A stretch of 64,000 bases of DNA from Mangrovibacterium diazotrophicum. Lineage in GTDB: Bacteria; Bacteroidota; Bacteroidia; Bacteroidales; Prolixibacteraceae. Each line of letters begins with the position of its first letter. Position 1 is the stretch's first letter. This document shows positions 1-64,000 of the stretch, piece by piece. Made by a program: the position numbers and the translations under genes. Under the pieces are notes generated by a model. That model was not told where the DNA came from. It did no database searches and saw nothing but the letters and a program-made list of their open reading frames with translations. The stretch is taken from NCBI RefSeq assembly GCF_003610535.1, contig NZ_RAPN01000001.1:2777320-2841319 (forward strand), in the 5' to 3' direction.

Positions 1-554
1 ACTACCTTCGGGGGAAAACGGTAGGATTTGCCGAAGCTTTGTACAATGTCGATGATGTTTACGAAACGATTCTCGATCCAAAAACAGTTCAGCCCTACAA
101 ACACATCCGGAACATTAAAGAACGCAAGTACCGTTACTACAACGAAACCCTCTTTTATCCTGAAAACGACTCCATTTTTACGACGAAGTCGGGAGGACGG
201 AAAGTTCCGTCAGACATACTCGACATTTTAAGTGTGTTTGCATACCTGCGCCAGAATGAACTGCTGGAATCGCTGAAGGTCGACGATACGTTTACTTTCC
301 CGGTATACCATGCCAATAAGTATTTCATGCTCGAATCCAAATTCCTGGGATTCGAAAAGGTAAAAACCAAGTTCGGCGAAAAGGAATGCTACGTAATCTC
401 TCCCTGGATTGACGAAGGCAAACTACTGAAACGCTCAGATGGTCTGAAATTTTACATTTCAAAAGATGAAGATAAGCTGCCTTTAATTCTCGAATTCGAC
501 CTCAACGTTGGATCGGTGCGGGCCGAGCTGGTATCCTACAAAAAGCTGAAATAA
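1..554 (+). CDS. DUF3108 family protein, 5' end cut by window edge
   Basis: The frame stays open from the left edge of the window to the stop at 554, so the start lies outside. The visible part reads as the C-terminal two thirds of a DUF3108 protein: a beta-rich stretch with a GKTVGFAEALYNVDDVYET segment at the edge, then an alternating polar/hydrophobic pattern ending in a typical strand 'GSVRAELVSYKKL'. The TTG at 39 is only an internal codon. DUF3108 proteins are predicted exported beta-barrel-like proteins of unknown role, usually with an N-terminal signal peptide, which cannot be checked here. efp follows in the same direction after 165 nt with its own promoter box. Family call is by pattern only. 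Confidence 0.65.
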   Translation, partial: YLRGKTVGFAEALYNVDDVYETILDPKTVQPYKHIRNIKERKYRYYNETLFYPENDSIFTTKSGGRKVPSDILDILSVFAYLRQNELLESLKVDDTFTFPVYHANKYFMLESKFLGFEKVKTKFGEKECYVISPWIDEGKLLKRSDGLKFYISKDEDKLPLILEFDLNVGSVRAELVSYKKLK

Positions 555-675
555 CGCCACCCAATCTTACTTTTTGTTTCTGCAGGCGATCACAAAACAG
601 GATAAGCCGGATAAGCAACTAGCTAAAAGACATTTAATTTTGAATTTCAAGAAGCGGTTTTTGTCATTATTTTTT

Positions 676-683
676 TACTTTTG
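676..683 (+). promoter_or_regulatory. -7 box (TACTTTTG) of efp
   Basis: TACTTTTG matches the Bacteroidota -7 consensus TAnnTTTG and lies 36 nt before the efp ATG. A TTTTTG stands at 658-663, but the 12-nt gap is shorter than the usual about 19-22 nt, so the -33 element is uncertain. Confidence 0.45.
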
Positions 684-719
684 CAGCAAAATTTGAAATT
701 TATATAATTCATTCAAAAT

Positions 720-1289
720 ATGGCAACTACAGCTGATTTCAAGAACGGACTGACGATTGAGTACAACGGCCAGCTCTTTACAATCATTCAGTTCCAACAC
801 GTAAAACCGGGAAAGGGTGCTGCTTTTGTTCGTACCAAGCTTAAAAATGTTAAGACCGGAAAAGTAATCGAAAATACCTTCAACTCGGGTGTTAAAGTAA
901 ACACTGTTCGCGTTGAACGTCGTCCGTACCAATACCTGTACAAAGACGATATGGGTTACAACTTCATGCACACCGAGACTTTTGAACAAGTTTCGATTGA
1001 CCCGGAATTGATTGAAAATGCCGACTTGATGAAAGAAGGTCAAATCATTGAAATCAACTTCCAAGCGGAGAGTGAAACAGCGTTGACTGCAGAACTTCCT
1101 CAATACGTTGAATTGGAAGTAACTGAAACCATCGCAGGTGAAAAAGGCAACACAGCCAGCTCAACAGCACTGAAACCAGCTACAATGGAAACAGGTGCCG
1201 AAGTAATGGTTCCAATGTTCATCAATGCAGGCGAAGTTCTGAAAATCGATACTCGTGACCGTTCATACAGCGAACGTGTAAAAAGATAA
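720..1289 (+). CDS. efp: Elongation factor P
   Basis: Elongation factor P binds between the P and E sites of the ribosome and relieves stalling at consecutive prolines. The 189-residue length and layout are those of the family: a KOW-like N-terminal barrel (about 1-65) followed by two OB-type barrels. The loop 'KPGKGAAF' places Lys32 at the tip position that corresponds to the modified Lys34 of E. coli EF-P, so the residue is available for post-translational modification; no modifying enzyme is in the window. The C-terminal '[13 protein letters not shown]' is a conserved family ending. The gene stands alone, with a promoter box before it and a terminator after it. No oddities seen. Confidence 0.97.
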
Positions 1290-1311
1290 TTATTCAACCG
1301 AATAATCAATC

Positions 1312-1340
1312 AAGGCTTTCCATCGCGGAGAGCCTTTTTT
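1312..1340 (+). terminator. Rho-independent terminator of efp
   Basis: AAGGCT ... AGCCTT arms around a short loop are followed by a run of T, 22 nt after the efp stop codon. Confidence 0.85.
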
Positions 1341-1353
1341 GTTTGAAAGCACC

Positions 1354-1371
1354 CACACGCAGAGACGCAAA
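1354..1371. repeat. Remnant resembling a dispersed intergenic repeat
   Basis: CACACGCAGAGACGCAAA lies in the noncoding gap between efp and the O-antigen polymerase gene. It resembles GCAGAG/CGCAAAG low-complexity repeats that I recall from many Bacteroidota intergenic regions. Only one copy is in the window, so the assignment is tentative. The rest of the gap (to 1491) shows nothing else. Confidence 0.3.
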
Positions 1372-1491
1372 ATTCCGAAGCAAAAAGTGGTTCGAAAAAA
1401 GCTTGGTGATAACCAAACAACAAAGACAACCAGGACAACTATCGGCTTTCCCTCCAACTGCTGATTCCCCCAATTGCAGCCTATTTCATTT

Positions 1492-2949
1492 TTAGTCAAG
1501 TTCGATTTTCTCCGGAAAGGAAGGATCTTTCAACTTTAGATCGAGAACAACCAGCACGGCTACAAAAAACCAAACTGGAATCGCTGCTTTATCGGTATCC
1601 AAAAAGTTATTCAGAAAACCATGTGTAAAGTAACTCACCAAGGCCATCAAAACCGATAAGGTTAGCACTTTATCCTCTTTGCTTTTCGCACGGCCATAAA
1701 CGCGGAAGCCTGTTCGGAATATTGCCAAAACAACCAGCAAGAAGCTGATAGTTCCCAGGATTCCAGACTCGGCCAGTGGCCCCAAATATTCGGAATGCGC
1801 ATTCCCGCCGTCAGCCGAGTTGGTGCTGATAATCGTACGCAAATCCGTCTTCTGAAAAGGTGCGTACTGAAACATGTATGTCCCCGGCCCCCATCCGAAC
1901 AATGGTTTCTCCAAGAACATAGCCCAGGCACTGTTCCATCGGTTTAAGCGTTCCACATTAGACGCATCAGTCGACACATTTGAAATGGAATTGAGGTGTC
2001 CCGACAACTCTGCCGACGACTGTTGCTTGTTCTTTTCGAGCATCGCCACCAATTGGTTTTGAAAAGCAAAAAGCCCTCCGACCACAATCACAACCGAAAT
2101 AAGAACAACTTTAAACCGGATTTTTAGCAACAGAACGCCAAGTAGGCCCAACGCGACGAATAAACTCAACCAGGCAGCGCGCGTGTACGAAAAAATTAAG
2201 GCGATTATTAACAAGCCAAACAGCGAACCCGCCAAAAATCTCAGGCTCTTTTTTAAATTAGGCTTTAGCGAAACTGCAGCCAATGGTGGCATGAAAAACA
2301 CCAACATTGCACCGTAAGAAGTATGATCTTTGAAAAAAGGATTCATCACAAAATTGGCCGCATGGTTATCGAAAAAGCCATAACCGGACTGTCGCCACCA
2401 GGCGTAGGCGATAACCGGCACAAAACCCAATGCATACAAAAGGGAGAAGCGGTAAAAGTTCCTGGGATTCTTCAACAACCAGACACCCAACAGGTAGAAC
2501 GCCACGACAAACCATACTTTTGAAAGCCAATATTTCAACGAAACAACGAGCATGGTGCTCGTGAGGCTCGTAAGCAACATCCACGCCAGATAGAACCCAA
2601 CAGCGATCGTCACCGGATGTTTCAGCAAGTTTTGGTCAATCCGGGGACGGGTTGCCAGCTTGAGCACGACATAGAACAATACCCCGACAACCAGCGGCTC
2701 CGTCGGCAAATTCATGTCGAATGACAAACCGGGAATTAACTCTTTCAACGGCAAACTCAATGGGGTAAAAAAGACTATCAGCAAAAGCAGGTAGTCCAGA
2801 CGATAAAAAGCAAGGATCACCAATCCAAAAACGACCGGCAAAACCGCTAACCACAAGCTATCGCGGGATACAACCAAGTAGAAGTTCAGCGCCAGAAAAA
2901 TGATTGACACCACATAAAACGCTGCTATTTTTATCCTTGCGGCAGGCAA
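1492..2949 (-). CDS. O-antigen ligase/polymerase family membrane protein
   Basis: This 485-residue polytopic inner-membrane protein has about ten to twelve hydrophobic segments and the Wzy_C signature of O-antigen ligases and polymerases. Visible landmarks are 'SYTRAAW' (254-260) at the start of a membrane segment and 'NAHSEYLGPLAESG' (383-396) after the large periplasmic loop, whose His is the residue usually conserved in the ligase family. Such proteins polymerise or transfer undecaprenyl-linked glycans on the periplasmic face. The gene begins 3 nt after the chain-length regulator gene on the same strand, so the two are almost surely co-transcribed. No glycosyltransferases or flippase lie next to them. 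Whether it acts as a Wzy polymerase or a WaaL ligase cannot be told from sequence. Confidence 0.85.
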   Translation of the reverse strand: MPAARIKIAAFYVVSIIFLALNFYLVVSRDSLWLAVLPVVFGLVILAFYRLDYLLLLIVFFTPLSLPLKELIPGLSFDMNLPTEPLVVGVLFYVVLKLATRPRIDQNLLKHPVTIAVGFYLAWMLLTSLTSTMLVVSLKYWLSKVWFVVAFYLLGVWLLKNPRNFYRFSLLYALGFVPVIAYAWWRQSGYGFFDNHAANFVMNPFFKDHTSYGAMLVFFMPPLAAVSLKPNLKKSLRFLAGSLFGLLIIALIFSYTRAAWLSLFVALGLLGVLLLKIRFKVVLISVVIVVGGLFAFQNQLVAMLEKNKQQSSAELSGHLNSISNVSTDASNVERLNRWNSAWAMFLEKPLFGWGPGTYMFQYAPFQKTDLRTIISTNSADGGNAHSEYLGPLAESGILGTISFLLVVLAIFRTGFRVYGRAKSKEDKVLTLSVLMALVSYFTHGFLNNFLDTDKAAIPVWFFVAVLVVLDLKLKDPSFPEKIELD

Positions 2950-2952
2950 TTT

Positions 2953-3906
2953 TCAGGATTTGGATGTTTCTTTCGGATCGAAAAGCAAGATAAACAGCAC
3001 AGCCAAAAACTCAACAGAGATCAGACTGGCCAGCAGAATAATCCAACGCGTCGGATACGACTTTTTATCAGCAGGGAAAGGCTCTTCCACCACCAGGGCA
3101 AAATTCTCTTCCCGATTGATCAGGCTCTGTACTTCTTCCAGGTTGGTACCGATTTCCTCCCGCTGTTTTTCCAAATCCCGCATTTTTGTTTGCATCTGAA
3201 GGAATTCACCCCCTTTATCACCCAGCAGAGCCAAACGTTTTTGCAAATCGTCAACAGAGCTGCGCGACGCACCACGAGCCAACACTTCAGCATAACCCAG
3301 CGTTAATTGAAGTGTCTGACTATTGTAGTCCAAAATCCCGTATTCCTTGCGGAAAACTTCCATCTGTTTGTTCAGGCTGTCGATCTCCGCTTGCTTTCGT
3401 CTCTGGTCGTTCTGATAGCCCAACAGTTCGTCGGCATATTTCGCTATGCGCATTTCCAACATCTTGGCGTTGTAAAAAGCGATCAACGAATCGACCATCG
3501 CACAGGCAACCTCCGGATCCGAATCCATCACCTGCAGTTCAATCGTTTCGTAGCGCGTTTTCGAGCTCGACACATATTCATCGTATTTCCGCAACACATG
3601 TGTCTGCGCGGCGCGATCATCTGGCTTAATATCGTAGCGTTCCTTCAGATTGAAAACCTCAACCATTTTGCGTTTGATATCGGTTGACGAAACAACTTCC
3701 AGCATCTGCTCACTTTCCGATTCTTCGGAAAAAGCCTTGATGTTGATCGGGTAAACCCGGGCTTGCGACTTAAAAAGCGGCGTGATAAAAAGCGGTGAGG
3801 AAAATAGGATGGCCAGCGCAACAGTAATGATTCCAATTACAATCAGGTGAAATTTCCAGCGCAGAATCTGCCGGATGATGGTCTGGCTTTCCAATAGTTG
3901 TTTCAT
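2953..3906 (-). CDS. Wzz-type polysaccharide chain-length determinant
   Basis: A 317-residue protein with the two-helix layout of Wzz proteins: a first membrane segment at about 20-42, a periplasmic region with a long coiled coil (about 155-265, heptad-rich with 'KQREEIGTNLEEVQ'), a proline motif 'PFPADKKSYPTRW' and a second membrane segment at about 288-310. No C-terminal tyrosine kinase domain is fused, unlike many Wzc proteins. Wzz sets the length of polymer made by its Wzy partner; here the partner is the next gene, 3 nt downstream. The tyrS terminator lies upstream, so the pair must have its own promoter in the roughly 40-nt space between, which I could not identify. Confidence 0.85.
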   Translation of the reverse strand: MKQLLESQTIIRQILRWKFHLIVIGIITVALAILFSSPLFITPLFKSQARVYPINIKAFSEESESEQMLEVVSSTDIKRKMVEVFNLKERYDIKPDDRAAQTHVLRKYDEYVSSSKTRYETIELQVMDSDPEVACAMVDSLIAFYNAKMLEMRIAKYADELLGYQNDQRRKQAEIDSLNKQMEVFRKEYGILDYNSQTLQLTLGYAEVLARGASRSSVDDLQKRLALLGDKGGEFLQMQTKMRDLEKQREEIGTNLEEVQSLINREENFALVVEEPFPADKKSYPTRWIILLASLISVEFLAVLFILLFDPKETSKS

Positions 3907-3944
3907 AGAGCAGGTTTCAATGTTGAAGTCGTACCATAAAACGA

Positions 3945-3975
3945 AAAGATCCCTTGTTTAGTACAAGAGATCCTT
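3945..3975 (-). terminator. Rho-independent terminator of tyrS
   Basis: On the minus strand AGGATCTCTTG is followed by a short loop and CAAGGGATCTTTT, just after the tyrS stop. It separates tyrS from the Wzz/Wzy pair. Confidence 0.75.
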
Positions 3976-3985
3976 TCAAATTCGT

Positions 3986-5278
3986 TTATTCAGCGATGAG
4001 CAGGAAGTAATTCTTTTTGCCCTTCTGAACGAGTATGTATTTTCCGCCGATCAGGTAATCTTCGTTGATCATCGCATCCTGATCCGAGAATTTATCTTTG
4101 TTGATACTCAATCCGTTCCCTTTCATCGTCCGGCGCAATTCCCCTTTCGATGGGAAAACAGCGGCATGGTCGGCCAACAGATCAACAACATTCACACCAG
4201 CCGACAAGTCAGCTTTTGAAACAGTGAATTGAGGCACGCCTTCGAAAACCGACAGGAAAGTCGATTCGTTCAAACGACGCAAAGATTCAGCCGTTCCACG
4301 ACCAAACAGGATTTGCGATGCCTCAACAGCCATCTCCAAATCTTCTTGCGAGTGAACCAAGACGGTAATTTCTTCCGCCAGGCGACGCTGCAAATTACGT
4401 TCGTGTGGTGCTTCGCGATGAGCCGCAATCAACGCATCAATTTCAGCCTTATCCAGCAAAGTGAAAATCTTGATGTAGCTTTCAGCGTCTTCATCCGACG
4501 TGTTCAACCAAAACTGGTAGAATTTGTAAGGCGAAGTCATATTCGGATCCAACCAAACGTTTCCGCTTTCGGTTTTACCGAATTTAGTGCCGTCAGCTTT
4601 TTTAATCAACGGAATCGTCAGCGCAAATGCTTCACCATCCGACTTCCGGCGAATCAATTCAGTACCGGTTGTGATATTTCCCCACTGGTCTGAACCGCCC
4701 ATCTGCAGTTTGCAGTTCATGTTTTGGTTCAACCAATAGAAGTCAAAACCTTGTACCAGCTGGTAAGTAAATTCAGTGAACGACATGCCCACTTTCGACT
4801 CGCTACTGAAACGTTTTTTTACCGAATCCTTCGCCATCATATAATTTACGGTGATGTGCTTACCGACGTCGCGAATAAACTCCAGGAACGAGATATCCTT
4901 CATCCAGTCGTAGTTGTTCACCATAACGGCTTTGTTTTCCGCGTCGCTGTCGAAATCCAGGAATTTCTCCAACTGTTTGCGAATACCGGCCAGGTTGCGT
5001 TCCAATGTTTCTTCGTTCAATAAGTTCCGCTCCTGCGATTTTCCGGAAGGGTCACCAATCATACCTGTAGCACCACCAACAAGTGCAACGGGTTTGTGAC
5101 CTGCCAATTGGAAACGTTTCAGCAACATGATTGGCGCCAGGCTACCAATGTGCAACGACTCAGCAGTCGGGTCGAACCCAACGTATGCGGTTGTCATTTC
5201 TTTCTTCAATTGCTCCTCGGTTCCGGGCATCATATCGTGCAACATGCCCCTCCAGCTTAATTCTTCAACAAAATTCAT
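3986..5278 (-). CDS. tyrS: Tyrosyl-tRNA synthetase
   Basis: Charges tRNA-Tyr with tyrosine. Class I synthetase signatures are clear: 'HIGSL' (43-47, HIGH motif), 'GDPSGK' and 'GGSDQWGN' of the tyrosine pocket, and 'KFGKT' (232-236, the KMSKS loop of bacterial TyrRS). A C-terminal S4 RNA-binding domain occupies about 355-430. I start it at the ATG giving '[12 protein letters not shown]', 430 residues, which is the normal family start; the frame is open 39 codons further upstream, but those read as untranslated leader containing the -7 box. It is monocistronic, ending in a strong hairpin. Confidence 0.96.
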
Positions 5279-5361
5279 TGTATTGGTCTGTATTTTTTGT
5301 GTCTGTAATTCAATTTTCAACTTTGAGATTGCAGCAAATACTGCACAACCCGAAATCCGGG

Positions 5362-5369
5362 CAAAGATA
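5362..5369 (-). promoter_or_regulatory. -7 box (TATCTTTG) of tyrS
   Basis: A minus-strand TATCTTTG fits TAnnTTTG, 83 nt before the tyrS ATG. No clear TTTG is seen at -33. Its place inside the open upstream frame supports the shorter tyrS start. Confidence 0.4.
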
Positions 5370-5435
5370 TAAAAATGAACCGGTAAGGCGGTCATGCTTC
5401 CGGGATTTAATCACCATCTTCAGAAGCATTGGAAA

Positions 5436-6461
5436 TTACACGGAGACAAAGGCATTGTAGATCACGTAAGCCGTTGCCAACGAGATGCACATCGTGTAAA
5501 TTCCGCCCAAAAGGATGAACTTGAAAAAGGTTTTCAGGTAGCCCTGACGGTAAAAACGGTGCAAGGCCATGTAAATGTAAACTTGAATGATGACAAACGC
5601 CCAGAACAAAGCCCAACCCGAAAAGTGCCAGAACAGCGCAAACGAAACCACAAAAATATTCAGCAGAAAAGCAAAGGAATGAATGTGGACCGAAAAAACC
5701 AGGTGCCGGATAAAATGCATCTTCCGACGCACATAAAGCAGCGCCAAAAAGACGGCGAACACCGGCAACATCACAAAAAAGGCCCAGGAAAGGTATTTCA
5801 AAATGGTGCTGGTGATTGCCCGGGGCGACTCAACAACGTGCTTCATCTGGATCAAATCCTCGCGTTTCTCCGGATCTGTTTCGGTTTTCAACTGCTCGTC
5901 GAGTTCCTTGGAAAATACCGCCAATTTTTCTTCGAGCGTGCTCTTTGTCAGCACATCTTCCAACCCAATCTTTACTTTTGTTTCCAGCGAATCCGTCTCA
6001 TCCATCGCCAACCTCAATTCCGGATCGTTCATTGCTGTACTAATCGAGTCGATCACGGTTGAAACAGCTTTCTCTTCCGGATTAAAGCCAATTGGTTTCT
6101 TCAACGCGGCGTCCGTCAAAACCTGGAGCAAGAGAAATAACAAAAAGCTAAGGAAAATAAAGATCCGAAACGGCGGGGCATAGCGTTGCCTCCTTCCCTC
6201 CAAAAACTCGTTTGTCAGGAAGCCCGGTTTAAACAACAAATATTTGAATGTTAAGAAAAAGCGCGAGTCGAACGCGAAAAAGTCGCCCATGAAGTTGTAA
6301 ATCACAAAGCCAAAAGGACGATCAAACTCGGTGTCCGACTGGCCGCAATTGGGGCAGTAATAACCTTTGAACTCGGTCCCGCAGTTGGGACAATCGTGCG
6401 GCTCCAACTGGTCAAAAGGAACCTTTTTTTCCTTAAACCATCTTGTCCACTTTTTTGCCAT
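5436..6461 (-). CDS. DUF3667 membrane protein with N-terminal zinc ribbon
   Basis: A predicted inner-membrane protein of unknown function. Near the N-terminus two CxxC knuckles ('CPNCGTEFKGYYCPNCG') form a probable zinc ribbon, followed by the DUF3667 block 'FLTFKYLLFKPGFL' and 'EGRRQRYAPPFRIF', then a first membrane segment, a charged helical region of about 110 residues, and about four membrane segments at the C-terminus. I use the ATG at 6461, which limits overlap with cvpA to 29 nt; an in-frame ATG at 6494 would add eleven mainly basic residues. It is the second gene of a cvpA operon. The zinc ribbon plus membrane layout is typical of the family; no substrate is known to me. Confidence 0.8.
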   Translation of the reverse strand: MAKKWTRWFKEKKVPFDQLEPHDCPNCGTEFKGYYCPNCGQSDTEFDRPFGFVIYNFMGDFFAFDSRFFLTFKYLLFKPGFLTNEFLEGRRQRYAPPFRIFIFLSFLLFLLLQVLTDAALKKPIGFNPEEKAVSTVIDSISTAMNDPELRLAMDETDSLETKVKIGLEDVLTKSTLEEKLAVFSKELDEQLKTETDPEKREDLIQMKHVVESPRAITSTILKYLSWAFFVMLPVFAVFLALLYVRRKMHFIRHLVFSVHIHSFAFLLNIFVVSFALFWHFSGWALFWAFVIIQVYIYMALHRFYRQGYLKTFFKFILLGGIYTMCISLATAYVIYNAFVSV

Positions 6462-6975
6462 TTGTTTTCGATTTTTGGAGGTCTTCCGTTTCATCCCAGA
6501 AATTCAAAAATGGCAAAAGCGTCGGAACCAAATTCTTCAAAGGCTCATAAACCTGCGATTCTTCTTTGGTTTCCTGCGAGATCAGGTGCGCATCTTCATC
6601 GATCCGATCAAAAAACAGCAAAATAATACTTAAAATCAGTGCTGTTTTCAACACACCAAAGAACAAGCCGGCCAGGTGATTCAAAAATCCCAAAGCCAAA
6701 GCTTCCACCAATTTTGTGAGAATATTCCCCAAAATATGCACCACCACAAGTATGATCAAAAAAGTGATGATAAAGGCAACCAGGCCCACGTGTTCACTCT
6801 CCCAATGGAAAGTATCGACCAGGAAACCTGCAGTGAAATGCGAGAAATGAATGGCACCCCAAATACCTAAAATGAGGGCTACCAGCGAGGCAAGTTCCAC
6901 AATGAAACCTTTAATAAATCCGCGCACAGCGGCAATAACAAGCAAAATACCAAGAATGATATCAATGTAATTCAT
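6433..6975 (-). CDS. CvpA family membrane protein
   Basis: A 180-residue protein with four membrane segments and the CvpA start 'MNYIDIILGILLVIAAVRGFIKG', where the 'RGFIKGF' turn is the family hallmark. CvpA proteins are inner-membrane proteins first linked to colicin V export and later to envelope stress resistance; their direct role is unclear. The C-terminal tail (about 145-180) is charged and cytoplasmic. I use the ATG at 6975, as the frame upstream encodes 24 residues that do not fit the family. The DUF3667 gene overlaps its end, so the two form an operon, divergent from the GH3-family gene. Confidence 0.85.
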   Translation of the reverse strand: MNYIDIILGILLVIAAVRGFIKGFIVELASLVALILGIWGAIHFSHFTAGFLVDTFHWESEHVGLVAFIITFLIILVVVHILGNILTKLVEALALGFLNHLAGLFFGVLKTALILSIILLFFDRIDEDAHLISQETKEESQVYEPLKNLVPTLLPFLNFWDETEDLQKSKTNGKKVDKMV

Positions 6976-7140
6976 ACGATAGAGAAAGGGATTATTCTGA
7001 AGTAAAAATAAAAAATATTTGTTGTTCCTGCAGAAGTGCGCCCACATCAGCTAACTTTTGTTTACAAAAATTACCAGTTAGTTTAAGTCCTTTCGCACGG
7101 AAAACCTTATTTTCGTTGGGAACGTAACGACAGTACCTAT

Positions 7141-8667
7141 ATGGCTATAATCAACTCCATTGTCAATTGGCTTAACTATAAACGGATATACGAAATTGAC
7201 TTATTTAAGAAGCACCCAATTGACACGCAAAGGGAGGTTTTGTTTGAACTATTGGATCATGCCCGGGACACCGAGTTTGGGCAGAAATACGACTTCAGGA
7301 GCATCGCAACTGAAAACGACTTCAAAAACCGCATTCCCATCCGTACATACGAAGACTACTCGCCTTTTATCGACCGATTGCTGAAAGGTGAAAAAAATGT
7401 CGTTTGGCCGGGTGAGACCAAATGGTTCGCCAAATCGTCGGGAACAACTAACGACAAAAGCAAGTTTATCCCGGTGAGCAAACACTCGCTCGAAGATGTG
7501 CATTACCGCGGCTTCAAAGATGTGCTGGCGCTGTACCTGAAAAACAATCCTGAGTCAGGGGTGCTATTGGGTAAATCGCTCACCCTCGGCGGAAGTCACC
7601 GGGTCAACAGTTTCAACAACAACTCGTACTATGGCGACTTGTCGGCGATCCTGATTGAAAACACACCATTTTGGTCCGACTTCATTCGGATACCGCCAGC
7701 AGAAGTAGCGTTGATCGAGGAGTTTGAAGAGAAGGTCGTGAAAATCATCGAGCAATCGCGCGACGAAAATGTGACTTCGTTAGCCGGAGTACCGTCCTGG
7801 AACCTGGTTTTGTTGAAACGCGTGCTTGAAGCAACCGGCAAAAACAACATTTTAGATGTTTGGCCCAACCTGGAAGTCTTCATTCACGGAGGTATCAAGT
7901 TCGATCCGTACCGCGAACAGTACCGCCAGATTATTCCTTCGGATAAGATGAAATACATGGAGACCTACAATGCCTCCGAAGGATTCTTTGCGATTCAGGA
8001 TAATCCGGAAAGTACCGACATGCTCCTGATGCTCGATTATGGCATCTACTACGAGTTCATCCCGATGGATCAGTTTCACCAGGAAAATCCGCCGGCGGTG
8101 AGCCTGCAGGATATCGAGCTGGAGAAGAACTACGCGATGGTAATCAGTACAAACGGAGGCTTGTGGCGCTACCTGATTGGCGACACGGTGAAGTTCACCC
8201 GGCGCAATCCGTACAAAATCAAAATTACCGGACGAACCAAACACTACATCAATGCATTCGGCGAGGAATTAATCATCGACAACGCGGAAGAAGCCTTGCA
8301 GGTAGCTTGCAGCCGGACAAATTCAACCATTCGCGAATACACGGCAGGTCCTGTCTTTATGAGCGGAGACGAGAAAGGCAAACACCAGTGGTTAATCGAG
8401 TTCGAAAACAAACCGGACGACCTGGAACATTTCATCTCGGTTTTGGATGGGACTTTAAAAACGCTAAACTCCGACTACGAAGCGAAACGCCATAAAAGTA
8501 TCACGCTGGAACGCCCGCAAGTGGACGTTGCTCCGGACGGACTGTTCTACGAATGGATGAAACAGCGGGGCAAAATTGGTGGTCAAAATAAAATTCCGCG
8601 ACTGGCGAACGATCGGGTTTACCTCGATCAACTGCTGGAGTTGCAGCGAAATAAATTTGAAAAATAA
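7141..8667 (+). CDS. GH3 (auxin-responsive promoter) family adenylate-forming enzyme
   Basis: GH3 proteins belong to the ANL superfamily and, in plants, adenylate carboxylic acids and join them to amino acids. This 508-residue bacterial homologue keeps the ATP-site motifs: 'KSSGTT' (98-103), 'SLAGVPSW' (213-220), 'YNASEG' (276-281) and 'LWRYLIGDTVKF' (341-352), and has the smaller C-terminal domain (about 390-508). All parts needed for adenylation look intact. Bacterial substrates are unknown to me, so no reaction is assigned. It diverges from cvpA; the kinase gene downstream follows after 63 nt with its own promoter box, so it may be monocistronic. Confidence 0.88.
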   Translation: MAIINSIVNWLNYKRIYEIDLFKKHPIDTQREVLFELLDHARDTEFGQKYDFRSIATENDFKNRIPIRTYEDYSPFIDRLLKGEKNVVWPGETKWFAKSSGTTNDKSKFIPVSKHSLEDVHYRGFKDVLALYLKNNPESGVLLGKSLTLGGSHRVNSFNNNSYYGDLSAILIENTPFWSDFIRIPPAEVALIEEFEEKVVKIIEQSRDENVTSLAGVPSWNLVLLKRVLEATGKNNILDVWPNLEVFIHGGIKFDPYREQYRQIIPSDKMKYMETYNASEGFFAIQDNPESTDMLLMLDYGIYYEFIPMDQFHQENPPAVSLQDIELEKNYAMVISTNGGLWRYLIGDTVKFTRRNPYKIKITGRTKHYINAFGEELIIDNAEEALQVACSRTNSTIREYTAGPVFMSGDEKGKHQWLIEFENKPDDLEHFISVLDGTLKTLNSDYEAKRHKSITLERPQVDVAPDGLFYEWMKQRGKIGGQNKIPRLANDRVYLDQLLELQRNKFEK

Positions 8668-8691
8668 GCGTTCTGCCCACAAGGCATTTTA

Positions 8692-8699
8692 TAAATTTG
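8692..8699 (+). promoter_or_regulatory. -7 box (TAAATTTG) before the deoxynucleoside kinase gene
   Basis: TAAATTTG fits TAnnTTTG and lies 31 nt before the ATG at 8731. No good TTTG at -33 is seen. Confidence 0.4.
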
Positions 8700-8730
8700 T
8701 AATCTACAATCAGAAAAAAATATATCAAAC

Positions 8731-9345
8731 ATGCATATTGCAGTTGCAGGGAATATTGGTGCGGGGAAAACGACCCTGACCGAAATGTTGGCTAAACACT
8801 ACGGATGGAAACCTCATTATGAAGATGTTGACGAAAATCCCTATTTGAATGATTTTTACGAAGACATGCAGCGTTGGTCATTCAACCTTCAGATTTACTT
8901 TTTGAACAGTCGTTTTAACCAGGTGCTCGACATTCAGAATTCGGGACAAACCGTCATTCAGGACAGAACCATTTTTGAAGACGCCGAAATATTTGCACCG
9001 AACCTGCACTCCATGGGACTGATGTCGACCCGCGACTTCCAAAACTACACCAGCCTGTTTCAGTTGATGAGTAAATTGGTGAAAGCTCCGGATTTGATGA
9101 TTTACCTGCGTGCAAGTGTGCCAACACTTGTGAACCAGATTCAGTTGCGCGGACGCGATTACGAAAACTCTATCCGGATTGACTACCTGAAGCAGTTGAA
9201 CGAACGCTACGAAGCCTGGATCAACCGCTACAAAGACGGCAAATTACTAATCGTCAATGTCGACAAGATCGACATCACACACAACCCGGAAGATTTAAGT
9301 AGTATTATTGATAAAATCGACGCTCAGATCCACGGCTTATTTTAA
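8731..9345 (+). CDS. Deoxynucleoside kinase
   Basis: A 204-residue kinase of the dNK/dGK/dAK family that phosphorylates deoxynucleosides in the salvage pathway, in the cytoplasm. It has the P-loop 'GNIGAGKTTL' (7-16), the substrate-site block 'YEDVDENPYLNDFYED', the 'IQDRTIFEDAEIF' motif with the Asp-Arg pair of the family, and a lid segment 'QLRGRDYEN'. Whether it prefers purine or pyrimidine deoxynucleosides cannot be read from the sequence. Its last 9 nt overlap the end of the convergent PfkB gene, so both genes use the strand opposite the other as terminator region; no hairpin is visible between them. Confidence 0.92.
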   Translation: MHIAVAGNIGAGKTTLTEMLAKHYGWKPHYEDVDENPYLNDFYEDMQRWSFNLQIYFLNSRFNQVLDIQNSGQTVIQDRTIFEDAEIFAPNLHSMGLMSTRDFQNYTSLFQLMSKLVKAPDLMIYLRASVPTLVNQIQLRGRDYENSIRIDYLKQLNERYEAWINRYKDGKLLIVNVDKIDITHNPEDLSSIIDKIDAQIHGLF

Positions 9346-10332
9346 GCCTTCGAGCGCTTTAAATATTTGGGGCCAGGATTCATCTGGGATTTTGGCCCCA
9401 AGTACCTGAATCACCTCTGCAGCCAGAATCCCTCCCAACTTTCCGCAAGATTCAAGTGTCAAGCCGTTGGCCAATCCATATAAAAATCCGGATGCATAAA
9501 CATCGCCTGCACCGGTTGTATCAATTGCTTTTACAGGCGTAGCCGCAATGCGCGCATACAGATCACCGGATTTCACCAGCGAACCTTCTTTGCCGATTTT
9601 CACGATGGCAACCGAACACTGTTGGGCAATTTCTTCCAACGCTTCTTGCGGCTCTTTGCCGGTGTAAGCTTTGGCTTCTTCCTCGTTGGCAAAAACAATG
9701 TCAACATAGTCGTTCACCAAACGCGTCAAAAATCCGCGATCCGCTTCAACCACATTGTAGCTCGCCATATCCAGCGAAATCGTCAAGCCGTTTTTCTTGG
9801 CAATTTTCAGGATACCCTCAATCAGCTCGTGGTTGAAAACCAAATATCCTTCGATGTGTAAATAGTCGTAATCTGCAAATAACTTATCCGACAGGTCGGC
9901 TACCGAAAGTTCACTCGCGGCACCAAGGTAAGTTCCAAAGGTTCGTTCCGAATCCGGAGAAATCAATGTTGCGGCTACTCCTGAAGGAATGCTGCCGTTG
10001 AACAAATGCGGTTCAATTTGAAGATCTTCGAATGATTTTTTGAAAAACTGCCCCATTGTATCGTCGTGCACTTTGCCGATGAAACCGCTTTTTCCGCGCA
10101 ACTGAGCAATACCCCTGATGGTGTTGGCAGCAGACCCCCCGGTTTCCATTCCCGATTCCAACTCGGCACTCGCATCCAGAATACGTTTCGACAAATCAGC
10201 GTCAACCAGCGTCATACTACCTTTCGGCAAACCAAACTGATTCAACAGTTGATCATCTTTTAACTGAACGAGCACGTCGACCAGCGCGCTACCGATTCCG
10301 ACGATTGATTTTTGAGTTTTTGCGTTTTCCAT
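9337..10332 (-). CDS. PfkB family sugar/nucleoside kinase (adenosine kinase-like)
   Basis: A 331-residue ribokinase-fold kinase. Signature 1 is around 'GGSAANTIRGIAQLRGKSGF' (65-84) and signature 2 is 'DTTGAGDVYASGF' (271-283), where Asp277 is the catalytic base. The N-terminal 'GIGSALVDVLVQL' and the ANTIRG block resemble the adenosine kinase branch more than fructokinases, but the family is notoriously hard to assign, so the substrate stays open. Neighbour: a deoxynucleoside kinase converging on it with a 9-nt overlap, which would fit a nucleoside salvage role, though convergent genes are weak evidence. It lies 33 nt downstream of the metallophosphoesterase gene on the same strand and may share its transcript. 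Confidence 0.88.
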   Translation of the reverse strand: MENAKTQKSIVGIGSALVDVLVQLKDDQLLNQFGLPKGSMTLVDADLSKRILDASAELESGMETGGSAANTIRGIAQLRGKSGFIGKVHDDTMGQFFKKSFEDLQIEPHLFNGSIPSGVAATLISPDSERTFGTYLGAASELSVADLSDKLFADYDYLHIEGYLVFNHELIEGILKIAKKNGLTISLDMASYNVVEADRGFLTRLVNDYVDIVFANEEEAKAYTGKEPQEALEEIAQQCSVAIVKIGKEGSLVKSGDLYARIAATPVKAIDTTGAGDVYASGFLYGLANGLTLESCGKLGGILAAEVIQVLGAKIPDESWPQIFKALEGLK

Positions 10333-10365
10333 GCGGCAAAAATAGTAAAAAAGGCGGTTTTAAAA

Positions 10366-11613
10366 TTAAGTCAACTCAATCAGCGTGATCTCAGGCAAAA
10401 TTCCCAGCCGCCCCTGGTAACCGATAAATCCATATCCGCGGTTCACGTAAAGATACTGATCCTGTTCGCGGTACAATCCTGCCCATCGTTTGTAAACGTA
10501 TTGAACAGGGCTCCATTTCAACCCGGGAATTTCGATCCCAAACTGCATGCCGTGCGTGTGACCCGCCAAAGTCAAGTCAATATCTGTGTATTCTTTTCTA
10601 ACCTCAGCATCCCAGTGCGACGGATCATGACTCATAAGGATTTTAGCTGACACCCCTTTTTCATCCAGCCCGGCTACTGCCTTTTTCATATCGCCGTATT
10701 TGGTAAAGCCTCTTGCCCCCCAATTTTCAATCCCGATCAAAGCGATTTGCTTGTCCTCCCGCTCAAGCAAAACATGCTCGTTCACTAACAATCGCCAGCC
10801 CATGTCGGCATGATGCTGTTTCAACTGGTCGAGATTCTCCCTCTTCTCTTCCTCGGAAGTCCACGACACATAATCGCCGTAATCGTGATTGCCCAACACC
10901 GAATAAACACCAAGCGGTGCATTCAGGCGGTTGAACACTTCTTTGTACGGAACTATCTCACCCGCGCGATCGTTAACAAGGTCGCCGGTAAACAGAATCA
11001 AATCAGGTTTCTCACGCAAAATGGCTTCTACTCCTTCTGCCACCGCTTCCGGGTTGTCGAAACTTCCGGAATGAACATCCGAGATTTGAGCGATCCGCAT
11101 TCCTTTAAACTCTTCCGGCAAATTTTTCAGTTTCACTTTCGTCCGCTTCACCTGGTAGCGGTAACGGTTCGTCATGCCATAAACCAAGCCTCCCGTAAGC
11201 GCCGCGCCCAGCAACAAAGCTGTTTGAGAGATGAATGTGAAACGGCTGATAAAACGGGATCCTTCCGGCGGGTTTCCGACCGGGTGATCTTTGAAGGAAA
11301 GTAAAAAGCTGATGGCATTCGGAATAATCATCACCAGATCGGCCAGCAATAAAATGGCTGCAATCAGAAATTTACCGAGGAACACACCAACCAAAGTATT
11401 TACCGAATACTTTAAAGCGACAGACGGCCAGCCACTTCTCCCAAAATGGGGAAAGGCATAAAAACTGAAAAAAACGCTCAAACTAAGTAGGATGTATAGT
11501 GTCCAAAGAACCCATGACCAGCTCGGGTTTACATCACGCAAAACTGATCGCACGGCCACATAGGAGTAATACTCGACAACCAGGACGAAGAGTACAAAAA
11601 TAGCTAATCTCAT
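10366..11613 (-). CDS. Membrane-anchored metallophosphoesterase (YkuE-like)
   Basis: 415 residues: an N-terminal membrane part with four hydrophobic segments (about 1-145) followed by a calcineurin-like phosphoesterase domain. The metal ligands are visible in order: 'DVHSG' (179-183), 'GDLVND' (210-215), 'GNHD' (241-244), 'SHDPSHWD' and 'GHTHGMQFG'. Enzymes of this shape hydrolyse phosphomonoesters or pyrophosphates, some acting on lipid-linked substrates such as UDP-diacylglucosamine, but this one cannot be assigned. The PfkB kinase gene follows 33 nt downstream. No signal peptide; the first segment is probably an anchor, with the location of the catalytic domain depending on the four-segment topology (likely cytoplasmic). 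Confidence 0.88.
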   Translation of the reverse strand: MRLAIFVLFVLVVEYYSYVAVRSVLRDVNPSWSWVLWTLYILLSLSVFFSFYAFPHFGRSGWPSVALKYSVNTLVGVFLGKFLIAAILLLADLVMIIPNAISFLLSFKDHPVGNPPEGSRFISRFTFISQTALLLGAALTGGLVYGMTNRYRYQVKRTKVKLKNLPEEFKGMRIAQISDVHSGSFDNPEAVAEGVEAILREKPDLILFTGDLVNDRAGEIVPYKEVFNRLNAPLGVYSVLGNHDYGDYVSWTSEEEKRENLDQLKQHHADMGWRLLVNEHVLLEREDKQIALIGIENWGARGFTKYGDMKKAVAGLDEKGVSAKILMSHDPSHWDAEVRKEYTDIDLTLAGHTHGMQFGIEIPGLKWSPVQYVYKRWAGLYREQDQYLYVNRGYGFIGYQGRLGILPEITLIELT

Positions 11614-11724
11614 TTTTCTGCTTTCTGTTGTTTATTTGAATTCAAACTGCAATTTCATGGCTTTTCTGCAGCTAATTTACTTAAACAACACAAAAAACAG
11701 ATGGTTTTCGGAAGATCAGAATAA

Positions 11725-11754
11725 CAAAAAAAGCCGGCTCAACAGATGAACCGA
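11725..11754 (-). terminator. Hairpin and T-run, minus strand
   Basis: Minus-strand CGGTTCA-loop-TGAGCCG then a run of seven T. It lies about 120 nt downstream of the small membrane protein gene and upstream of the phosphoesterase gene, so it probably ends the small gene's transcript. The remaining space 11614-11875 shows nothing else except a weak CATCG/CGATG inverted repeat near 11821-11841. Confidence 0.6.
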
Positions 11755-11875
11755 CATCCTCCTTTTGCCGATCCTCCAACCGACACAATATGCTTGAATG
11801 TATGGCTAGGCTCGATAATCATCGCTACTAAAAAACGATGACTCCATGCACCAATTATTTCCCACTATCGGACGC

Positions 11876-12079
11876 TTAGTGAAATTGCTGACAACATTTG
11901 GAAACACTTCTCCAGATCATTGCGATTCCGACTAAAGCAAACAGCACAAGCAATGGAATGTAAAAAGCTTGCGACCATCCGGCGCAGCAAAACAGCGCAC
12001 CTAAAATAATTGTGACCAGAAAGCCTAAGATGCCCCAAACTCCTGCATAAAAACACGTCAATGTAAACAACTTGTTCAT
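11876..12079 (-). CDS. Small two-helix membrane protein, unknown function
   Basis: A 67-residue ORF starting 'MNKLFTLTCFYAG' with two hydrophobic segments (about 5-30 and 38-58) and a short basic/Cys-His tail 'SVSKCCQQFH'. A purine-rich AGAGGA lies 6 nt before the ATG, unusual for this organism, and a TAnnTTTG box lies just upstream, so I take it as a real gene. A longer ORF in another minus frame (11865-12128) has no such support. It diverges from the Crp-family regulator gene and the CRP-like palindrome between them suggests shared control. I do not recognise a family. Confidence 0.55.
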   Translation of the reverse strand: MNKLFTLTCFYAGVWGILGFLVTIILGALFCCAGWSQAFYIPLLVLFALVGIAMIWRSVSKCCQQFH

Positions 12080-12095
12080 GAGTTCCTCTTTTTAG

Positions 12096-12103
12096 CAAAT
12101 TTA
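12096..12103 (-). promoter_or_regulatory. -7 box (TAAATTTG) of the small membrane protein gene
   Basis: Minus-strand TAAATTTG fits TAnnTTTG and is 16 nt before the ATG. No TTTG is seen near -33, which would fit a promoter that needs an activator bound upstream. Confidence 0.45.
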
Positions 12104-12136
12104 GCTCACGTTTGAAACATTTGTTCATTATATTGC

Positions 12137-12150
12137 GTGATATAAATCAC
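12137..12150. promoter_or_regulatory. CRP-type operator palindrome, GTGA-N6-TCAC
   Basis: GTGATATAAATCAC is a perfect palindrome in its outer arms and has exactly the spacing of the CRP consensus TGTGA-N6-TCACA (nine of ten core bases). It sits in the divergent region between a Crp-family gene (ATG 12190) and the small membrane protein gene. The regulator's recognition helix has the Arg-Glu-x-x-x-Arg pattern that reads GTGA, so autoregulation is a direct hypothesis. Confidence 0.6.
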
Positions 12151-12189
12151 AGGGGTGTGTGACATTCGCAAAAACGGAAGAAACAGAAA

Positions 12190-12882
12190 ATGGACCTGAC
12201 AAACTACAGTTGCCGCAATTGCCGGATTAAATCGAGAGCAGTATCGGTTTTAGAGCACGACCAATTAGCGATCCTCGAACAAGGTTGTTCTCAGACTGAT
12301 TTCAGCAAGGGAGAATTAATACTGAAGGAAAACGCGCCAGCGCAATTCGTCACGTACATCCGCCAGGGATTTGTAAAACTTTACAAGAAAGGTATCAGTG
12401 CCAAAGAATATATTCTCAGTATTTCCGGAGAGGGAGCTTTTCTCGGGCTGCAGAACCTCGATGAAAAACGCAAGACCAACTACTTTTCAGCGGTTGCCAT
12501 AACAGATACCAAAGTTTGTTACCTCGACATTCATTACTTCGACCAGCTGCTAAAAATGAACGGTGCTTTCGCGTCAGAGGTCATCAGCTATATTTTTCAC
12601 GACGAGATGAATTACTTCGAACGGCTCATCAACAATGTGCAACAGCAGCTCCCCGGCCGACTGGCGACGGCACTTCTCTACTTCTACCGGCAAGTGTACA
12701 AGAAGAACCCTTTCGAATTGAACCTTACCAAAGCCGAGTTAGCGTCGCTGATCGGTACTTCCCGCGAAAGCGTCACTCGTCAACTTAAAAGCTTTCATGA
12801 TGATGGCATCATCGAACTTCAGAAAAGCCAAATCGTCATTCGGGATGAAAACAAGCTTGAAGAAATCAAACAGAAAGGTTAA
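12190..12882 (+). CDS. Crp/Fnr family transcriptional regulator
   Basis: A 230-residue regulator with a cyclic-nucleotide-binding-like beta-roll (about 20-125), a dimerisation helix (about 126-165) and a C-terminal winged helix. The recognition helix 'GTSRESVTRQLKSF' carries R192, E193 and R197, the RExxxR pattern with which CRP reads GTGA half-sites. Cys8 and Cys11 form a CxxC near the N-terminus, but the further Cys residues needed for an FNR-type iron-sulphur cluster are not arranged as in FNR, so the ligand is unknown. A palindrome with matching half-sites stands 40 nt upstream of the ATG. The gene is monocistronic and ends in a strong hairpin. Confidence 0.92.
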   Translation: MDLTNYSCRNCRIKSRAVSVLEHDQLAILEQGCSQTDFSKGELILKENAPAQFVTYIRQGFVKLYKKGISAKEYILSISGEGAFLGLQNLDEKRKTNYFSAVAITDTKVCYLDIHYFDQLLKMNGAFASEVISYIFHDEMNYFERLINNVQQQLPGRLATALLYFYRQVYKKNPFELNLTKAELASLIGTSRESVTRQLKSFHDDGIIELQKSQIVIRDENKLEEIKQKG

Positions 12883-12915
12883 GCTTCCATCGGAAAGTCA
12901 ATTAGCAAAAGTCAG

Positions 12916-12946
12916 AGAAAAGCCGACCAACTTGGCCGGCTTTTCT
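12916..12946. terminator. Bidirectional hairpin after the Crp-family gene
   Basis: AGAAAAGCCG and CGGCTTTTCT form a perfect 10-bp stem. It is 34 nt after the regulator stop and also lies beyond the 3' end of the lipoprotein gene at 13058 on the opposite strand. Confidence 0.75.
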
Positions 12947-13057
12947 GCTATCAAAATGACCTCCTCCAACCATGTTGAAATCAAATTTTCAACCTAAAAA
13001 CGGCCATTTTATCTTTGGGGAACAAGTTCTAACCTACAAACAATTCAGGTTCAGCTT

Positions 13058-13726
13058 CTAATTTTTATACTTCCCGTATCCGGGCCCCCAAGGACTATTA
13101 TATTCATCGTAGAAAAAAGGAGGAATTTCTCCTTCGTTAACAACCTGAATAACGATCAACTCCGGCCAGTACATCGATTCAAAACCAATCTCTTTACCCT
13201 CTGAATTATACCAAATTCCACCCGACAAGGTATCGGACGACCGGCTTGAAACCAGCTTTCTCATATGAGACCAGTATTGCCCATCCACCTCTCCGGAGTA
13301 CTTAAATACAATCCAACCGTTCGAGTTGACCCAAGTCTCCGGATAAACTCCGTCTTTACGAATCAACCCAGAATTCCAATGCGCATTCAGCCTTGTATCC
13401 AGCAGCTCAGGCGGCATCATATAAATCCAATAGTCATAATTGGCTACCAGCATATTCCAAAACTCGCTACCCTCACCGTTATAAACATGCTGCTTGTAAT
13501 GTGGCCAGCCCTCAAAATAGCTGTCCCCCAACATCATGTTTATCAGGTAGCCATTAAACTGCTGTGCATTCCAGTTAAAACCCCAATCATCAAACCCAGT
13601 TAGCTTGACGTTCGCTTTTTTTAGCTCTTCCTGAGTCACATTCTCATCCAAAGCTGTTTCCTGGCAGGCACTCAACACCAGCACCAAAGCCAGAAAAATT
13701 CCAAAAACACAAGTTAATTTTTTCAT
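13058..13726 (-). CDS. Lipoprotein of unknown function, aromatic-rich
   Basis: A 222-residue protein with a lipoprotein signal: basic start, hydrophobic core and lipobox 'LSAC' (Cys21 as acylation site), so it is expected at the envelope. The mature part is unusually rich in Trp, Tyr, Phe and Asn (for example 'GFDDWGFNWNAQQFNGY', 'YDYWIYMMPPELL'), as in ligand-binding or carbohydrate-facing domains, but I recognise no family. It lies downstream of the AraC/TPR regulator gene at 13870 on the same strand, 143 nt away, so it may be co-transcribed with or controlled by that regulator. Confidence 0.75.
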   Translation of the reverse strand: MKKLTCVFGIFLALVLVLSACQETALDENVTQEELKKANVKLTGFDDWGFNWNAQQFNGYLINMMLGDSYFEGWPHYKQHVYNGEGSEFWNMLVANYDYWIYMMPPELLDTRLNAHWNSGLIRKDGVYPETWVNSNGWIVFKYSGEVDGQYWSHMRKLVSSRSSDTLSGGIWYNSEGKEIGFESMYWPELIVIQVVNEGEIPPFFYDEYNSPWGPGYGKYKN

Positions 13727-13869
13727 GATAGCAGACTTAAAGATTACAACCCAAAGTTCGGGTTATCATCACCTTATAACTTAGCAGCCTGCGAGCACAA
13801 ACTATCAATCCTGAAGCAGCCCTTTCAAAATTGACGCATCAGGCAGTATTTAAAAATGCAACGGGAAAT

Positions 13870-15720
13870 TCAACGGGGAAGCACAACTCCTAGTTTGTCG
13901 ACAAGCTTTCGGAAGGCGGGATCAGAATGCAACGGATAAAAATCAGGATAAGTCACCATCACCGGAAGATCTTCGTTTTTATAGTCGAGGGCAATTTGAA
14001 GATACTTCATCGCATCTTCCTTTAGATTCAGCATCATGTAAATCGATGCAATAATTACCGGGTTCGAACAGTAGCGAGCTTCGTTCTGTGTAGCTCCCGT
14101 CAGCCAAAAGTACAGGCAGTTTTCAAAGGTGTCGGTGTTATAACAATCAATCATAGCTTCATTTCCCATGATATGTTGCAACTGCAACCACGCTTTCAAC
14201 GCTTTCTCCTTTTCACCCGACTGGTAGTACGCAAAACCAATTCCATTCCAGGCAAAGCCATAATTCGGGTTAAGCTCGATCACCTGCAAGTATTTCCGAA
14301 CCGACTCCCGATATTGCCCGGCAATGTAGTACCGCTCGGCAACCACGCAACCTGTTGCCGGATTTACAGGATCCAGGTCTTCTGCATTCAATGCTTCTTC
14401 AATCGCCTGAGTATACTGACCATTCACCACATAATAGTCTGATAGTATGAGATGCGCGCGTGCATTGCTAGGCTCCGCTGCCAGGCCTTTTTCCACCATC
14501 CTTTTCATCTCATCCCAATTCCAATCGAGCTTACCTAGAACAAGCCCTCCGACTATATCAGCTTCCGCCAAATCCGGGTCTATTACTCTTGCTTGACCAA
14601 TAGCTAGCCGCGCATTTTCACGGTTCGTATTCTTTTCCAGGTTATCGCCAATGAGTGTATTCACCGCCAGGTAACTTTCTGCCAAAGCAACGTAGGCCGG
14701 CGCAAAATCGGGCGCCAACACAATCGATTCTTTCAAATAGCCGATTCCTTTCACCAGCGAGTTATATCGAATTTTTTGTGTATTTACCAGGTAACGACCC
14801 CGCAGGTACAAATCATAGGCCTCGGCGGGCACTTCAGGTTCTTCCACCTTTTCCAGCGTCTTTCCGGTTATTTTCGAAATCTCACCGGCTATTTCATTTG
14901 AAACATGACTAATCAATGGCAAAACATCGCCGGAGTCCTGATCGTAAGTTCCCGCCCAAACATGATCCTCTTCAGGCAAAGGGTCTATCAACTGCACGAC
15001 TACGCGCAAGCTGTCTTCATCATAAATGACCGATCCTTCCAACAAAAGGTCGACACCCAGATCCCGCGCTATTTCGGGGTAAAGCTGTTGCTTATTTTTA
15101 TAAACCATTGCCGAACCTCGGGAAATCACCCGGATTCCGGCGTTCTTGTACAATTCAAAAGTGAGCGCTTCGGTTATTCCGTCAGCCAGGTATTCTTTGT
15201 CCTGATTTTCGGATAAAAACTGAAAAGGCAGAACCGCAATGGCCATTTTTTCGCTCACCTGTTCGTCTTCAGGAATCACAATCGACAAATAGCCCATCAA
15301 AACAAGCATCATCACAAGCAGCGAAACAACAATAGGCTTCTTCCGCCACCAACGAACTTTGCCGACTTGCCCGGACAGTACTGCCGTTCCTCCTTCTTCC
15401 AATTGCTTTTTATACTCTCCGGGTGTTAATCGGTAAAAATCCAAAAAGCACTTATTGAAATAAGATGGACTGCTAAACCCAACTTTATAAGCGATTTCAG
15501 AAGCTGTGAGATCCTTTTCTTCCAAAAGTTTGCGCGCCTCATCAAGCCGAATTTCACGAATAAGCTGATTGACAGATTTCCCTGTCCCAAGCTTCACTTT
15601 CCGGAGAATCTGCGAACGGCTCAAACCAACAGCTTTGGCCAAATCAGAAACACCGAACTTTTCGTCCTCCAAATTTTGAAGAATAATTTCTTTAACCTTA
15701 TTGACGAAGTGCTCCTGCAT
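13870..15720 (-). CDS. Membrane-tethered AraC-type regulator with TolB-like and TPR domains (copy 1)
   Basis: 616 residues in a CadC/ToxR-like order. An AraC HTH (about 8-107) ends in the classic second helix-turn-helix 'SEIAYKVGFSSPSYFNKCF' and 'LTPGEYK'; a single membrane segment lies at about 128-150; then a TolB N-terminal/FlgO-like domain (about 158-290, starting 'IAVLPFQFLSENQDKEYLADGITEAL'), split here as 'IAVLPFQF' and 'ADGITEAL'; then TPR repeats to the end (for example 'PNYGFAWNGIGFAYYQSG'). DNA binding would be cytoplasmic and the sensory part periplasmic. A second copy with the same architecture is at 18853. Targets are unknown; the lipoprotein gene downstream and the NigD-like gene upstream are candidates. 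Confidence 0.88.
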   Translation of the reverse strand: MQEHFVNKVKEIILQNLEDEKFGVSDLAKAVGLSRSQILRKVKLGTGKSVNQLIREIRLDEARKLLEEKDLTASEIAYKVGFSSPSYFNKCFLDFYRLTPGEYKKQLEEGGTAVLSGQVGKVRWWRKKPIVVSLLVMMLVLMGYLSIVIPEDEQVSEKMAIAVLPFQFLSENQDKEYLADGITEALTFELYKNAGIRVISRGSAMVYKNKQQLYPEIARDLGVDLLLEGSVIYDEDSLRVVVQLIDPLPEEDHVWAGTYDQDSGDVLPLISHVSNEIAGEISKITGKTLEKVEEPEVPAEAYDLYLRGRYLVNTQKIRYNSLVKGIGYLKESIVLAPDFAPAYVALAESYLAVNTLIGDNLEKNTNRENARLAIGQARVIDPDLAEADIVGGLVLGKLDWNWDEMKRMVEKGLAAEPSNARAHLILSDYYVVNGQYTQAIEEALNAEDLDPVNPATGCVVAERYYIAGQYRESVRKYLQVIELNPNYGFAWNGIGFAYYQSGEKEKALKAWLQLQHIMGNEAMIDCYNTDTFENCLYFWLTGATQNEARYCSNPVIIASIYMMLNLKEDAMKYLQIALDYKNEDLPVMVTYPDFYPLHSDPAFRKLVDKLGVVLPR

Positions 15721-15821
15721 TCGGATTTGCCGGGATTGTTTTAAACCAGTACTGAGCTATACGAAATGATGTTTATTGAGGTTTTCCAGTCCAGCAGAAG
15801 GCGATCGTTTTTGCACAAATG

Positions 15822-15854
15822 AAAAGGAGCTGCCCTATACCGGACAACTCCTTC
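15822..15854 (-). terminator. Terminator of the NigD-like gene
   Basis: Minus-strand AAGGAG...CTCCTT outer arms with an inner TGTCC/GGGCA pairing, followed by TTTTCATTTG, 27 nt after the stop. Confidence 0.65.
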
Positions 15855-15880
15855 GTAAATCTATTTGCTAAATTGAATCG

Positions 15881-16633
15881 CTACTCGAGCATGTTCAACA
15901 TGTCGTCTTTTTGAAAAACTTTTGCCTGTGCTTCTTTCAACGAGTAATCGTAAGTCAGCACCAAGTTGTATTGATATTCTCCTTCCTTATCCAAAGCCCG
16001 CAGGTAAATATCGACGGATGTCTGTCCATCAACCTGAAGCTCCGAAATATCGAAAGAAGCAATACCCCACTGCAGGTAATTGTATGGATCTCCGTTCTTG
16101 TTATGCTTCAGTTCCAGAATAATCTCACCGTCACCAGTCTCCAAATCGTCCGTGTCTTTAACCAAATTGATGAAATGAGTGAATCCCAATCCACCTCCGT
16201 ATTCAAACTGAACATTCAGGTAATCGTCCGTAAACCAGGTATCCGTTATGGTTACCGCATCATTTCCTATCGAGTCTCTCACCTCCTCCGTTGTCTCGGC
16301 CGTAAAATTGAAAATCGGCTTGGTCAGAATCTCCGACATAGAATTAATTTTCACATAGTAATCGTATCCCGAACTTTCCTCAGCATCGTCCAGAATCGTG
16401 TAGTTCACAAACACCCGCATGCCGTCTTCCAAATGTTCCGGGTCGACATTTGTAGCCGAGGGCCACAATTTGTCGCCGCCATCGGTCGTAACCGAGAAAT
16501 AATCAGATGATTTTACGACAGTGCCGGTCGTTATCCAATACTTGCCCAACGAGTAATCGTCGTCGTCATCGTTGCAACTCACCAGGAATACGCTGATGAG
16601 CAAAAAGAAAAATCCATTTTTTAATAGTTTCAT
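15881..16633 (-). CDS. NigD-like lipoprotein
   Basis: A 250-residue lipoprotein: hydrophobic signal and lipobox 'LVSC' followed by an Asp-rich spacer 'NDDDDDY', the typical outer-membrane/surface export-like context of Bacteroidota lipoproteins. The rest has the two-part NigD layout: an N-terminal OB-like domain (about 30-105, 'TTGTVVKSSDYFSVTTDGG') and a C-terminal beta-sandwich ending 'NLVLTYDYSLKE'. NigD family members occur beside nitrogen or bacteriocin-like genes in Bacteroides, but their function is not established. I start at the ATG at 16633, which gives a standard signal; an upstream in-frame start adds nine residues. The gene lies between the two AraC/TPR regulators. Confidence 0.82.
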   Translation of the reverse strand: MKLLKNGFFFLLISVFLVSCNDDDDDYSLGKYWITTGTVVKSSDYFSVTTDGGDKLWPSATNVDPEHLEDGMRVFVNYTILDDAEESSGYDYYVKINSMSEILTKPIFNFTAETTEEVRDSIGNDAVTITDTWFTDDYLNVQFEYGGGLGFTHFINLVKDTDDLETGDGEIILELKHNKNGDPYNYLQWGIASFDISELQVDGQTSVDIYLRALDKEGEYQYNLVLTYDYSLKEAQAKVFQKDDMLNMLE

Positions 16634-16819
16634 TGTTCTGTTCTGTTTAAAAATTCCCAAAAGCTTATACCCAATAGATGGAGAGTTTTGAAAATGGTTG
16701 CTTTGAAAAGCACCTTTCCGTTTATCGATTCGCCTTCAACAATTTACAAAAATCGAACTTTCAAAAAAAGGACTTTCTGTTGTTTTGTAATCCCCGATTC
16801 CTTGCAAATACAACAGTTT

Positions 16820-18547
16820 TTACCTTCCAGCGGCAGAAATTACAACGGCTATTTGTGCTGCAATTTCAGGTCGAACTGATTCTATCCGTTCCAGATCCAA
16901 ATTCAGGCCGAGCGGCCCGTACACTTTGGCAAAATATTCATAAATCCCTTTCACAACTTCAAAAGGAACCTGCATGGACTCTAATGCATTCGAACCCGAT
17001 TTATTCCGAACACCGGTATCTGCTCCGTGTTCCAGCAGATCGCTCACTATCGCTGTCCTGCAAAAGAAAGCAGCAGTATGCAACGGAGTCGATCCGTCGT
17101 TGTTCTGAAAATTCAAATTAGCTCCACGCTCAATCAGGTACCCAGCAATCTCCGTCTGCCCAAACATGGCCGCTAAAATCAGAGGACTCGAACCACCTTC
17201 CGGATCAGCTTTGTCAATATCCTCGCCTTGATCCAGCAATTGTTTTACGGACTGCAAATCACCACCAATCACCGCGGCATGAATACTTTGTACCGACATC
17301 GGCTGCTCAACAATTGCAGACCTCTCTTCGGCAGAAGCAGCAACGGGTTTTCCGCTAAAAGCCAGAAGCATCATTAAACCAACAAGCACAAAAGCCGGTG
17401 TGGTTTTCAACATTGTTTGCTTTTGCATTCCCATTCGCCACGCATAAACCAGGTAAGTTGAAGTGGCGTAAGTTGAAATCGTTAAAACGATAAACTTCAA
17501 CGACGAAGGCAGCCCCGATTTTAAAAGAATGAGCGCAAAAATGCCCAACACTACGGTGTGAATAATGTAAACCGAATAGGAAGAAGCGGCCAACTGCGCA
17601 AGCAAGTTGTTGGTACGGTTTAGCTGAAACCGGAAGGCATATAACAACACATACAGAAAACTGAACATGGAAAGGATCGCCGTAAATTGATACACCAGGC
17701 GGTCAACCAATTCGGAAACAAAATAGAAATCACGCCCCGGCGTAATCAGATTGAAAAAGAGATTCAGGGCAACCGCGGTAAAAATGCACAATACAACTGT
17801 CAAAAGCACATTCCCCCAAATATACTGCCTGACGTTTTTTTGCCAATTGTCGAAAACATTCAGCTTATTAACAAGTGAACCTAGCAGAAACGCCGACATG
17901 TAAACACCGAGTCGTTCGTTTTGAAAATCGAAAAGAAAACTGTGCGTCCATCCGCTCAGGTTGAAAAACGAAATCGCCGACGAATAAGCAAAACTTACAC
18001 CGAAAGCCAGCAGGATTCCCGTCTTCAACCCAATTCGAAAAGACAACAAATTCATTTTATACAAAGCAAGATAAAGTAGCTGAAAGGCGAACAGCACAGG
18101 TAAAAACCACAGCCAATTCTGCGTCGGATTATTTGCAAAGAATGTCAAATCACTTCCGGTACGCTCGAAAAAGTGGAAGTAGGTCATCCAATTCTCTTGC
18201 GGTAAACCACGACTGTACAGAAAGATAAATTTATAAGCCGGGATAAGTGTCAAAACTGCGACTGCCCAAGGCAGCGTGATCCGTCGCAGCTTGGACCGCA
18301 CAAAGCGGCAAGCCTCTTTGCCCTGCACCGAAATGCGCACAAAGTAACCGGAGATAAAAAAGATACTGAACATGACGAACAAGTCGAGGTACATCCGAAT
18401 GATCCCGATCCAGTTGCTTTTTTCCGGATCGACAACAATCCATGAATTGGCCAGTACAAACTCATAAACCAGGCCCGAATGCAGCAGCACAACTAAGAAG
18501 ATCAGAAAGGTGCGGAGGTTGTCTAAAAAATAAACGCGTGTTTTCAT
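16820..18547 (-). CDS. Acyltransferase-3 membrane protein fused to signal-peptide-like segment and ankyrin repeats
   Basis: 575 residues in two parts. Residues 1-370 are an acyltransferase family 3 protein with about ten membrane segments; the start 'YFLDNLRTFLIFLVVLLHSG' carries the family's N-terminal His22, and an Arg-rich loop follows. Such enzymes O-acylate glycans or other envelope molecules. Residues 379-406 ('MLKTTPAFVLVGLMMLLAF' then 'PVAASA') have the form of a Sec signal peptide with an AxA cleavage site, followed by three ankyrin repeats (about 422-520) that end in a helical tail. It therefore looks like two genes joined in frame; the ankyrin part would be periplasmic. Divergent from the AraC/TPR gene at 18853. 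Confidence 0.82.
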   Translation of the reverse strand: MKTRVYFLDNLRTFLIFLVVLLHSGLVYEFVLANSWIVVDPEKSNWIGIIRMYLDLFVMFSIFFISGYFVRISVQGKEACRFVRSKLRRITLPWAVAVLTLIPAYKFIFLYSRGLPQENWMTYFHFFERTGSDLTFFANNPTQNWLWFLPVLFAFQLLYLALYKMNLLSFRIGLKTGILLAFGVSFAYSSAISFFNLSGWTHSFLFDFQNERLGVYMSAFLLGSLVNKLNVFDNWQKNVRQYIWGNVLLTVVLCIFTAVALNLFFNLITPGRDFYFVSELVDRLVYQFTAILSMFSFLYVLLYAFRFQLNRTNNLLAQLAASSYSVYIIHTVVLGIFALILLKSGLPSSLKFIVLTISTYATSTYLVYAWRMGMQKQTMLKTTPAFVLVGLMMLLAFSGKPVAASAEERSAIVEQPMSVQSIHAAVIGGDLQSVKQLLDQGEDIDKADPEGGSSPLILAAMFGQTEIAGYLIERGANLNFQNNDGSTPLHTAAFFCRTAIVSDLLEHGADTGVRNKSGSNALESMQVPFEVVKGIYEYFAKVYGPLGLNLDLERIESVRPEIAAQIAVVISAAGR

Positions 18548-18852
18548 TTCAACAGATTTTTTTGGTGTTTCAAATAACTACTCCAAAGTTCCTCCGAATC
18601 GTGACGCAGGAATAATCATCTAAAATCCAAGCTGCATGAAGTTTCACTCAGGCATATCAACTATGCGCCATGCGTATAAACTATGATGCAAAAACGCTGA
18701 AACACCCCATTTTTTATCTCCTAACACAAGCGCATCAGCACAAAAATTCCAGCTGCATTTTTTGCGAAACAGAAATGCAAAAACCAATCCGATAGAATAG
18801 TCTTCCAATATTTGTATCTTTAAAATTCGAGAAGCAAACCAACAAAAACCAA
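18548..18852. other. Divergent intergenic region
   Basis: AT-rich space between the acyltransferase-ankyrin gene and regulator copy 2. Both genes must be transcribed outward from here. A near-match to the -7 box (TATCTTTA) stands at about 18814; no clear operator palindrome was seen by eye. Confidence 0.4.
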
Positions 18853-20922
18853 ATGCCTGAACTTGCGCCATCGGAAAAAGCATTTCTGGAAAATCTGAAA
18901 GCAATTATCGAGCGAAACTGTTCGAACGAACAATTCGGCGTTTCTGAATTGGGCCAGGAAATTGGCATGAGTCGTTCCAACCTGTTGCGAAAAGTGAAAA
19001 AGATGACCGGGTCATCCGTCGCCCAGTTTATCCGCCAAATCCGGCTGATTGAATCCCGAAAACTGTTGCTGGACACCGAGGCAACTGTTTCGGAAATTGC
19101 ATACCAAGTTGGCTTTAGCAGTCCCTCCTACTTCATTAAATGCTTCCGCGAATATTACGGATACCCACCGGGCGAAGCGAAAGACCGCGCCCCGCATCAT
19201 TGGCACCAACCGGAGCACCACTTGTGCAAGGAAGATGCCAAACCTTTATTTAAAATCGTCCTTGCAATTGCGCTGGTGATCGTAAGCGGCCTGACGGTAA
19301 CTCTGCTGATCCGCCATTTCCACTCGGTACCCAGCAAGCAGGGAAAGGTGATTGCGGTGTTGCCATTCAACAACGAAAGCGATGACTCGAGCAACGTCTA
19401 CCTGATCAACGGACTGATGGAAGCTGTGCTCACAAAGCTGCAGCAAATCAACAACCTCGAAGTCATCAGTCGGACTTCGGTGGAAAAATACCGGGGGAGC
19501 AAGAAATCGGCGACAGAAATTGCCCGCGAGCTGGGAGTTGACTACCTGATTGAAGGAAGTGGCCAAAAGGATGGCTACGAAGTTTTGCTACACATCCAAT
19601 TAATTGACGCGCTGAAAGACAACCAGCTGTGGGCCGAGGATTACCGGCGACAAACCGACGCGATTTTCGACCTTCAACAGGAAATAGCCCAAAACATTAC
19701 CAGTAATATTGAAGTGATTATTACACCCGATGAGGCAACGCAGATCGCAAAAAAGCCAACCCAAAACCTGAAAGCCTACGACTATTTCCTGAAGGGAATG
19801 GACCAGTTTTACATGGGAACAGAGGCCGGATTACGGAATGCGATCCCGCAGTTCAAACAAGCCATTGAGGAAGATCCGACTTTTGCGCGGGCATTTGCCG
19901 ATATTGCCATTTCGTATTATCTGCTCGACCTTGGCCAAACCGACAAGCAGTACACTGACCTCATCAACCAATATGCCGACAAGGCCATGTTTTACGACGA
20001 CGAACTGGCGCAAAGTCTTTTGGCAAAATCGTTCTTCTACCTGCAGGCCGGTGAATATGAGTTGGCCGAACCATACCTGGTAAAAGCTTACAATTACAAT
20101 CCGAACTCGGCCGTTGTCATCAACACGCTTTCCGAATACTATGTCAGCTACAAGCCCAACACAGCCAAATATTTGGAATATGCATTGAAAGGAGCTCGAA
20201 TCGACATAGCAGCCAACGACTCAACCAGCGCGAGCTACATCTTCCTCCACCTGAGCAACGCTTTTATCCAAAATGGTTTTGTGGAAGAATCGCTGAAATA
20301 TATCGACAAGTCGCTTTCGTACTGGCCCGGAAATCTCTATTCCCAGTATGTAAAAGCCTACATTGAATATGCGGAAGACGAAGACCTCAACATACTTAAG
20401 CAAAAACTGATTCAGACATTCCAACAAGATTCGAGCAGGCTGGACATTATGCAGGAAATCGGAAAAGTCTGTTATTTCCAGCGCGATCACAAGGAATCCT
20501 ATCACTATTACAACTGGTTTGTCAACATCCGCCAAAGTCTGCAACTGGACATCTACCGGTTTGAAAATGCCAAAATCGCACGGGTATTTTACGAGATGGG
20601 TGAAACTGCACGAGCTGATGAATTGATGGAAGAATATCACCAGTACATTGAGGAAGATCATTCGATTTACCGCGAACTTAGTTTGTCCGTTTATTCGCTG
20701 AATACCGGCAACAAAACCGATGCACTTGAACACCTGGAACAGTTTGCCAAACAGGATAACTTTCACTACTGGGTCATCCTTTTTCTGGATATCGATCCGT
20801 TGTTCGACTCACTCACCAACGACAAATCCTTCCAAAATATCGTCCAAAAAATCAAACGAAGATTCGAAAAACAACACGACCGGCTTGAAAAACAGCTGGA
20901 AGCAAAAGACTTGATTGAATAA
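18853..20922 (+). CDS. Membrane-tethered AraC-type regulator with TolB-like and TPR domains (copy 2)
   Basis: 689 residues with the same order as copy 1: AraC HTH (about 8-107, 'FGVSELGQEIGMSRSNLLRK' and 'SEIAYQVGFSSPSYFIKCF'), one membrane segment (about 133-153, 'IVLAIALVIVSGLTVTLLI'), a TolB N-terminal/FlgO-like domain (about 163-296, 'IAVLPFNNESDDSSNVYLIN') and TPR repeats to the end. The HTH domains of the two copies are close and the TPR parts much less so, as expected for paralogues with diverged sensing. It diverges from the acyltransferase-ankyrin gene and ends in a hairpin shared with the M16 protease gene. The C-terminus is charged and helical. Confidence 0.88.
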   Translation: MPELAPSEKAFLENLKAIIERNCSNEQFGVSELGQEIGMSRSNLLRKVKKMTGSSVAQFIRQIRLIESRKLLLDTEATVSEIAYQVGFSSPSYFIKCFREYYGYPPGEAKDRAPHHWHQPEHHLCKEDAKPLFKIVLAIALVIVSGLTVTLLIRHFHSVPSKQGKVIAVLPFNNESDDSSNVYLINGLMEAVLTKLQQINNLEVISRTSVEKYRGSKKSATEIARELGVDYLIEGSGQKDGYEVLLHIQLIDALKDNQLWAEDYRRQTDAIFDLQQEIAQNITSNIEVIITPDEATQIAKKPTQNLKAYDYFLKGMDQFYMGTEAGLRNAIPQFKQAIEEDPTFARAFADIAISYYLLDLGQTDKQYTDLINQYADKAMFYDDELAQSLLAKSFFYLQAGEYELAEPYLVKAYNYNPNSAVVINTLSEYYVSYKPNTAKYLEYALKGARIDIAANDSTSASYIFLHLSNAFIQNGFVEESLKYIDKSLSYWPGNLYSQYVKAYIEYAEDEDLNILKQKLIQTFQQDSSRLDIMQEIGKVCYFQRDHKESYHYYNWFVNIRQSLQLDIYRFENAKIARVFYEMGETARADELMEEYHQYIEEDHSIYRELSLSVYSLNTGNKTDALEHLEQFAKQDNFHYWVILFLDIDPLFDSLTNDKSFQNIVQKIKRRFEKQHDRLEKQLEAKDLIE

Positions 20923-20953
20923 AAAACAGGCTGATCCTTACGAATCAGCCTGC
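20921..20953. terminator. Bidirectional terminator
   Basis: CAGGCTGAT and ATCAGCCTG form a perfect stem with T-runs on both sides, between the converging regulator gene (+) and M16 protease gene (-). Confidence 0.85.
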
Positions 20954-20974
20954 ACTATCTTTTTGTAATCAAAT

Positions 20975-23737
20975 CTATTCAACCGGATTACCGTCCGGAT
21001 CAATCAATTTAATCTCATCGAAACCAAGCTCTTTCAACCCTGGCTCTACTTTTTCTCGGTCGCCCACCACAATCCAAACCATTTGATTCGGATACAGAAC
21101 TTTGTTCTCTGCAACGGTAATATCATTCAGGTTCAGATTTTTGATTTTACCGGCATAAGTCAGGTAGTAATCCTGCGGCAATCCGTATTCTTCCATGTTT
21201 ACAATCGAACGGCTCACAGCACCGGCAGTCTCCCACGAACCGGGCAAACTCAGAATTTCGTTCTTTTGCACTTTGTCCAGTTCGGTCGCAGTAGCCGGAT
21301 TATCAGATTTGATACCGACCAATTCTTTCTTGATTTCCTGGATTGACTCTTTTGTCTTGTCGGTTTGCACCGGTGCGTAAGCGACAAACAAACGTTGCCC
21401 TTTGGCATCAAGCAAAACACTGCCTGCTCCGTACGACCAATGCTTATCCTCACGGAGATTCATATTCAGGCGAGAAGTGAATGTGCCTCCCAAAATCGAA
21501 TTCATCATGGTCATGGCAATATCATCCGGATCAGATTTCGGCGGAGCAACATTGCCCGACAGAATTACAGACTGCTGCGCACCGGGTTTGTCCATCAAAT
21601 AAACAACCGAGTGCTCGGGCAATTCAACCTTGCCGATGTTTTTAACCGGTACTTCGCCGGATTTCCAATTGGCAAACAGCTTTTCCAATTTCGGAACCAC
21701 TTCGTCCATGGTAATATCGCCCACGACAATCAAAGTGGCGTTGTTCGGTTTAAACCAATCATTGTGAAACTTCACCAAATCGTCAACAGTCATCTCGGTT
21801 ACCGAAGCCTCAGTTCCCGAACCCGTGAACGAATTCCCGTAGGCGTGATTTGCGCCGTAGAGATATCCCGGGAAAAGTCGTAATGCCATCGAGAAAGGTG
21901 AGGATTTCTCCTGTTGTATTCTTGCCAACTGTTGCTTCTGGAGTCTTGCGTATTCTTTTTCGGGGAAAGCCGGGTTCAGAATAATGTCTGCATAAATATC
22001 CAGCGATGCATCCAAATTCATTTTCATTGATGAAAGCGATACAAAGGAATTATCGAGATCGGAACCACTACTAAGCTGAGCACCAAGCATCGCCAATTCA
22101 TCATTAATTTGGAGAACGTCACGTTTCTTGGTTCCTTCATCCAACATATTCATCGCCAAACTGGCTGTTCCGGGCAGGCCAAACTGATCGGCTGCATAAC
22201 CGGCATCAACCATCAGGTTGAAGTTAACAACCGGAATAGAATGGCGCTCGGCTAAAACAACTTTCAGACCATTAGACAGGGTTTTCCGCTGAATTTCGGG
22301 GAACACGGCATCCGGTGCTTCTCCGGTAGCCGGCAATTTTGAACGATCAACCGTTGTCTCGTCCGTTTTATAGGTCGGGAACGGGTGAACTTCGAGGACG
22401 TAAACTCCGTCCGAAAGCCATTTTTGGGCAGTCGCCAACAAACTTCCGGGGGTGGCTGCTTCAATTTCCTTGAGGTTGTTTTTGTAGTAGTCCGGACTGC
22501 CGCCATAAACCTGGCTGCTGGCTAAAATATCCGATTTACCTCCAAAACCACCGATGCGTTCAATGCCGCGAATGTAGCCTGACATGTATTGCGCTTTCAC
22601 CCGCTTCAATTCAGTCTCAGTCGGACCGTCTTTCAAAAAACGGGCAAGCTCCTCGTCTATCGCCTGTTCCACCTTCGCCAAATCCTCACCTGGTTTCGCA
22701 GTGGCAAAAATTTGAAAAAGACCTGCGATTTCGCGGGCATCAATGTACGAAGCAACATCCGTGGCAATTTGATCATCAATCACCAAGCGCTTATAAAGGC
22801 GCGAAGTTTTCCCTTTCGCCAAAATGTCGCTGATCAGATCCAAATCGTTCGCTTCCTGAGAACCCCAGGCCGGAACATTCCATGTTTTATAAATACGGGC
22901 CTGCGGAACACGATCCTCTACCGACGCACGAATTGTTCCCGAGCGCTTTGCGATATTTTTCTTTGGCGTTGCAACAGGAGGTCCCGATGGAATATCGCCG
23001 AAGTAGTTTTTCACTTTCTCGTAAGCCGCTTCCGCATCAATATCGCCGGCAATGACAACCACCGCGTTGGCGGCGCCATAGTAGCTTTTGAACCATTCGT
23101 GAACATCATCCAGCGACGCTGCGTCCAAATCATCCATCGAGCCGATCACCGTCCACGAGTACGGGTGCCCCGCGGGGAAACAATTATCCGCCATCAACTG
23201 GCGAACAACGGCATAAGGTTGATTCTCGCCCTGGCGTTTTTCATTCTGAACGACGCCTCTCTGTTCATTAAGCTTGGCAGTATCAATTGCCGCAACGAGG
23301 TGCCCCATGCGATCCGACTCCATCCACAGCGCCATATCCAGTGCTGAAACCGGAACATTTTCAAAGTAGTTGGTTCGGTCGTAATTTGTAGTACCGTTCA
23401 TATCGGTAGCGCCAACTTCCTCAAACGGTTTAAAATAATCATCATTATAGTTTTCAGATCCGTTAAACATTAAATGTTCAAACAAGTGGGCAAAACCGGT
23501 TTTCCCTGGTTTTTCGTTTTTGGATCCTACATGATACCAAATATTGACGGCCACAATCGGGGCCTTGTGATCTTCGTGCACGATCAAGGTCAAGCCATTG
23601 TCCAATACATATTTCGTGTAAGGGATGTCAATCCCTGACTCCGCCCCATCTTGCGCCACAACTAACTGACTAAAACACAAAAAGAACGCAAAACAAGCCG
23701 TATAAAGCCGAAATTTCCAATAAGATCTTTGTTTCAT
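20975..23737 (-). CDS. Secreted M16 family zinc metallopeptidase, two-domain
   Basis: A 920-residue protein with a Sec signal peptide (1-28) and two M16 repeats, the pitrilysin/insulinase clan. The first repeat carries the inverted zinc motif 'HLFEH' (84-88) with the downstream Glu in 'NEQRGVVQNEKRQ', so it is catalytically complete. The second half ('FPEIQRKTLSNGLKVVLAERHSIPVV') lacks the HxxEH and is the expected inactive partner that closes the chamber. It would degrade peptides in the periplasm. No co-transcribed neighbour: a strong hairpin follows and a long noncoding gap precedes it. Confidence 0.94.
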   Translation of the reverse strand: MKQRSYWKFRLYTACFAFFLCFSQLVVAQDGAESGIDIPYTKYVLDNGLTLIVHEDHKAPIVAVNIWYHVGSKNEKPGKTGFAHLFEHLMFNGSENYNDDYFKPFEEVGATDMNGTTNYDRTNYFENVPVSALDMALWMESDRMGHLVAAIDTAKLNEQRGVVQNEKRQGENQPYAVVRQLMADNCFPAGHPYSWTVIGSMDDLDAASLDDVHEWFKSYYGAANAVVVIAGDIDAEAAYEKVKNYFGDIPSGPPVATPKKNIAKRSGTIRASVEDRVPQARIYKTWNVPAWGSQEANDLDLISDILAKGKTSRLYKRLVIDDQIATDVASYIDAREIAGLFQIFATAKPGEDLAKVEQAIDEELARFLKDGPTETELKRVKAQYMSGYIRGIERIGGFGGKSDILASSQVYGGSPDYYKNNLKEIEAATPGSLLATAQKWLSDGVYVLEVHPFPTYKTDETTVDRSKLPATGEAPDAVFPEIQRKTLSNGLKVVLAERHSIPVVNFNLMVDAGYAADQFGLPGTASLAMNMLDEGTKKRDVLQINDELAMLGAQLSSGSDLDNSFVSLSSMKMNLDASLDIYADIILNPAFPEKEYARLQKQQLARIQQEKSSPFSMALRLFPGYLYGANHAYGNSFTGSGTEASVTEMTVDDLVKFHNDWFKPNNATLIVVGDITMDEVVPKLEKLFANWKSGEVPVKNIGKVELPEHSVVYLMDKPGAQQSVILSGNVAPPKSDPDDIAMTMMNSILGGTFTSRLNMNLREDKHWSYGAGSVLLDAKGQRLFVAYAPVQTDKTKESIQEIKKELVGIKSDNPATATELDKVQKNEILSLPGSWETAGAVSRSIVNMEEYGLPQDYYLTYAGKIKNLNLNDITVAENKVLYPNQMVWIVVGDREKVEPGLKELGFDEIKLIDPDGNPVE

Positions 23738-24415
23738 AAGATTCTGAATATTGATTCTGGTTGTTGATAAGTAGTACTTAAAATCTTAAGTTAGAAGAGG
23801 ATAATTTGAGTGTTTCTCTTTTTCCTGATTATTAAAGAGAATTCATTGTTCTCTTCTGTAGTCGCCGAAAAAGAAGCAAGAAGTTACGAAATACTTATCA
23901 AAATTTCAACCATTTTAAATAATGATTGAAGCCCCTGGAAACCTGAGGAAAAAGAGGAATCAGAAATTGGGTGTTTTTAGCAAATCCCCCAGCAGACGCA
24001 CTTAGATCTCCTTCAAATTTCAGACTAAAAAAATTGGGGACAAATCATTTTGCAAGAGACCTACTAAATACTTCCTAATAACCAACACCTTACAAAGTTC
24101 GACTGCAGAATAAAAGCAATTTTTGCCCACAGCCCATTCCGCATTAAAATACTTATTTGCAGCTATATAGCACCAACGAAAAAGTAACTGTAAAAAGCGA
24201 AAAACGTTTATCTATTTAGCTGATCTTTCTCCCGCAAAATGTGTTTAACCGAACAACATCAAAAAAAACCAAAGATCTGACGCTTGAGATCCATGCGTTC
24301 GTTTCAGCATGAAAACTAATCTCAAATGCGACACTCATTATCAATTCTACGACTAAGAACTAGCCTTAAAATTGAATGCCGAAGTTTAATTATGAACGCA
24401 TTTAATTTCAGCCAA
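23738..24415. other. Long noncoding gap
   Basis: About 680 nt between divergent genes (M16 protease and the T9SS cargo gene), AT-rich and without a supported ORF. The frame of the downstream gene is open from 24326, but those residues have no signal-peptide character. No clear promoter pair, riboswitch or repeat could be seen by eye. Confidence 0.4.
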
Positions 24416-26266
24416 ATGAAAACATTTACTCAAGTTTCGAAATTCATTATTATTCTTTTTATTGCTCTGTTCGTTTATGGTTGTCCGGTATTTAAATCAA
24501 TAAAATACCCTGCAACTGCTCTTCTGGGTGATAGTCTGACCGTACACGTTAACTTCGACTTAATGGGTACGACAGGCCCCCAAAACGCACTGCTTGAAAT
24601 CGTTCTTCCCTCAGGTTGGGAATTTACCAACAAAGTGATTGAGTTCGATGGACTCAATAATGCTATTGCTACTTTAAGCCCTAACTCCGAGAATGGTGAC
24701 GGCTATTGGAGTGCTTCAGTTTCGGGCCAGGTTACAGCGGACAACGTACTGTTTGATCTGGAATTATTGAATACGAAATCAACTGCTTCAATCGACACTT
24801 TTCAAATTAGTATTAGCGGAGACATCAGCTTCTATTGTGAGCAAAAATTCGCAATCAGATCGATAACTGATGAAACAGTTCCGACTCAGTTTACCTATCA
24901 CGATGATACGCTTGAATGGAATATGCCGAAAAACAATTCGGATACAAAAGGCTATCGGATTACCGACAATACCAACTCCTGGTTTACGACCAATACCAAA
25001 GTACCGGTAGATCCTGGGTCAGAACTGCACCGATATGCCATATCAGCAGTAGATAACAATGATCAGGAATATGCTTTGAGCGATACCATTTTCATTTTCC
25101 ATGGCGATTCGCTTTTTGTGTCCGAATCGGGAGACGACGGTAATACCGGAACTGAAATCAGCCCTCTAAAATCGTTGCCCTTCGCCCTGAATATTATTGA
25201 TGAAGACTACGCTCTAAGTAAGGACAAAAGCATCCGTTTATTGGATGGCACTTATTTACTTGAGTGTGGTGTCCAACTGCGCGATCGTGTTTCCTTGATC
25301 GGAAACGGCCCTCAAAATTCGATCATTTCTTGTACAAGCAATGGGATCGCTATTAACTCTGAGAATTTGAATACAGGAATGTCGATAGCAAACCTAAGTA
25401 TCAATGCTCAGCAAAACGAGGCCATCTTCAGCTTCAGCACTTCTTTTTGGGATGTGCCGGAAATAACACTCAGCCATGTGCAGCTGTACAATACAGATCA
25501 AACTGCGGATGGGTTGAGAACATTAAATGCAAAGCTATTTCTTGACCACATCGTTGTGGCAGGCATGGACAGCACGGGTGTAGTGGGTTTGAATATACAA
25601 ATCAATAACTCAGTATTTACGGGGAATCATATTGCACTGTATACGTTTATGTCTGACATAGCCTGGGGGACTGTCAGAATAGTCAACAGTATTTTTTTCG
25701 ACAATCAAAAATCCATTTCCTCTCTTTTTTCGCCATCAGAGGTTGTAAACTACATCACCATAAATAATTCTATTATTGACACAGAATGGCTAAGCAACGG
25801 GGAGGGGAACTTTTACAGCGATCCGCTATTTATCGACGACCCGAATTACCCCTATCTTCTTGATCCAATCAGTCCCGCGGTTGACGCTGCTATTGACTCG
25901 TTAAAATACAATGACCCAGCCTTAACGGAAAACTCACAATTGGCTAAATTTCCGGCGCGTGGTACCGTTCGGGGAGACCTGGGGATTTATGGCGGCGGAG
26001 GAACAGATCCCGTTTCTGGTGTTTTCTCCTATCGTGTCTATCAAGATTTGGAGATTTACCCTAATCCGACTGACGGTATCCTGACGGTAAGGTGGCCAAA
26101 CAACAAGGAGCCTGTCAACCTTTGGCTTACCAATGTGAACGGAACAAAACTAAAACTACTGGATCGAAACAACCAAATTGATCTAAGTAGTTACAAACCG
26201 GGCTTCTATTTTCTAACAGCTGAAATAGACGGGGTCTATTATCTCTCGAAAATAATTGTCAAATAA
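24416..26266 (+). CDS. Secreted beta-helix protein with T9SS sorting tail and lipobox-like Cys
   Basis: I use the ATG at 24416, giving 616 residues that start with a signal 'KFIIILFIALFVYGC'. A beta-sandwich region (about 25-150) and a fibronectin-like stretch are followed by a right-handed beta-helix: 'SESGDDGNTGTEISPLKSL' opens a DUF1565-type region of Asn/Ile-rich coils ('INNSVFTGNH', 'INNSIIDTEW') as in pectate-lyase-like folds. The last 75 residues are a type A Por secretion tail ('LEIYPNPTDGILTVRW' ... 'YKPGFYFLTAEIDG'), directing export by the type IX system. The Cys after the signal could be a lipobox, which is odd beside a T9SS tail. Substrate unknown; AT-richer than its neighbours. 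Confidence 0.8.
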   Translation: MKTFTQVSKFIIILFIALFVYGCPVFKSIKYPATALLGDSLTVHVNFDLMGTTGPQNALLEIVLPSGWEFTNKVIEFDGLNNAIATLSPNSENGDGYWSASVSGQVTADNVLFDLELLNTKSTASIDTFQISISGDISFYCEQKFAIRSITDETVPTQFTYHDDTLEWNMPKNNSDTKGYRITDNTNSWFTTNTKVPVDPGSELHRYAISAVDNNDQEYALSDTIFIFHGDSLFVSESGDDGNTGTEISPLKSLPFALNIIDEDYALSKDKSIRLLDGTYLLECGVQLRDRVSLIGNGPQNSIISCTSNGIAINSENLNTGMSIANLSINAQQNEAIFSFSTSFWDVPEITLSHVQLYNTDQTADGLRTLNAKLFLDHIVVAGMDSTGVVGLNIQINNSVFTGNHIALYTFMSDIAWGTVRIVNSIFFDNQKSISSLFSPSEVVNYITINNSIIDTEWLSNGEGNFYSDPLFIDDPNYPYLLDPISPAVDAAIDSLKYNDPALTENSQLAKFPARGTVRGDLGIYGGGGTDPVSGVFSYRVYQDLEIYPNPTDGILTVRWPNNKEPVNLWLTNVNGTKLKLLDRNNQIDLSSYKPGFYFLTAEIDGVYYLSKIIVK

Positions 26267-26353
26267 ATAGATATTTCAAGTGAATAGTTGAAAACCAATA
26301 CAAGGACTTTTTCTGAATGATTCCTGAATAAAGACGGATGAGAATTACGGGAA

Positions 26354-26386
26354 TAAAAAAAGACCGGTCATTTCTGATCGGTCTTT
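26354..26386 (-). terminator. Terminator of tRNA-Asn
   Basis: Minus-strand AAAGACCG-loop-CGGTCTTT followed by seven T, directly after the tRNA 3' end. Confidence 0.85.
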
Positions 26387-26390
26387 CGAG

Positions 26391-26464
26391 CTCCCCAGGT
26401 AGGACTTGAACCTACGACCTACGGATTAACAGTCCGCCGCTCTAACCAACTGAGCTACTAGGGA
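26391..26464 (-). tRNA. tRNA-Asn (GTT anticodon)
   Basis: 74 nt on the minus strand fold into a full cloverleaf: acceptor TCCCTAG pairing with CTGGGGA (one G-U), D-loop AGCTCAGTTGGTTAGAGC, anticodon loop CTGTTAA with GTT, and T-arm GTAGGTTCAAGTCCTAC. The discriminator base is G. CCA is not encoded. The only tRNA in the window, standing alone with its own terminator. Confidence 0.97.
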
Positions 26465-26650
26465 ATATTCTCCTGTTTTTACAGGCGCTTTGTGTTTCAA
26501 AAGCGATGCAAAAATAGGAGCATTTTTGAAAACAAAAAACTTTTTCGAAAAAAAAATGCACAAAAAATGAATAATTCTTCAGCCACGTCAGAAAGCTCAA
26601 ACGCCCAATCCACGCTATCCTTCAGACAACGAGAAGATTAAACCGATGTT

Positions 26651-27421
26651 CTAAAAATGCCGCGTTAAAGCCGATCTCCACCACAAATAATACTTGCCTT
26701 CCAAATCACTGATCGACGGGAACGGATAGAACAGGTAATTGTGCTGATCGCCGACATAAAAACCGGTTTTGATCGTCCGGTAAGATATGTCGCCCTTCAA
26801 ATAACGGAGCACAGTCTTGGTTTGTCGCCCGGGCGATTCTTTCAACCGGATGAGGCAATCGCGCAAATGATCCGGGTTCGGATACGGCAGATTGTGAATC
26901 GGTGCGTACGGATCTTTGACCAGCTCATTCAACAACAAATCGCACATAAACACCTTGGGCGCCGATACCGGCTGGTTCGGATCAGTCAGCATCCGAATAA
27001 AATCTATCGGGCCCAACTTACTCGCAACCCGCGTTGTGATGGGCACCAGCTGCTGGTACAGATGCACCGGATCCGGTTTGTTCTCGACATAATCGTGCGG
27101 TTCAATCTCCAAAACGCGTCCGTCGTCAGTTACCAGGTACAAACTGCGGAGCGCTTTCAATGGTGTCTTTTCAAACACACGATAAATAGACAAGTAAACC
27201 GAACGCTTCGGCTCGCCGTCTTCGTAGGGTTTCATCTTTAAATTGATGTAGTCCTGATGCAAAGTCGTTTTATCCGGATCAATCTCCAGAAAGATAGCTT
27301 GTCCCCGGGTCTGCTTTTTTGTCCCTACCGACAGGTAATTCCCAAAATCCACCGGAGCTAGATGTGATACGATCAAGGATTCTGGTGTGGCAACAAGATA
27401 ATAGTACTTTTTCATGGCCAT
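26651..27421 (-). CDS. Conserved-looking protein of unknown function
   Basis: I start at the ATG at 27421 ('MAMKKYYYLVATPESLIVSH', 256 residues); a second ATG two codons later is equally possible, and the frame is open to 27508. No signal peptide or membrane segment is seen. The sequence is rich in basic and aromatic residues, with 'YLVTDDGRVLEIEPHDYVEN' and 'LRYLKGDISYRTIKTGFYVG' as the most conserved-looking stretches. I do not recognise a family. It lies between tRNA-Asn and the MMPL gene, divergent from the latter, with no sign of an operon. Confidence 0.7.
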   Translation of the reverse strand: MAMKKYYYLVATPESLIVSHLAPVDFGNYLSVGTKKQTRGQAIFLEIDPDKTTLHQDYINLKMKPYEDGEPKRSVYLSIYRVFEKTPLKALRSLYLVTDDGRVLEIEPHDYVENKPDPVHLYQQLVPITTRVASKLGPIDFIRMLTDPNQPVSAPKVFMCDLLLNELVKDPYAPIHNLPYPNPDHLRDCLIRLKESPGRQTKTVLRYLKGDISYRTIKTGFYVGDQHNYLFYPFPSISDLEGKYYLWWRSALTRHF

Positions 27422-27591
27422 CTTGACTTTTGGTTGTACTAAAAAATACGATTCGAACAACCAAAAAGTTAAATTCAATCGCGCAAACTTCCTGACCAAC
27501 CGGGACAACGAAAAGGCTTCCGACCTGAAAATTGAGAGATATTAAGATCTGATATACATTCAATTTAAGCTATGCTAAATTAGGTGAAAGA

Positions 27592-27622
27592 ATAAAAAAG
27601 CATCCTTCGGCATGCTTTCGTT
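27592..27622 (-). terminator. Orphan hairpin with minus-strand T-run
   Basis: GAAAGCAT / ATGCTTTTTTA arms around a CGAA-type loop. Read on the minus strand this is a good intrinsic terminator, but no minus-strand gene ends here; it lies 50 nt upstream of the MMPL gene on the other strand. Confidence 0.45.
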
Positions 27623-27673
27623 TCCAAATATTAATGACTACTTTCGCACTTCACTTTTTTGAAGAATTTCATT

Positions 27674-30112
27674 ATGTGGGTTTGGCTCTCAAGAATTATC
27701 CTAAGAAATAGAATCGCCGTACTTGTTATACTTGCCTTGATTACCATTTTCATGGCTTTCCAAGCGAAGCAAGTAGAAATGTCGTACGAGTATTCACAAC
27801 TCCTTCCTAAAAAAGACAGCGCATACGTAGATTATCAGCGGTTTCGCGACCTTTTTGGCGAAGAAGGAAATCTAATCGTAGTCGGTGTTGAAGATCCCGA
27901 TTTTTTCAAAATCAGCCACTTTCGCGACTGGCAGGATCTGAACCGGGATTTAAAAGCAATTGATGGAGTAGACGATATCATCTCGGCCTCAAGTGCTTAC
28001 AACCTTGAAAAAGACACCAAGGACAAGAAGTTCGTGGTTTCACCGATATTCCCGAAAGAAATCACGTCACAGGTTGAACTCGACAGTTTAGCTCAGAATT
28101 TCCATTCGCTGCCTTTTTATAAAGGACTGCTCTACAATCCGAAAACCGGCGCATACATATTGGGGATCACTGTCAATAAAGACAAGATGCACTCGAAGGC
28201 CCGAGAACAGCTCGTTTTAGCAATTAAGGAACGATGCGACCAGTTCTCGGAAAAAACAGGACTTGTTACCCACTATTCGGGACTGCCTTACATCCGGGTA
28301 ATCAACTCGATCCGGATCAAAAAGGAAATCTACCTTTTCAGCGCGCTGGCAATGGGACTTTGTATCATCACACTGTTCCTGTTCTTCAGATCATTTAAAG
28401 CGGTACTTTTTCCGGTCGTCATTGTGCTCACAGGCGTTATTTGGGCGATGGGGACCATGAGTCTTTTAGGCTACAAAATCACCCTGCTTACCGGAATGAT
28501 CCCATCATTGCTGATCGTTATCGGGATACCGAACAGCATCTACATGCTCAACAAGTATCACTACGAATTCCGATCGCACGGAAACAAGATCAAGTCGCTT
28601 CAGCGGGTTATCATCAAAATCGGGAATGCTACATTCCTGACCAACCTGACAACTGCTTCCGGTTTTGCAACGTTCATCATCACCAACAGTGATATTCTCC
28701 GCCAGTTCGGCTTGGTGGCGTCGTTAAATATTATGGGATTGTTCCTGCTTTCTATTTTAATGATCCCGACTATTTTCAGCTTCCTGGCGCCTCCGAAAGA
28801 AAGACATATCCAACACCTGGACAACAAAACCATCCGTCGGATCATCGACAAGCTGGTTGAAGTTACCTACCATCATATTAAATGGGTTTACGCTTCAGCA
28901 TTTGTTGTGCTACTTCTGGGAATCTACGGTATCACCATGATTAAAAGCTCTGGCTACATGGTTGATGACATTCCCGAAAGCGACGTGATTTATCAGGACT
29001 TGAAATTCTTCGAGAACCACATTGATGGGATTATGCCTTTGGAAATCATCATTGATTCGAAGAAACCGAATGGCGCCATGAGCTTACAAACCTTCAAACT
29101 GGTCGATCGTTTGGAGAAACGCCTGGAAGAATACCCGGAATTATCATCATCATTATCGCTGCTGAACATTCTGAAATTTGCCAAACAGGCCTTCTACAAC
29201 GGCAACGAAAAATATTACAGTGTTCCGGGCAACCAGGAAAAGAACTTCATTATGGCCTATGCGAAAAACTCGGCCGGCGAAGGCAACCAGGGAATCGGTG
29301 CACTGCATTCATTCATCGACAGTACCCAGCAAATTACGCGTGTCAGCATCCGGATGAAGGACGTTGGTACGAAACGCATGGAGCACCTTTACAACGACTT
29401 TCAAATGGAAGTCGATTCGATTTTCCCGGCCGACAGTTATAAGGTTACAGTTACCGGCTCGAGTATTACCTTCTTCAAAGGAACAAAATACCTGGTCGAA
29501 AACTTATTTTCAAGTTTGGCACTTGCTGTCTTCCTGATTTCAGCTTTCATGGCCGTCATGTTCTACTCGTGGCGCATGGTTGTAATGTCGCTCTTGCCAA
29601 ACATCCTCCCGCTGATTTTCACAGCCGCAATCATGGGCTTCACCGGCATCCCGATCAAGGCCTCTACGATCCTCGTGTTCAGTATCGCTTTCGGTATTTC
29701 GGTGGACAACACGATACACTTCCTCGCCAAATACCGGCAGGAACTGTCGCTCACCGGCTGGGACATTCAGAAGTCGGTGCGGATTGCACTGAGCGAAACC
29801 GGCGTTTCCATGATGTACACCTTCGTAGTGTTGTTCTTCGGCTTTGGCGTTTACAGTATCTCGCAATTCGGCGGAACGGCTGCACTGGGCGTTTTGGTAT
29901 CGCTGACGCTTTTGGTTGCCATTACTTCAAACCTCATTTTACTACCGAGTTTGTTGATTGGATTAGAAAGACTGACAACAACTCGTTCATTCCGCGAGCC
30001 AATGTTGCAAATTTATAACGAAGAAGAAGACATTGAACTGGAAGAGCTGGAAATTGAGCATCACGATTCGGAAGAAGAAAAAGGAGAAGAAGAAAATAAA
30101 ACACAAAACTAA
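27674..30112 (+). CDS. MMPL/RND family membrane transporter
   Basis: I use the ATG at 27674 (812 residues; a TTG five codons earlier is possible). The layout is that of a single-chain RND protein of the MMPL/SSD group: one membrane helix, a periplasmic domain (about 40-215), five helices including 'LLIVIGIPNSIYMLNKYHYE', a second such half from about 395, and a Glu-rich cytoplasmic tail 'EEEDIELEELEIEHHDSEEE'. Family members move lipids, sterol-like molecules or hopanoids across the inner membrane using proton force. The polyprenyl synthase gene starts 15 nt downstream, so the two are co-transcribed, which hints at an isoprenoid link. The cargo is unknown. Confidence 0.9.
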   Translation: MWVWLSRIILRNRIAVLVILALITIFMAFQAKQVEMSYEYSQLLPKKDSAYVDYQRFRDLFGEEGNLIVVGVEDPDFFKISHFRDWQDLNRDLKAIDGVDDIISASSAYNLEKDTKDKKFVVSPIFPKEITSQVELDSLAQNFHSLPFYKGLLYNPKTGAYILGITVNKDKMHSKAREQLVLAIKERCDQFSEKTGLVTHYSGLPYIRVINSIRIKKEIYLFSALAMGLCIITLFLFFRSFKAVLFPVVIVLTGVIWAMGTMSLLGYKITLLTGMIPSLLIVIGIPNSIYMLNKYHYEFRSHGNKIKSLQRVIIKIGNATFLTNLTTASGFATFIITNSDILRQFGLVASLNIMGLFLLSILMIPTIFSFLAPPKERHIQHLDNKTIRRIIDKLVEVTYHHIKWVYASAFVVLLLGIYGITMIKSSGYMVDDIPESDVIYQDLKFFENHIDGIMPLEIIIDSKKPNGAMSLQTFKLVDRLEKRLEEYPELSSSLSLLNILKFAKQAFYNGNEKYYSVPGNQEKNFIMAYAKNSAGEGNQGIGALHSFIDSTQQITRVSIRMKDVGTKRMEHLYNDFQMEVDSIFPADSYKVTVTGSSITFFKGTKYLVENLFSSLALAVFLISAFMAVMFYSWRMVVMSLLPNILPLIFTAAIMGFTGIPIKASTILVFSIAFGISVDNTIHFLAKYRQELSLTGWDIQKSVRIALSETGVSMMYTFVVLFFGFGVYSISQFGGTAALGVLVSLTLLVAITSNLILLPSLLIGLERLTTTRSFREPMLQIYNEEEDIELEELEIEHHDSEEEKGEEENKTQN

Positions 30113-30127
30113 TAAGGCGACATTACG

Positions 30128-31123
30128 ATGAACGAAACAACGGATCGTCTAAAAGCACTTCAAACACAATTAATCGACCATCTTTCAACCGAAGCCAAGA
30201 ACATTGGTGAAACAGGTCCGGTTAATTTATACCAACCCATTGAATATACGTTGAACATGGGCGGCAAGCGCCTTCGCCCTGTTATGGTTTTGCTGGCAAA
30301 CGAGCTGTTTGGCGGAAACCCGGAAGATGCCATGAACGCTGCACTGGCGGTGGAGATTTTTCACAACTTCACGCTCCTGCACGACGACATCATGGACAAT
30401 GCCGACATGCGCCGCAACAAGCCTTCAGTTCATAAAAAATACAGTGAGAACATCGCCATCCTATCCGGAGACGCCATGTCGATAATGGCCTACCGTTACC
30501 TGCTAAAAACAAAAGCAGCAAGACTGAACGAGATCATCAGCCTGTTTACCGAAACAGCCATCGAGGTATGTGAAGGGCAGCAGTATGATATGGATTTCGA
30601 GAATCGTCTGGATGTTACGGTTGAAGAATACCTGGAAATGATCCGACTGAAAACAGCAGTATTATTGGCCTGCAGTTTCAAAATGGGAGCCCTCTCTGCG
30701 AACGCCAGCAATTCAGATGCTGAGAACATCTACCAATTTGGCATCAATTTAGGACTGGCCTTCCAACTGCAGGATGATTTGCTGGATTGCTATGCCGATC
30801 AGGACAAATTCGGCAAACGGATTGGCGGCGACATCGTTGCCAATAAAAAGACATTCCTGCTGATCAACGCCATGGAACTGGCAAGCGAAAAACTGAAGCC
30901 GAAATTGACCGATTGGCTGCAACAGGACTCCTTCGACGAACAGGAGAAAATAGCAGCTGTGAAGGCAATTTATCAAGAAACCGGGGTGAAGGAAATTTGC
31001 GAAAAAGCCATAAACGATTATTACAATAAAGCCTTGATCTCGCTGGAACAAATCGGGATCGACGAAAACAAGAAAACAATTCTTCAACTACTGGCAAAAT
31101 CCATCATGGAACGTGAACATTAA
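30128..31123 (+). CDS. Polyprenyl diphosphate synthase
   Basis: A 331-residue trans-isoprenyl diphosphate synthase that extends allylic diphosphates with isopentenyl diphosphate. The first Asp-rich motif 'LLHDDIMD' (83-90), 'GGKRLRP' (45-51) and the second motif 'QLQDDLLD' are intact. Residues 5 and 4 before the first motif (Phe81, Thr82) are not both bulky, so a chain longer than farnesyl is possible. In a menaquinone-using cell it could make the side chain that MenA attaches, or farnesyl/geranylgeranyl diphosphate. Co-transcribed with the MMPL transporter 15 nt upstream; 116 nt separate it from atpD. Confidence 0.92.
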   Translation: MNETTDRLKALQTQLIDHLSTEAKNIGETGPVNLYQPIEYTLNMGGKRLRPVMVLLANELFGGNPEDAMNAALAVEIFHNFTLLHDDIMDNADMRRNKPSVHKKYSENIAILSGDAMSIMAYRYLLKTKAARLNEIISLFTETAIEVCEGQQYDMDFENRLDVTVEEYLEMIRLKTAVLLACSFKMGALSANASNSDAENIYQFGINLGLAFQLQDDLLDCYADQDKFGKRIGGDIVANKKTFLLINAMELASEKLKPKLTDWLQQDSFDEQEKIAAVKAIYQETGVKEICEKAINDYYNKALISLEQIGIDENKKTILQLLAKSIMEREH

Positions 31124-31194
31124 AAATACTTGTTCGTTAGTTGTGAAGAATTAGAATACAAACATTTAAACCGATAATAAACTTGTCCATTTAA

Positions 31195-32751
<1,557 letters not shown>

Positions 32752-32768
32752 TCCTAAAAACTGCATCT

Positions 32769-33014
32769 ATGTTTCTCGAAATAATCACTCCGGAAAAGAA
32801 AATATTCAGCGGCGAAGTCAAGTTGGTGAAAGCACCCGGCGCAAAAGGGAGCTTTGAAATCCTGACAAGACACGCCCCGATTATTTCAATTCTGGAAAAA
32901 GGGCAGATTAAGATTATCGACACCAGCGGCCAAACAACATTTGTTGAAGTTGGTGGTGGCGTACTCGAATCGAAAGACGACAAAATAGTTGTACTGGCAG
33001 AACCTGTAGCCTGA
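32769..33014 (+). CDS. atpC: ATP synthase F1 subunit epsilon, short form
   Basis: An 81-residue epsilon subunit consisting of only the N-terminal beta-sandwich ('FLEIITPEKKIFSGEVKLVKAP' region, 'FEILTRHAPIISIL', 'GGGVLESKDDKIVVLAE'). The C-terminal helical hairpin of the roughly 135-residue family form is missing; the stop is followed by a terminator and there is no sign of a frameshift, so the short form is genuine. The helices normally inhibit ATP hydrolysis and bind ATP, so this enzyme probably lacks that control. Same operon as atpD. Confidence 0.93.
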   Translation: MFLEIITPEKKIFSGEVKLVKAPGAKGSFEILTRHAPIISILEKGQIKIIDTSGQTTFVEVGGGVLESKDDKIVVLAEPVA

Positions 33015-33031
33015 TACGACTCGAACAATAA

Positions 33032-33067
33032 AAAAACCCGGAAGAGCAATCTACCGGGTTTTCTTTT
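33032..33067. terminator. Bidirectional terminator between atpC and patB-like gene
   Basis: AACCCGG and CCGGGTT arms, with TTTTCTTTT on the plus side and a longer T-run on the minus side. Confidence 0.85.
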
Positions 33068-33089
33068 AGTATATAATATATAAAGGTGT

Positions 33090-34259
33090 CTAACTTTTCA
33101 GCACATTAACGATTCGCAGCAAAGCTTCTTCCAGCATTGCCCGGGTACATCCCAGATTGATCCGCATATAACCGCTTCCGTTTTTTCCGAACTGCACGCC
33201 TTTATTCAGCCCAACACCAGCTTCGAGCATGGTTTTATTCAACTCTTCGTCAGTCAAACCGAAAGCCGAAAAGTCAATCCAGGCCAAATAAGTTGCCTCC
33301 AGCTTCATTGGTTTCACTTCAGGCAAATGCTCCTCAAAATAATCCACCATAAAATTGAAGTTAGCTTCGAGGTAATTCACCAGCTGTTTGCGCCAGTCCT
33401 CCCCTTTCGTAAAAGCGGCTTCGAGCGCAATGGTTCCGAATATATTTCCCATATGCAGGTGGGGCAAGTTCAAGGTACGTTCGTAGCGCGCCAACAGGCG
33501 CTTATTCGGGATAATGAGGAACGAAGTTGTTAAGCCTGCCACGTTAAAGGTTTTACTGGGCGCCATGCACACCACACAATTGTATGCTACTTCCTCCGAA
33601 ATTGTTGGAAGTGGTGTATGCTTGTAACCCTCAAAAACCAAATCCGAGTGAATTTCATCCGAAACAATCAGTATGTCATGCTCCATGCAGATGTCAGTCA
33701 GCGCAACCAACTCTTCCCTGGTCCAGACCATTCCTCCCGGGTTTTGGGGATTACACAGAAGCAGCATCTTTGTCTTTTCCGTGATCTTAGTCTTCAGATC
33801 TTCCAAATCGAATGTATAGCGGCCGTCAACCAACTTCAACGGGTTATCAACAATAACACGGCCGGAACCTTTTACAGAGTCGTAGAACGGGAAATAAACC
33901 GGCGATTGCACAACAACCTCGTCACCCTTTTTTGAATAAGACTCAATGGCCAATGTCAATCCTGCTACAACACCCGGGCTAAACGACACCCATTCGCGTT
34001 GAATATCCCAGTTATGCCGTTGTTTCATCCACCCCACTATCGCCTCAAAATAACTATCCGGGCGAAACGTGTATCCCAGCACCTCGTGTTCCAAACGTTT
34101 CTTGATGGCATCTAAAATAAAATCGGGTGTTTTAAAATCCATATCGGCTACCCAGAGTGGAAGTACATCAGCCTTCCCAAACACACGTTCCCGTGCATCA
34201 TACTTCAGACTATTGGTACCTTCCCGCAACACCTCTTCATCGAAATTATATTTCTTCAT
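33090..34259 (-). CDS. MalY/PatB family PLP-dependent C-S lyase or aminotransferase
   Basis: A 389-residue fold-type I PLP enzyme. The start 'LPLWVADMDF' (33-42) is the MalY/PatB signature, 'SDEIHSDLV' (200-208) holds the PLP-binding Asp, and 'APSKTFN' (233-239) the Schiff-base Lys236. Family members cleave cystathionine or other cysteine S-conjugates to pyruvate, ammonia and a thiol. Both sides of the gene carry AT-palindromic tracts (33070-33082 and 34273-34289). It stands alone and is transcribed towards the shared terminator with atpC. Confidence 0.9.
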   Translation of the reverse strand: MKKYNFDEEVLREGTNSLKYDARERVFGKADVLPLWVADMDFKTPDFILDAIKKRLEHEVLGYTFRPDSYFEAIVGWMKQRHNWDIQREWVSFSPGVVAGLTLAIESYSKKGDEVVVQSPVYFPFYDSVKGSGRVIVDNPLKLVDGRYTFDLEDLKTKITEKTKMLLLCNPQNPGGMVWTREELVALTDICMEHDILIVSDEIHSDLVFEGYKHTPLPTISEEVAYNCVVCMAPSKTFNVAGLTTSFLIIPNKRLLARYERTLNLPHLHMGNIFGTIALEAAFTKGEDWRKQLVNYLEANFNFMVDYFEEHLPEVKPMKLEATYLAWIDFSAFGLTDEELNKTMLEAGVGLNKGVQFGKNGSGYMRINLGCTRAMLEEALLRIVNVLKS

Positions 34260-34757
34260 GAATGCTTCTGCTTATATATTATTATATATCTCCGTTTTCA
34301 ACACACTCTCTTTATAAAATCAGAAACCGGAAACAGCCGATAAAACTAACCAATCATTTGCGGATAACAGATAAAATGCCAGTTTAATTTCCCGGGCTGG
34401 GCAAATTGGGAGATTGAATCCCCTATTTGAAGAAATTCGATAAAACGCACCTCCGAAGAACTGACAATATGGTACGACGCTCGCTTTTCAGGGAAAAATT
34501 TGTATTCTCTGTAACGCACACGACTGACAAAAGTCATGCTTTTTACAGTAAGAGACCTTTTTGTGTTAATTACATGTTAACAGATACGATTTTATTTTGG
34601 AAACACAAAATTTTAACATGAAATAGTTTGAGGAAAAAAGCCCCCTACCAATCACACCTTAAGCTCTCTATTTCAATTCATTAGTTGATTTGTGAATTTC
34701 TGAGGGGCGCAAACACCTGCTGAATAGCATCTTTTTTAACTTAGCCTTAACGTGTGT
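34260..34757. other. Long noncoding gap with AT palindrome
   Basis: An ATATAT-TATT-ATATAT tract lies at 34273-34289, just upstream of the PatB-like gene, and a small GTTAA/TTAAC inverted repeat near 34565-34582. Otherwise no supported gene or clear structure up to the promoter at 34758. Confidence 0.4.
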
Positions 34758-34791
34758 TTTGCAGCAGGTTTTAAAACGTGATCTATATTTG
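34758..34791 (+). promoter_or_regulatory. Strong Bacteroidota-type promoter
   Basis: TTTG (34758-34761) and TATATTTG (34784-34791) are separated by 22 nt, close to the usual -33/-7 spacing, and lie 37 nt before the ATG at 34829. The best promoter match in the window. Confidence 0.7.
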
Positions 34792-34828
34792 TACTGTGGT
34801 TAATGTCTAACAATTTAAAATTAGAACA

Positions 34829-35416
34829 ATGAAAACAATTAGAACTTTTATCGCAGTTTTTGCCTTAGTAATCTCGGCAAACATCGCAATGGCTGGTGGC
34901 AACCTTCGCGTTGACATTTTACCTTTAACATCAGAACGTGCTGTAGTAGCAGTATCAAGCCAAGTACAAAACCAATACGAAATTAGTATTGAAAACGCTT
35001 ACGGCGAAGTTATCTACTACAAAGAAACTGAAGGAAACATTACTGACTACCGCAAAGTATTCGATTTCTCTAAATTGGAAAACGGTGAGTACAAAGTAAT
35101 CGCTACTATCGACGGAGCAACAAGCGAACGCACTTTCGCAGTAGGTTCAAAAACAATTTCTGTTGGTGACCTGAAATATGTTGCTGATCCAGTTTTCTCT
35201 TTCAACAACGACGTATTGCGTGTAGCTTACCTGAACTACCCAGGAGAAAAAGTTGACCTGAAAATCTACGACGGAAACGACTTGATTTACTCAAAACAAC
35301 TTGACTCTGAATTTGCAGTAAACGAAGGTTTGAGCTTGGCTAAACTGAAAAGCGGAAACTACCAAGTTGTATTGGCTAGCGGAAACGAAGTGTTCGATTA
35401 CACAATACGCAAGTAA
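34829..35416 (+). CDS. Secreted protein with two Ig-like modules (tandem paralogue A)
   Basis: 195 residues with a clear Sec signal (1-22, cleavage after 'IAMA'). The mature part is two beta-sandwich modules of about 75 residues: 'YEISIENAYGEVIYYKET' ... 'LENGEYKVIATIDG', and 'LRVAYLNYPGEKVDLKIY' ... 'LKSGNYQVVLASG'. Each looks like a free-standing version of the small beta-sandwich found as a T9SS sorting tail, but no cargo domain is attached. Codon use is strongly biased and the promoter is near consensus, so expression is probably high. A close paralogue follows 94 nt downstream. Family not certain; function unknown. Confidence 0.8.
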   Translation: MKTIRTFIAVFALVISANIAMAGGNLRVDILPLTSERAVVAVSSQVQNQYEISIENAYGEVIYYKETEGNITDYRKVFDFSKLENGEYKVIATIDGATSERTFAVGSKTISVGDLKYVADPVFSFNNDVLRVAYLNYPGEKVDLKIYDGNDLIYSKQLDSEFAVNEGLSLAKLKSGNYQVVLASGNEVFDYTIRK

Positions 35417-35510
35417 TCCGAACGGAACCCAAAGCTCTGAACATTTAGAGCAAATCTCTAAAATTACTTTTCCAAATTTTCTAGTTGAAACGATTTAGAT
35501 ACAGAAGGAT

Positions 35511-36110
35511 ATGAAGACAACAATGAAAATTTTCAGCCTGTTAGTAGTCCTGATCATGTCAGGAAAACTAACATCGGCTGCTGAAAACCCGAAAGTAGAT
35601 ATGAAAGCAATGGCCGGAAAGAATGCTATGCTTCAAATCGAAAATGATGCTAATACACACCTTGAAATTTTGATTCAAAACAAAGCTGGTGAGGTTGTGT
35701 ATTACAAAGAAACTGAAGGCGATTCTGCCAAATACCTGCATGTTTATGATTTTTCTGAATACAAACCAGGTGTTTATGATCTGATTGTAACGGCTAACAA
35801 CATGGTAACTGAACACCAGTTTACTATTGAAGATGAGCAAGTTGATGTTGGCGAAAAACAAATGACACAAAAACCGTTTTTTGCATTTAACACTGAGGAC
35901 CACATTGTGCGCGTGGCTTATTTAAATTATCCGGGTGAAAAAGTGAAGCTTAAAGTTTACGAGGGGAATGAGCTTATTTACAACAAAGCATTGGATAATT
36001 CATTCTCAGTGAACGAAGGACTAAACTTATCAAAGCTCGAAGCCGGAAGATACCAGGTAGTGCTTGCTGCCGGATCAAAGCAATTTGAATATCCGGTAGA
36101 CATCAGATAA
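35511..36110 (+). CDS. Secreted protein with two Ig-like modules (tandem paralogue B)
   Basis: 199 residues with a Sec signal (1-23) and the same two-module layout as the gene before it. The second module is nearly the same ('VRVAYLNYPGEKVKLKVYEG', 'SVNEGLNLSKLEAGRYQVVL'), while the first module is more diverged and the codon bias is weaker. This points to tandem duplication followed by divergence, with copy A kept as the strongly expressed one. No cargo domain, no lipobox. It is followed by an intrinsic terminator, so both genes may be one transcript. Confidence 0.8.
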   Translation: MKTTMKIFSLLVVLIMSGKLTSAAENPKVDMKAMAGKNAMLQIENDANTHLEILIQNKAGEVVYYKETEGDSAKYLHVYDFSEYKPGVYDLIVTANNMVTEHQFTIEDEQVDVGEKQMTQKPFFAFNTEDHIVRVAYLNYPGEKVKLKVYEGNELIYNKALDNSFSVNEGLNLSKLEAGRYQVVLAAGSKQFEYPVDIR

Positions 36111-36133
36111 AAAGACTTAAACAAATGAAATCC

Positions 36134-36167
36134 AATGCGGTATTCGAAAGAAACCGCATTTTTTTTT
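36134..36167 (+). terminator. Terminator of the tandem secreted-protein genes
   Basis: AATGCGGT-loop-ACCGCATT followed by a run of nine T, 24 nt after the stop of paralogue B. Confidence 0.85.
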
Positions 36168-36172
36168 GTGCT

Positions 36173-36925
36173 CTATAGCGGCGTAAATTTCAACTTTTGA
36201 ATTTTATCACGAACCGATCCCCGTTCGGTAAAGCGGACAATCGCCAAAATTAGAGCAGCAATAAGTCCGGGCTTCGTCACTACTTTGACGATTTCGCTGA
36301 TCCGTTGGTCGCGCTGCAGCAAAAAAGCAGCTTTCCCGCTTTCCTCCACACGGAAATACTCGCCTGCAAACTTCCAGGCACCATCGCGAGCTAGTTTCAT
36401 ACTAAAGTCAACCAGGTAATCATCCACCTTGCCGGTTAATTTCAATAAATATTTGAGCATCGGCCATACCGACGACAAGTTATCCTGAACTTCATGCACC
36501 AGCTCTGATAGAATGCTGTTGATCCGGTTAAAATCCTCGCGCAAATCCTCCATCTCCTTCCCTTTCGAGATCTCGGCTGCCACAATTCCTAAATCGTAGT
36601 TGATATGCGCGTTCATTCCAACCAACAGATGCTGCAACACAATGGGCCAATAGCGGGGTGACTGCTCAAATGCCTTTTTCCAGGAGCCAGACATCTGATC
36701 ACACAACTTGTAGGCCTTCCACGCATCGAGGTAACGCTGCGCAAACAAAACGTCCAGCTGCTCCATGCGCGGTCCGTCATCGAAATAACCGTTAGCAATA
36801 CCCTCTTTCACTTTAATCGTTACTTTCTGGTACAGGGCTGCAAAGTAGCCTGCAGGATCATTATGCGTCTCCGCATCCTGAATAATTAGGTCTAATTTTC
36901 TGATGACTTCGTCGATCGTGTTCAT
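36173..36925 (-). CDS. DUF5995 family protein
   Basis: A 250-residue, mainly helical protein without signal peptide. The segment 'QHLLVGMNAHINYDLGIV' with the His-Asn-Tyr-Asp pattern is the family's most recognisable block. One hydrophobic stretch near the C-terminus ('PGLIAALILAIVRF') could contact the membrane. Function of the family is unknown to me. I start at the ATG at 36925 ('MNTIDEVIRKLD'); the frame is open seven codons further. It converges on the secreted-protein pair with only 6 nt between its stop and the T-run of their terminator. Confidence 0.8.
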   Translation of the reverse strand: MNTIDEVIRKLDLIIQDAETHNDPAGYFAALYQKVTIKVKEGIANGYFDDGPRMEQLDVLFAQRYLDAWKAYKLCDQMSGSWKKAFEQSPRYWPIVLQHLLVGMNAHINYDLGIVAAEISKGKEMEDLREDFNRINSILSELVHEVQDNLSSVWPMLKYLLKLTGKVDDYLVDFSMKLARDGAWKFAGEYFRVEESGKAAFLLQRDQRISEIVKVVTKPGLIAALILAIVRFTERGSVRDKIQKLKFTPL

Positions 36926-37209
36926 TGGGTGGTTTTTGAAGTACAAACAGCGCTCATTGAAGATGAGTACGATCCAAGGTAATTAATCTTCACGAAACAA
37001 CAACCAAATCGCACGGGCTACTTTTCTCCCAAATACGACTATTTGCTGACGATCCAGGCAGTCAACCGTGCCAAAACCTTTCATCCGGATCATAATTATT
37101 GGTTTCAATATTATTAATAAGACTTCACAACTTGCCTTTCTTGATCCAAACACCAAAATTAGATTATCATAACGAATCACTAAATTGACTAACAACTACG
37201 CTCAAGAAA

Positions 37210-37388
37210 ATGGTTGCCGAAAACGTATCAACCCACCCCAATCTGACCAGTCGCCTGCCCAAAGAGGATGATCCTCACAAAAAATCTCTGAAAAAAATGG
37301 ACTGAAGGTTACGGAAGAAACCATGAACGAAGCCCCGTTAGTAGAAGTAAAGAAAGAAGAAGACTACAGCCGCTTTATGCTACAGTAA
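37210..37388 (+). pseudogene. Small ORF split by a one-base shift in an A6 run
   Basis: The plus strand encodes 'MVAENVSTHPNLTSRLPKED' and on to 'DPHKK', then runs into a stop at 37303. In the next frame an open stretch reads 'SEKNGLKVTEETMNEAPLVE' and on to a stop at 37388. Adding a single A to the A6 run at 37279-37284 would join the two into one 59-residue charged protein. This could be a decayed small gene, a sequencing error, or a slippery site. The product has no signal, membrane segment or family I recognise. Confidence is low because short ORFs can look open by chance. Confidence 0.4.
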
Positions 37389-37501
37389 ATTCGACTAAAC
37401 AAAAAAATTATGATTGAGGGTTTCACTTAAAGTGACCCCCTCAATAAATCTCAGAAATTCTGTAAATACAACGAAGTACCACCATGGTCATCCTTCGAAA
37501 C

Positions 37502-37535
37502 AAAAAAGCCACCCCCGAAACGGAGATGGCCTTTT
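37502..37535 (-). terminator. Terminator of the mutA-mutB operon
   Basis: Minus-strand AAAAGGCCAtC...GgTGGCTTTTTTG hairpin with an inner CCG/CGG pairing, 55 nt after the mutB stop. Confidence 0.7.
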
Positions 37536-37553
37536 GATATGGTGAGTTGATTT

Positions 37554-37571
37554 ACTCGTTACTCAAAACTC
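37554..37571. repeat. ACTC-type dispersed repeat, copy 1
   Basis: ACTCGTTACTCAAAACTC just after the mutB stop codon. Variants of the same ACTCnnn pattern occur at 39784-39814 and 58381-58419, in each case at a gene border. Confidence 0.5.
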
Positions 37572-37590
37572 AAGTCTTGCGACTAAGGTT

Positions 37591-39744
37591 CTATTCTTCG
37601 TGCGCAGCAATCAAAACCTCAAGGATTTTCTTACCGGCAGCAGCAACGCTGGTACCAGGTCCGAAGATCGCTACAACGCCTGCATCGTACAGGTATTTGT
37701 AGTCCTGAGCAGGAATTACACCACCGGCTATAACCATGATGTCTTCACGACCCAGTTTCTTCAGTTCTTCGATAACAGCAGGAACCAATGTTTTGTGACC
37801 TGCAGCCAAGGAAGAAACACCCATTACGTGAACATCGTTTTCAACCGCTTGTTTGGCAGCTTCTTCCGGAGTTTGGAACAATGGTCCCATATCAACGTCG
37901 AAACCAAGGTCGGCATAACCGGTTGCTACTACTTTAGCACCACGGTCGTGTCCGTCCTGACCCATTTTAGCGATCATGATACGAGGTTGACGGCCTTCCA
38001 ACTCAGCGAATTTCTTCGCCAAATCCTGAGCTTCCTGGAAGGTAGCATCGTTTTTGCTTTCTGATGAATACACGCCTGAAATAGTTCTGATTACAGCTTT
38101 ATAACGTCCGCAAACTTTTTCGCAGGCGTCAGAAATCTCACCTAATGAAGCACGTTTTTGTGCAGCTTTTACAGAGAGGTCAAGCAGGTTGCCTTCGCCG
38201 GTTTCGGCACATTTTGTAATGGCAGCCAATGCTTGTTGTACTTCTTCTTCGTTACGCTCAGCACGCAATTTTTTCAAACGCTCGATCTGAGACAAACGAA
38301 CAGCTGTGTTGTCGATTTCCAAAATGTCGATCGGATCTTCTTTTTCCAAGCGATATTTGTTAACACCCACAATTGTTTGAGCTCCACTGTCGATACGTCC
38401 CTGAGTACGTGCGGCAGCTTCTTCAATACGCATTTTAGGTACACCTGTTTCGATCGCTTTAGCCATACCGCCCAGTTTTTCAACTTCTTCGATCAAGGCC
38501 CAAGCTTTCGTATAAAGATCTTTTGTCAACGCCTCAACATAGTATGAACCAGCCCATGGGTCTACGCCACGGCAGATTTCAGTTTCTTGTTGAATATACA
38601 GCTGTGTGTTACGTGCAATACGAGCAGAGAAGTCGGTTGGCAATGCAATCGCTTCATCCAACGCATTGGTGTGCAATGATTGCGTATGACCCAAAGCTGC
38701 AGCCATCGCTTCGATTGCTGTACGACCAACGTTGTTGAACGGATCTTGCTCGGTCAACGACCAACCTGACGTTTGCGAGTGCGTACGCAAAGCCATTGAT
38801 TTTGGGTTTTTCGGGTTGAACTGTTTCACCAATTTCGCCCAGATCATACGTGCGGCACGCATTTTGGCGATTTCCATGAAGTGGTTCATACCAATAGCCC
38901 AGAAGAATGACAAACGAGGTGCGAAAGCGTCGATGTCGATTCCGGCGTTGATACCTGTACGGATATAATCCAAACCGTCAGCCAGGGTGTAAGCCATTTC
39001 AATGTCGGCAGTTGCACCGGCTTCCTGCATGTGGTAACCCGAGATAGAAATTGAGTTGAACTTCGGCATATGCTGAGAAGTGAACTCGAAGATATCAGCG
39101 ATGATTTTCATTGAGAATTCAGGTGGATAAATGTAGGTGTTACGCACCATGAACTCTTTCAAAATATCGTTTTGGATGGTACCGGCCAACTGATCCAAAG
39201 TAGCGCCTTGTTCCAAAGCAGTAACGATGTAGAACGCCATTACCGGCAATACACCACCGTTCATTGTCATCGAAACTGACATTTTATCCAATGGAATCTG
39301 GTCGAACAGGATTTTCATATCCAGGATTGAGTCGATTGCCACACCGGCTTTACCAACATCACCCACTACACGAGGGTGGTCTGAGTCGTAACCACGGTGA
39401 GTTGCCAAGTCGAAAGCGACAGAAAGACCTTTCTGACCGGCAGCCAGGTTACGGCGGTAGAATGCGTTTGACTCTTCAGCAGTTGAGAACCCTGCGTACT
39501 GACGGATGGTCCAGGGACGCAAAGGATACATGGCTGAATAAGGTCCGCGAAGGAATGGTGGCAAACCTGAAGCATAATTCAAATGCTCCATGCCTTCCAA
39601 ATCTTCTTTGGTGTAAACCGGTTTCACCGGGATTTGCTCCGGAGTGACCCAGTTTTTTTCAATTTTGTGTTCAGCAGCCCACTCGCTGGCCTTTTTCTGC
39701 GCAGTAGTAGACTTTATATCTATATTCTTGAAATTCGGTTTCAT
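37591..39744 (-). CDS. mutB: Methylmalonyl-CoA mutase large (catalytic) subunit
   Basis: 717 residues. Interconverts succinyl-CoA and methylmalonyl-CoA with adenosylcobalamin, a step of propionate formation or use. The N-terminal TIM barrel binds CoA ('[18 protein letters not shown]', '[19 protein letters not shown]'-type blocks) and the C-terminal Rossmann-like domain has the cobalamin motif D597-x-H599-x-x-G602 in 'GQDGHDRG', with His599 as the lower axial ligand. It is the second gene of the operon, 66 nt after mutA. No epimerase or MeaB-type chaperone gene lies next to it. Confidence 0.97.
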
Positions 39745-39783
39745 TATATCTGATTTTGAATTAAAGTGAATTGGTCGTCTAAT

Positions 39784-39814
39784 AACTCAATACTCGTTAC
39801 TCACGACTCATTAC
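39784..39814. repeat. ACTC-type dispersed repeat, copy 2
   Basis: ACTCAATACTCGTTACTCACG and following ACTCATTAC fill the mutA-mutB gap and touch the mutA stop codon. Shares ACTCGTTACTC with copy 1. Confidence 0.5.
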
Positions 39815-41688
39815 TTGATGCCTAACTTTGCATTGTACGCTTTCAAGTCTTCAAGCACATTGCTCTTCACGTGAATGAAGTTTTCAATGCCTTTTGCTTT
39901 TAAATCATCCATGCAAGCAGGAGCACCAGCTACAACGAAAATTCCTTCGCCTTTCATAGCATCGGAAGCAGCAGGAGCCAAGTCAGCATATTCTTCATCA
40001 GAGCTACAGATTACAACAATCTCAGCACCTGCAGCTTTAGCAGCAGCAACGCCTTCTTCAACTGTTGCGAAACCGTTATTATCTTTCACTTCGTAACCGG
40101 CAACAGCAAAGAAGTTACATGCAAACTGTGCACGGGCCTTGCGGAAAGCCAGGTTACCAATCGTCAACATGAACGCCAACGGACGTTTGCCAGCTTTAGC
40201 AAATTTGTCGGTTGCTACACGCAATTTTTCGAAAGCCATTGCACCACGATAAGGTTTCAAGGTTTCGATTTCAGCGTCTTCAGCAGTCAAGTCGGTTGCA
40301 CCGAAAACGGATTCGTCCAGGTCTTTTTCCAATTTCTCAGTGAAGTTCGGGAACTGGTTTGTACCCAAAACATTTTCGCGACGAGTTGCAATATTCATCT
40401 CGCGCTTTTGAGCCATTGCTTTAATTTCAGCTTGAATGAAGCCTTCTTTAGCAGCAGCCAGGAAACCGCCTTTTTCCTGAACAGTCAGGAATAATTTCCA
40501 GGACTCTTCAGCGATTGAAGCAGTCAACTCTTCAATATAGTATGAACCGGCACCCGGGTCAACAATTTTATCGAAGTGTGATTCTTCCTTCAGCAGCAAC
40601 TGTTGGTTGCGGGCAATACGATCAGAGAACACAGTTGTGTCTTCGTAAATCGCATTGAAAGGAAGAACTGCGATTGAGTCAACACCACCCAAAGCAGCAC
40701 TCATGGCTTCAGTTTGGGTACGCAGCATGTTCACGTATGGATCGTAAACTGTTTTGTTCCATGTTCCGGTTTCAGCATAAGCATTCATTTTGCAGCAACC
40801 GTTGCATGATACCCCGTAAGCTTTTACGATTTGAGCCCACAACATACGTGCAGCACGGAACTTGGCGATTTCCATGAAGTAGTTGGCGCTAACGCTGAAG
40901 TTGAACTTCACGTTTTTCGAAACTTGTTTGGTTTCGAGGCCAGCTTCAGTTAAAGCTGTCAGGTATCCAGCACCCTGAGCTAAAGCAAAAGCCAATTCCT
41001 GAACAGCCGATGCACCTGCAGCAGCGAAGTTTTTCGCGTTAACTGCAATTACCCGGTATTTTGGTAACTCCGCTGATTTTTCAATCAGGTGTTTTACTTG
41101 CTCTACCGAACCGTCAACGCCGTTTTTCATGCGTCCGTAAACCAGGTAGTTTCCGAATGGGTCACAAGCAACTGAAGCTACAACTTCTTTCGGATCCCAT
41201 TTGCCAGCCAAAACATAGTCGGCGAAAGCTTCAGCGATTTTTGCAGTGTAGCACTTCGCAACAAAGTTCACTTCGATCGATTCCAAACAGATGTCTTTCA
41301 ACAACACTGCCATGTCGTCTTTCGTAACATTGTTGCACTCATTAAACACAAAGCCCAACGAAGTCACACCTTTCATCAAAACGTCAAGTGCTTTCTTGTT
41401 GGCCTCTGCAAAATCTTTTACGACGATGTTCTGACGAACATACCAATCGTTGTCATTGGTCTTGTTACCACGAACAAATGGAAATTCACCCGGAAGGGTG
41501 TCCAGGTAGTCGACGGTAGCCAAGTCTTCCTGACGGTAATACGGTTGAACGGAGAAACCTTCGTTTGTCCTCCAGACCAATTTGCGGTCAAAATCAGCGC
41601 CTTTCAGGTCAGCAACAATCTTTGCTTTCCAATCTTCGCTACTGACAGGAGGAAATTCTTCAAAAAGTTTGTTATATTTTTCTGCCAT
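39811..41688 (-). CDS. mutA: Methylmalonyl-CoA mutase small subunit
   Basis: 625 residues from the ATG at 41688 ('MAEKYNKLFEEFPPVSSEDW'). It has the same two-domain plan as MutB, but its C-terminal Rossmann-like domain ('LTIGNLAFRKARAQFACNFF') lacks the DxHxxG cobalamin motif, as expected for the non-catalytic subunit of the heterodimer. It is the first gene of the operon, with a -7 box 28 nt upstream. Codon use suggests strong expression. No oddities. Confidence 0.96.
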   Translation of the reverse strand: MAEKYNKLFEEFPPVSSEDWKAKIVADLKGADFDRKLVWRTNEGFSVQPYYRQEDLATVDYLDTLPGEFPFVRGNKTNDNDWYVRQNIVVKDFAEANKKALDVLMKGVTSLGFVFNECNNVTKDDMAVLLKDICLESIEVNFVAKCYTAKIAEAFADYVLAGKWDPKEVVASVACDPFGNYLVYGRMKNGVDGSVEQVKHLIEKSAELPKYRVIAVNAKNFAAAGASAVQELAFALAQGAGYLTALTEAGLETKQVSKNVKFNFSVSANYFMEIAKFRAARMLWAQIVKAYGVSCNGCCKMNAYAETGTWNKTVYDPYVNMLRTQTEAMSAALGGVDSIAVLPFNAIYEDTTVFSDRIARNQQLLLKEESHFDKIVDPGAGSYYIEELTASIAEESWKLFLTVQEKGGFLAAAKEGFIQAEIKAMAQKREMNIATRRENVLGTNQFPNFTEKLEKDLDESVFGATDLTAEDAEIETLKPYRGAMAFEKLRVATDKFAKAGKRPLAFMLTIGNLAFRKARAQFACNFFAVAGYEVKDNNGFATVEEGVAAAKAAGAEIVVICSSDEEYADLAPAASDAMKGEGIFVVAGAPACMDDLKAKGIENFIHVKSNVLEDLKAYNAKLGIK

Positions 41689-41715
41689 AATGTAACTGTT
41701 AAGAAAATCAGTTGC

Positions 41716-41723
41716 CAAAATTA
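41716..41723 (-). promoter_or_regulatory. -7 box (TAATTTTG) of mutA-mutB
   Basis: Minus-strand TAATTTTG fits TAnnTTTG, 27 nt before the mutA ATG. A TTTG at the right -33 distance was not found. Confidence 0.45.
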
Positions 41724-42224
41724 GTGGTTTTTAAGTACACATGCCACCTCGTTTGGAAGTTTTTAACAGCTTACTAACAAAAGTCAGCGTTTGATTTTTA
41801 AGCATTTACATATCAAACTTTCTGCATACTTATTTTGCACAACTCACCCCCAACACCCCTTAACCAACCGACTGATTAGCATTTATTTAGAAAACATAAT
41901 TTAAGACAAAAAGGCCTTTTTTTGCGACATTTCGGGCGCTTTTTTAATATTAACCATTTGTTAAAACTGCACAGAACTGCCCTATTTAACCGATCTCCAT
42001 CCCCTTATTGTGACCGCACACATGCTAAGCCCATTTTTAACGAAGTGTCCTTTTCAATATTTCAGGAAGCAGCCGAACGATGAATGCTTTTTTCTTTTTG
42101 GCTTAACCGCATCAATCAATTGAATTTTCCGGGAACATCTTAAACTTTCACCAAGCAAGTTGCTGATTTGGTGCCGATCGACTATTTTTATAACCCACAA
42201 GTAAAACCGCGCCAACATCAAACT
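41724..42224. other. Noncoding gap upstream of mutA
   Basis: AT-rich space between divergent mutA and the small lipoprotein gene. It holds a perfect loopless palindrome AAAAAGGCCTTTTT at 41908-41921. I saw no cobalamin riboswitch elements (no B12-box-like GCCACTG) and no other gene. Confidence 0.4.
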
Positions 42225-42644
42225 ATGAGGCTGACTCTTCAAATAGTATCCATTCTTTTAATGAGCATTTCAATAAATGCTTGTCAAAAGATTGAGGGGC
42301 CGGCGGGCGATGTCTTCAAAACATGGGAAGTGAAAGACTTTGTTTCCATAGAAAATTCAAGCTACGCGCGCGACGAAAACAGTCCGATTTACATCTCCAT
42401 AAACGACGACCAAACCTACAACCTGCAACTGGAACAAAACACCTGCCAGGGCGAAATCCTCGGCATAACCGAACTCACAATTATTATGGAGCAGCCGGGA
42501 TGCACCAAGATGTGCTGCGAAAGTTCATTTTCCCGTCGTTTCGAGGAGCTGATTCCGTCCATTTCCATGTACAAAGTGACGGGGACAACACTGCGCCTTT
42601 ACATTAAGAATTGGGGCTTTATCGAGTGCGAACTGTCACAATAA
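42225..42644 (+). CDS. Small lipoprotein, possibly lipocalin-like
   Basis: 139 residues from the ATG at 42225, with a lipobox 'ISINAC' after a hydrophobic signal. The mature part ('FKTWEVKDFVSIENSSYARD' then 'ISINDDQTYNLQLEQN') has the start typical of small lipocalin-like or META-type beta-barrel lipoproteins: a short helix and a W, then strands with 'DQTY' turns. It contains four Cys ('CQGEILG', 'CTKMCCESSF') in the middle, and one near the end. I cannot name a function. It is followed by the alpha-oxoamine synthase gene after 186 nt, with a separate -7 box there. Confidence 0.65.
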   Translation: MRLTLQIVSILLMSISINACQKIEGPAGDVFKTWEVKDFVSIENSSYARDENSPIYISINDDQTYNLQLEQNTCQGEILGITELTIIMEQPGCTKMCCESSFSRRFEELIPSISMYKVTGTTLRLYIKNWGFIECELSQ

Positions 42645-42736
42645 AACACACTGTTGAATTATACCCGATTTCTAAAGAAATTCTAAACTCCGGCAAATTT
42701 CTTCGCACAGACTGATTCACACATTCTACTTTATTA

Positions 42737-42744
42737 TAGATTTG
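42737..42744 (+). promoter_or_regulatory. -7 box (TAGATTTG) before the alpha-oxoamine synthase gene
   Basis: TAGATTTG fits TAnnTTTG, 86 nt before the ATG at 42831. No matching -33 TTTG; weak call. Confidence 0.35.
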
Positions 42745-42830
42745 TCATACATCTTACGTATTTTCACAATCTGCGTAAGAACAGAATAGTCAACTGAAAA
42801 AGAGCCATTAATCTTTAGCAATAAACCCAA

Positions 42831-43931
42831 ATGATCACATTAGAGAGCGGCACCGGTAATTACACGACAATTGATCATACATCTTTTAACTATTTCGCAG
42901 GTAACAATTACCTCGGATTAACCAATAAGCCAGAACTGATCAACAAGGCGATTGCCGCCCTGATCAGCTATGGAACAAACTTCGCCGCTTCACGTCAGAC
43001 TACCGGCACAGCAGATATCCACCTTGGGTTGGAAGAACAGCTGGCACAGTTCAAGGGAAAAGAAGCAGCCATGGTTTTTGCATCCGGTTACCTGGGCAAC
43101 AAACTGATCATGGAATACCTGAGAGATCAGTATTCGGTGGTGCTTTTGGACAGCATGGCGCACTCGAGCATCATCGACGGAATTCCGCGCGCTGTTGAAA
43201 CCATCGACACCTATGCCCATCTAGACATGAATCAGCTGGAGGAACTACTGAAAAAATACGCCGGTAAACGAGCCTTGATTGCCAGCGATGGCTTGTTTGC
43301 CCTGACCGGTGAAATTACACCACTCGACGAAATACACCGACTGGCAGAAAAATACGACGCCCTCATTTTAGTTGACGACGCTCATGCAACCGGCGTTTTA
43401 GGAGAAAACGGACGTGGAACACAGGAATATTATCATTTGGAAAACTCACCACGTATCTTCCAGTCCGAAACCATGAGTAAAGCTTTGGGTGCCTACGGAG
43501 GCTTCGTTGCTGGATCGGAAGAGATGATTAGCGCTATCCGCAAGAAGTCGGCTTTCTACGGAGCTTCTACCTCATTGCCTCCCGCTTTGGTAGCAACCGG
43601 GGCGGCTGCACTAAGCTACCTCGCCGAGCATGTCGACCTGAAGAGCAAGCTCGTATCCAACATCCGCTATGTGAAAATCGGCATGAAGCAAATCGGACTG
43701 GAAACTTCAGATGCAGAAACACCCATTTGCCCGGTCTTTTGCAGCAGCCAAGCCGAAGCAAAGCGTTTGTCCGATTTTTTGATGGAAAACCAAATTATAG
43801 CGCCGGCAGTGGACTACCCGGTTAAAACCGGGAAGTTTATCGTGCGTATCACAGTCTCGGCTGCACACACCGCAGAGCAACTAAGCCACTTGATCAACAC
43901 CTTAAAAATATGGAACGATGGAAGGAACTAA
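42831..43931 (+). CDS. Alpha-oxoamine synthase family PLP enzyme (BioF/KBL-like)
   Basis: A 366-residue PLP enzyme of the group that condenses an amino acid with an acyl-CoA (8-amino-7-oxononanoate synthase, aminoketobutyrate CoA ligase, serine palmitoyltransferase). 'FAASRQTTGT' (51-60), 'VDDAHATGVLG' (181-191) and the Schiff-base Lys217 in 'SETMSKALGAYGGF' are intact. It is shorter than typical members at the N-terminus by about 25 residues. The substrate cannot be read. It overlaps the dipeptide epimerase gene by 14 nt, so the two are translationally coupled; no other biotin or glycine-metabolism gene is near. A link to Ala/Glu peptide metabolism is inferred from this. Confidence 0.85.
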   Translation: MITLESGTGNYTTIDHTSFNYFAGNNYLGLTNKPELINKAIAALISYGTNFAASRQTTGTADIHLGLEEQLAQFKGKEAAMVFASGYLGNKLIMEYLRDQYSVVLLDSMAHSSIIDGIPRAVETIDTYAHLDMNQLEELLKKYAGKRALIASDGLFALTGEITPLDEIHRLAEKYDALILVDDAHATGVLGENGRGTQEYYHLENSPRIFQSETMSKALGAYGGFVAGSEEMISAIRKKSAFYGASTSLPPALVATGAAALSYLAEHVDLKSKLVSNIRYVKIGMKQIGLETSDAETPICPVFCSSQAEAKRLSDFLMENQIIAPAVDYPVKTGKFIVRITVSAAHTAEQLSHLINTLKIWNDGRN

Positions 43932-44994
43932 AATAATTGATGTCACCATTTCTCCGCTCAACATTGCACTGGACGCACCCTTCACCATTGCAACAGGCGC
44001 AAAGTACCAGATTGAAAATGTACTGATCACCCTGAAGCTTGAAAATGGCATCGAGGGTTTCGGCGAAGCAGCACCACTGGAACCCGTAAACGGTGAAAAC
44101 CAGGGAACCGCATTAGCGACGCTGGAAAGCTGCAAAGAATACTTGAAAGGCAAAGATGCCGCCGATTACCGCCAGATCTCTAAGCACCTGAAAAGTGTAT
44201 TTTGGGCGCAAGTTACTGCACGCTGCGCCATTGAAATGGCGCTGATCGACGCGTTCACCAAAACCTTGAATATTCCGCTTTACCGTTTCCTGGGTGGAGC
44301 CGAAAACAAAATAGAAACAGATTACACCATTGATATTGTCTCGCCGAAGACAGCAAGAAAGAATGCTACTTTTCTGGCCGCAAAAGGGTACAGAACACTC
44401 AAAACCAAAGTCGGCAAAAGCTTAAAAGATGATGTTGCCCGAGTTGTGGCGATTAAAGAGGGCGCTCCTGATTGCAAAATTATGCTGGATGCCAACCAGG
44501 GCTACAAACCGGCTGATGCCATTCATTTCCTCGAGTTGTTGGAGGAAAACGGCGTTCGCCCGGAACTGTTTGAACAACCGGTCGTGAAATACGACTTAAA
44601 AGGAATGAAACGGGTAAAGGATAGCACATCGGTGCCCATTGCTGCCGACGAAAGCGTCTTTACGGCCGCGGACGCCATGGCGGTTGCCGAAGCTAATTGC
44701 GCCGATTTCATCAACATCAAACTCATGAAATCCGGAATTGTGGAAGCACTCGATATCGCAGCCATTGCCCGCAGTGCCAACATGGGGCTCATGATTGGCT
44801 GCATGCTGGAAAGCAAATTGGGACTCGGCACCTCTGTACATTTTGCCGCTGGTTTGGGCGGCTTCAGTTTTATTGATTTAGATCCGCACATCGACCCGAC
44901 CAGAGAACCATTTAACGGTGGCCCCGATTTCGCCGATCCGTTTTACACGCTTACCTCAGCACCCGGAATTGGTGTAACAAAGAAACTATCTTGA
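43918..44994 (+). CDS. Dipeptide epimerase (L-Ala-D/L-Glu epimerase type)
   Basis: A 358-residue enolase-superfamily enzyme. Active-site residues are all present: Lys162 and Lys164 of the KxK motif, metal ligands Asp191, Glu219 and Asp244 ('DANQGY', 'FEQPV', 'AADESV'), and Lys268 in 'NIKLMKSG'. The family epimerises L-Ala-D-Glu from murein to L-Ala-L-Glu, letting it be degraded as an amino-acid source; related branches act on other dipeptides. Its ATG lies inside the end of the alpha-oxoamine synthase gene. Followed by a terminator and then mpl, another murein-recycling gene, which supports the Ala-Glu specificity. Confidence 0.9.
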   Translation: MEGTKIIDVTISPLNIALDAPFTIATGAKYQIENVLITLKLENGIEGFGEAAPLEPVNGENQGTALATLESCKEYLKGKDAADYRQISKHLKSVFWAQVTARCAIEMALIDAFTKTLNIPLYRFLGGAENKIETDYTIDIVSPKTARKNATFLAAKGYRTLKTKVGKSLKDDVARVVAIKEGAPDCKIMLDANQGYKPADAIHFLELLEENGVRPELFEQPVVKYDLKGMKRVKDSTSVPIAADESVFTAADAMAVAEANCADFINIKLMKSGIVEALDIAAIARSANMGLMIGCMLESKLGLGTSVHFAAGLGGFSFIDLDPHIDPTREPFNGGPDFADPFYTLTSAPGIGVTKKLS

Positions 44995-45024
44995 TTTTGT
45001 AAGAGAACAAACAACTTCAACCTG

Positions 45025-45058
45025 AGAGCCGGACTTCACAAGCCCGGCTTTTCTTTTC
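45025..45058 (+). terminator. Terminator of the oxoamine synthase-epimerase operon
   Basis: AGCCGG-loop-CCGGCT followed by TTTCTTTTCC, 30 nt after the epimerase stop. Confidence 0.8.
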
Positions 45059-45124
45059 CGCTGCAAAAGTCAACTCTGCATTCGCGAAGCATCATCCGGA
45101 ATATCTAATTTTAAACTGAATGTT

Positions 45125-45132
45125 TATCTTTG
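45125..45132 (+). promoter_or_regulatory. -7 box (TATCTTTG) of mpl
   Basis: TATCTTTG fits TAnnTTTG and lies 23 nt before the ATG at 45156. It overlaps the first codons of an upstream in-frame ATG (45120), which argues that the later ATG is the true start. Confidence 0.5.
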
Positions 45133-45155
45133 AATCGTTAGCAAAAACGAAACAT

Positions 45156-46541
45156 ATGCGCATTCATTTTATTGCCATTGGTGGAAGTGCGATGCACAAC
45201 CTCGCCATCGCCCTGCATAAAAAAGGGTTTGAAGTTACCGGAAGTGATGATGAAATTTTTGAGCCGTCAAAAGGCAGACTGCAACAATACGGCCTGCTGC
45301 CAGCAGAGTTTGGCTGGTACCCCGAGAAACTGACTCAGGAAATTGATGCGATCATTTTAGGGATGCACGCCCGAGCGGACAACCCTGAATTGTTACGAGC
45401 ACAGGAAATGGGCCTCAAAATTTATTCGTATCCGGAATACCTGTACGAGCAAACAAAAGATAAAATCCGAGTAGTGATTGGTGGCTCGCATGGTAAAACA
45501 TCGATCACCTCCATGATTATGCATGTTTTGAAAACCAACCGGGTTGAATTCGACTACATGGTTGGCGCAAAACTGGAAGGATTTGACACCATGGTTTCGT
45601 TGAGCCACGAGAGCAATATCGCCGTTTTCGAAGGAGACGAATACCTATCATCACCGATCGATCGTCGGCCCAAGTTTCACTTGTACCACCCGAACATTGC
45701 CCTGTTGAGCGGCATTGCCTGGGACCACATCAACGTATTCCCGACATTCGAGAACTACGTAGACCAGTTTCGTCAATTCGTGGATCTGATTGAAAAAGAC
45801 GGTTCGCTGTTCTATTTTGAAGGTGATGAAAATTTGCAGGATATAGCCATGCGCATCCGCACCGACGTTACTGCACAGGAATACCGGGAACACTCGTCGG
45901 TTGTTGAAAATGGGGTAACTTACCTCACACACGGTGACCACAAAACCAAATTACAGGTATTTGGCGACCACAACCTGCAAAACATTGCCGGAGCAAAATT
46001 GGTCTGCAATAAACTAGGAATCAGCGACGACAAATTCTACATGGCGATGGGCTCGTTTAAAGGCGCCGCACGCCGACTGGAAATCCTCGCCGAAAATGAT
46101 AGTTGTACCGTATTTTACGATTTTGCGCACTCGCCCTCGAAACTGAAAGCAACCACCGGAGCGGTTAAAAAGCAGTTCGACGACCGCAAGCTTGTTGCCG
46201 TGATGGAGCTTCACACCTTCAGCTCGTTGAAAAAAGAGTTTTTGCCACACTACGAGAATTGCATGGAAGCTGCCGACGAAGCATTTGTCTACTTCGACCC
46301 GCATACAATCGAACACAAACGGCTGGAGCCGATTAGCGCCGAACAAGTTGCCGAAGCTTTCGCCACAGAAGGTTTGCAGGTATTTACCGATTCCGACAAG
46401 TTGTTTCAAGAATTGCGCTCGAAAAGCTGGGAGCAAAGCAATCTGCTGATCATGACATCCGGGAACTTCTCGGGGAAAAATGTGACAGAGATTGCCAGCG
46501 AAATCTGCAACCACTCAGTTCAACTGTCCAACGATAGATAG
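45156..46541 (+). CDS. mpl: UDP-N-acetylmuramate:tripeptide ligase Mpl
   Basis: 461 residues from the ATG giving 'MRIHFIAIGGSAMHNLAIAL', the usual Mpl start. Mpl joins recovered murein tripeptide (L-Ala-D-Glu-meso-diaminopimelate) to UDP-MurNAc, feeding it back to cell wall synthesis. It has the three-domain Mur ligase plan: UDP-sugar domain with the Rossmann 'IGGSAMH', ATP domain with P-loop 'GSHGKTS' (110-116) and Mg-binding 'FEGDEYLSSP', and a C-terminal domain ('FYDFAHSPSKLKA'). The 'GGSAMHNLA' start separates it from MurC. The murein dipeptide epimerase gene lies directly upstream. A 12-codon longer frame exists but overlaps the promoter box. Confidence 0.93.
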   Translation: MRIHFIAIGGSAMHNLAIALHKKGFEVTGSDDEIFEPSKGRLQQYGLLPAEFGWYPEKLTQEIDAIILGMHARADNPELLRAQEMGLKIYSYPEYLYEQTKDKIRVVIGGSHGKTSITSMIMHVLKTNRVEFDYMVGAKLEGFDTMVSLSHESNIAVFEGDEYLSSPIDRRPKFHLYHPNIALLSGIAWDHINVFPTFENYVDQFRQFVDLIEKDGSLFYFEGDENLQDIAMRIRTDVTAQEYREHSSVVENGVTYLTHGDHKTKLQVFGDHNLQNIAGAKLVCNKLGISDDKFYMAMGSFKGAARRLEILAENDSCTVFYDFAHSPSKLKATTGAVKKQFDDRKLVAVMELHTFSSLKKEFLPHYENCMEAADEAFVYFDPHTIEHKRLEPISAEQVAEAFATEGLQVFTDSDKLFQELRSKSWEQSNLLIMTSGNFSGKNVTEIASEICNHSVQLSNDR

Positions 46542-46569
46542 TCCGGACTAAAAACGGAAGAAAAATATA

Positions 46570-46616
46570 AAAGATGGATTCTTGGCCTCAAGTGGCTTTG
46601 AATCCATCTTTCTTTT
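46570..46616. terminator. Bidirectional terminator after mpl
   Basis: AAGATGGATTC and GAATCCATCTT form an 11-bp perfect stem around an 18-nt loop, with T-rich ends on both strands, between mpl (+) and the Gly-rich lipoprotein gene (-). Confidence 0.8.
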
Positions 46617-46645
46617 ATCAGGAATTCATGAAATGTGTCTATGAA

Positions 46646-47620
46646 TTATTCTTCCAGGCTAAAGCGCATCTTCATGCTGATTTCTTTCTTAGCATAGTCG
46701 AGCGATTTTTGAGATTCGTTTCCGGAAGATTTCTGGCTACCGCCCATACCACCGGGGCCACCACCTGACCTTCCCATGCCGCCGCCTCCGGGAGGCATTC
46801 CGCCAGGGCCACCACCGGGACCACCGCCACCGGGGCCGCCGCCAAATCCACCAGACATTCCGCCCGATGGAGGACCGTCAGGCCGATCGCCTTGCCCGCC
46901 ACCGCTTTGCGAACCCGGTTTTTCCAGGGCGCTAAGCAGGATTTGGAAATTAACAGGCTTGAGTGTATCAGCTGCAGTGATGGCATCTTTGTAAAATGCG
47001 CTCAAAGGAATCCGCCCTTCAACAAAAAGAGTACTGTCTTTCAGTTCCATCGAAAACGCAATTCCGTATGGATTGTGGACATCCAGAACCGAGTCGGCCA
47101 CTTGTGGCAAAAATCCTTTTACGTAAATTTTCTGATTCGCACCGGGTTTGCCGCCCGGACGCCCAGGTCCTTTGGAGTCAGATCCTTTTTCTCCACTAGG
47201 TTTTGAGGATGCCTGGTCAGATCCCTGATCAACCTTGAAATCAGGCTTTTCCTTCGTGGAACCGCTTTCATTTTGCTGATCACCTTTTTGGCGCACCTCT
47301 GCATAAGGGAAAGTCACCTGGATTGGAAAATCTTTTCCTGCTTTCAGGTCAATTCCCAAAGTCAGACCTTTCTGCATAATTTTCTGTTGGCTCGATTCGT
47401 CGCGCGTCGATACCGCAAAATACAAGTTCTGATCGTCGTTATCGAGCTCATAGAACAACTTGCTGCTCTTGTCGTAGTATCGCAGGAACTCGTTCCAGTC
47501 ATCCTGATGACCGTCGATCGCAACAGGCTTTTCCTTCCAGATCAATGCCTGGTAAGTCTTTCCGGAACAAGAGCTCAAAAGCAGAGCCAGTCCGAAAAGT
47601 TGAATAAATTGCTTCTTCAT
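46646..47620 (-). CDS. Glycine-rich lipoprotein with CBM9-like N-terminal domain
   Basis: 324 residues from the ATG at 47620. A lipobox 'LLSSC' follows the hydrophobic signal. The first mature part ('PVAIDGHQDDWNEF', 'LYFAVSTRD') has the pattern of the CBM9-like/DOMON-type beta-sandwich found in many Bacteroidota lipoproteins; a Ser/Lys/Pro/Gly linker (about 125-165) and a second beta part (about 165-240) follow. Residues about 240-300 are almost only Gly, Pro, Met and Arg ('GGGPGGGGPGGGPGGMPPGG'), and the protein ends in a charged helix. I infer surface exposure. The Gly-rich tract could be a spacer or a self-associating segment. Confidence 0.75.
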   Translation of the reverse strand: MKKQFIQLFGLALLLSSCSGKTYQALIWKEKPVAIDGHQDDWNEFLRYYDKSSKLFYELDNDDQNLYFAVSTRDESSQQKIMQKGLTLGIDLKAGKDFPIQVTFPYAEVRQKGDQQNESGSTKEKPDFKVDQGSDQASSKPSGEKGSDSKGPGRPGGKPGANQKIYVKGFLPQVADSVLDVHNPYGIAFSMELKDSTLFVEGRIPLSAFYKDAITAADTLKPVNFQILLSALEKPGSQSGGGQGDRPDGPPSGGMSGGFGGGPGGGGPGGGPGGMPPGGGGMGRSGGGPGGMGGSQKSSGNESQKSLDYAKKEISMKMRFSLEE

Positions 47621-47774
47621 ATCCTTGTTTAATGATTTCAACTCAAGGATAGCGGAAACAACTTCAATACTCAAAAGGAATCGATGGATAGACTAATAAC
47701 ACCGATCGTTCGGCGAGCTTTACCGACGGAAAAATTCCACAGAACAAGTCTCCGGTTGCCAGGAGTGCAGACTG

Positions 47775-48215
47775 TTATTTCTTAAAAAATGGTAAGACCA
47801 GGAAGGTGTAAATCGTACAACCGGCACAAAATGCAATGGCAAATTCCAGACTGGCGAAAACAACCAGAATACCGGCCACAATTTTTGACGCTGTTTGCAT
47901 ATCGGACGCAAATAGAACCGACAAAATCGCCACCATCAGAAATCCCATTCGGGCAGCAAAAATCTTTGGTGCTTTATCAATTTGTTTCGCAGGTAATTTC
48001 AATGCCAGTGTAATCCAGTAGGCCACGCAGCTTAAAGCACTAAAACGCATTTTGGTGAAAGCGCGAATTGCAAAATCAGCCGCTAGAAAAGCAAATACAA
48101 GCAACGACTGCAGCGAAAAACCAATAATTACCAATACGACCACCAGTAAAGAGGTAACACGCGGTACCTGCTCATTAATCCGTTCGGTGGAAATAGGACA
48201 AAAAATATTCTTCAT
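47775..48215 (-). CDS. DUF4395 family membrane protein
   Basis: 146 residues with a Cys-Pro start ('CPIS' at 6-9), 'INEQVPRVT', about four membrane segments and a final 'FCAGCTIYTFL'. This is the DUF4395 pattern: a conserved N-terminal Cys and a C-terminal CxxC-like pair facing the same membrane side, suggesting a metal or disulphide site. The family is often found near thioredoxin-like genes, which is not the case here. Function unknown. It is separated by 154 nt from the Gly-rich lipoprotein gene on the same strand. Confidence 0.78.
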   Translation of the reverse strand: MKNIFCPISTERINEQVPRVTSLLVVVLVIIGFSLQSLLVFAFLAADFAIRAFTKMRFSALSCVAYWITLALKLPAKQIDKAPKIFAARMGFLMVAILSVLFASDMQTASKIVAGILVVFASLEFAIAFCAGCTIYTFLVLPFFKK

Positions 48216-48366
48216 TCTTCTAAAAATTTAGCCGACAACGAATCACTCTTCATCCAGATGTGATTTTTGTCAGTATATTTTAACCCGCGAAGCCGAAATA
48301 GGTTTATGTTGGCGAAAAATTTGTTACTTCATCTTCGCAATCTTAACAGGACAAAAAAACCGACAA

Positions 48367-49656
48367 ATGAAATCTGCACCCCTTATCTTGTCCCTGCTTT
48401 TGCTGCTCATCCTGGCAAACCGGATAGCGGCTCAGGATCTGCTACAATTCATGCAGCAGAGGCCGGAGATCAAACAAATTGAAGAGATTTCAGGAAACCA
48501 CAGTTTCAAACACACCTACGAAATCAAAGTCAGGCAACCGCTGAACTACGCTGACACAACAGCTGGATTTTTTCTTCAGCGCGTGTTTGTTTCCGACAAG
48601 CAAGCGGAAAGTCCAACTGTTTTGATAACGGAAGGATACGACGCTGATTATGCTGCCGACCCCGCTTACATCAACGAGTTGACAGAGATTCTGAAAGCGA
48701 ACCAGATCTGCATAGAGCATCGTTACTTCGGAGAATCATACCCGGATTCGATTGTTTGGAAATACCTTACCGTTGAAAATGCCGCCAACGATGATCACCG
48801 AATTGTTGAACTATTTAAACCCTATTTTGAAGGAAAATGGTTGAACACCGGAATCAGCAAAGGCGGACAAACAGCCTTGGCGCACCGAACTTTTTTTCCC
48901 GACGATGTTTCCTTAACGGTGGCCTATGTCGCGCCCCTCAATTTTGGCGTTGAGGACGGCCGACACGAAGTCTTTCTAAAAACAGTTGGCACGCAGGCTG
49001 ATCGCGATTCAATACAAAACTTCCAGCTTGAAATTTTGAAACGGCGCGAATCAATGACGGTACTCTTAAAAGAATTATGCGAACAAAAAGGTTGGGACAG
49101 TAAACTATCCTACGACCAAATGCTCGATTTTATGGTGCTCGAATACTCGTTCGCCTTTTGGCAGTGGGGTTACCACATCTCGCAAATTCCGCCTTTAAAG
49201 AGCAACGATGAGGAGCTTTTCGCCCATTTCATAAAGGTGAGCGAACCCGGTTATTTCACCATCCAGGGATCAAAAAAATACCAGTCGTTTTTTTACCAGG
49301 CTGCGCGCGAGTTGGGCTATTACGGCTACGACACTGAGCCGTTCAAAGAATACCTGTCCATTTCAACCGCCAAAGGCTATTTAAACCGCTACATGCTTCC
49401 GGTGGATCATCCGGTTGAATACCAACCTGAGACTTCACTCCAAGTTGACAAATACCTGAAAAATGATGCACGAAATGTGCTGTTGATCTACGGCGAAACC
49501 GACCCCTGGTCGGCTAGTGCTGCCAAGCTGAACAACGATCCGTCGATGATTAAAATTATCGCTCCGAGTGGTTCTCACTCAACGCGAATTAAATCGTTGA
49601 GCCCCACAACAAAGAACGACGCCATCGCGTTCATTCGTTCAGTAATATTGAAATGA
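48367..49656 (+). CDS. Secreted S37 family (PS-10) serine peptidase
   Basis: 429 residues with a Sec signal (1-22, cleavage 'IAA-QD'). An alpha/beta-hydrolase catalytic triad is visible: Ser164 in 'TGISKGGQTA', Asp379 in 'GETDPWS' and His404 in 'SGSHSTR'. The 'GxSKGG' nucleophile elbow and the 'EHRYFGES' strand identify the S37 (PS-10) family of prolyl tri/tetrapeptidyl aminopeptidases, close to S28. It should trim proline-containing peptides outside the inner membrane. The next gene, a GH36-like protein, is on the same strand after 172 nt; no functional link is obvious. Family call is firm, exact specificity is not. Confidence 0.85.
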   Translation: MKSAPLILSLLLLLILANRIAAQDLLQFMQQRPEIKQIEEISGNHSFKHTYEIKVRQPLNYADTTAGFFLQRVFVSDKQAESPTVLITEGYDADYAADPAYINELTEILKANQICIEHRYFGESYPDSIVWKYLTVENAANDDHRIVELFKPYFEGKWLNTGISKGGQTALAHRTFFPDDVSLTVAYVAPLNFGVEDGRHEVFLKTVGTQADRDSIQNFQLEILKRRESMTVLLKELCEQKGWDSKLSYDQMLDFMVLEYSFAFWQWGYHISQIPPLKSNDEELFAHFIKVSEPGYFTIQGSKKYQSFFYQAARELGYYGYDTEPFKEYLSISTAKGYLNRYMLPVDHPVEYQPETSLQVDKYLKNDARNVLLIYGETDPWSASAAKLNNDPSMIKIIAPSGSHSTRIKSLSPTTKNDAIAFIRSVILK

Positions 49657-49828
49657 TTTTGCGACCATCGACAGGATTTTCGGGAATTGGCACCTTTTCT
49701 ATAACATGTCGTTAAACTGAAAGATAGCCACCTGTTTCATCGGTCTTCAGAGAACTTTTTAGCAAATTTGCCAGTCTGTTAAAAGTTGTTAAATTTACGA
49801 AACCAGAAACAAAAACTAAAACTACTTC

Positions 49829-51946
49829 ATGCCTTCAAAACGGATTGAAAGACGGAGCTTTATCAAACTGCTTGCCGCCGGAGTTGGCGCCAGCCTCATG
49901 CCAATCAGGTCGCTGGCCGATTTATCCGTAGCCTCTGAAGCTCCGGGCCCGGTCAAATTCAAACTCGGCAGATCGGAATGGATTCTCCACAACGATGGAA
50001 CCTTCGATCTCATCTCCGGGGCAATTCGGCTTCGCAATTGCCGCCCGACGATTGACGGACAAAGTATTTTCGTTCAGAACACCTTCATGGGCGACTCGCC
50101 CAAAGGAAAACGGATTATTTACGAACTTGCCGGGAATAGCTTTGTCATGCTGGACCTGAAAATTTTCAACGGTTCGGTTTCAATCGGCATCGAATTGAGC
50201 AACATGTCCCGCGCACCTTTTTACCTCGCGCCGCTGGGTGAAGCCCGAGTGGAAGGTGTCGACCGTTTCTTCAAACAAGGAATTGGTCAGGGTGGACCTT
50301 CCGGAATTTATGATATTCCGACGCCAACAGCCGAAGATTGGGGGAATACGGCTGGCGAACAGGCCTGGTCGTACGACTCGTACCTCACAACCGGCTTACT
50401 TTCGCCAGAAAACGAAACACTGGCATTTGCTGCTTACGATCATTACGATTTCACGCAGAAAAGCACCATTTATAACCGTCCTCACCGGAAAGGACTTTAC
50501 GACCGTTATCCGGATAAAGAAGAAATCTATTTTGAAACCGGATTCGTGATGGAGAATATTCCGTTGAAAAACGAATTCATCAAACTTCCTGATATCTATA
50601 TCGTCAAGGGGAACACCCCTTTCGACACACTGCAGCATATTGCCTGGAACATTTCGGAAAATATGGTGGCCCGCAAGGACACCAAAACAAGTTATCACTG
50701 GAACTCGTGGTACGAATACCAACAACATTTTTCGTTTGACCAGTTGAAAGAAGTTCTGCAGGGATTCGACGAACTTAAACCGAAAATCCCCTTGCAAACC
50801 ATCCAGATTGATGACTGCTACTGTGTTTTAGGCGACTGGCTGGAGACGAACGAACGATGGCCGAGAACCATGGAAGACGCTGCACGCGAGATCTTCCAGC
50901 GTGGCTACCGCGCCGGTATCTGGGTGGCTCCTTTCGTGGTTGATGAAAACAGCAAACTGTTTAAAAGTCACCCGAACTGGATCATCCGCGACCTCGACGG
51001 CGAACCGATTCTGCAGCACAATTTCCGGGAGAGTAATCTCTACGCACTCGACGGAAGTCACCCTGAAGTGCAAAAATACATTGCCCGGGTATTCCGCACA
51101 TTCCGTAAAATGGGCTTCACCTTTTACAAAACAGCCTACCTGGAATGGGGTTTAAAAGACAGTTACAACATTCGTCGTTATGACCGCGACAAAACTTCTG
51201 TTCAGATTCTAGTTGATGTGATGAAAATCATTCGCGAAGAAATCGGGGCCGGAGCTTACTGGATGGCCAGTAACGCGCCGTTTGCACCGCTAATCGGCTT
51301 TGTCGACGGCATGCGGATCTCTGCCAACGTTGACGCCGACTGGACGCCCGGCGGAATTGGTAACATGTTCCAGGAATCGTACAATTGCCAATATTTCAAC
51401 AATGTGTTCTGGCAAAACGACCCCGACACGATTTTCCTCCGCAATGTCAACAACAACATGAGTGACGCCGAAAACAGGAGCATTGCCCTTTGGGATGGAA
51501 TTTTAGGCGGAACGGTGAATACATCCGACAGGTTTTCAACCCTGACCGAAGCACAACTGGATCTGTGGCGCTTTTTGCAACCCCAGGATCGTCCACAAAG
51601 TGCGTTGATTCCGCTTTGGAGTTACGATGCTGTCGGGAAAGTAGCAGTACGACGCTACAAATCGGAAAAAGCCTGGGGAATATTGATTGTTAACGACACC
51701 GATGAAGCATTCGACAAAACCTACCGTATGGAGGACTTGACCGGCGAAAGCAAATGTTGGATCTTCCGTTGGGGCCCCGAAGAAAGCATGAGCCTCGGCC
51801 AAATGAGCGACATTCAAATCAAACTGGACTCGCATGAGTCGATATTGCTTTATGCCGCAGAGAACAACGATGCACCTGCCTCTGACCTTTCAATCAGCGG
51901 CGTTAAACTTGATAAATACCTGAAGAAGCACAACATGCTGGAATAA
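49829..51946 (+). CDS. Tat-exported GH36-like protein lacking both catalytic aspartates
   Basis: 705 residues. The start 'RIERRSFIKLLAAG' (twin Arg8-Arg9) is a Tat signal. An N-terminal beta-sandwich (about 40-280) and a TIM barrel (about 285-600) follow, with GH36/alpha-galactosidase landmarks 'WNSWYEY' (291-297), 'QIDDCY' (326-331), 'GIWVAPF' (363-369) and 'RISANVDADW' (496-505), then a C-terminal beta-domain. The nucleophile strand reads 'FYKTAYLEW' with Ala436 where the K-x-D motif has Asp, and the acid/base position of RIGxD is Asn500. So the usual double-displacement machinery is missing. Export of a folded protein by Tat fits a bound cofactor or metal, but I see no known site. Either a new mechanism or a binding protein. 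Confidence 0.75.
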   Translation: MPSKRIERRSFIKLLAAGVGASLMPIRSLADLSVASEAPGPVKFKLGRSEWILHNDGTFDLISGAIRLRNCRPTIDGQSIFVQNTFMGDSPKGKRIIYELAGNSFVMLDLKIFNGSVSIGIELSNMSRAPFYLAPLGEARVEGVDRFFKQGIGQGGPSGIYDIPTPTAEDWGNTAGEQAWSYDSYLTTGLLSPENETLAFAAYDHYDFTQKSTIYNRPHRKGLYDRYPDKEEIYFETGFVMENIPLKNEFIKLPDIYIVKGNTPFDTLQHIAWNISENMVARKDTKTSYHWNSWYEYQQHFSFDQLKEVLQGFDELKPKIPLQTIQIDDCYCVLGDWLETNERWPRTMEDAAREIFQRGYRAGIWVAPFVVDENSKLFKSHPNWIIRDLDGEPILQHNFRESNLYALDGSHPEVQKYIARVFRTFRKMGFTFYKTAYLEWGLKDSYNIRRYDRDKTSVQILVDVMKIIREEIGAGAYWMASNAPFAPLIGFVDGMRISANVDADWTPGGIGNMFQESYNCQYFNNVFWQNDPDTIFLRNVNNNMSDAENRSIALWDGILGGTVNTSDRFSTLTEAQLDLWRFLQPQDRPQSALIPLWSYDAVGKVAVRRYKSEKAWGILIVNDTDEAFDKTYRMEDLTGESKCWIFRWGPEESMSLGQMSDIQIKLDSHESILLYAAENNDAPASDLSISGVKLDKYLKKHNMLE

Positions 51947-52078
51947 ACCAACAGACACCAGCCTCCTGCACAAGCTTTATTTAAGATTTAATGAAGCTTG
52001 GCTTGCTGTGCCCTGCTCAAAACTTTCTGATTTGAAAACTTAAGCTTATTTTAGGGCTTCAAAATAAGACACAAGCAG

Positions 52079-52513
52079 ATGGATTTAAGCCTGTTGAACA
52101 CCAACATTCCGATTGACTTACTAAACGCCTCGATGACAAACAGTTTAATCAGTAGTCTGGGGATCGTTATTGAAGCTGTGAGCGAAGGAGAAGTGATCGC
52201 GAGCATGCCGGTTTCGGAGAAAACGATGCGCCCGGGAGGTATCCTGCACGGAGGTGCAAACCTTGCGCTGGCCGAAACCATTGCCGGATTGGGAAGCATC
52301 CTGCTTGTTGACAGTAAAGAATACGATGCCCGCGGAATACAGGTAACTGCCAATCATGTAGGCGCTGCCACCGAGGGACGTGTCCGGGCGACAGCAAAAA
52401 TCATTCACCAGGGAAAACAAACACACGTTTGGAATGTTGACATTACCAGAACCGACGGGAAATTAATCTCAACAGCCCGCGTGACCAATATGATAGTGAA
52501 GAAGAATGAGTAA
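52079..52513 (+). CDS. menI: Hotdog-fold thioesterase, probable DHNA-CoA thioesterase
   Basis: 144 residues of the PaaI/YdiI type: 'GGILHGGANLALAETIAG' carries His57 of the HGG motif and the catalytic Glu66. As the first gene of a menaquinone cluster it most likely hydrolyses 1,4-dihydroxy-2-naphthoyl-CoA made by MenB, giving the free acid for MenA. It overlaps menF by 8 nt. The gene symbol is a context-based assignment; the fold itself is clear. Confidence 0.82.
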   Translation: MDLSLLNTNIPIDLLNASMTNSLISSLGIVIEAVSEGEVIASMPVSEKTMRPGGILHGGANLALAETIAGLGSILLVDSKEYDARGIQVTANHVGAATEGRVRATAKIIHQGKQTHVWNVDITRTDGKLISTARVTNMIVKKNE

Positions 52514-53678
52514 GGGGAAATTTTACGAAGCATCTTTCGACCAACTAATAAAAAAGAACAGACCTTTTGCCGCCTGGTCAATGCCGGGAGAATCCACGCT
52601 TGAAGTACTTTTGGGCGAGCCTTCTGATATCCTGCTGTTGGAAGATTTCGACAAATTGAACGGACAGGAAGGTTTTGTCTTTGCCCCGTTTCGAATCGAC
52701 GAACATTCACCACTGATTTTAATGAAACCGGGTGTTTATCTGAAAGATGAAAAAGCCTTCAAAGCATTCGATATCGAAGCACTTCCTTCGTTGGAATGCA
52801 AGGCTCCAGCTCCCCGAGATTTCTACATTATTACCGAAGAAAACTACCTGAAAGATATTACGGAAACGGTTCGCGTTATTCAAACCACCAAATTATCGAA
52901 GGTGATTGTTTCGCGCATTATTCCGGCTAAACGCGGAAGCGAATCGATTGGCGAATTGTACATGCAATTGCTCCGGCAAACACCCAATGCCTTGGTTTAC
53001 CTCGTCTATCTTCCGGGCGCTGGACTTTGGATGGGTGCTACCCCTGAAGTTCTTTTGCAATCGAAAGGAAAAACGCTGGAAACCGTTTCGCTGGCCGGCA
53101 CACAAACCCGACGCGACGACTCGGATTACCGATGGCATACCAAGGAAATTGAGGAACAGGCCTTTGTTTCGCGTTACATGCTCGACGTTTTTTACAAATT
53201 CAATATTCACCCTTACACCACACAAGGACCGGAAACATTGGAAAGCGGAAAGGTGGCTCACCTGAAAACCAGTTTCAATTTTTCGGCCAAAAAAGTGGAA
53301 GATAAATTGGGTGATTTTGTCGCACAACTGCATCCAACACCGGCCGTTTGCGGCTTACCCAAATCGAAAGCACAACGTTTCATTTCGACCATCGAAAAAC
53401 ACCAGCGCCGCTATTACACCGGCTACCTTGGTCCGTGGCGAATGAACGATTGCATCAGATTATTTGTAAATTTGCGTTGCATGGAAATTACCGCCGACAA
53501 CTACATGCTGTATTCGGGAGGCGGAATTACCGCGCGCTCCGTTCCCGCCGAGGAATGGGACGAAACATTGAAAAAAGCAACAACGCTATTATCAGCCATC
53601 GAGCTTGTTCAAACTAATGATTTCAACAAAGAAACACATTCAACAGCTGGCCTCTTTACTGCTGGCCAAAGGAATTGA
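52506..53678 (+). CDS. menF: Isochorismate synthase
   Basis: 390 residues with a chorismate-binding domain at the C-terminus: 'TVRVIQTTKLSKVIVSR' opens it, then 'ATPEVLLQS', 'LAGTQTRRD', 'EIEEQAFVSRYM', 'HLKTSFNFSAK', 'HPTPAVCGLPK' and 'YTGYLGPW' follow in the order of the family. It converts chorismate to isochorismate, the entry step of the menaquinone pathway. Overlaps menI by 8 nt and menD by 62 nt, so the three are translationally linked. Confidence 0.92.
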   Translation: MSKGKFYEASFDQLIKKNRPFAAWSMPGESTLEVLLGEPSDILLLEDFDKLNGQEGFVFAPFRIDEHSPLILMKPGVYLKDEKAFKAFDIEALPSLECKAPAPRDFYIITEENYLKDITETVRVIQTTKLSKVIVSRIIPAKRGSESIGELYMQLLRQTPNALVYLVYLPGAGLWMGATPEVLLQSKGKTLETVSLAGTQTRRDDSDYRWHTKEIEEQAFVSRYMLDVFYKFNIHPYTTQGPETLESGKVAHLKTSFNFSAKKVEDKLGDFVAQLHPTPAVCGLPKSKAQRFISTIEKHQRRYYTGYLGPWRMNDCIRLFVNLRCMEITADNYMLYSGGGITARSVPAEEWDETLKKATTLLSAIELVQTNDFNKETHSTAGLFTAGQRN

Positions 53679-55299
53679 CGATATCATCATCTCTCCCGGA
53701 TCGCGCAACGGCCCGATGACACACACCTTTGCGGGATCGGGACTGTTTAATTCCCGCAACATTGTCGACGAACGCAGTGCCGCCTATTTTGCGATGGGTT
53801 TGGCGCAGGCCAAGCAAAAGCCGGTAGCGATAGTTTGCAGCTCGGGTACCGCAACGTTGAATTATGCGCCTGCTATTGCCGAAGCTTTTTACCTCAATAT
53901 TCCGCTGATTGTGCTTACTGCCGACCGTCCGGATTACTGGATTGATCAGGCCGAAAGCCAATGCATCCGGCAAGAAGGAATCTACAGGAACTTTACCAAA
54001 AAGGAAATTAGCCTGCCTTTGGCCGAAAGCGAAAAGGAACTGTGGTTTGCCGCCCGCGAAATTAACGCTTGCCTCAACCTGGCCGTTTCGGGAACGCCCG
54101 CACCGGTTCATATAAATATTCCGCTGGAAGAGCCCTTGCACGATTTACTGGACACACCCCTTCCACCAGTGAAGGTGATTGAAGAGGAAGAAACCATTTC
54201 TGCGTTGAGCGCCTCCGCCATTCAGAAACTGGCTGGAAGTTTCAACCAAAGCCCAAAAGTGATGATCTTGGCAGGTCAACAAGTACCCAACCCGGGATTG
54301 GAAAACCTGCTGGCAGAGATCGTTGAAAAAACGGGAGCCGTGGTTCTGAAAGAACACCTTTCCAATCTGAATGATCCGCAGTTTTGCGGAAGCATTGATA
54401 CTGTTTTAGCAGCAATGCTCGAAGATGTACCGGAACATTTTCAACCGGATTTGCTGATTTCATTCGGAGGCCAATATGTATCGAAAGCATTGAAACAGTT
54501 TCTGCGGAAGAACAAAGCGAGCCAACACTGGCATTTGAGTTTGTCGCACGAGCACTTCGACACCTACCAGTCGCTGACAAAAGTGATTGCGATGGATGCT
54601 GTGGACTTCTTCGAGGCACTTCAACCCGAATTACAAGAAAAAGACAAAGACTACCATCAACTTTGGAAGACGAAAGAAGCGAAGGTTAACCAGTTGCGTG
54701 ATCAATATATTTCGGAAACGGAATGGTCGGACCTGACCGTTTTTGAACAGATTCGAAAAGCAATTCCCGAGAACTCCGTGGTTCATTTGGGAAACAGCTC
54801 CCCCGTTCGCTACGGGCTGATTTGCGAGGCTGTTCCTAACACGCAATATTTCAGCAACCGCGGAACAGCGGGCATTGACGGACCGATGTCGACTGCCGTT
54901 GGATTTGCACATGAATCGGAAAAACTGAACACGATTATTTTAGGTGATTTGTCGTTCTTCTACGACTCCAATGCTTTATGGAACAATTATGTGGGAAGTA
55001 ACTTCCGCGTAATCGTCATCAATAACCGGGGCGGCAACATTTTTAGCCTGATCAAAGGGCCGGGCGAGTCACCTGCTTTCCAGGAACATTTTTTCACCGA
55101 AAATAAATTCAAAGCAGAAGGCATTGCCAAAACATTCGGACTGGATTATTTCAAAGCTGAAAACACCGACGAATTAGAAGATGCGCTGGCTGATTTCTAT
55201 TCCTCAGAACAACAAGGCCCCGCTTTGCTCGAAATATTTACCGATGCGGAAGTCAATACGAAAACCTTCCGCGGATTATTCAAATTTGTCAAACAATAA
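53617..55299 (+). CDS. menD: SEPHCHC synthase (2-succinyl-5-enolpyruvyl-6-hydroxy-3-cyclohexene-1-carboxylate synthase)
   Basis: 560 residues, a thiamine-diphosphate enzyme. '[11 protein letters not shown]' near the N-terminus and '[17 protein letters not shown]' belong to the Pyr domain; '[16 protein letters not shown]' and '[14 protein letters not shown]' are the PP-domain motif with the Mg-binding Asp and Asn. It joins 2-oxoglutarate to isochorismate. I use the ATG at 53617, which still overlaps menF by 62 nt; an in-frame TTG four codons earlier is less likely. It precedes menB by 10 nt. Confidence 0.95.
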
Positions 55300-55309
55300 A
55301 CACGATACA

Positions 55310-56134
55310 ATGAGTACTAAAAGACAATGGGAAACCATTAAAGAATACGAAGATATTTTCTTCGACTATTACGATGGGATTGGCAAAATCACCATCAACC
55401 GCGAACAGGTGCGCAACGCTTTCCGCCCAACAACGGTGAACAACATCAGCGATGCACTGCACATTTGCCGCGAGGATAACAACATCAATGTGATTGTGCT
55501 GACCGGTGCCGGCGACAAAGCATTCTGTTCGGGTGGCGACCAAAACGTGAAAGGCACGGGCGGTTACATCGACGAGAACGGTATTCCCCGTCTGAACATC
55601 CTGGAAGTGCAGAAACAAATCCGCAGCATGCCGAAACCGGTGATTGCAATGGTGAACGGCTATGCCATTGGCGGTGGACACGTGTTGCACGTGGTTTGCG
55701 ATATCAGTATCGCCAGCGAGAACGCCATCTTCGGACAAACCGGACCGAAAGTAGGTAGCTTCGACGCCGGATTGGGATCATCATACCTGGCCAGCGTTGT
55801 GGGACAAAAGAAAGCCCGCGAAATCTGGTTCATGTGCCGACAATATAACGCTGCCGAAGCACTGGAAATGGGCTTGGTAAACAAAGTTGTTCCATTGGAT
55901 CAGCTGGAAGACGAAGTGGTTGCCTGGGCACAAAAAATGCAGGAACACAGTCCGCTGGCTCTGCGTATGCTGAAACTCGGCATGAACGCTGACCTCGATG
56001 GTCAAATCGGAATCCAAGAGTTTGCGGGAAATGCTACCCTGCTGTACTACCTGACCGAAGAAGCACAGGAAGGAAAGCACGCATTCCTGGAAAAACGCAA
56101 ACCCGACTTCAAAAAATATCCGAAGTTTCCTTAA
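55310..56134 (+). CDS. menB: 1,4-Dihydroxy-2-naphthoyl-CoA synthase
   Basis: 274 residues of the crotonase fold. The oxyanion-hole blocks '[10 protein letters not shown]' and '[14 protein letters not shown]' and the family's '[17 protein letters not shown]' are present. It closes the second naphthoquinone ring on succinylbenzoyl-CoA. The open frame reaches upstream into menD, but the ATG at 55310 gives the normal start '[10 protein letters not shown]'. It begins 10 nt after menD and ends just before a dispersed repeat that separates it from menA. Confidence 0.96.
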
Positions 56135-56140
56135 TTAGCA

Positions 56141-56216
56141 CAACCACAGAGGACACAGAGTTCCCGGAGATTGATTTCTTGCGATGAAACTTCTCTCTGA
56201 ACTTTGTGTTCTTGGC
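56141..56216. repeat. CACAGAG-type dispersed repeat forming an imperfect hairpin
   Basis: CCACAGAGGACACAGAGTTC at one end and GAACTTTGTGTTCTTGG at the other pair imperfectly. It fills half of the 154-nt menB-menA gap. The sequence resembles repeats seen between genes in many Bacteroidota. Confidence 0.5.
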
Positions 56217-56288
56217 AATATCAATTCATAATCCCCGGTATTCGGCTGGTTGTAATCAGTAACAAGAAACCGGCAACCAACAACAAGT

Positions 56289-57197
56289 ATGGCAACACCT
56301 AAAAGTTGGATCAATGCAGCACGGCTGCGCACTTTACCGCTGGCTTTGTCGGGCATTGTAATGGGCTCGGCACTGGCTGCCTTTTACGGGGCTTTCGACC
56401 TCACCGTTTTCATTTTGGCCGTAGTGACGGCAACACTGATTCAGGTTTTTTCGAACTTTGCCAACGACTACGGTGATTTTCAAAAGGGAACCGACAATCA
56501 TCAACGCCTGGGACCAACGCGGACCATGCAGGGCGGAGAAATCACGCCGTCGGAAATGAAAAAGGGAATGATCGTCGTTGGCGGGCTGAGTTTCATTTTA
56601 GGTATTGCCCTGGTTTACACCGGAACCTGGACATTTTGCAAGATTGCCTTTTTCGGCTTCATCGGCTTAGGTATACTGGCACTACTGGCTGCCTACTTTT
56701 ACACAGCCGGTAAAAAGTCGTACGGATACATTGGGCTGGGCGACCTGTCGGTGTTTCTGTTTTTTGGCCTGTTGCCGGTGATCGGCGTTTTCTTTTTGCA
56801 CAGCAATTTCTTCGAAAATGCCATCATTCTTCCGGCCATCAGCATGGGATTTTTTAGCGCCGGTGTATTGAACCTGAATAACATGCGAGACATCCAGAAC
56901 GACCAGCAGTCGGGGAAGATCACCATGGCCGTAAAGATGGGAAGCCGCAACAGCCGCATCTACCACATTGCCATCATTGCGTGGGGATGGATTGCGGCCA
57001 TCGTCTTCACCCTGCACCAACAGGAATCGGCCTGGCAATGGTTGTTCCTGCTGACTTTACCGCTCTTCCTGATGGATTTGATCAAGATATACAACACCAA
57101 AGAGGATCGGTTACTCGATCCATTCCTGAAACGCCTGGCTCTGGGAACGCTGGCATTCACGCTGCTGTTCTCGCTCGGACTAATTTTATCGTTTTGA
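56289..57197 (+). CDS. menA: 1,4-Dihydroxy-2-naphthoate polyprenyltransferase
   Basis: 302 residues with about nine membrane helices, UbiA superfamily. The first Asp-rich motif 'NDYGDFQKGTDN' (59-70) and a second motif 'NNMRDIQNDQQSGK' that bind Mg-diphosphate are intact. It attaches the polyprenyl chain to dihydroxynaphthoate in the inner membrane, using a product such as that of the polyprenyl synthase gene at 30128. Separated from menB by the dispersed repeat and from menC by 79 nt. Confidence 0.95.
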   Translation: MATPKSWINAARLRTLPLALSGIVMGSALAAFYGAFDLTVFILAVVTATLIQVFSNFANDYGDFQKGTDNHQRLGPTRTMQGGEITPSEMKKGMIVVGGLSFILGIALVYTGTWTFCKIAFFGFIGLGILALLAAYFYTAGKKSYGYIGLGDLSVFLFFGLLPVIGVFFLHSNFFENAIILPAISMGFFSAGVLNLNNMRDIQNDQQSGKITMAVKMGSRNSRIYHIAIIAWGWIAAIVFTLHQQESAWQWLFLLTLPLFLMDLIKIYNTKEDRLLDPFLKRLALGTLAFTLLFSLGLILSF

Positions 57198-57276
57198 TCG
57201 AAAATATATCGTCGTTTATTTTAACTTGACAGCGTAGTCTAGTTGTCTTGAATCTGAAAATCCAATAATCTTTCTA

Positions 57277-58302
57277 ATGATTGGTTATTTCAAAAAATAC
57301 GAGCTCGAATTTAAACAGCCCGCCGGTACTTCGCGCGGGGTGTTGAAGACGCGCACCGTTTGGTATTTGTACGTTGAAGAGAATGGGCGAACCGGCCTGG
57401 GCGAATGTGCCCCACTTCCCGGACTGAGCAAGGAAACACCCGAGCAAATTGACTACCTGATTGAAGATGTCTGCTCGGACCCGATGCACTTTTTCGAGAA
57501 CGAGGAACTGCTGCTCGACTACCCGTCGCTGCGCTTTGCCTTAGAAACGGCTTTGCTCGACCTGCAAAACGGAGGCAAGCGCATTCTCTACCCCTCAGCA
57601 TTTACGGAAGGAACAGCCGGAATTCCGATCAACGGATTGATTTGGATGGGCGAAGCGGACCAGATGCAACAACAAATTGAGGCGAAGCTGGCTGCCGGTT
57701 TTCGCTGCATCAAACTAAAGATTGGTGCCCTGGATTTTGCGAAAGAGCTGCATCTGCTAAAATCTATCAGGGAGCGCTTCAGCCCCGAAAAAATTACGCT
57801 TCGAGTTGATGCCAATGGTGGCTTTAAGGTTGATGAGGCCTGGCAAAAGCTCGAACAGCTGGCAGAACTTCAACTACACTCGATTGAGCAACCGATTATT
57901 GCCGGACGCTGGGCCGACATGGCCAAGCTGTGCGACGAAACTCCCCTGCCAATTGCGCTGGACGAAGAGCTGATTGGCCTCAACAAACGCGACGATAAAG
58001 AATTGTTGCTGGATATGGTGCGTCCGCAATACCTGATTCTGAAGCCGAGCTTGCACGGCGGACTGTCGGGTTGCGACGAGTGGATTGAGCTGGCCAACGA
58101 CCGGAACATTGGTTGGTGGATTACCTCGTACCTGGAGTCGAACATTGGGCTAAACGCCATTGCACAGTGGGCTTTTACGAAAAATGTGCACATGCACCAG
58201 GGCCTCGGAACCGGGCAGCTGTTTACCAACAACATTGAGTCGCCGCTGGAAATCCGGGGCGAGCAGTTGTGGTTTGACCCCGCGAAGGGATTTGGACTGT
58301 AG
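57277..58302 (+). CDS. menC: o-Succinylbenzoate synthase
   Basis: 341 residues, enolase superfamily. The catalytic pattern is complete: Lys146 and Lys148 in 'IKLKIG', metal ligands Asp178 ('RVDANGGF'), Glu204 ('IEQPI') and Asp229 ('ALDEEL'), and Lys256 ('LILKPSLHGG'). It dehydrates SHCHC to o-succinylbenzoate. No menH (SHCHC synthase) gene is in the cluster. Note that the window has a second enolase-superfamily gene, the dipeptide epimerase at 43918, which is distinguished by its KTK motif and position. Confidence 0.93.
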   Translation: MIGYFKKYELEFKQPAGTSRGVLKTRTVWYLYVEENGRTGLGECAPLPGLSKETPEQIDYLIEDVCSDPMHFFENEELLLDYPSLRFALETALLDLQNGGKRILYPSAFTEGTAGIPINGLIWMGEADQMQQQIEAKLAAGFRCIKLKIGALDFAKELHLLKSIRERFSPEKITLRVDANGGFKVDEAWQKLEQLAELQLHSIEQPIIAGRWADMAKLCDETPLPIALDEELIGLNKRDDKELLLDMVRPQYLILKPSLHGGLSGCDEWIELANDRNIGWWITSYLESNIGLNAIAQWAFTKNVHMHQGLGTGQLFTNNIESPLEIRGEQLWFDPAKGFGL

Positions 58303-58380
58303 CGGCCGGGAGCATGGGGTGAAGGACATGGGGATGGGACCTGAGAAATGACATCAGATAGTCGCAGTCGCAGAAAACGA

Positions 58381-58419
58381 ACTTGAAACTCGAAACTCAA
58401 AACTCATAACTTGAAACTC
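58381..58419. repeat. ACTC/ACTTG-type dispersed repeat overlapping the menE start
   Basis: ACTTGAAACTCGAAACTCAAA, then ACTCATAACTTGAAACTC. It spans the last 30 nt before menE and its first three codons, so the only available start codon (TTG at 58411) is part of the repeat. Confidence 0.55.
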
Positions 58420-59481
58420 TTTCCGTCACATATCACCTTAAACGGCGATTCAACAAAGGTTGAAAACCAGCTTGCCAAGCGCGAAAACACCACCGGTTGG
58501 GAACGCGACTGGCTCGACTTTCTGAGTGAGTGGTATGACGAGCGCGAGTACATTGAGGTGAACACTTCGGGCAGTACGGGCGAGCCGAAAACCATTTCGC
58601 TGAAAAAAGACTTTGTGGCGGCCAGCGCGCTGCGAACCATTCAATTTTTCAACCTAAAAGAAGGCGACCGCATTCTGCATTGCCTCCCTGCGCGCTACAT
58701 TGCCGGGAAATTGATGGTGGTTCGGGCGCTGATCGGCCAACTGGATTTGCACGTGGTTGACCCGGCTACCGACTTCAGAATCCTTCAATCCGACCTTCAC
58801 TTTAAATTTGCTGCGATGGTCATCAACCAGGTCTCCAAAATTTTGGAATTTGGAATTTGGAATTTGGAATTTGACCGGCGGAATCTGGACTTTCTGCTCC
58901 TTGGCGGCTCGGGCATCCCCAGGCCGCTCGAGGAAAAGCTACAGCAAATCAACACAGCCTGTTATTCCAGCTACGCCATGACGGAAACAGCCACCCACAT
59001 AGCCCTCCGCCAGTTGAACGGTTCGGAAAAGGATGCTTGGTACCACTGCCTCGACGGAATCAGCATCAAGTTAAACGAGATGGGCTGTGTGCGCATTGAA
59101 ATGGACGGGCTGGAAAACGGATTTTTGCAAACCAACGATCTGGGAGAGTTGAGAGATGAAAAGACTTTCCGTATTCTTGGGCGTGTTGACAACCGCATTA
59201 TTTCAGGCGGATTAAAGTTTTCACCCGAAGAGCTCGAACAAAAACTTGAAAGCGCCATCGATCGACCGTTTTACATTTCCTCCAAACCCGATGAGCGCCT
59301 GGGCGCCCGGCTGGTCCTAATTGTTGAAGGAACTGAAAGCCCCGAATTGATCTCTCAATTGCTCGAAAGCTGCGCCGACCGCCTGACTCGCTATGAGCAG
59401 CCCCGTGAAATCATTTTCACTCCTACCCTTCCGCGTACCGGCAATGGCAAAATCAAAAGGCTGCCGCCGGATCAACTGTAA
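58411..59481 (+). CDS. menE: o-Succinylbenzoate-CoA ligase
   Basis: 356 residues, an ANL-superfamily ligase about 100 residues shorter than typical MenE. It has the ATP-site loop 'NTSGSTGEPK' (51-60), 'YAMTETATH', 'GRVDNRIISGGLKFSPEELE' and the catalytic Lys in 'RTGNGKIKRL', so it should be active. It activates o-succinylbenzoate as its CoA ester for MenB. The start is a TTG inside a dispersed repeat; no ATG is available nearby, and an in-frame stop lies at 58384. A 7-nt tandem repeat (58842-58873) adds the peptide 'EFGIWNLEF'. Despite both disturbances the frame is intact. Confidence 0.88.
   Translation: MKLFPSHITLNGDSTKVENQLAKRENTTGWERDWLDFLSEWYDEREYIEVNTSGSTGEPKTISLKKDFVAASALRTIQFFNLKEGDRILHCLPARYIAGKLMVVRALIGQLDLHVVDPATDFRILQSDLHFKFAAMVINQVSKILEFGIWNLEFDRRNLDFLLLGGSGIPRPLEEKLQQINTACYSSYAMTETATHIALRQLNGSEKDAWYHCLDGISIKLNEMGCVRIEMDGLENGFLQTNDLGELRDEKTFRILGRVDNRIISGGLKFSPEELEQKLESAIDRPFYISSKPDERLGARLVLIVEGTESPELISQLLESCADRLTRYEQPREIIFTPTLPRTGNGKIKRLPPDQL
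58842..58873 (+). repeat. Heptanucleotide tandem repeat (TTTGGAA)4 inside menE
   Basis: Four perfect TTTGGAA units (58842-58869) plus a partial fifth. As 7 is not a multiple of 3, gain or loss of one unit would shift the menE frame; three units equal seven codons. It encodes I144 to F154. Confidence 0.9.
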
Positions 59482-59573
59482 TCATTTTATAAAAATTCGA
59501 AGCGTAGCCGCAACCATTGGGGACTGTCACCATCTACATTTTGTGACATTCAATTAAAAACGACTTAAAAGCT

Positions 59574-60275
59574 ATGAAAAGAATTTTTGCTCAAGGATTA
59601 ATCCTTGCCTTGTTTGCTGGTTTTACTGCCTGTAACGATGACGATCCGGCGCCCTACGGAGCTGGAGAACTTTACGTGATCTCCAAACTGGAACAACCAA
59701 CAGTTGAAGGCGAAACACCCACTGTTGTTTATGCCTTGCACATGGAGGCCGTCGGACAAAACGAAGTGGCTACATCGGTGACAGTGACAGGCCCGGGTAG
59801 TGCGAGCTACACACTGGACAACACTTCCGGTTATTTCACCAAAAACACGGAGTACAGCAGCAGCGTGCCACTTGAAGGAACCTATACCTTTAACTACACG
59901 TTTACTTCGGGAGCGGTAGCAACCTCACAAGATGTATTGAGCGCCGAAGTGTTGGCCCCGGCAACAATCACCATGATCACCGTTTCGGACGACCAGGTTG
60001 ACGTTGAATGGGAAGAAGTGGAAGGTGCCGACGCCATGGAAATTGTGTTGCGAAATTCGGAAGATGAAATGGTTTTCAGATCCACAACCGCCAGCTACGG
60101 TTATTTAAACGGTGACGAAACGGAGTACACCATCTCAACTTCAGCGGGACAATGGGGTGATGCCCCTCAGGATGGTGAAACCTACACGCTGGAGGTTCGC
60201 GGCTTATTGGGCGGAACACAAAGTTACTACCAGGCCATCTCCATTGCTTCAGAAGAAATTGTCTGGGGAGAATAA
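59574..60275 (+). CDS. Lipoprotein with fibronectin-like domains, unknown function
   Basis: 233 residues with lipobox 'FTAC' after a hydrophobic signal, then an acidic 'NDDDPAP' spacer typical of exported Bacteroidota lipoproteins. Two beta-sandwich parts follow: about 30-120, and about 120-225, the latter with a fibronectin-type pattern ('ITMITVSDDQVDVEWEEVEG'). The mature protein is acidic and low in Lys. No family recognised. It begins 92 nt after menE and ends in a strong shared terminator. Confidence 0.75.
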   Translation: MKRIFAQGLILALFAGFTACNDDDPAPYGAGELYVISKLEQPTVEGETPTVVYALHMEAVGQNEVATSVTVTGPGSASYTLDNTSGYFTKNTEYSSSVPLEGTYTFNYTFTSGAVATSQDVLSAEVLAPATITMITVSDDQVDVEWEEVEGADAMEIVLRNSEDEMVFRSTTASYGYLNGDETEYTISTSAGQWGDAPQDGETYTLEVRGLLGGTQSYYQAISIASEEIVWGE

Positions 60276-60301
60276 GACGAGCGACCAACTATCCCATAAT
60301 C

Positions 60302-60342
60302 AAAAACAGCGGTATCCCGACCAGGAGGATACCGCTGTTTTT
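60302..60342. terminator. Bidirectional terminator
   Basis: AAAAACAGCGGTATCC and GGATACCGCTGTTTTT form a 16-bp perfect stem, between the lipoprotein gene (+) and the CobN-like gene (-). Confidence 0.92.
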
Positions 60343-60354
60343 AGTTCGAAGCCG

Positions 60355-63300
60355 CTACTTCTTCCAGAAGAAAGCCACGGCAATTACAGCGATCAGCGCC
60401 AGCAACAGGTAGCGGTAAAACTCGGGCGTAGCCAATGGTTTGGAATTGTCGGCCTGCGTTTTCGACACCTCTTCCACCTGGTAGCCTTTCACAGTACTCT
60501 TCGGAAGGTAGCTTTGATCCGGGTTGGCTTGGTCCTGCGCCAGGTTGGCATTTTCGGGCATTTGCTGCTGCGAGAGATCAACTTTTTTGATCGTCTTCAA
60601 CGCTTCCCGGTAAACCTGCAGGTCGGCTGTAGTCAGTCCGGGCACTTTTTCCAGTTCCTGACCGATGTAATCAGCCAGTTTGGGGTTGTCGCACACATTT
60701 TCGTTGCACGAAAGTCCCGCCTGTTTCACCGTCTCGTTAAAGGCTTTCAGCATCGTCTGCATCTGCTTTTCATCGGCATGCCAGTAGTCCTTCCGCGTTA
60801 CCTCCATCATTTGCGAGAGCAGCACCTGGTAGGCATACACGTTCTCGGGCTGCATAAATTTGCGCTTCAAATCGAGCTGGTATTTGTCTTCCACATAGGT
60901 ATCGTACACGCGGTTCCACTTGCCTTCGTCAATCGCTTCGGGCGTGGTCACCTGCCAGCCCCAGAGATTGGTCACCATCATGCGGACAAAACGCGAGCCG
61001 GCATAGCCCTCGTCCATCATGGCATTAATCCACTCGGGGTTCAGGTAGCGGGTCTGCATTTCGCGGCCAATAAACTGGTCGAGGCTTTCCTGACGCATGT
61101 TTCCCTTTTGGGTGAGGTTCGAAATCATCACATCGGGCGTTTGCCCGTCCAGAGCGCGAACAGTCAGCGCCGTTCCACCCAGGTATTGGAAGAAGTCGTC
61201 GTTGTCGAGCGCGCCGTACAAATGGGAGGTGCGGCTGTGCAACACGGCTTTCGATCCCGAGAGGTTCTGAGCCAGCAGGTCTTTCAACACCTTGTCGGTC
61301 ACCTTCGGGTTGCTCACCGAACCCCAATAGTCCTCGCCATAGGGAAAATGCATGCGTTTCATGTACAGCTGTGCCACCTCGCGGTCGCTCTCCCACTGCC
61401 CCGAAGCCTCAATCATGGTATTTGTGCCCGTGCCGTAAGCGCCTTCGGGCGTGGTAAACATGCGCACCAACGCCAGTTTTTCGGCTTCGGCTTTGCCCAC
61501 ACCGGCCTCAACCAGCTTTTGCCGGGCGGCCTCGGTGTGCAGGCGAATGTAGTTGTCCACCTCGTTCTGCTTGGCTGCCAGCTTCACCGCTTTGTCGAGC
61601 AGCTTCATCAGCGTTGGGAAAATATCGCGGTACAGGCCCGACGGTACCATCACTACATCCACGCGGGCACGTCCCAGCACCCGGCGCGGAATGATTTCCA
61701 CATCCACCACCTTGCCATAGCCGTCGTATTTGGGTCGAACTCCGAGCAGGTACATGATCTGCGCTTCCATAATTCCTTCGTTGCGGATACATTCCGTCGA
61801 CCACAGGTTGAAGGTCACCTTGTCCGGAAACTGACCGTCGTGTTTCACGTTATAGTCTGAAATGAAATCTTTCGCCAGCTGCGTTCCGGCTTTATAAACT
61901 GACTCCGACGGAAGGTGCGACGGGTCGAAGGCGTAAAAGTTTTTCCCCGTTGGAAGGGCATCAGGGTTGCGGATGGGGTCGTTCCCCGATCCCGCTTCAA
62001 TGTATTGGCCGTTCAGGGCAGCTATCAGGGCGTCCAACTCGGCTTTTCCGGTTGCCTGCAGTTTCTGGCGAATGTTGTTCAGCCAGTCCTCTTTGGCTTT
62101 TCCGCTCAGGTGGTCCTGTTGCGAAGCAATCGCTTTGGCCGTTTCTTCCAGGTACTTCGGAGCCGGGCTCTCGCCAAAGGAGTGCAGCCCCATCGGGCTT
62201 TCCTGCTCCAGAATTTCTTCCACGTAATGCTCCAGCAGCTGAAAATCTTTCTCTTCCTTAATTTCCGTCAAGCCCAAATCCTTCAGCACGCCCGCCGCTT
62301 TGGCTTTCTCGTTAATAGCGGCCAGCTTGGCTTGCGACAGCAGCTTACTCTTCGACTCAGCCACTTCGTACTCCGACATCAGCCGCGCAAGTTCTTTCAC
62401 CTCGGGGTTAAGTTGAAGGCGGGTAAACGGCGGCGTCATGTGGGTCAGGATGATGGCGCCGCTCCGTCGTTTGGCCTGCAGCCCTTCACCCACATCATCC
62501 ATAATGTAGGGGTAAATGTTGACCATGTGCCCGATCAGCGCCTCCGAAACATCCGATTCGCTCAGCCCTGTTTCCTTACCCGGCAGCCATTCCAGCGTAC
62601 TGTGCGTTCCGATGTGCACCACCGCGTCTGCATGAAAGCTGTGCTGCAAATACAGGTAGAAGGCCAGGTACTGGTGGTGAGGCGGCAGCGTAATATCGTG
62701 GTGCATCACATCAATGCCCTGCGTCCACCCGCGAACAGGTTGCGGCATCAGCAACACGTTTCCGCAGGGAACAGCCGGCAGCACAAAGAAGCGTTCCTTT
62801 TTGCTGTTCTCCCAGGTCATGATCGAGGTCGTATCGGGCAAGCCCCAGTGGTGTTCCACTTCGGCAACCAGCTTGGGCGAAAGTTCACTCAGCCATTTTT
62901 TGTAGAGGCTGATGGGCACCAACACGGCTTTGCCCGATTGGGCCAGCTTGGCCGTTTCGGCAGGCGCCCAGTCGCCCACATTGCGCCCGTGTTCCATCAC
63001 CTGCTTGTAAATATTGTCTTCGCGAATATCCATTCCGCCCAAATCGTAACCTTCGGTCTGCATCCGGTTCAGCATGTTGTGCAAACTTTGCGGCATCACG
63101 TTCAGGTAGCTCGCTCCCAGCGATTCCTTGCCCGGCGGGTGACTGTAGTAAATCAGCGCGACCCGTTTTTTGCTGTTGGGTTTGGTTTGAAGCAGGTGAA
63201 AGGCCTTCACCCGATCCACGAAGCGTTTCAACTGCCGTTGGGCCGGCACTTTTTCCTGTGCCCCGGTGGCCGGGTCAAAATCCTTCACCGAAGTCACGAT

Positions 63301-64000
63301 GGGCTGAATCATCCCCGATTGCTCCGGAATGCTGAGCGCGTTCGTCCGTTTATACAGGGCGATACCGGTTTCACTGTCTTCCCAGGCTTCCAGCGTATCA
63401 TTTACCTGCACCAGGTTGATGACCGGAACATTCAGCTCTTTGAATGTCTCGCGCTGCAAATCGGGGTTCACGCCCAACCACGACGACATGCCGGCAACTA
63501 CTGAAAGCAATGGCTTTCCATCCTGGCGGAAAAAGTAGGTTTTCAACTCGTCCAACGGAACCTGACCGAAATACGGCAATACATTGAAACCGGCCTCTTC
63601 CAGCTTTTGAATGTGGCTGTTCACCGACTCCATCTGCTCCGACAGGATATCGCTGCGCCAGATGTTGAGCCCCACCCAGGGGTTGCCCGCTTCCTGCGTC
63701 CGGCGATGAGCCTGGTAGTCAGCAAGTGTGCTGTAAAACTGACCATCTTCCGTGTTGTATAAACCATATTCAGGAATTTGCAGCACCTGTTGCTTTGCCA
63801 CCGGGTAGGCCAGGTCGGTTCGCAGCTTTTCGAGCACCATGCGCTTCAGGTTCTCCCTTCCCGACTGGCTGTAGAAATCCAGCACCTGCGCATCGTAGTT
63901 TAGCTGCACGCCCTCGGGGCTGTCGGCGAGTTTATCTGCACCGACAGCGTAGATTTTCGCACCATGCCGGCTTGCCTGTTTAAGCTCTTTCACCGCCTGG
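60355..64000 (-). CDS. CobN-like chelatase with C-terminal membrane anchor, N-terminus beyond window
   Basis: At least 1214 residues are visible; the frame stays open to the right edge (the GTG at 63993 is internal). The sequence carries CobN landmarks: 'ALIYYSHPPGKESLGASYLN', 'AVVHIGTHSTLEWLPGKE' with the His-containing loop, 'NIYPYIMDDVGEGLQAKRRS' and 'WSTECIRNEGIMEAQI'. CobN inserts cobalt into hydrogenobyrinate with CobS and CobT. Here the C-terminus has a Gln/Pro-rich linker and ends in one membrane helix 'YRYLLLALIAVIAVAFFWKK', which cytosolic CobN lacks. The HmuS protein of Bacteroides, a CobN homologue acting on haem, is a likely relative. No CobS/CobT gene is in view. GC-richer than most neighbours. 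Confidence 0.85.
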   Translation of the reverse strand, partial: QAVKELKQASRHGAKIYAVGADKLADSPEGVQLNYDAQVLDFYSQSGRENLKRMVLEKLRTDLAYPVAKQQVLQIPEYGLYNTEDGQFYSTLADYQAHRRTQEAGNPWVGLNIWRSDILSEQMESVNSHIQKLEEAGFNVLPYFGQVPLDELKTYFFRQDGKPLLSVVAGMSSWLGVNPDLQRETFKELNVPVINLVQVNDTLEAWEDSETGIALYKRTNALSIPEQSGMIQPIVTSVKDFDPATGAQEKVPAQRQLKRFVDRVKAFHLLQTKPNSKKRVALIYYSHPPGKESLGASYLNVMPQSLHNMLNRMQTEGYDLGGMDIREDNIYKQVMEHGRNVGDWAPAETAKLAQSGKAVLVPISLYKKWLSELSPKLVAEVEHHWGLPDTTSIMTWENSKKERFFVLPAVPCGNVLLMPQPVRGWTQGIDVMHHDITLPPHHQYLAFYLYLQHSFHADAVVHIGTHSTLEWLPGKETGLSESDVSEALIGHMVNIYPYIMDDVGEGLQAKRRSGAIILTHMTPPFTRLQLNPEVKELARLMSEYEVAESKSKLLSQAKLAAINEKAKAAGVLKDLGLTEIKEEKDFQLLEHYVEEILEQESPMGLHSFGESPAPKYLEETAKAIASQQDHLSGKAKEDWLNNIRQKLQATGKAELDALIAALNGQYIEAGSGNDPIRNPDALPTGKNFYAFDPSHLPSESVYKAGTQLAKDFISDYNVKHDGQFPDKVTFNLWSTECIRNEGIMEAQIMYLLGVRPKYDGYGKVVDVEIIPRRVLGRARVDVVMVPSGLYRDIFPTLMKLLDKAVKLAAKQNEVDNYIRLHTEAARQKLVEAGVGKAEAEKLALVRMFTTPEGAYGTGTNTMIEASGQWESDREVAQLYMKRMHFPYGEDYWGSVSNPKVTDKVLKDLLAQNLSGSKAVLHSRTSHLYGALDNDDFFQYLGGTALTVRALDGQTPDVMISNLTQKGNMRQESLDQFIGREMQTRYLNPEWINAMMDEGYAGSRFVRMMVTNLWGWQVTTPEAIDEGKWNRVYDTYVEDKYQLDLKRKFMQPENVYAYQVLLSQMMEVTRKDYWHADEKQMQTMLKAFNETVKQAGLSCNENVCDNPKLADYIGQELEKVPGLTTADLQVYREALKTIKKVDLSQQQMPENANLAQDQANPDQSYLPKSTVKGYQVEEVSKTQADNSKPLATPEFYRYLLLALIAVIAVAFFWKK

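Follow-up and report, generated by a model that had tools for sequence, protein, structure and literature searches.

The window analysed here, a stretch of 64,000 nucleotides from Mangrovibacterium diazotrophicum, encodes a 705-residue protein that belongs to the TmGalA branch of GH36 and in which both catalytic aspartates are replaced. The same two replacements are present in four genomes of the genus, the other galactose contacts of the pocket are kept and catalytic residues were lost repeatedly elsewhere in the family. We consider it reasonably likely that the Mangrovibacterium protein is an exported galactoside-binding pseudoenzyme, one of several that arose in parallel in a GH36 side-branch, which had probably already gained a second function. 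The features of the locus are listed in Table 1.

Table 1. Features of the GH36-like locus (positions in the window)
Feature	Position	Strand	Basis
GH36-like (TmGalA branch) putative exported pseudoenzyme, 705 aa	49829..51946	+	frame, Pfam, phmmer, Foldseek, family profile
Twin-arginine signal region, residues 1-30 (ERRSFIKL at residues 7-14)	49829..49918	+	conserved RR; signal end by eye
Crown-specific, nearly invariant hairpin, residues 84-99 (NTFMGDSPKGKRIIYE)	50078..50125	+	12/16 columns in at least 36/37 crown rows
TIM barrel, about residues 285-570	50681..51538	+	phmmer alignment, AlphaFold2 model, Foldseek
Asp328-Asp329, equivalents of TmGalA Asp220/Asp221, kept	50810..50815	+	phmmer alignment, orthologue rows
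Lys434, equivalent of TmGalA Lys325, kept	51128..51130	+	phmmer alignment, orthologue rows
Ala436 (GCC) at the catalytic nucleophile position (TmGalA Asp327)	51134..51136	+	phmmer, same-genus rows, family profile
Arg496, equivalent of TmGalA Arg383, kept	51314..51316	+	phmmer alignment, orthologue rows
Asn500 (AAC) at the acid/base position (TmGalA Asp387)	51326..51328	+	phmmer, same-genus rows, family profile
Peptidase S37 (PS-10 type), recurrent upstream neighbour	48367..49656	+	Pfam PF05576
4HBT thioesterase, first gene of the downstream menaquinone-type cluster; neighbour, no working role claimed	52079..52513	+	

A GH36 protein without the catalytic aspartates

The frame starts with ATG. 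Its 705 codons are translated without an internal stop, in line with the intact frame of the first-pass annotation. The protein scored 54.5 bits against the Pfam Melibiase model PF02065 (cut-off 27), the best stretch covering only residues 331-424. A phmmer search against the PDB gave TmGalA of Thermotoga maritima (1zy9) as the best sequence match, with residues 249-572 aligned at 4e-39. Four alignments were examined, one with TtGalA and three with different chain entries of TmGalA, among them an engineered mutant; the ferritin matches (E 0.12 and up) were dismissed as chance. The AlphaFold2 model of the protein (pLDDT 76, pTM 0.79) was then compared with known structures using Foldseek. TmGalA was the top match (E about 1e-33, TM-score on target 0.78-0.80), ranks 1-38 were α-galactosidases or the F. 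plautii galactosaminidase, part of which we take to be GH36 members, and the first GH31 protein appeared at rank 39. The N-terminal β-sandwich, (β/α)8 barrel and C-terminal sheet of the GH36 architecture were all found in the predicted structure. The profile search and structure prediction that the first-pass annotation had proposed as checks thus both point to GH36.

The catalytic positions were read from the phmmer alignment, in the 1zy9 numbering minus 12 leading residues, counted by hand. The KIDFL motif of TmGalA lies on KTAYL of the window protein, placing Ala436 at the position of Asp327, which PMC6089974 gives as the TmGalA nucleophile; RIGPD lies on RISAN, placing Asn500 at the position of Asp387. 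Neither the nucleophile aspartate of K-x-D nor the acid/base aspartate of R-x-x-x-D that mark GH36 is therefore present. The alignment with TtGalA and a profile of 18 orthologues gave an identical register at both positions, and a register shift restoring the aspartates was rejected, as TmGalA, TtGalA and the family profile are concordant. The Ala/Asn pair was also found in L032, L033 and L034, other assemblies with the same genus code; it is thus common to all four same-genus rows, which excludes a sequencing error or a slipped register as its source. This group of four, hereafter Mangrovibacterium, consists of the window genome and the matches to M. lignilyticum (86% identity), M. marinum (about 80%) and the metagenome-assembled genome Sunxiuqinia sp. 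SZUA-417. The initial reading of both substitutions is confirmed, and these close homologues share them.

Loss of the catalytic pair across the family

The GH36-like gene occurs as a single copy in the window genome, the only other match being a distant GH36 over 93 residues. The profile search detected the family, the window genome included, at E≤1e-60 and always as a single copy in 38 of the 140 Prolixibacteraceae-level genomes, in 9/393 genomes of the order sample at E≤1e-30 and in 2/395 of the phylum sample at E≤1e-50. The crown clade comprises 37 rows from 37 of the 38 family genomes, after L003, L004, L005 and other duplicates from the same genomes had been dropped. L029 (poorly aligned; both aspartates kept, different at Y191, D220 and D221) and L097 (ending before the catalytic sites) were kept out of counts and trees. 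For the second tree and the topology tests, L041, L054, L056, L068 and L093 were thinned as near-identical and L095, L096, L074-L077 and L014 were also left out; L098 was used only there and in the pocket strings.

The galactose contacts of TmGalA listed in PMC5132143 are Asp220, Asp221, Trp257, Lys325, Arg383, Tyr191 and Trp190, besides Asp387. Ten pocket positions were written as a string in the order W190, Y191, D220, D221, W257, K325, D327, C368, R383, D387 (TmGalA numbers). Six of the ten non-crown full-length rows read WYDDWKDCRD and the other four vary at Y191 and/or D221 only, while D220, K325, D327, R383 and D387 are all present, and the cysteine is invariant, in all nine non-crown rows of the conservation table. 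The four Mangrovibacterium rows read WYDDWKASRN. Hence, apart from the catalytic residues, seven of the seven −1 subsite contacts in the set taken from PMC5132143 are kept in the window protein. The sister row L085, which is 70% identical to it, reads WYDDWKDSRD, so that the nucleophile and the acid/base are the only differences between the two among the ten positions. The equivalent of C368 is Ser in the window protein and is replaced in 37/37 crown rows.

Both aspartates are present in 19 of the 37 crown rows, neither in 13, and only the acid/base is gone in 5; thus, 18 rows lack one or both. The first-pass annotation had held that homologues with both aspartates would make this copy simply dead. 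Such homologues do exist, as the 19 rows show, but that reading does not follow from them, and the window gene does not appear to be decaying. D220, K325, D327, R383 and D387 occur together in four crown rows only (L085, L051, L086 and L079), and pocket positions in the crown are less conserved than other GH36-invariant columns (8 vs 34 columns, p 3e-4). The remnants differ between lineages. Six of the seven g21 (Sunxiuqinia) rows combine Asp or Glu at the nucleophile position with Ser at the acid/base position and Asn in place of D220, whereas L051, the seventh, has all three equivalents intact. Sunxiuqinia rows with the acid/base Ser and an Asp/Glu nucleophile (e.g., L038:8001-10106 and L039:8001-10094) look as if only the acid/base were dispensable. 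The 14 g18 rows hold both aspartates in a common rebuilt pocket, with GP or GS for DD, Glu for Lys, Tyr for Trp257 and Asn for Cys; such rows (e.g., L092:9039-11129 and L087:8579-10669) probably encode an active enzyme of new specificity. L080, L081, L082, L083, L089 and L090 have lost both aspartates and most or much of the pocket, while the scaffold, the hairpin described below and the twin-arginine start are all retained.

With the catalytic or pocket columns excluded from the trees, the intact/lost state changed at least five times, which is a minimum. A tree constrained to unite the 17 lost rows of the thinned set as a single clade was rejected (p-AU 2e-32), as was one that joined Mangrovibacterium with the g21 lost rows (p-AU 3e-16); a single ancestral loss of the catalytic aspartates is thereby rejected, for constrained groups that were named after the first tree had been seen. 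The direction is read as loss and not regain because all nine non-crown rows of the conservation table are intact. The window protein stands beside L085 with 100/100 support; the branches flagged as long are those of the deep rows, L037 and L088/L089, and not its own. As L085 has both aspartates and the same gene neighbourhood as the window gene, the pair disappeared from a single-copy gene that stayed where it was. The independent losses among the relatives suggest that the protein is kept for something other than cutting.

Export signal, N-terminal hairpin and gene neighbourhood

Arg-Arg is present at the start of 37/37 crown orthologues and TatC is encoded in the window genome. The NCBIfam Tat-signal model scored 13.7 bits, below its cut-off of 16.7; therefore, the case for Tat export rests on the conserved motif and not on the profile score, and the strong twin-arginine signal of the first-pass annotation stands to that extent. 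Its further step, from Tat export to a cofactor as in NAD-dependent glycosidases, was rejected. Twin-arginine starts are also found on the Asp/Asp-intact L094 and L084 and on the more distant L077, and the predicted fold is that of plain α-galactosidases. The cofactor-binding domain of NAD-dependent glycosidases is a Rossmann fold; no cofactor-binding domain was found in the window protein among Pfam or NCBIfam matches at E up to 1. Of the two things proposed for a check, a pocket or a cofactor site, only the pocket was thus found.

Residues 84-99 follow the consensus N.F.GDSPKG.RI.YE. Only scattered letters of this block are seen in the four deep rows, and it is present in the four crown rows with an intact pocket (L085, L051, L086 and L079), with two changes in L051. 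In the AlphaFold2 model, it forms strands 84-90 and 93-100 within the N-terminal sandwich. Judged by its conservation, the hairpin may be a new functional site that predates the catalytic losses.

In 13/13 genomes where the GH36-like gene occurs together with an S37 protein of ≥45% identity, the S37 gene lies directly upstream; this cut-off was picked after the table had been seen. In three of these loci (L080, L081 and L088), the wider surroundings differ. The other 25 of the 38 genomes carrying the GH36-like gene have no S37 protein of at least 45% identity, and the upstream gene is a different one in several lineages. S37 proteins were found at E≤1e-50 in 100/140 genomes, 75 of them without the GH36-like gene at E≤1e-60, which weakens S37 as an obligate partner. 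Downstream, in 16/16 loci examined in the 28-row clade of the window, the gene is followed by 4HBT or directly by menF (L037), men gene names being assigned by eye. The locus of L095, an Asp/Asp-intact deep relative (Bacteroidales, L095:74-19899), holds GH106, GH29, GH97, GH2 and a Bac_rhamnosid6H rhamnosidase, and that of the deep relative L084 holds GH28, a β-helix and a 3-keto-disaccharide hydrolase domain. Since these relatives lie among glycan-degrading genes, the ancestral enzyme probably served in complex-glycan breakdown, a setting from which most of the crown has departed. SusC-like genes (named by eye) are still found upstream in L079-L083.

Comparison of window positions 47775-58302 with L034 (M. 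marinum) gave an identity of 64% for DUF4395 and S37, 79% for the GH36-like gene and then 85-100% for 4HBT, menF, menD, menB and menC; M. lignilyticum has no such jump. The M. marinum comparison looks as though the men cluster had been transferred or had recombined, the breakpoint falling immediately downstream of the GH36-like gene. A sigma-70 scan for operon promoters turned up 10 sites, where shuffled sequences averaged 6.7, and these sites were rejected; the Bacteroidota promoter motif had no match in three intergenic stretches. A 1212-residue frame on the minus strand (60355-63993) resembles, by eye, a CobN/BchH-type chelatase subunit.

Proposed role and known systems

We propose that an α-galactosidase-like GH36 enzyme from the TmGalA branch took on a second, non-catalytic role in the stem lineage of a Prolixibacteraceae clade, which would be visible as the new, nearly invariant N-terminal hairpin. 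Catalysis would then have become dispensable and been lost several times. In Mangrovibacterium, where Ala436 and Asn500 leave the other −1 contacts in place, the pocket should hold a galactose-type sugar uncut. The protein is probably exported folded via Tat and would act in the periplasm, possibly jointly with the S37 peptidase encoded just upstream. As sugar contacts are also gone in other lineages (e.g., L082 and L083), sugar binding is not the shared role of the whole clade. In its full form, this proposal is plausible, though we hold it tentatively: a single-copy GH36 side-branch would have gained a function through the new N-terminal site, and at least five lineages would then have taken the active site apart independently, each with a different remnant. 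In Mangrovibacterium this would be a galactose lectin, in Sunxiuqinia a pocket lacking the acid/base and in L080-L083 a bare scaffold, while in g18 the pocket would have been rebuilt round the kept aspartate pair.

The constraint on the gene was assessed by full-length dN/dS in 15 pairs. The dS was finite in seven pairs and in none of the other eight; the finite pairs gave dN/dS 0.028-0.072, every one with a broken or remodelled pocket. They include three pairs with a lost aspartate, i.e., L041-L040 (Glu/Ser, 0.049), L035-L039 (Asp/Ser, 0.030) and L080-L081 (Ala/Thr, 0.059), and four g18 pairs (0.028-0.072, one with dS 2.4). In four within-genus pairs and two with L085, dS was saturated and gave no full-length dN/dS; the dN of the Mangrovibacterium pairs was 0.07-0.12. 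We consider it very improbable that the gene is a relic on its way to a pseudogene, with its function gone and its frame intact by chance. Intact homologues exist and dN/dS within the genus is not computable, as such a relic would allow, and the root-to-tip distance from the L085 split to Mangrovibacterium is about 2.5-fold that to L085 (0.36 vs 0.14), which could reflect relaxation. However, open frames of 705-706 residues with the same aspartate losses are found in four same-genus genomes. The GH36-like protein is 86% identical to that of M. lignilyticum, as against 67% for S37, 80% for 4HBT and 81% for menF and menD, and is thus about as conserved as menF and 4HBT; in two congeners, the values are 86 and 79% vs 67 and 64% for S37. 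Its distance to three outgroups is only about 15% above that of L085, S37 and menF being also faster, menD slower and menC the other way or mixed. Taken with the dN/dS of 0.03-0.06 in the three lost-aspartate pairs elsewhere in the clade, this bears out the well-kept scaffold of the first-pass annotation. The window protein accordingly has the marks of a pseudoenzyme, i.e., an enzyme fold with the catalytic residues lost and kept by selection, the selection argument within the genus being one of conservation because dS is saturated.

It is improbable that the protein is an active glycosidase whose mechanism is displaced or substrate-assisted and relies on a different carboxylate or on a nucleophile from outside. 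The conserved pocket would suit such a mechanism, and the acidic Glu439 and Asp502, which the first-pass annotation had offered as the basis of a new catalytic type, adjoin both sites in the window protein. Yet position 439 holds E, S, G or D among the 37 crown rows (E, S, G and G in the four same-genus rows) and position 502 holds ten different residues (E in one same-genus row), so both were rejected as new catalytic acids, being conserved in neither crown nor genus. The barrel acids D336, D408, D493 and E516 are kept in at least 36/37 crown rows; they are also present in all or most Asp/Asp-intact deep rows and, therefore, none looks like a replacement. The main rival, itself unlikely, is that the pocket is irrelevant in the clade and that the protein is a scaffold or partner, e.g., of the S37 peptidase or an envelope structure, acting through the hairpin, the Mangrovibacterium pocket being kept because its erosion is recent. 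The near invariance of residues 84-99 in 37 rows while the pocket erodes in varied ways, the eroded rows L080-L083, L089 and L090 with their retained hairpin, and the S37 gene next door in every genome with both genes agree with it. Against it, no change is seen in any of the four same-genus rows at the seven contacts other than the catalytic pair and the cysteine, with tree distances to the window protein of 0.17-0.30, and the S37 association fails in the 25 genomes and the lineages noted above. With the aspartate pair gone in 4/4, seven contacts kept and the scaffold conserved, the glycan-binding pseudoenzyme, which the first-pass annotation had given as one of two options, is the better-supported half.

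On its Melibiase match, the window protein would be annotated as an α-galactosidase. The family is a graded series (intact, remodelled, catalytically emptied and fully eroded) of single-copy orthologues in one bacterial family, which makes it testable how a glycosidase becomes non-cutting and whether a new function precedes the loss of the old one. If binding is true, the Mangrovibacterium form would be a ready-made natural galactoside binder; if the side-branch reading is true, the clade would offer natural replicates of a pseudoenzyme arising with no gene duplication involved.

Klotho, heparanase 2 and CHI3L1 are glycoside hydrolase pseudoenzymes. Like the beetle GH28 polygalacturonases, they keep the GH fold, have lost catalysis and serve another role; all of these belong to other families and to animals, whereas the window protein is a single-copy bacterial orthologue. 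PMC6549527 links pseudoenzymes to gene duplication. Glycoside hydrolase pseudoenzymes are already known in other families, and the parallel loss in single-copy orthologues is the unusual part; no report of a GH36 pseudoenzyme family or of the window protein was found in the open-licence papers searched.

The closest known system is TmGalA (PDB 1zy9, 5m0x), the best match in both sequence and fold, whose W190, Y191, D220, D221, W257, K325 and R383 have equivalents in the window protein. The latter differs in having Ala for D327, Asn for D387 and Ser for C368, a twin-arginine start and the crown-specific N-terminal hairpin. Crystals of TmGalA D387A hold intact carbasugars (PMC6089974), those of AtAkalphaGal3 D383A hold galactose, galactinol, raffinose and stachyose (PMC9912918), and GH36 single-Asp mutants keep slow activity, so that a residual activity of the window protein is conceivable. 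Both mutants have an active-site aspartate removed and the pocket kept, as in the window protein. They are laboratory single mutants, whereas in the window protein both positions were replaced naturally and the replacements are common to four genomes of the genus; by this analogy, the Mangrovibacterium protein looks like a natural double version of the single Asp-to-Ala GH36 mutants.
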